A stretch of 16,535 bases of DNA, from positions 1 through 16,535 of the forward strand of contig JAMOVB010000008.1 in assembly GCA_027061705.1 (NCBI GenBank). The letters run 5' to 3'. Source of the stretch: Desulfurococcales archaeon. Lineage in GTDB: Archaea; Thermoproteota; Thermoprotei_A; Sulfolobales; NBVN01. Below the pieces are notes generated by a model. It was not told the DNA's origin, did no database searches, and saw only the letters and a list, made by a program, of their open reading frames with translations. Below are positions 1 through 16,535 of this stretch, in pieces. The translations under genes were made by a program, and so were the position numbers. The stretch's first letter is position 1; each line of letters starts with the position of its first letter.

Positions 1-710
1 AACCAATTCGGTCTTTTTTCAGTAACTAATCTACCAATAAAAGTAATTACTAGATCTTGATCTTTATCCTTATAAAGATTACATGGGCATAAGTTAATAC
101 ATTTATCTATATATTCAATATCAATACCATTAGGTACTACATATATTTTTTCTTCGTCTATCCCTATATTATCTATCATGGCTCTTTTAATAGATTTAGA
201 AACAGTTATGTAATAATTACATAAAGATTTCATTAGTACTAAATACGTTCCTTTGTACAAAGATGATAGAAATCTTAGTTGCTTGTTATATTTTAACTTA
301 ACATATAGGGGAATGTATCTTGAAAGTTCCTCATGTACCGTGCAAACTAATGGCTTGTTTTTAAATAGAGAAAATAAGGAGGAGGGAACTATGTGAATAG
401 GCGGCGTCTGGTTTACTTCTATAATATCATAGTGACTTCTTAATTTAGCAAGTAGGTTTCTAAATAGATAAAAATTAAAAATCATCTCCTTCTTGAGGCT
501 CCTAACTGATCCTTCAAAGAACGTGTTGAAATATTTAACAGTAGATATCTTCATTTTTCCTAATGTATAGTTTCGAGGGCTTGCTGTCAGTAATTCAACA
601 TTTATGCCTCGTTTTGCAAGGCGACGTGCTATCTCAAAATAGCGTCTCTCATATCCTCCTTCAAAGAAAGGATATATTGTATTGCATACTAGCAACACGC
701 TTAAGTTCAT
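1..710 (-). CDS. GT4-family glycosyltransferase, 3' end cut by window edge
   Basis: This frame is open from an ATG at 710 to the left edge, giving 236 residues of a GT-B fold glycosyltransferase; the stop lies outside. The N-terminus MNLSVLLVCNTIYPFFEGG gives the first Rossmann strand followed by the Gly-rich loop GGYERR (residues 18-23), usual for GT4 enzymes. VTVSKSIKR-type and VVPNGID (191-197) segments mark the linker into the second domain. FIGRLVTEKRP (224-234) is the start of the nucleotide-sugar-binding domain. It probably moves a sugar from a nucleotide donor onto a lipid-linked or surface glycan at the cytoplasmic membrane face. It follows the GT2 gene at 716-1624 after only 5 bases, so it is the last visible gene of that operon. 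The sequence is very AT-rich, like its upstream neighbour and unlike the rest of the window. The sugar is not predictable. Confidence 0.9.
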   Translation of the reverse strand, partial: MNLSVLLVCNTIYPFFEGGYERRYFEIARRLAKRGINVELLTASPRNYTLGKMKISTVKYFNTFFEGSVRSLKKEMIFNFYLFRNLLAKLRSHYDIIEVNQTPPIHIVPSSLFSLFKNKPLVCTVHEELSRYIPLYVKLKYNKQLRFLSSLYKGTYLVLMKSLCNYYITVSKSIKRAMIDNIGIDEEKIYVVPNGIDIEYIDKCINLCPCNLYKDKDQDLVITFIGRLVTEKRPNW

Positions 711-715
711 GATTA

Positions 716-1624
716 TTATCCCAACTTGCTACCGATATTGTAAGCGAGTGCTTTTGTTATAAAGATTGGATTGATTAGAATCTTTGCAAAATCCTTAGAG
801 AATAAGAATGTAGTATCTACATTTAATGTATCTTTTATTATTTTTTCTTTATATAAATTCATTCTATAAAATAATATTAAATTTTCTTTAACATTTTTTC
901 CGTAGTTTAAATATTTTTTGAAAAGTTCAGAGATACCATTCGGCTCTATATGATATATGGCATTTCTAACCATAGCTATATGGATATTACTACTAGTGTC
1001 CCCTTGATGATTGTTAAGTGTATATACAAAATGTAAAAATATTTTATCGTCAAGCATATAAATATTATAAAATAATCTGAGTAACTGCCTATGGGAGATA
1101 ATGTATTTAATAAATGGTTCAATAATTTTTCGTGTGAACACACGTGGATATACGAACCTAGATAAACTTTTTTTAAGATCAATTCTGTGCAAATCAAACC
1201 TATATCTATTAATCAGATAGGATGATAGATTTTTCTTTAAGAAGAGCGATTTCTCTTCTAATACTATCATGCTATAACCTTTGTTAACTAATGTTATTAC
1301 ATATCTTAATACCCTATTATTTGAGAATAATTGATCAGAATCTAGGAAAAGCATAATATTCCAGTCAAGCATATATGACTTTAGCATACCATAAATTCTG
1401 GCAATTAAAGGCTTAGCATAACTTTGGAATATGTCTATGTCCATTTTATATTTACTAGAAATATCATTAATGATAGTAAGAGTGTTGTCTTTACTATAGC
1501 AATCTATAACTATTATTCTTAAGTTTGAAATTTTCTGTAGAGCTATACTCTTTAAGGTATAAGCTATTGTATTTGAGGAATTACATGTGGGTATGATAAT
1601 TAGAACATTGTTTTTATCTTTCAT
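716..1624 (-). CDS. GT2-family glycosyltransferase (302 aa)
   Basis: This is a GT-A fold family 2 glycosyltransferase. It shows the N-terminal strand NVLIIIPTCNSSNTI (6-20), the second strand and loop VIDCYSKDNT (39-48, in the place of the usual V-D-x-x-S-x-D-x-T motif), and the metal-binding DxD in FLDSD (93-97). The C-terminal half is basic and aromatic, without clear long membrane helices, so it is likely a soluble or peripheral enzyme. The ATG at 1624 overlaps the stop of the upstream GT2 by one base (TAATG), so translation is probably coupled. It is visibly AT-rich (many AAA, ATA and TTA codons), while the gene it overlaps is GC-rich except at its tail; this suggests import or replacement of the downstream part of the cluster. 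Donor and acceptor are unknown; a role in N-glycan, S-layer or exopolysaccharide assembly is an inference. Confidence 0.9.
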   Translation of the reverse strand: MKDKNNVLIIIPTCNSSNTIAYTLKSIALQKISNLRIIVIDCYSKDNTLTIINDISSKYKMDIDIFQSYAKPLIARIYGMLKSYMLDWNIMLFLDSDQLFSNNRVLRYVITLVNKGYSMIVLEEKSLFLKKNLSSYLINRYRFDLHRIDLKKSLSRFVYPRVFTRKIIEPFIKYIISHRQLLRLFYNIYMLDDKIFLHFVYTLNNHQGDTSSNIHIAMVRNAIYHIEPNGISELFKKYLNYGKNVKENLILFYRMNLYKEKIIKDTLNVDTTFLFSKDFAKILINPIFITKALAYNIGSKLG

Positions 1625-2433
1625 TATTTCTCAACTAAGGAAAGAGTTTTACTATTAAGCGTAATCACAGTGTGTCTGTAGGTTATGGTTAGGAGGTCTA
1701 GGAGCATGCGCGCTATGTTAGTTAGTTTGAATGGGGTGCGTAGGCGGATCTCGCTCACGGCCGGGACCTCCAGGATCTTGGCGCCTAGGTGCTTTAGGAT
1801 TATGAGTAGCTCGACGTCCATGGCGTACCGCTTCACGTAGACCCGCCTGACGGCCTCCTTAAGTAGCTTAGTTTTAAATGCCTTGCAGCCGGTTTGAGTG
1901 TCCCTGATCCCGACCCCTGTTAGGAGCGTGGTTAGTAGCCTGAAAGCATTTCCCAGCACCTTCCTCAGCGGGGACGCGTCGAGCCTTGCTTGGGGGTGGT
2001 ACTTGCTCGTGATTACGGCGTCCCACCTGATTAGGGGAGGTAGTATTAGGAGGAGCTGCTGTGGGCATATGTCCCCGTCACCGTCTATGAAGGCTGTGTA
2101 CGGCGCTGTGGCGTGCAGCGCCCCGACGCTTAGGGCGAAGCCCTTGCCCCTATTCCTGCAGTAGCTCAGCACGGACATCCTCACGCACAGGCCGCTCGGG
2201 CACGCCCTAACAGCGTCCTCAGCAGTCCCGTCCCCGCTCCCGTCATCAACTATTATGAGCTCGTGGGGCACGCCGTGCCCGCCCAGCACCCTGCTGACGC
2301 CCTCAACGGTCGAGCGTATGACGCCCTCCAGTCTGTAGGCAGGTATGACGACGGTGACGCAGGGCCTCCCCTCCGGCACGGCCGAGCATAGGGCCCTCAA
2401 CGCCCTCAGGAAGCTGGGCGCCGCTACCCCCAT
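1624..2433 (-). CDS. dolichyl-phosphate sugar synthase-like GT2 glycosyltransferase (269 aa)
   Basis: This is a family 2 glycosyltransferase of the DPM1/ALG5 type, which transfers a hexose from a nucleotide sugar to a polyprenyl (dolichyl) phosphate at the cytoplasmic membrane face. Visible motifs are VVIPAYR (28-34), IIVDDGSGDGT (60-70), RNRGKGFAL (93-101), the catalytic metal site FIDGDGD (115-121) and RDTQTGCKAF (177-186), the last closely resembling the D-T-Q-x-G-x-K segment of ALG5/DPM1. No C-terminal membrane helix pair is evident. The ATG at 2433 lies 21 bases after the preceding gene's stop and has GGAG upstream. The stop overlaps the next GT2 start. The last roughly 30 codons are AT-rich, unlike the rest of the gene. 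Which sugar (Glc, Man or GlcNAc) is transferred cannot be told. Confidence 0.9.
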   Translation of the reverse strand: MGVAAPSFLRALRALCSAVPEGRPCVTVVIPAYRLEGVIRSTVEGVSRVLGGHGVPHELIIVDDGSGDGTAEDAVRACPSGLCVRMSVLSYCRNRGKGFALSVGALHATAPYTAFIDGDGDICPQQLLLILPPLIRWDAVITSKYHPQARLDASPLRKVLGNAFRLLTTLLTGVGIRDTQTGCKAFKTKLLKEAVRRVYVKRYAMDVELLIILKHLGAKILEVPAVSEIRLRTPFKLTNIARMLLDLLTITYRHTVITLNSKTLSLVEK

Positions 2434-2454
2434 AACCCCATCTCCGCCTTGACG

Positions 2455-2910
2455 TCATGGCCGGGCTACGCAGGCGTGGGCGCTCAGCACCCATGAAGCG
2501 CTATTCAACCCAATCACGAGGAGTGTTGAGGGGTTCAGACGCTCGGAAATAACCTCCGCGCCCCGGGCGAGGAGCTTGATGAGCGCGTGGAGCATAGCCC
2601 TAGCCCTCAGCGTGTGGAGCTCGATACTCAGGAATATCTCCGTGAGGACGGATCTGAGGGCCGGCGACCTAACCTCAGCCCTAACCACCCTCCGAGCCGC
2701 TTGGAGCAGGGCGCGTGCCTCCCTACTCAAGCGACGCCACGCCCGGGTGCGGTGCGCCTTCCTATAGTAGCGCTCCACCTCAAACCTACCTATCCTGCGG
2801 GGGAGTATGAGCCCGGCTAACACCGACTTAGCCTTACTGATAATGTGCTGGCCCGCCCTCCCCCAAAACTCCGCCTGCTCGGCGAGGCCAGCCGCTAGCT
2901 GCGTCGTCAT
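2455..2910 (-). CDS. small Ala/Arg/Leu-rich helical protein, unknown function (151 aa from ATG 2910)
   Basis: I do not recognise this family. The frame can be extended to a GTG at 2979 (174 aa), but a TATA-like box on the minus strand (TATTTATAG) sits inside that extension at about 2957-2965. With transcription starting roughly 25 bases further on, the ATG at 2910, preceded by GAGAGG, is the better start. The protein is predicted to be almost all helix. It is rich in Ala, Arg and Leu, with a basic central part (residues about 38-75) and a hydrophobic C-terminal segment (STLLVIGLNSASWVLSA). Codon use (AGG, ATA, GC-ending) matches nearby real genes, which argues against a chance GC-rich frame. 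It is the first gene of the glycosyltransferase operon, 21 bases before the dolichol-type GT2; a link to glycan assembly is only positional. Confidence 0.65.
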   Translation of the reverse strand: MTTQLAAGLAEQAEFWGRAGQHIISKAKSVLAGLILPRRIGRFEVERYYRKAHRTRAWRRLSREARALLQAARRVVRAEVRSPALRSVLTEIFLSIELHTLRARAMLHALIKLLARGAEVISERLNPSTLLVIGLNSASWVLSAHACVARP

Positions 2911-2954
2911 GATCGAACCTCTCAACAGAGCCTCTCTCCCTACTCTTCTGAGAA

Positions 2955-2967
2955 CAGCTATAAATAC
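2955..2967 (-). promoter_or_regulatory. TATA box for the glycosyltransferase operon
   Basis: Read on the minus strand this gives CAAGTATTTATAG, an archaeal TATA element with a purine-rich stretch (GGAAAGCAAG) just upstream that could be the BRE. It lies about 50 bases before the ATG at 2910, leaving a leader of about 20-25 bases that contains GAGAGG. It would drive the gene at 2455-2910 and, by read-through, the glycosyltransferases after it. Confidence 0.55.
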
Positions 2968-3114
2968 TTGCTTTCCCACCCCACGTTAACAGGCAGTGAA
3001 CACCCCCGGCAGGGTTTTCCTACAGACACGCTATCCTTGAAGAAACCCTCACACAACCAACCACCCCCACACTTACCGCGTAAGGGATTTTACATACCGC
3101 ACCACACGACCTAA

Positions 3115-3534
3115 CGGAGGCGGCCACCCCCGAGCACTGCATCCGAGCCGGGCTCCGAGGACCTTCGAGAGCTTCAGCACCACCTAAGCAGGCTCTACCG
3201 CATCGGGGAGCTCACACGGAGGCTTGACGGGGAGGGCCTGAGCCGCAGGGAGTTTGCGGAGCTCGTGGGTCTTGTCAAGAATGTGGTTGCCCAGGCATGG
3301 GTAGAGGTGCGCGCCCTCAATGATCTTCCCTAAGCTGATGTGGAACTAGCGGTAGTGTTACTGGAGGTTCATTCCTCGACCTTGGTTCAGGATCCGGTGG
3401 CTCTTATTAAATTAGCGCGTATCTGCATGTGCCGTTATACTGCGTATCTTTATACCGAGGCCAAGATATTCCGCTGGTTACTGGATGAGGTCTCTGATGC
3501 TATGTTGCGATTAGAGTGTGCTATGTTATGAGGG
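3115..3534 (+). pseudogene. interrupted small ORF: single frame with in-frame TAA at 3331, no usable start
   Basis: One plus-strand frame runs from 3115 (after TAA 3112-3114) to TGA 3532-3534, broken only by TAA at 3331-3333. The first part reads ...DLRELQHHLSRLYRIGELT... through VAQAWVEVRALNDLP. After the stop it continues in the same frame with ADVELAVVLLEV... to LRLECAML. Both halves look like one helical, Leu-rich protein of about 140 residues. No ATG, GTG or TTG is available near the GGAGG at 3116-3120, so the N-terminal half lacks a normal start. The downstream half could start at GTG 3340 (63 aa). The first half is GC-rich and the second less so. A decayed gene is the best reading; a real 63-aa gene at 3340-3534 is the alternative. 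Function unknown. Confidence 0.4.
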
Positions 3535-3637
3535 GTTAATTCTTCGAGTAGTTGCGGTTATTTGATGAAGGGAGAATTCCAAGAAATATCCTTATGAACT
3601 GACGCAATAGCTTTAGCTTTCCTGCTGGGTTGTGTTT

Positions 3638-4036
3638 TTACTTGATTATGCGGTTTATCTTGATCCTTAATTGGTCATTGCAGTTAGCTATGTTAACGCT
3701 GGCGTTTCTGTAGGTGTTCTTTATCTCCTGCTGTAGTTTGAGTATTAGCTTGTATTCTTGAGTACCTATAGCCCTACTGAAGTGGATGAAGCCTACTACA
3801 GCCTTAATATTCTCAAGGCTTGTTTTGGAGAGCCGCTCTACCTCGTTAATTACTTCCCTGTTATGCATGAGTTGACGTATGGTGTTCTTAACTTGGTCTA
3901 GATCCCTCTTCTTAACTCTTCGCACATCCTCAACCACTATCACGTATCCCTCGCTACATACTAGTAGGTAGTCAGCGCGCGTGATGTTGGCTAGGCTCCT
4001 TAACGCGTCGAGCGAGATCCTTACGCAATTAAGCAT
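3638..4036 (-). CDS. small partner protein of the AAA ATPase, possibly nuclease-like (132 aa)
   Basis: The ATG at 4036 follows the ATPase stop by 3 bases (TAGGGAATG), so the two genes are almost certainly co-translated. I do not recognise a named family. The order helix (ISLDALRSL), strand (ADYLLVCSEG), strand (YVIVVEDVRRVKK) and helix (DLDQVKNTIRQL) resembles a PD-(D/E)xK nuclease core. D22 would sit at the motif II position and E36-D37 with K42/K43 around motif III, but the canonical E-x-K spacing is not exact, so catalysis is unproven. A second strand-like segment (KAVVGFIHFSRAI) and a basic tail (LRIKINRIIK) follow. Small accessory proteins coupled to SMC-like ATPases are common in prokaryotic defence modules. 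A substrate-recognition rather than catalytic role is equally possible. Confidence 0.8.
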   Translation of the reverse strand: MLNCVRISLDALRSLANITRADYLLVCSEGYVIVVEDVRRVKKRDLDQVKNTIRQLMHNREVINEVERLSKTSLENIKAVVGFIHFSRAIGTQEYKLILKLQQEIKNTYRNASVNIANCNDQLRIKINRIIK

Positions 4037-4039
4037 TCC

Positions 4040-5392
4040 CTATATCCCCGCTCTTACCTCTACGAGCTCCTCAGCCACTTTGACGAATTCACCCTCATCT
4101 ATGCCCTCATCGGTTATCCTTAGAGGCTCAGTAACAGCAGCTTCTTCACTAACCCTTATGAGGTAAGCAACCACTTTGTTTGGATCGAGTAACTCCTCAT
4201 CACTCAGCCCTAACTCCCCAGCCCTCTCACGCCTCTTTGAGAGTGATATTAGATTGTTAATGCTATACACTAAGTAATCGCTATGCGTTGTCATGATTAC
4301 GTACTTACCCAGCGCGTTTATCGATCTAGCAACCAACCTAGCGAGAACTACCTGAGCTCTAGGATGTAAATGCGCTTCAGGCTCCTCAATAATGACTATG
4401 TATGGAGCGTCCCTACTACTCAACGATAATGCTAGCGCCACACTCTCCCTAACACCTGAGGGTGCTTGAGGTAGAGAGAGCTCCTTGCCGCTCCACGACT
4501 TAACACGAATTACGTAAACACCGCTTTCAACATCCACCCTTAAATCACATCCCAGCTCATTAAGAAACTCCTTAGTGAATTCTAGATTAACCCTGCCGTC
4601 ATGAAGCATCTCACACAGCCTATAATACAGCCTCATGAACTGTTCATCAGGATATGAAATGCCCTTAACAACCCTAGGGCTTACGTAAGGCTTGAGTAGG
4701 GTTCGGGAGATCCCCGCCCTACTGTCAACTAGTAACGCGGCAAACTCCTCAGTGCTGAAGAGAGGCTTAAAGGAGTTGACTACATAGTGAGCTAAAGCTT
4801 TCAGCACGACATCGTAATATACGTCATATGAACTAGTGATCCTGCCTCTAAAGATCTCTTCGGAGCCGTGCTTAATGTTGAGCACATTACCCTTCAGAAC
4901 ATCTACCTTAATGTTCTGAAGGTACTGCATGTAATTACCTGGGCCCTCAACGCTGATATCATTACCTTTAAAATTGATGATTAGGTGAGCATGTGAACCA
5001 TGAACCTCTACCCTACCGGCGTTAGCATTAACTCTGATTAAGTCCTTTAACTCGGACATGAATACCCTAGGAAGTAACGTTCTCAATGAAGCCTCAATCG
5101 CTAGAGGCAATGATTCAATATATAGCTTAAGCAGAGATACTAGCTCGTTGCTGGGGCTCTCTCCCTTATTAACCTTTCCTAAAACACTATTCACTAGGTC
5201 ATCAGAACCCCTCTTCACAACTTCATCTAACAATACACCTATGTCTGGCTCGGCAGCTGTGAGGGACCATAGGAGGTAAGCGAGGAATGACTTACCCACG
5301 CTATTCTTACCAATAAGTAGGGTAAGAGGCTTCAAACGTATCTCAGCACGTTTGAAAGGGCCTAAGTCACTAATTACAACCCTGCTACTCAT
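4040..5392 (-). CDS. SMC/ABC-like AAA ATPase (AAA_15/AAA_21 type), about 450 aa
   Basis: This is a stand-alone ABC-type ATPase related to the OLD/RecF/SMC group. With the longest start as residue 1, Walker A is GKNSVGKS (30-37), an ABC signature-like SGVRES lies at 314-319, Walker B is YIVIIEEPEAHLHP (333-346), and the H-loop is MTTHSDYLV (369-377). The order fits a globular head with an inserted middle region (about 50-300) and no long coiled coil. There is no TOPRIM domain, which separates it from OLD nucleases. Starts at GTG 5398, TTG 5395 and ATG 5392 are all in frame; I prefer the ATG. It is coupled to the 132-aa gene immediately downstream. ATPase plus small partner pairs of this kind are often anti-phage or anti-plasmid modules, but that role is inferred. 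Its GC content is lower than that of the flanking metabolic genes, consistent with an accessory island. Confidence 0.88.
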   Translation of the reverse strand: MSSRVVISDLGPFKRAEIRLKPLTLLIGKNSVGKSFLAYLLWSLTAAEPDIGVLLDEVVKRGSDDLVNSVLGKVNKGESPSNELVSLLKLYIESLPLAIEASLRTLLPRVFMSELKDLIRVNANAGRVEVHGSHAHLIINFKGNDISVEGPGNYMQYLQNIKVDVLKGNVLNIKHGSEEIFRGRITSSYDVYYDVVLKALAHYVVNSFKPLFSTEEFAALLVDSRAGISRTLLKPYVSPRVVKGISYPDEQFMRLYYRLCEMLHDGRVNLEFTKEFLNELGCDLRVDVESGVYVIRVKSWSGKELSLPQAPSGVRESVALALSLSSRDAPYIVIIEEPEAHLHPRAQVVLARLVARSINALGKYVIMTTHSDYLVYSINNLISLSKRRERAGELGLSDEELLDPNKVVAYLIRVSEEAAVTEPLRITDEGIDEGEFVKVAEELVEVRAGI

Positions 5393-5421
5393 CAACACAC
5401 CAACGAAGTATTGCCTACTAG

Positions 5422-5432
5422 ACCTAAAAACA
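5422..5432 (-). promoter_or_regulatory. possible TATA box for the ATPase operon
   Basis: On the minus strand this reads GTTTTTAGG, about 30-38 bases before the ATG at 5392, which would give a very short or no leader. The match to the archaeal TATA consensus is partial and no clear BRE stands out. A TATATG stretch near 5490 is an alternative. Confidence 0.3.
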
Positions 5433-5551
5433 CTGGCACCAGCCCCTCATGGCCAAGTAGTTACTCTATCTTCTTAAACCATTTGCATATAGAGAATCCC
5501 AAGCTTATTACTGAGTAACTGAAGGCATAACAAAAGAAGAGCTGCGATGAA

Positions 5552-5625
5552 TTGCCGCCGGGGATGTGGACTCCGCGGTGAGGGGAGATGATCCGTGGAG
5601 GGTTCCCGTGACCTGGCGGGAACCC
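5552..5625 (+). ncRNA. structured element, copy A: two-stem hairpin, candidate plus-strand RNA
   Basis: The outer stem pairs 5555-5562 (CCGCCGGG) with 5612-5619 (CCTGGCGG). The inner stem pairs 5571-5578 (CTCCGCGG) with 5593-5600 (CCGTGGAG). Internal-loop strands are 8 and 11 bases and the apical loop is TGAGGGGAGATGAT. Two positions (5560/5614 and 5575/5596) are G.U on the plus strand and A.C on the minus, so only a plus-strand RNA pairs fully. A related element with the same layout lies at 6152-6218. A competing perfect 9-bp hairpin (5600-5608 with 5617-5625) is also present here. It starts 2 bases after the stop of the minus-strand pseudogene. It could instead be DNA structure at a mobile-element end. 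No known RNA family recognised. Confidence 0.5.
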
Positions 5626-5626
5626 A

Positions 5627-5940
5627 TCACCTCTCAGACCTCCTTGGCTCTTCTTCAAACCTCTTGGGCCTCTCCTGAAGTACTACTCTGAAGTAATTTG
5701 CCAGGTTGTCGGTAAGTAGCATCAGCCTTCTGTGGTGTTTGTGCCTAATTCTCTCCGCAGCAATTATCGGCACGTCTACCCTCTTAGCCATGCTTACTAG
5801 CTTGTCATCCACTAGCATCGCTGAAGGTCTCAGCTGAGCAGCGAACTCAAGCGCAGCGTCCTTGCTCGTGAAGATCCTTATATTAGAGTAGGTAATCCGA
5901 GACTCTCAGGAAGCGCATAGGGAACTTGGCTTCATCCTGA
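5627..5940 (-). pseudogene. broken paralogue (copy A) of the small gene at 6223-6627
   Basis: The reading frame 5905-5627 ends in a segment strongly similar to the end of the neighbouring gene: LMLLTDNLANYFRVVLQERP here against LITIADNLANHFRILLKEKP there, with LVDDKL against IIDDKL further up. The similarity then jumps frame near 5883-5905. Upstream sequence translated in another frame gives EAKFPMRFLRVSDY, matching KAAYLRFFVRRYSK of the intact-looking copy. Further decayed traces appear towards 6000. No proper start remains; a 63-residue ORF from the ATG at 5818 is all that could be made. It is therefore a frameshifted duplicate. Function unknown. The first half of this stretch shows no other gene, and the hairpin element begins just after its stop. 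Confidence 0.65.
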
Positions 5941-6113
5941 GGTGTAGATCCTTGAGATGCTTAGCTCATGAGGTACGGTTAAGGAGCCATAGGCTTACGC
6001 ATTTCCTTAGGGTAAGAAGTGCGTCTACGTCTCAGCGGCTGGGGAAGGGTATGGAGGGATTGTGAAGCGGTCGGGGGTTTAAGAGGTAGGAAGGCTTTAT
6101 ACCTTCTCATGAT

Positions 6114-6126
6114 AATAAATTACTGG
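6114..6126 (+). promoter_or_regulatory. conserved TATA-like box upstream of hairpin copy B
   Basis: AATAAATTACTGG lies about 26-30 bases before the likely 5' edge of the 6152-6218 hairpin, and the sequence that follows (GAGTGACTGAGG) is conserved at the matching place ahead of copy A (TTATTACTGAGTAACTGAAG at 5504-5523). Conservation of this block in both units fits a plus-strand promoter. It could also simply be part of a longer duplicated element. Confidence 0.35.
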
Positions 6127-6151
6127 AGTGACTGAGGTAATTCCGACACGA

Positions 6152-6218
6152 ACCGCCGCGGAGTGGCCCCCGCGGTGAGGGAGGGATGAGCCGCGGGCTT
6201 CTGCCGTGACGCGGCGGT
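6152..6218 (+). ncRNA. structured element, copy B: two-stem hairpin, candidate plus-strand RNA
   Basis: The outer stem is a perfect 9 bp: 6152-6160 (ACCGCCGCG) with 6210-6218 (CGCGGCGGT). The inner stem is a perfect 7 bp: 6169-6175 (CCCGCGG) with 6191-6197 (CCGCGGG). The apical loop is TGAGGGAGGGATGAG, and the internal-loop strands are 8 and 12 bases, the longer ending in the conserved CCGTGA. Against copy A, pair C6159-G6211 is replaced by G5561-C5613 and C6169-G6197 by T5572-A5599. These are compensatory changes that support a conserved folded RNA. It begins 4 bases after the stop of the paralogous gene on the other strand. A DNA hairpin recognised by a transposase is the main alternative. 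Confidence 0.55.
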
Positions 6219-6222
6219 ATCC

Positions 6223-6627
6223 TCACTTCTCGAAACTCCTTAGCTCGTCTCCGAATTTTCTGGGCTTTTCCTTTAGGAGTATTCTGAAGTGGTTTGCTAG
6301 GTTGTCTGCTATGGTGATTAGGTTATTCATATACTTCGGCTTCGGCGCGCTCTCCAGTACTCTGGGTTCGTAACTCACGTGCCTGCTGAGCTTGTCGTCA
6401 ATGATTACTAGCGCTGGCCCGTATCTACGTAGAATGCCTTCCACCTCATCTACCGACCTAACAATCCTGACTAGGTCAAGCACTTCCCTAAGTTTGGAGT
6501 ACCTCCTAACGAAGAACCGCAAGTAAGCGGCCTTCCTATTAGAGGAAACCCTACGGAAATGCCTTAAACCTACGCATAGGCGGCCGAACATCCTACTCTT
6601 CAGCACATGCTCCCTAACACCAACCAA
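6223..6627 (-). CDS. small unrecognised protein, copy B of a tandem duplicate (134 aa from TTG; N-terminus probably lost)
   Basis: I do not recognise the family. The only usable start is TTG 6627, yet the same frame continues upstream with coding-like sequence LIIAIDISEDGAKVIAL (6675-6625). Its hydrophobic strand, Asp and Gly pattern recalls the first strand of RNase H/RuvC-like or actin-like folds. The frame stays open to 6765 without ATG or GTG, so the start may have been lost. Downstream come a basic helical stretch (RKAAYLRFFVRRYSKLREVL), a strand with two Asp (ALVIIDDKLSR) and a conserved C-terminal helix (ADNLANHFRILLKEKPRKF) shared with the broken copy at 5627-5940. Two separated acidic strands would suit a small RNase H-like nuclease, but this is inference. 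A conserved hairpin follows 4 bases after the stop, on the opposite strand's sense. Confidence 0.55.
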   Translation of the reverse strand: MVGVREHVLKSRMFGRLCVGLRHFRRVSSNRKAAYLRFFVRRYSKLREVLDLVRIVRSVDEVEGILRRYGPALVIIDDKLSRHVSYEPRVLESAPKPKYMNNLITIADNLANHFRILLKEKPRKFGDELRSFEK

Positions 6628-6706
6628 CGCTATTACCTTAGCTCCATCCTCGCTGATATCGATGGCGATTATCAGGTCGCTTAACCCACGCCACCTCGAA
6701 AGAACG

Positions 6707-6808
6707 CTATGGCTTGAGGTTCTTAAGTTTGTAGAACTTCCTCCGCAGTTTTCCTCTACTATTTCTCAGTTGGGTTTCGATAGTTTTCAGCTGCGTGGGG
6801 ATCTCGTC
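6707..6808 (-). other. coding-like remnant upstream of copy B (33 codons, no start)
   Basis: Between stops at 6809-6811 and 6707-6709 this frame reads DEIPTQLKTIETQLRNSRGK followed by a basic Leu/Lys-rich end, a convincing amphipathic helix or coiled coil. There is no start codon. It ends 32 bases upstream of the point where the copy B frame becomes coding-like, in a different frame. It may be the original N-terminal helix of that gene, separated by a frameshift, or chance. The rest of 6676-6959 shows nothing further beyond AT-rich sequence after the tRNA 3' end. Confidence 0.3.
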
Positions 6809-6959
6809 CTACCTGCTCTGCTGGTTTACTTTAGCAAGCGGTAAATTGTAGATAAAGGGTAACCTCAAGTCTTTATTTTGAGTTTTAAGAATGTGGAAAG
6901 TGAATTACTGCTTCTGTTGCAGAATACTCGCATAAAGAACGTGAAGAATTTAAGGAGTG

Positions 6960-7047
6960 TGGCGCCGGGGGCGGGATTTGAACCCGCGTGGGCGCGTAGC
7001 CCACCGGCTCTCAAGGCCGGCCCCTTAGGCCGCTCGGGCACCCCGGC
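6960..7047 (-). tRNA. tRNA-Ser(UGA), CCA encoded
   Basis: Read on the minus strand, the acceptor arm GCCGGGG (7047-7041) pairs with CCCCGGC (6970-6964). The T arm is GCGGG-TTCAAAT-CCCGC. The anticodon loop CTTGAGA gives anticodon TGA, reading UCA and other UCN serine codons. A long class II variable arm (about GTGGGC...GCCCAC) and a G discriminator at 6963 are diagnostic of serine tRNA. CCA at 6962-6960 is genomically encoded. No intron is present. A TATA element (about 7069-7078) lies about 26 bases before the 5' end. Confidence 0.96.
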
Positions 7048-7065
7048 CGTGTTTTCCATTGTGTT

Positions 7066-7080
7066 GGGGTTAAATTAAGT
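7066..7080. promoter_or_regulatory. shared divergent TATA region for tRNA-Ser and the glycosyltransferase
   Basis: GGGGTTAAATTAAGT is AT-rich on both strands in an otherwise GC-rich 65-base spacer. On the minus strand CTTAATTTAA sits about 26 bases before the tRNA 5' end. On the plus strand TTAAATTAAG sits about 40 bases before the TTG at 7113, giving a leader of roughly 10-15 bases. One element may serve both directions. Confidence 0.5.
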
Positions 7081-7112
7081 TTAGTTTCCTATTCTTCCTT
7101 AGGGTTCTTGGT

Positions 7113-8105
7113 TTGGGCGGCGGTGTTTTCGTGGCTTGGTGGAGGGCTGGTAGGAGGACTCGTGGGTTGGCTGAGGTTCTCGGTCTTGAGGTTGTTGAAT
7201 TTAGGGATAGGCCCCCGTATTTGAGGGCTTTTAGGGGTACTTCGGCCTACCTTCGGAGGGTTAGGCCTTCCGTGGTCTTCCTTCAGTTACCTCAGGGGCC
7301 TCTCCTCTGGTGTGTTTCTAGGTTGAGGCGCTCCCTCGGTTTTAGGTTGGTTGCGGATGTTCATACGGCGTTCCTTGTTTACGATTCGTGGAGGGGTTGG
7401 CTGCTTAACGCCCCGTTTAGGGGTATGTTGCGTGGTGCTGACCTGATACTAATCCATAATGAGGTTATCGCCGAGCTCCTCGACCCCAGCCTGCGTGGGA
7501 GGGCCTTAGTTATTTACGACCCCCTACCCAAGCTCCGTGCTGGGGGCGGGGTTCCCGAAGCGCTTGGCGGCAGCCCTTACGTGGCCATGCCCTGCTCCTG
7601 GCATGGGGATGAGCCCGTCGAGTACGTTGTTAGGGAGTTTCTTAGGGCGGGGCCCGGCCTCAAGCTGGCGCTCACGGGGGAGCCTAGGGGCAGGCTGCCT
7701 AGAGCTGTTGACGAGGGTGTTAGGGAAGGTAGGGTCGTACTGACGGGCTACTTGAGTGATGAGGGCTACGCGGCCCTACTCAAGAACGCGTTAGCGGTGA
7801 TAGCGGCGACCACCCGCGAGTACACGATGCTCTCCGCGGCGTGGGAGGCGGTAAGCCTGGGGAAGCCCCTCATAGTGTCGGAGACGAGAACCATTAGGGC
7901 CGTGCTGGGCGACGCCCCCGCGTACTTCAAACCAGGCGTTGAGGGATCCCTAAGCAGGGTCTTGAGGGCGTTAAGCAGTGACGGCGGGCTCGTTAAGGAG
8001 CTGGCGGCGAGGGCCGCACGCCTAAGGGATGAGGTGAGGGTTAAGGTTAGCAGGCAGCTTGACGAGCTTAAAAAGAGGATCAAGCCGTGGCTCGCGCAGG
8101 GCTAG
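7113..8105 (+). CDS. GT4-type (GT-B fold) glycosyltransferase, 330 aa
   Basis: The start is TTG at 7113; no ATG precedes it in frame, and the first strand GVFVAWWRAGRRTRGLAEVL is complete, so this start is plausible. The N-terminal Rossmann domain includes VVFLQLPQGPLL (54-65) and LVADVHTAFLVYD (79-91). The C-terminal nucleotide-sugar domain begins near YVAMPCSWHGDEP (156-168). It holds VVLTGYLSDEGYAALLKNA (208-226) and REYTMLSAAWEAVSLGKPLI (235-254), where E245 is at the conserved donor-binding Glu position of GT4 enzymes. It is likely a cytoplasmic enzyme adding sugar to a lipid or glycan acceptor; substrate unknown. It is divergently transcribed from tRNA-Ser and converges on the hypothetical gene at 8102-8509, their stop codons sharing the palindrome CTAG (8102-8105). 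Confidence 0.9.
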   Translation: MGGGVFVAWWRAGRRTRGLAEVLGLEVVEFRDRPPYLRAFRGTSAYLRRVRPSVVFLQLPQGPLLWCVSRLRRSLGFRLVADVHTAFLVYDSWRGWLLNAPFRGMLRGADLILIHNEVIAELLDPSLRGRALVIYDPLPKLRAGGGVPEALGGSPYVAMPCSWHGDEPVEYVVREFLRAGPGLKLALTGEPRGRLPRAVDEGVREGRVVLTGYLSDEGYAALLKNALAVIAATTREYTMLSAAWEAVSLGKPLIVSETRTIRAVLGDAPAYFKPGVEGSLSRVLRALSSDGGLVKELAARAARLRDEVRVKVSRQLDELKKRIKPWLAQG

Positions 8106-8509
8106 CCGCTCGACTGCCTCCCCTGAACCATCATGAAGAGCTTGGCAAGCTTCTCCTTAACCAACTCCTTAAAGAACATCCCCATAAACTCCTTAAACAC
8201 TTTCTGACTCACGTCAACAGCGGCAGCGACCTTAAACCCCCTCCGGAAGAGCAGCGTTGAGGGCCTCCCAGGCCTTAGAGGCACAACCACAGCGGACCTG
8301 AGGACGACCTCACGCCTACCCCCGTCAACCCTGTAGACCACGAAGCGGAGCGCCCCCTTACCCTCCTCCACAGTCTCGGCGCTAACCACTATATCGAACT
8401 TCATCAGCCCCTCAGACCCGCTCCCCCTAACCCTATCGAGGAGGGCGAACAGGTCCTCCTCACCGGATGGGGCGGGCGCGGAGCCGGAATCTCCTCCCGC
8501 TCCAAACAC
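8102..8509 (-). CDS. hypothetical protein, 135 aa
   Basis: No family recognised. Starting at GTG 8509, it has a low-complexity Gly/Ser/Ala/Pro N-terminus (1-17), a beta-rich middle (FDIVVSAETVEEG, ALRFVVYRVDGGRREVVLRS, 38-73) and an amphipathic helical C-terminus (KVFKEFMGMFFKELVKEKLA) with several Met and Phe. A TATATAG on the minus strand lies about 25 bases before the GTG, so the mRNA is probably leaderless and this start is well supported. The stop overlaps that of the convergent glycosyltransferase. There is no signal peptide or membrane span. Cytoplasmic location and possible oligomerisation through the C-terminal helix are inferences. Confidence 0.75.
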   Translation of the reverse strand: MFGAGGDSGSAPAPSGEEDLFALLDRVRGSGSEGLMKFDIVVSAETVEEGKGALRFVVYRVDGGRREVVLRSAVVVPLRPGRPSTLLFRRGFKVAAAVDVSQKVFKEFMGMFFKELVKEKLAKLFMMVQGRQSSG

Positions 8510-8525
8510 GCTTGAATCACCACCT

Positions 8526-8537
8526 TACTATATAATG
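8526..8537 (-). promoter_or_regulatory. TATA box of the hypothetical gene at 8102-8509
   Basis: The minus strand reads CATTATATAGTA, a strong archaeal TATA element about 24-26 bases upstream of the GTG at 8509. That spacing predicts transcription starting at or within a base or two of the start codon, i.e. a leaderless message. Confidence 0.6.
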
Positions 8538-8590
8538 GCATGGGCAATTAATACTAATTCACTAACAACGAACCTCCTCTATATCGGGTA

Positions 8591-8600
8591 GGTTTTTAAA
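8591..8600 (+). promoter_or_regulatory. possible TATA box for the GH31 gene
   Basis: GGTTTTTAAA lies 86-95 bases before the GTG at 8686, implying a leader of about 60 bases. The leader contains the perfect palindrome TAAGGC-ACAA-GCCTTA (8636-8651). A weaker alternative TATA (CCTTAAGC, about 8647-8654) would give a nearly leaderless message. Confidence 0.4.
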
Positions 8601-8685
8601 GACGCGCGGAGCGGCGTGGGGGCGTGACGGGACAGTAAGGCACAAGCCTTAAGCCTAACACCCGCGGCAACTATGTATTATTCGG

Positions 8686-10998
8686 GTGCGGGCAACGGCG
8701 TCATGGATCGAAATCACCTTCGGAGAACCCCCCAAGCTATCCCCGCTGAGGATAGCCGGCGCCTCCATGAAGCCCTCGAAAACCGTGGCCGTGGGGGAGG
8801 CCGGCAGGCCCGCACACCTAGGCCTCGGAGCCGGGCTTGAGGTCAGGGTGTCGTGGCGCCGCCTAGGCGGGAGGCTCGTGGAGGCAGTATTCGAACTCCC
8901 GGAGGAGCCGCTAGCCTACGGGCTCGGGGAGAGGCACGCCCACCTAAACCTATGGGGGAGGAGGTTCAGGCTCTGGAACGTTGACCAACCCATGCACCTA
9001 CCCCTAGGGGACCCGCCCTACCTAAGCGTGCCCTACGTGCTGCTCTGCTGGCCGGGCAGGGCATGCACCGCGATACTCGCGGATCACGCGGGGTACGCCG
9101 AGTTCGACCTAGGTAGGGATGACCCGAGAGCCGTTAAGATCGTGGCCGAGACCTGCGGCGCCGGGCTTAGGGCGTACGTGCTGAGCGCCTGCGGGCCTGC
9201 GGAGGCAGTAGCATCGCTAACCAAGGCATTCCCGACGCCGACCCTACCCCCCAAGTGGGGGCTGGGCTACCACCAGAGTAGGTACAGCTACGCAAGCGCT
9301 GAGGAGGTTCTGGAGGTCGCGCATTCACTCAACAAGTACGGAGTGCCGTGCGACGCCATCTACCTCGACATAGACTACATGGACTCCTACAAGGTATTCA
9401 CCTGGGATAAGGACAGGTTCCCGGACCCGGAGGGGCTTGCGGCCAAGCTCGCCGAGCTGAGGGTTAGGCTAGTGACGATAGTTGACGTAGGCGTTAAGGT
9501 CGAGGCCAGCTACAGGCCCTACGAGGAGGGCGTTGAGGGAGGGTACTTCATGGGGTGCGCTGACGGCGGCCTATTCGAGGGCGGCGTGTGGCCGGGCACG
9601 TGCGTGTTCCCAGACCTACTACGCGAGGATGTTAGGGAGTGGTGGGCCTCGCTAATGGCTGACAACCTGCTTAAACGCGGGGCCTCCGGCCTCTGGCTAG
9701 ACATGAACGAGCCCGCAATGTTCTACATGATACCCGAGGTCAGGAGGGTGTGGGAGGGCCTGCGCGACGCCGTAGGACGCGGGGGCTGGGGGGAGGCGGG
9801 CAGGCTGCTTAGGGAGGCCGCAGCCAGAATATCGACCTACGGGTACCCGTGGCTCGGGAGGCAGGATGTTAGGGCGACGCACCGGGCGGGAGGCGCGGGT
9901 GAGGTGCGGCATGAGGAGATACACAACCTCTACGGCCTCCTAGAGGCTATGGCGGCTGTGAAGGCGTTCAAGAAAGCGTTGCCGGGGGCGAGGCCCTTCA
10001 TACTGAGCAGGTCCGGGTGGGCGGGGATTCAGTCATACGCGGCCGTATGGACGGGCGACAACCAATCATGCTGGGAGCACTTAAGGCTATCGATACCCGA
10101 GCTACTGAACCTGGGGCTAAGCGGGATTCACTACGTCGGGGCTGACGTCGGAGGTTTCGAGGCGGACGCCACTCCCGAACTCCTGCTGAGGTGGCTGCAG
10201 GCAGGGGCGTTCTACCCGCTCTACAGGAACCACTCAAGCAAAGGCACGGTGAGGCAGGAGCCTTGGGCCTTCGGCAGCGAATGGCTGCCTAGATTCAGGG
10301 AAGCTATTAGGCTTAGGTACGAGTTCCTCCCACACATCTACGTAGAGTTCCTCAAGTCGATTAGGTCAGGCCTGCCCGTAATGAGGCCCCTCTTCCTAGA
10401 GTTCCCGGGCGATAGGGTCAGCTACTTAATAGACGATGAGTTCATGGTTGGCGATTCCCTCCTCGTAGCTCCAATCATGGAGCCGGGAGCCAGGGCTAGG
10501 GCGACGTACCTGCCGCCGGGGACCGGCTGGGCCGAATTCAGAAGCGGTGCCGAGGTTGGTGAGGGCTGGGTCCTCAGTAAGGCGGGGCTCGACGACATAC
10601 CCCTATACGTCAGGGGGGACTCGGCAGTACTTACGACAACGCCTAAGCAGAGGGCCGAGGATCCCTGGAACCCACTGATAGTGAATGCCTACCTAAGAAG
10701 GCGTGTTGAGGCCCTACTCTACGACGATGATGGCGAGACCCTAGACTACCTGAGGGGGAGGAGGTTCGAGGCGGTTCTAACGCTTAAACTCAGAGGCGAG
10801 GCGGTTGAGGCTGACGTGAGGGTGGTCAGCAACTCATACGAGCCGAGCTTCAGGAGGGTTAGGCTGAGGTTCCAGAGGGGGCTTAAGGCAACCCACGTCA
10901 TAGTTGGCGGTGAGAAGATCCCGCTGGAGGATAGGGGCTCGGGCCCCGAGGCTGAGGTAAGCCTCAAGGAACTCACGGCTGGGGCCGGCCGGGCTTAA
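8686..10998 (+). CDS. GH31 family alpha-glycosidase (alpha-glucosidase/alpha-xylosidase type), 770 aa
   Basis: This is a glycoside hydrolase family 31 retaining enzyme releasing alpha-linked glucose (or xylose) from the non-reducing end of oligosaccharides. An N-terminal beta domain (to about residue 185, with AYGLGERHAHLNLWGRRF) precedes the TIM barrel, which begins near LPPKWGLGYHQSRYSY. The nucleophile is D339 in GLWLDMNEPAMF. The acid/base is D458 in WTGDNQSCW, 29 residues before D487 of GADVGGF, the same spacing as D616-D645 in human lysosomal alpha-glucosidase. AFYPLYRNHSS and the C-terminal beta domains complete the fold. The length matches archaeal MalA-like enzymes. No signal peptide is seen, so it is probably intracellular. 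The start is GTG 8686; an ATG at 8673 is out of frame. Its 3' end overlaps the convergent chelatase gene by 26 bases. Glucosidase versus xylosidase is undecided. Confidence 0.95.
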   Translation: MRATASWIEITFGEPPKLSPLRIAGASMKPSKTVAVGEAGRPAHLGLGAGLEVRVSWRRLGGRLVEAVFELPEEPLAYGLGERHAHLNLWGRRFRLWNVDQPMHLPLGDPPYLSVPYVLLCWPGRACTAILADHAGYAEFDLGRDDPRAVKIVAETCGAGLRAYVLSACGPAEAVASLTKAFPTPTLPPKWGLGYHQSRYSYASAEEVLEVAHSLNKYGVPCDAIYLDIDYMDSYKVFTWDKDRFPDPEGLAAKLAELRVRLVTIVDVGVKVEASYRPYEEGVEGGYFMGCADGGLFEGGVWPGTCVFPDLLREDVREWWASLMADNLLKRGASGLWLDMNEPAMFYMIPEVRRVWEGLRDAVGRGGWGEAGRLLREAAARISTYGYPWLGRQDVRATHRAGGAGEVRHEEIHNLYGLLEAMAAVKAFKKALPGARPFILSRSGWAGIQSYAAVWTGDNQSCWEHLRLSIPELLNLGLSGIHYVGADVGGFEADATPELLLRWLQAGAFYPLYRNHSSKGTVRQEPWAFGSEWLPRFREAIRLRYEFLPHIYVEFLKSIRSGLPVMRPLFLEFPGDRVSYLIDDEFMVGDSLLVAPIMEPGARARATYLPPGTGWAEFRSGAEVGEGWVLSKAGLDDIPLYVRGDSAVLTTTPKQRAEDPWNPLIVNAYLRRRVEALLYDDDGETLDYLRGRRFEAVLTLKLRGEAVEADVRVVSNSYEPSFRRVRLRFQRGLKATHVIVGGEKIPLEDRGSGPEAEVSLKELTAGAGRA

Positions 10999-12955
10999 CG
11001 ACCTTGCCACCGCTTAGCGAAGCTATCATGTCCAGGTAGGAGGGCGCCGGCTCTATACCGCCGCCACGCATGTCATATATCGTTAGGCCCATCCTCTCAC
11101 GCCTAATGACGTTCGACAGTGCCGCCAAGTCGCTGACAACGTCACGCCATAACGGCTTGTTAGCCTTACCGTCGGATATGAGGACGAGCTTTACATCACC
11201 GCCCCTCCGCGAGGATCTGAACATTCGAGCCACCCTGACGGCCGTAGCCAAGCCCGCGGGCAGGGGCGTCCGGCCCCCGGACCTGAGGCTGGAGAGAGCC
11301 CTGACAACCTCGGAGTACTTCCTCGTCGGCGGGACCTCAACCCTAGCGCCACCACCTCTAAACGTTATCAACGCCAGCCAAGACCTCCTCGTGTATGAAG
11401 CCCTAGCTATCTCGAAGGCGACGCGCTTAGCGACCGATATCCGCATGGAGGCGTTCATACTGCCGCTGGCGTCAAGCACCACCTCAATAAGCTCGGGAAC
11501 CCTCCTACGCCTCAACCTAACAGCTATCAAGTCCCTCAGCACGTGAGCGGGCACGCCATCCAACCCCCTAACGCGGGCTAAACCCATGTTAACGGCAGTC
11601 CCGACAATATCGACGTCCCTGAGACCGCCCGCACCGCCAGCTAAGCCCGTAACGTAACCCACCGGTATGCCGTCCGGGAAGTTAACAACGGTCCTATACG
11701 AGTACCTAGACCTCCCGTAAATCCCGGCGCCGTGGGGCCCGCCAGCAGCCTCACCGAAACCCCCGAGCTCGACGGGGGCGCTACTCATGCGCGCCTTAAC
11801 CTCACCCCCAGAGCCGCTGCCGCGCCCCCCACCCCCGCCGGAGGTTTGCTGGTGCTTGAGGTGCTTCTCGAGAGCCTCACGTAACCTGCTTAGGTCGCCG
11901 CCCCCCTCACGCCTTCCCGAAGGGCTTCCCGGCGGCGGGGCGTGGGTTGGGGGCAGTAGCTTGAGCCTGTGCGGCAGCGCTAGCTTGGCCGCCTCCCTAA
12001 GATCCTCCTCAGAAACCCTGACCCTCCCGTCCAGCGCTGCCAGCGCCTTAGCCGTCTTGACGACGGTTATCTCCGCCCTGCAGGTCCTCACCTTAAGCTC
12101 GACAAGCATCTTCGCCAGCGCCTTAAGGAGCTCGGGGTCTATGCGGACGCGGGGTAGTAGCTCACGGGCCTTAACTATCCTCTCCCTAAGCCCCCTCTCG
12201 CTCGCCTCCCACCTCCTGTAGAAGGCTATGGGGTCCCTATGGAACTCCTCAACCCTAACCACTATCTCAGCCCTTAAGTCCGGGTCTTGAGGCGCGGTTA
12301 CGTTGACAACTAGCCCGAACCTGTCGAGCAGCTGCGGCCTTAACTCTCCCTCCTCAGGATTCATGCTGCCGACCAGTATGAACCTAGCGGGGTGCTTGAA
12401 GGATATGTGCTCACGCTCAATAACGTTCCAGCCGTAGGCAGCAGCGTCGAGTATTAGGTCGGCTACGTAGTCGTCTAGTAGGTTCACCTCATCAATGTAG
12501 AGTATGTTCCTATTCGCCCTAGCAAGGAGGCCCGGCCTAAGCCTCCTGACGCCCTCCCTCAACGCTGCCTCAATATCGATTGTGCCGACGAGCATGTCTG
12601 GGGTCACGCTGAGCGGGAGGTCAACAACCCTCATGCTAACCCGCACGGCCTCCAGCCGCTCCCCCCTAGCCCACCTAGCGTAGCAGTTATCGCACATTGC
12701 CGTCGGGTCCCGGGGGTCGCAGTTGAAGGGGCAGCCCTTAACAACCTCTATCTCAGGCAGCACGTTAGCTAGGGCCCGGACAAGCGTCGTCTTCCCAGTA
12801 CCCTTATCGCCCCTTAGGAGGACGCCCCCTATAGTCGGGTTTACGGCGACGGCGAGTAACGCCTTCTTAGCGTCGTCTAAACCGACGACTGCGGTGAAGG
12901 GGTAGGTCACGAACCTCCGGACGCTTCCCAAAGCAGGCACCCAACGATTAACCAT
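10973..12955 (-). CDS. fused ChlI-ChlD-type chelatase ATPase/VWA subunit, 660 aa
   Basis: This is the AAA+ motor and its VWA partner in one chain, driving ATP-dependent metal insertion by the large CobN/ChlH-type subunit. The N-terminal AAA+ domain has Walker A GDKGTGKTT (49-57), Walker B ILYIDEVNLL (151-160) and a sensor region GSMNPEEGELRPQLLDRFG (196-214). Between these, C75, C79, C88 and C91 form a cluster that could bind metal or Fe-S. A Pro/Gly-rich linker (about 335-390, including a poly-Gly run) leads to the VWA domain. Its MIDAS residues are visible: DASGSM (495-500), T564 and D595 in SDGKANKP. The ATG at 12955 lies inside the 3' end of cobN (8-base overlap), so the two are translationally coupled and presumably form one complex. 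The substrate is probably a cobalamin-type corrinoid; Mg or Ni chelation cannot be excluded. Confidence 0.93.
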   Translation of the reverse strand: MVNRWVPALGSVRRFVTYPFTAVVGLDDAKKALLAVAVNPTIGGVLLRGDKGTGKTTLVRALANVLPEIEVVKGCPFNCDPRDPTAMCDNCYARWARGERLEAVRVSMRVVDLPLSVTPDMLVGTIDIEAALREGVRRLRPGLLARANRNILYIDEVNLLDDYVADLILDAAAYGWNVIEREHISFKHPARFILVGSMNPEEGELRPQLLDRFGLVVNVTAPQDPDLRAEIVVRVEEFHRDPIAFYRRWEASERGLRERIVKARELLPRVRIDPELLKALAKMLVELKVRTCRAEITVVKTAKALAALDGRVRVSEEDLREAAKLALPHRLKLLPPTHAPPPGSPSGRREGGGDLSRLREALEKHLKHQQTSGGGGGRGSGSGGEVKARMSSAPVELGGFGEAAGGPHGAGIYGRSRYSYRTVVNFPDGIPVGYVTGLAGGAGGLRDVDIVGTAVNMGLARVRGLDGVPAHVLRDLIAVRLRRRRVPELIEVVLDASGSMNASMRISVAKRVAFEIARASYTRRSWLALITFRGGGARVEVPPTRKYSEVVRALSSLRSGGRTPLPAGLATAVRVARMFRSSRRGGDVKLVLISDGKANKPLWRDVVSDLAALSNVIRRERMGLTIYDMRGGGIEPAPSYLDMIASLSGGKVVKPGRPQP

Positions 12956-15900
12956 GCTGCCCCGCAGGTAAAGACCTTAACGACCTGAGGGCCTCCTCAA
13001 CCTCCTTAAGCGCCTCACCCCACTCGCCAACGTCCTCCGGGGCGACGATGTCGATCGAGCCTCCCTGAACCTCACCGCCCGCAGTGAGTTCATCCTCAAG
13101 AACGCCCTCAATCTCGCTGTAGACCTGCTTAAGCCCCTCGAGGGTCTCGGGCCTGGCTCTCCAGACCCCCCTCTCAGCAGCCTCAACGAGCCTGCGGGTT
13201 ATTTCCTCCAACGCCCACACGTTATGCTTCATGAACCACTCCCGCATCTCCCTATCCAGCACGTACTTCCTAGCTATCCTCTCGAACCACTCGTCCCTAA
13301 CCACCCCTGCTGAGGCGCCCCAGCCGTAGAGGTGGAGCACCTTCCTCTGAAGCTCGCTAGCCCCCCTATACCCGTGCTCCCTCATCCTACTCACCCACGC
13401 CGGGTTAAGGAGCTTGGAGAGCACGACCCTATCCACCTCAACCTCAAGATCCCTCACAACGGGTTCGGCAGGGTCCCTAGTGTCGACGACCACGCCCTCC
13501 ACAGGCCCTCCCTTAACAACCCTAACCGCGTTGACGAACCCCCCATGGTATCCGAAGTAGCAGCAGCACCCGAGGATGTCGTGCTCGTCGCTCACGCTAT
13601 TCTTAGTCACCACGTCAACGAACCTCAAGTTCCTCACCAGAGGCTCCACAGCCTTAACGCCGCGGGCCCTAACCCCGTAGGCGTAGCCGCCCCACTGAAT
13701 CCACACCTTAGCCAGGTCCTCCCTACCCCTCCACGCGGAGGCCTCGACGGCGAGGTTAACGCCCGCCCCGTAAGCCCCGGGCGGCGGGCCGAAGACCCTG
13801 TAGGACGCCAGCTCCTCGGCAGCCCCGCCTCCCCCTAACTCCTTAACAAGTGTTAGGAAGTGCTTCCTAACGTAGTTAACTTCCGGGGGCTCGTCAAGCG
13901 AGAGGACTAGGGCTACGGCCTTATCTATGAGCTCGACGTAGTTGGGTAGCACGTCACGCACTATGCCGCTGATCCTAACCACGACGTCAATCCTCGGCCT
14001 GCCTAACTCCTCAATAGGTATGGGCTCAACCCCAACGACAGTTCCAGCATCGCTCCACACAGGCCTGACGCCCAGCAGGTAGAGTATCTGGGCTAGTTGC
14101 TCGCCATCCGCCTTAAACGCGTCTATACTCCATAGGACCTCCCCAACGCTCTCCGGATACCTTCCGTACTTGTTGCGGTAGTGTTGGAGGAGCCTCCTCG
14201 CAGACTCAACACCCACAACCCACGCCGCCCTCGTGGGCAGCGCCCTAGGGTCGACAAGGAAGAAGTTCCTCCCCGTAGGCAGTATCTCGAACCTGCCACG
14301 CGTTAAGGCCCCGGAAGCGCCGGGCTCTATGAAGCGGCCTGCAACCCCCGAAGCAAGCGCCCGGAGCTCCCGCCTGCACTCCATGATGAGCTCGGCGACG
14401 CGGGCAGCCACCCTCAAGACAGACCTAAGCGCCCTCTCCTCAACCTCCCCGCAGAACCTGACCTCAAACCCCTCACCCTCCAAAGCCTTGACCGCCTCCC
14501 CACACGCGTCCCTAACCCCTCCCGACCTAAGCAACCTCTCGACAAGCCTAACGGCGGCCCGCCTAATGCCGGCCCTCCCAACAGCGTCGACGCCGCCGAC
14601 AATGCTCTCGAGAACCTCGGTTATTGAGGGCCTGCCGCCAACACGCGCCGTCAGCGTCGACACGACGTACTCCGCCAGAAGCTTCGGGTCCTCGGGAGGG
14701 GCTCCGAGGATGTGGAGACCCGCGTTAACCGCGGTGTTCCCGACCATCTCAACGTAAGACTTAATCCTCTCGACCGGGTCGTCACAGCCCTCAAGCGGTA
14801 TTCCAGCCTCCCTAGCCCTCCTCACAACGTCCCTCTCAAGAACCTCGGCCCTAGCCCTATCACCGACCTCCCTAGCGCGGAGGAGCTGCTTAAGCAACGC
14901 CTCAAGATCCTCGAAAACCCTGCACTGCTCGAGAGGCGGGTAGAGGTGATCAACGATGACTGCATAGCCCCTCCTCTTAGCCATGGAGCCCTCCATAGGG
15001 TTGGCAACAACGTAGACGTACAGGTGGGGGACGTCATCCACGCTTATCTCCGGCCAGCACATCCACGAGAGGCCGACACCCTTACCGGGCAGGAACTCCA
15101 GGTAGCCGTGGGTCCCGAAATGTATTATTACGTCGGCCCTAAACACCCTCGTTAACCAGCGGTACACCGCCAGCCACTGGTGCGGGGGCGGGATCTTAGG
15201 ATTATGCAGTATCTTACACACCCTCCCATCACACCTAGGGCCGGCGCACCCGCGCTTCGGCTGCGGAAGCACCACAACGTTACCGAACCTGAGTCCCGGG
15301 ACGACGAACCTGCCTCCCCACACCATGCCGGTTAGCTCCTTAGGCGCCCTGCCCTCCAGAACCTCCCTCGGGTCGCCCCACTCCCTAACCATCTCATCCC
15401 TTACACGCCCCGGCAACTCAGAAAACCACCTGAGGTACTCGTCCTTACTGACGAAGCCCAGCGCGCCGCCCCTAGACACGATCTCCTCGACAGGCGTCCA
15501 CCTGAACTCGCTTAAAGCCTTCCTAGTCAGTATGAGTTTAATAAGCTCCTCGCCAGAGGCAGGCAGCTCCCCGCCTACGTCGTAGCCCTCCTCCCTCAAA
15601 AACCTGAGGAACCTCACGACACTCTCAGGGACGTCTAAGCCCATCCCGACAGCCACGTTAGCCTCAACACCCTTGCATGGCGGGTTAATCAGAACTATCG
15701 CGACCCTCCTCTCACTAGGCGGCTTTAACCTAAGGTCAACCCACCTGCGGACGCGCCTAGCGATCCACGACACATGCTCCCTAACAACCTCATACCTCTT
15801 CTCGCCAAGAGGGCCTAGGGAGGTGCCGGCAACAACCACCGGCTCGACAACCCCGTTAACCTCCGGCATCGTAACGCTGTAGGTTAGGGTGGAGTAATCC

Positions 15901-16535
15901 ACACCCTCCTTAGACTCGAGCCACTCGCCGGCAGACCTGCCGAAAACCCTGATGCCTTGAAGGACGGGCACCCCAAGCGCCTTGAGCAGGTCGGTACCCT
16001 CATCACTAGCGACTTCACGGGAGCTCCACGCATCCCTAGCTCGCCTAGAACTCATGAAGAAGGACGTCAGGTTTACGAGAACCTCAATCACGGGCCTGCC
16101 GCTGCGGAAGAAGAACCTACGTATGCTCTCCTCCTTACCCTCAGACCCTATGACATCGTCCTTAAACCCGTAGGTGAATACCGGGATAACGCCTAAGCCT
16201 AGGTTCTCAAGCTCCTCAACAAGCGCGTCAACCACGGATGTCTTACCGTAAACCCAGTCACTCCTATAGAAAAGTATGCCGACAAGAGGTCTGGAGGCAA
16301 ACTCATACACCCTCAGGTAATCCCCAAGCGACTCGAAAACCCCGTGCCTGGGGTGGTATATGCCCTGCAGCGGCAGCTCACGCGGCTCCGGAAGCTCGGG
16401 AGGCCTGCCCGAGGCTAGGGACGCTAACGCCCTCACAAGCGCCCTAAGGTTCTCAACACCCCCGAGCTTCAGGTATTTAGAGAGCGCTAGAGCCACGCCG
16501 AGGTCGACGTTCGTTAGACTCGCGTGGGATTCGTC
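12948..16535 (-). CDS. cobN: CobN-type cobaltochelatase large subunit, 5' end beyond window
   Basis: This is the porphyrin-binding large subunit of a class I (ATP-dependent) chelatase, inserting cobalt into a hydrogenobyrinate-type ring in cobalamin synthesis. Diagnostic segments include VIHFGTHGYLEFLPGKGVGL, VVANPMEGSMAKRRGYAV, GPPPGAYGAGVNLAVEAS, VWIQWGGYAYG, SVSDEHDILGCCCYFGYHGG and HNVWALEEITRRLVEAA. The GTG at 16496 would give 1182 residues. However, the same frame stays open to the right edge (reading DESHASLTNVDLG before it), and CobN proteins normally have about 100 more N-terminal residues before the YLKLGGVENL segment seen here. The true start is therefore outside the window and the gene is 5'-partial. 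It overlaps chlID by 8 bases. CobN and ChlH are homologous, so metal identity rests on the resemblance to CobN. Confidence 0.93.
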   Translation of the reverse strand, partial: DESHASLTNVDLGVALALSKYLKLGGVENLRALVRALASLASGRPPELPEPRELPLQGIYHPRHGVFESLGDYLRVYEFASRPLVGILFYRSDWVYGKTSVVDALVEELENLGLGVIPVFTYGFKDDVIGSEGKEESIRRFFFRSGRPVIEVLVNLTSFFMSSRRARDAWSSREVASDEGTDLLKALGVPVLQGIRVFGRSAGEWLESKEGVDYSTLTYSVTMPEVNGVVEPVVVAGTSLGPLGEKRYEVVREHVSWIARRVRRWVDLRLKPPSERRVAIVLINPPCKGVEANVAVGMGLDVPESVVRFLRFLREEGYDVGGELPASGEELIKLILTRKALSEFRWTPVEEIVSRGGALGFVSKDEYLRWFSELPGRVRDEMVREWGDPREVLEGRAPKELTGMVWGGRFVVPGLRFGNVVVLPQPKRGCAGPRCDGRVCKILHNPKIPPPHQWLAVYRWLTRVFRADVIIHFGTHGYLEFLPGKGVGLSWMCWPEISVDDVPHLYVYVVANPMEGSMAKRRGYAVIVDHLYPPLEQCRVFEDLEALLKQLLRAREVGDRARAEVLERDVVRRAREAGIPLEGCDDPVERIKSYVEMVGNTAVNAGLHILGAPPEDPKLLAEYVVSTLTARVGGRPSITEVLESIVGGVDAVGRAGIRRAAVRLVERLLRSGGVRDACGEAVKALEGEGFEVRFCGEVEERALRSVLRVAARVAELIMECRRELRALASGVAGRFIEPGASGALTRGRFEILPTGRNFFLVDPRALPTRAAWVVGVESARRLLQHYRNKYGRYPESVGEVLWSIDAFKADGEQLAQILYLLGVRPVWSDAGTVVGVEPIPIEELGRPRIDVVVRISGIVRDVLPNYVELIDKAVALVLSLDEPPEVNYVRKHFLTLVKELGGGGAAEELASYRVFGPPPGAYGAGVNLAVEASAWRGREDLAKVWIQWGGYAYGVRARGVKAVEPLVRNLRFVDVVTKNSVSDEHDILGCCCYFGYHGGFVNAVRVVKGGPVEGVVVDTRDPAEPVVRDLEVEVDRVVLSKLLNPAWVSRMREHGYRGASELQRKVLHLYGWGASAGVVRDEWFERIARKYVLDREMREWFMKHNVWALEEITRRLVEAAERGVWRARPETLEGLKQVYSEIEGVLEDELTAGGEVQGGSIDIVAPEDVGEWGEALKEVEEALRSLRSLPAGQHG

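What the first reader, a model, noticed from the sequence alone, without database searches (positions are those of the whole stretch)
5552..6218. Two diverged hairpins with compensatory changes and a plus-strand pairing bias
Copies at 5555-5619 and 6152-6218 share outer stem, internal loops, inner stem and apical loop. Between copies two stem pairs change on both sides: C6159-G6211 to G5561-C5613, and C6169-G6197 to U5572-A5599. In copy A two further pairs are G.U on the plus strand but A.C on the minus strand, so only a plus-strand transcript folds fully. This is a small but direct covariation signal for a structured RNA that no nearby gene explains. No known family recognised; it may be a new archaeal ncRNA.
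Basis: partly seen in the sequence, partly recalled or inferred. Interest (0 to 1): 0.75.

Follow-up and report, generated by a model that had tools for sequence, protein, structure and literature searches.

The report
Archaeal hairpin RNA with RNase-H-fold partner
The two hairpins are copies of a small RNA, in no RNA family library searched, that scattered hyperthermophilic archaea carry next to a small gene predicted to have the shape of an RNA-cutting enzyme; together they look like a mobile RNA-plus-protein module whose job is still unknown.

Summary
In detail: both hairpins are at the stated places with the stated paired changes. They are not isolated. A covariance model finds the hairpin at 36 places in 22 of 214 genomes of the order (16 of 78 genera). 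On 33 aligned copies 95% of cells pair and 11 of 19 pairs change on both sides (91 cells; shuffles 27±5). A TATA-like box lies 33-70 nt upstream on the plus strand in 18 of 32 copies (7.5% of random windows).

Patchy spread, decayed copies, differing neighbours and a CRISPR spacer against the hairpin suggest a mobile module. My best reading is a ribonucleoprotein in which this RNA binds and restrains an RNase-H-fold nuclease. Transcription, RNA-protein contact and function are inferred.

The parts
6152..6218 (+). ncRNA hairpin, copy B: P1 6153-6160/6210-6217 (plus A6152-U6218), P2 6164-6167/6203-6206, P3 6169-6175/6191-6197, apical loop UGAGGGAGGGAUGAG
   Evidence: segmentation; model match 90.3 bits (copy B is one of the 11 sequences of the model); covariation
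5555..5619 (+). ncRNA hairpin, copy A; the gene beside it is broken but the fold is kept (17 of 18 counted pairs)
   Evidence: (48.9 bits; not in the model)
6096..6101 (+). TATA-like box TTTATA, 57 nt upstream of P1 of copy B (copy A has no site in the -70..-33 range)
6223..6684 (-). gene 2: RNase-H-fold protein (153 codons from TTA 6684, stop 6223-6225), convergent with copy B; GGTG motif at 6692-6695
   Evidence: model, fold comparison
5627..5887 (-). remnant of gene 2 (C-terminal half) beside copy A
6713..6808 (-). weak remnant of gene 1 (117-residue protein; open upstream of gene 2 in L032, L037, L046 and G025:C149)
   Evidence: tblastn E 0.022 in a small set; not found at E<=0.001 in this genome by profile

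Best explanation
The hairpins are a small non-coding RNA, about 65-75 nt in the folded part, transcribed from its own TATA-type promoter towards the 3' end of a gene for a compact RNase-H-fold protein. RNA and protein form one mobile module. I think the RNA binds the protein, probably with the host protein L7Ae on the apical K-loop, and keeps its nuclease activity in check, as the RNA antitoxin does in type III toxin-antitoxin pairs. Shown by sequence: the conserved RNA and its fold, the gene coupling, the convergent order, purifying selection on the protein, decay and patchy spread, and a CRISPR spacer against it. Predicted: the protein fold. Inferred: transcription, RNA-protein contact, nuclease activity, L7Ae binding, restraint, and mobility of the module itself.
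Against: No measurement shows RNA binding, cleavage or transcription. A9 was fitted to the model's structure and copies were found by that model, which favours intact folds, also. Twelve of 33 copies lack the UGA...UGA loop, so L7Ae binding cannot be general in that form. Type III antitoxins are tandem repeats upstream of the toxin (recalled); here mostly one hairpin lies downstream and convergent. Thirteen of 21 gene 2 starts read TTA or ATA, not a canonical start codon. The promoter motif was chosen after looking at the flanks, and 14 of 32 copies lack it, copy A among them. Two of five structure models were poor (pLDDT 60 and 46). The spacer match to gene 2 is weak (tblastn E 0.087). No relative was found in phage, plasmid or viral-contig collections at the sensitivity used.
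Confidence: 0.4

Rival explanations
1. RNA-guided or RNA-assisted mobile element: the RNase-H-fold protein uses the RNA as guide or scaffold to cut or move DNA, as in OMEGA (TnpB/IscB) or IS110 bridge-RNA systems.
For: RNase-H-fold protein plus a structured RNA at one end of a small, decaying, patchy unit targeted by CRISPR; the 5' leader between TATA-like box and P1 differs between loci.
Against: No variable guide segment seen inside the folded part (A9); the protein is ~155 residues, one compact model; no element ends or empty site found; the RNA runs antisense towards the gene's end.
Confidence: 0.25
2. Antisense regulator: the RNA pairs with or collides with the 3' end of the gene 2 transcript and lowers its expression, as in type I toxin-antitoxin pairs with convergent 3' overlap (recalled).
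For: Convergent order with the hairpin beside the stop codon; TATA-like box pointing towards the gene; odd start codons of gene 2 suggest tight expression control.
Against: An antisense effect needs no conserved fold, yet the fold covaries strongly and persists in the six copies without a matched gene that were counted.
Confidence: 0.15
3. H/ACA-like sRNA: a K-loop hairpin that guides pseudouridylation with the host machinery, carried by a mobile element.
For: Lower stem of about 8 bp and K-loop-like apex; in copy B type RNAs P3 plus the U and two G-A pairs add up to about 10 pairs, the length given for productive H/ACA stems (PMC4652768, passages read); copy A type RNAs would have 11.
Against: ACA within 4 nt of P1 in 1 of 33; the pocket is closed by helix P2, one of whose pairs switches between C-G and G-C; no H/ACA family hit.
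Confidence: 0.1
4. No RNA gene: a DNA hairpin, or a 3' processing or termination hairpin of the gene 2 mRNA read on the minus strand.
For: The hairpin sits right after the stop codon and its outer stems can form on either strand; the outermost P1 pair is A.C on the plus strand in 10 of 33 copies.
Against: Plus-strand features: conserved U.G pair (26 of 30), G-A motifs, TATA-like box; three of the six copies without a matched gene (L066 twice, L071) show no trace of it.
Confidence: 0.06

Closest known systems
Type III toxin-antitoxin (ToxIN kind)
   Same: Small nuclease-like protein with a dedicated structured RNA (features recalled); patchy spread; single copies near defence genes (BrxL) or CRISPR-like repeats (by eye)
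   Different: Convergent hairpin downstream instead of tandem repeats upstream; RNase-H-like predicted fold instead of the ToxN fold (recalled); no toxicity shown
OMEGA (TnpB/IscB) and IS110 bridge-RNA elements
   Same: RNase-H/RuvC-type fold plus structured RNA in a mobile setting
   Different: About 155 residues against 300-460 for IS110 recombinases (PMC11208160, passages read); no Pfam match, no guide segment identified
TIGR-Tas
   Same: A Thermoproteota member is described; RNA with C/D-like motifs and a RuvC-type nuclease (PMC12045711, passages read)
   Different: No array of interspaced guides seen and no Nop match; closest solved folds are RNase HII/H3
[quoted passage not shown]
   Same: Stem, internal loop, stem, K-loop layout and similar lengths
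   Different: No ACA box in 32 of 33; extra helix P2 in the pocket; tied to a protein gene
RNase HII / RNase H3
   Different: Shorter; no RNase HII profile matched in Pfam, NCBIfam or by profile search of PDB sequences; no activity shown

Membership tests
H/ACA sRNA | ACA box just 3' of the lower stem | tested here: not met
   1 of 33 copies has ACA within 4 nt of P1
H/ACA sRNA | K-turn or K-loop in the upper stem | tested here: inconclusive
   UGA...UGA loop pattern in 21 of 33; by sequence pattern only
H/ACA sRNA | open pseudouridylation pocket complementary to rRNA | tested here: inconclusive
   pocket closed by P2, whose fourth pair is C-G in 21 and G-C in 9 of 32 copies with letters; rRNA complementarity was not searched
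Rfam families (4227) | covariance model score above the gathering threshold | tested here: not met
   only a tRNA in the whole window; 5400-6300 at E<=5 gives two sub-threshold hits elsewhere (E 1.4 and 1.5)
IS110 recombinase | two Pfam domains PF01548 and PF02371 | tested here: not met
   neither among the 16 families listed for 15 family members at E<=10, nor for 3 distant members
Type III toxin-antitoxin | tandem-repeat RNA antitoxin upstream of the toxin gene (recalled) | tested here: not met
   RNA is downstream and convergent at the 17 loci
Type III toxin-antitoxin | endoribonuclease toxin neutralised by the RNA | not testable with these tools
   needs expression and binding assays
RNase H-like superfamily | RNase H fold | tested here: met
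RNase H-like superfamily | conserved acidic active-site residues | tested here: inconclusive
   D11, D98, E113, D129 in 13 of 13 rows of A7; D98, E113, D129 in 15 of 15 of A10; residue-level superposition not made
TIGR-Tas | Nop domain and array of interspaced guides | tested here: inconclusive
   no Nop family in Pfam scans; no dedicated array search made

The most novel reading that the evidence does not exclude
A new kind of archaeal ribonucleoprotein module: a minimal RNase-HII-fold nuclease that works only with a dedicated, convergently transcribed K-loop RNA built on the host's L7Ae platform. RNA and protein have diverged together over a wide part of the phylum, one hairpin in one branch and about 150 nt with two hairpins in another, and the RNA alone is kept by hosts after the protein is lost.
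Probability: 0.3. Interest if true: 0.88.

Novelty: new variant of a known kind. Interest (0 to 1): 0.7.

Why it matters
It adds an RNA family and a protein family that the libraries searched do not hold, coupled in several families of Thermoproteota. If RNA and nuclease work together, it would be a very small RNase-H-fold ribonucleoprotein (about 155 residues and 70 nt) from hyperthermophiles, relevant to how RNA-controlled nucleases arise. The coupling makes the question directly testable.

Tried and rejected
Ordinary explanations rejected: a chance pair of hairpins; a known Rfam family (distant RNAs, where the only hit besides a tRNA was a sub-threshold sR41 C/D match, E 0.088, at L071 1321-1385); an H/ACA guide (ACA box missing). 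A kink-turn at the base of all copies was considered; by eye only L034 and L044 show a standard form, so I do not claim it.

Led nowhere: the protein family in viral contigs, phage and plasmid records; gene 1 in phages and viral contigs; DNA patterns of the hairpin in the window and in viral contigs (no match; the pattern missed even the window copies and was badly chosen, and asks for exact matches, so neither is evidence of absence); profile searches against PDB sequences (nothing convincing); viral structure library (no match at E<=0.001); defence library (no match for three gene 2 members; the neighbouring phosphoesterase matched PDC-S10, E 9.4e-8). The link to phrog_31239 is weak but repeated (10 of 15 members, best E 2.8e-9). 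An empty site was sought for the G003 copy in 26 genomes: in G014 the two flanks lie on different contigs, and no clean empty site was seen. Ends of the unit were not found; between several loci DNA similarity stops near the GGTG motif on one side and at the hairpin on the other. The gene 1 structure job was not finished. One alignment of the distant RNAs had one sequence on the wrong strand and was replaced. Foldseek against the PDB could not be queued; VIA-align was used instead. DUF3800 was considered for gene 2 from its motif (recalled); no Pfam hit, one weak DUF3800 row (E 0.13).

Literature: eight searches listed no title or abstract start that names this RNA or protein; each showed only the top 4 to 15 papers, and only listings were read except passages of PMC4652768, PMC5539422, PMC11208160 and PMC12045711. 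That is not proof that it is unpublished.

Rows dropped before counts: A9 holds 33 copies from 31 chosen sources; the second hairpin of L071 and the copies at G025:C149, G116:C34, G003:C43 and G002:1866986 are not in it, and the last three were not read for gene remnants. L012 is a CRISPR spacer and was left out. One search counts 32 of 33 because one copy starts too near its contig end. In one search the outermost pair was left out and the groups intact, broken and absent were assigned by me; L040 counts as broken only because its frame ends two residues early. Of the six 'absent' copies, L075, L081 and L013 keep a trace of the gene's end read by eye. The distant RNA was read in three (G510, G486, G541) of the five genomes matched.

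Full report
WHAT IS THERE. The two hairpins lie at 5555-5619 and 6152-6218 on the plus strand, as described. Both stand directly beyond the stop codon of a minus-strand reading frame: an open one for copy B (6223-6684) and a broken one for copy A (5627-5887). The similarity of the two copies extends into the genes, so the pair is a diverged duplicate of a gene-plus-hairpin unit.

HOMOLOGUES. A DNA search of 197 genomes of the order gave 14 places at E<=0.001 outside the window's own genome, one of them a CRISPR spacer. A protein search of genome contigs gave 17 loci, mostly from Desulfurococcales, Pyrodictiaceae and other Thermoprotei MAGs; two carry other labels (Woesearchaeota, Deltaproteobacteria) and may be misbinned. 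In all 17 a hairpin of the same kind follows the gene's end. A covariance model from 11 copies (R1) finds 36 places in 22 of 214 genomes, 16 of 78 genera, and 7 of 398 genomes in a sample of the phylum, one of them (G402) outside the order.

STRUCTURE. On 33 copies aligned to the model, 95.1% of cells form a standard pair against 79.7±1.0 in shuffles; 11 of 19 pairs change on both sides (91 cells against 27±5; 5 of 500 shuffles reach 11 pairs); sliding the partners gives 32-58% paired. That alignment is fitted to the structure. Sequence-only alignments of the two subtypes point the same way: 95.0% and 93.8% paired, 11 double-change cells each against 3.5 and 4.0 in shuffles, though for the count of pairs with double changes 71 of 500 shuffles reach the value in the larger one. 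Helix P2 is mostly U.G, G-C, G-C and a fourth pair that is C-G in 21 copies and G-C in 9.

STRAND. Over all pairs of A9 there are 52 G.U and 20 A.C cells; without the outermost pair and the near-invariant U.G pair, 20 and 10. That is a modest bias. Stronger is that the recurring motifs make sense on one strand: G-A facing G-A at the base in 31 of 33 and a UGA...UGA loop resembling a K-loop in 21 of 33. A TATA-like box lies at -70 to -33 from P1 in 18 of 32 copies against 7.5% of random windows and 16% of shuffled own windows; I chose the motif after seeing the flanks, and copy A lacks it.

A WIDER FAMILY. Distant gene 2 relatives turn up outside the order (9 of 398 genomes of the phylum sample in all; 5 of 27 in the order of G510). 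In G510, G486 and G541 the gene is followed, at the same place and orientation, by a different conserved region of about 150 nt with two predicted hairpins. Only three sequences support it (28 pairs, 4 with changes on both sides). It suggests that protein and RNA have travelled together for long.

MOBILITY. Neighbours differ between loci: an AAA ATPase and tRNA-Ser in the window, BrxL and a molybdopterin oxidoreductase at L047, CRISPR-like repeats (by eye) beside the G002 copy. Genomes hold up to three copies, several decayed. In G184 a short array end carries near-copies of the repeat of the genome's 36-repeat array; one spacer matches the hairpin at 88% over 42-44 nt, and the next encodes a stretch resembling gene 2 (tblastn E 0.087). 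That shows the unit, or its carrier, was seen as foreign; it does not show that the unit moves alone. No ends or empty site were found.

GENE 1 AND A PHOSPHOESTERASE. A 117-residue gene 1 lies upstream of gene 2 in L032, L037, L046 and G025:C149, decayed in others; 9 of 214 genomes have a match. A calcineurin-like phosphoesterase is near L154 (Pfam match) and, by similar sequence, L032; DNA similarity suggests the same region near L034 and L046. These may be cargo or accessory parts.

ORPHAN RNAS. Ten of 36 RNA matches have no gene 2 match nearby. In six examined, the fold is kept (100 of 105 cells), as it is in nine with a broken gene (151 of 159) against 314 of 320 in 18 intact ones. L075, L081 and L013 keep a trace of the gene's end read by eye; L066 (two copies) and L071 (two hairpins side by side) show none. 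Search by the model favours intact folds, so this is suggestive only.

MECHANISM. I favour an RNA-protein nuclease module in which the RNA is a constant partner that binds and restrains the protein: the fold is conserved, no variable guide segment is seen in it, and RNA outlasting protein is what an antitoxin-like role predicts. A guide role, an antisense role, an H/ACA-like role and a DNA or mRNA hairpin are the rivals. None of binding, cleavage or transcription has been tested.

VERDICT. A real, conserved RNA outside Rfam and its uncharacterised protein partner, probably a mobile ribonucleoprotein module; function open.

Noticed in passing
window 6682-6695 (-) and 20 other gene 2 starts: Many gene 2 copies lack a canonical start codon: a GGTG motif, about 7 nt, then TTA (10 of 21) or ATA (3 of 21); three of 21 have TTG there. 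This may mean weak, controlled initiation.
   Followed up: partly
G184:C15:1-147 (L012, L058): Two adjacent CRISPR spacers, one against the hairpin and one resembling gene 2, at a short array end with degenerate repeats.
   Followed up: yes
L071 1501-1650: Two hairpins of the family side by side with no gene 2 found nearby.
   Followed up: partly
L132, L133, L138 beyond the gene 2 stop: Distant branch with a different ~150-nt conserved structured region beyond the gene's end, read towards the gene.
   Followed up: partly
L157, L159: Proteins distantly like gene 1 directly upstream of a large ATPase that looks Rad50/SMC-like by eye.
   Followed up: no
window 3638-5398 (-): AAA_15/AAA_21 ATPase gene followed by a 132-residue gene; a similar ATPase lies near L036. 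May be a defence-type pair.
   Followed up: no
L096 about 3264-4803 (G002): CRISPR-like repeats (by eye, as repeated peptide motifs) beside the hairpin and decayed gene 2 copy.
   Followed up: no
L032, L037, L048 upstream of the hairpin: Inverted repeat (GTAACAACTGTTACAGTTGTTAC type) in the 5' leader of one subgroup, possibly an extra 5' hairpin.
   Followed up: no
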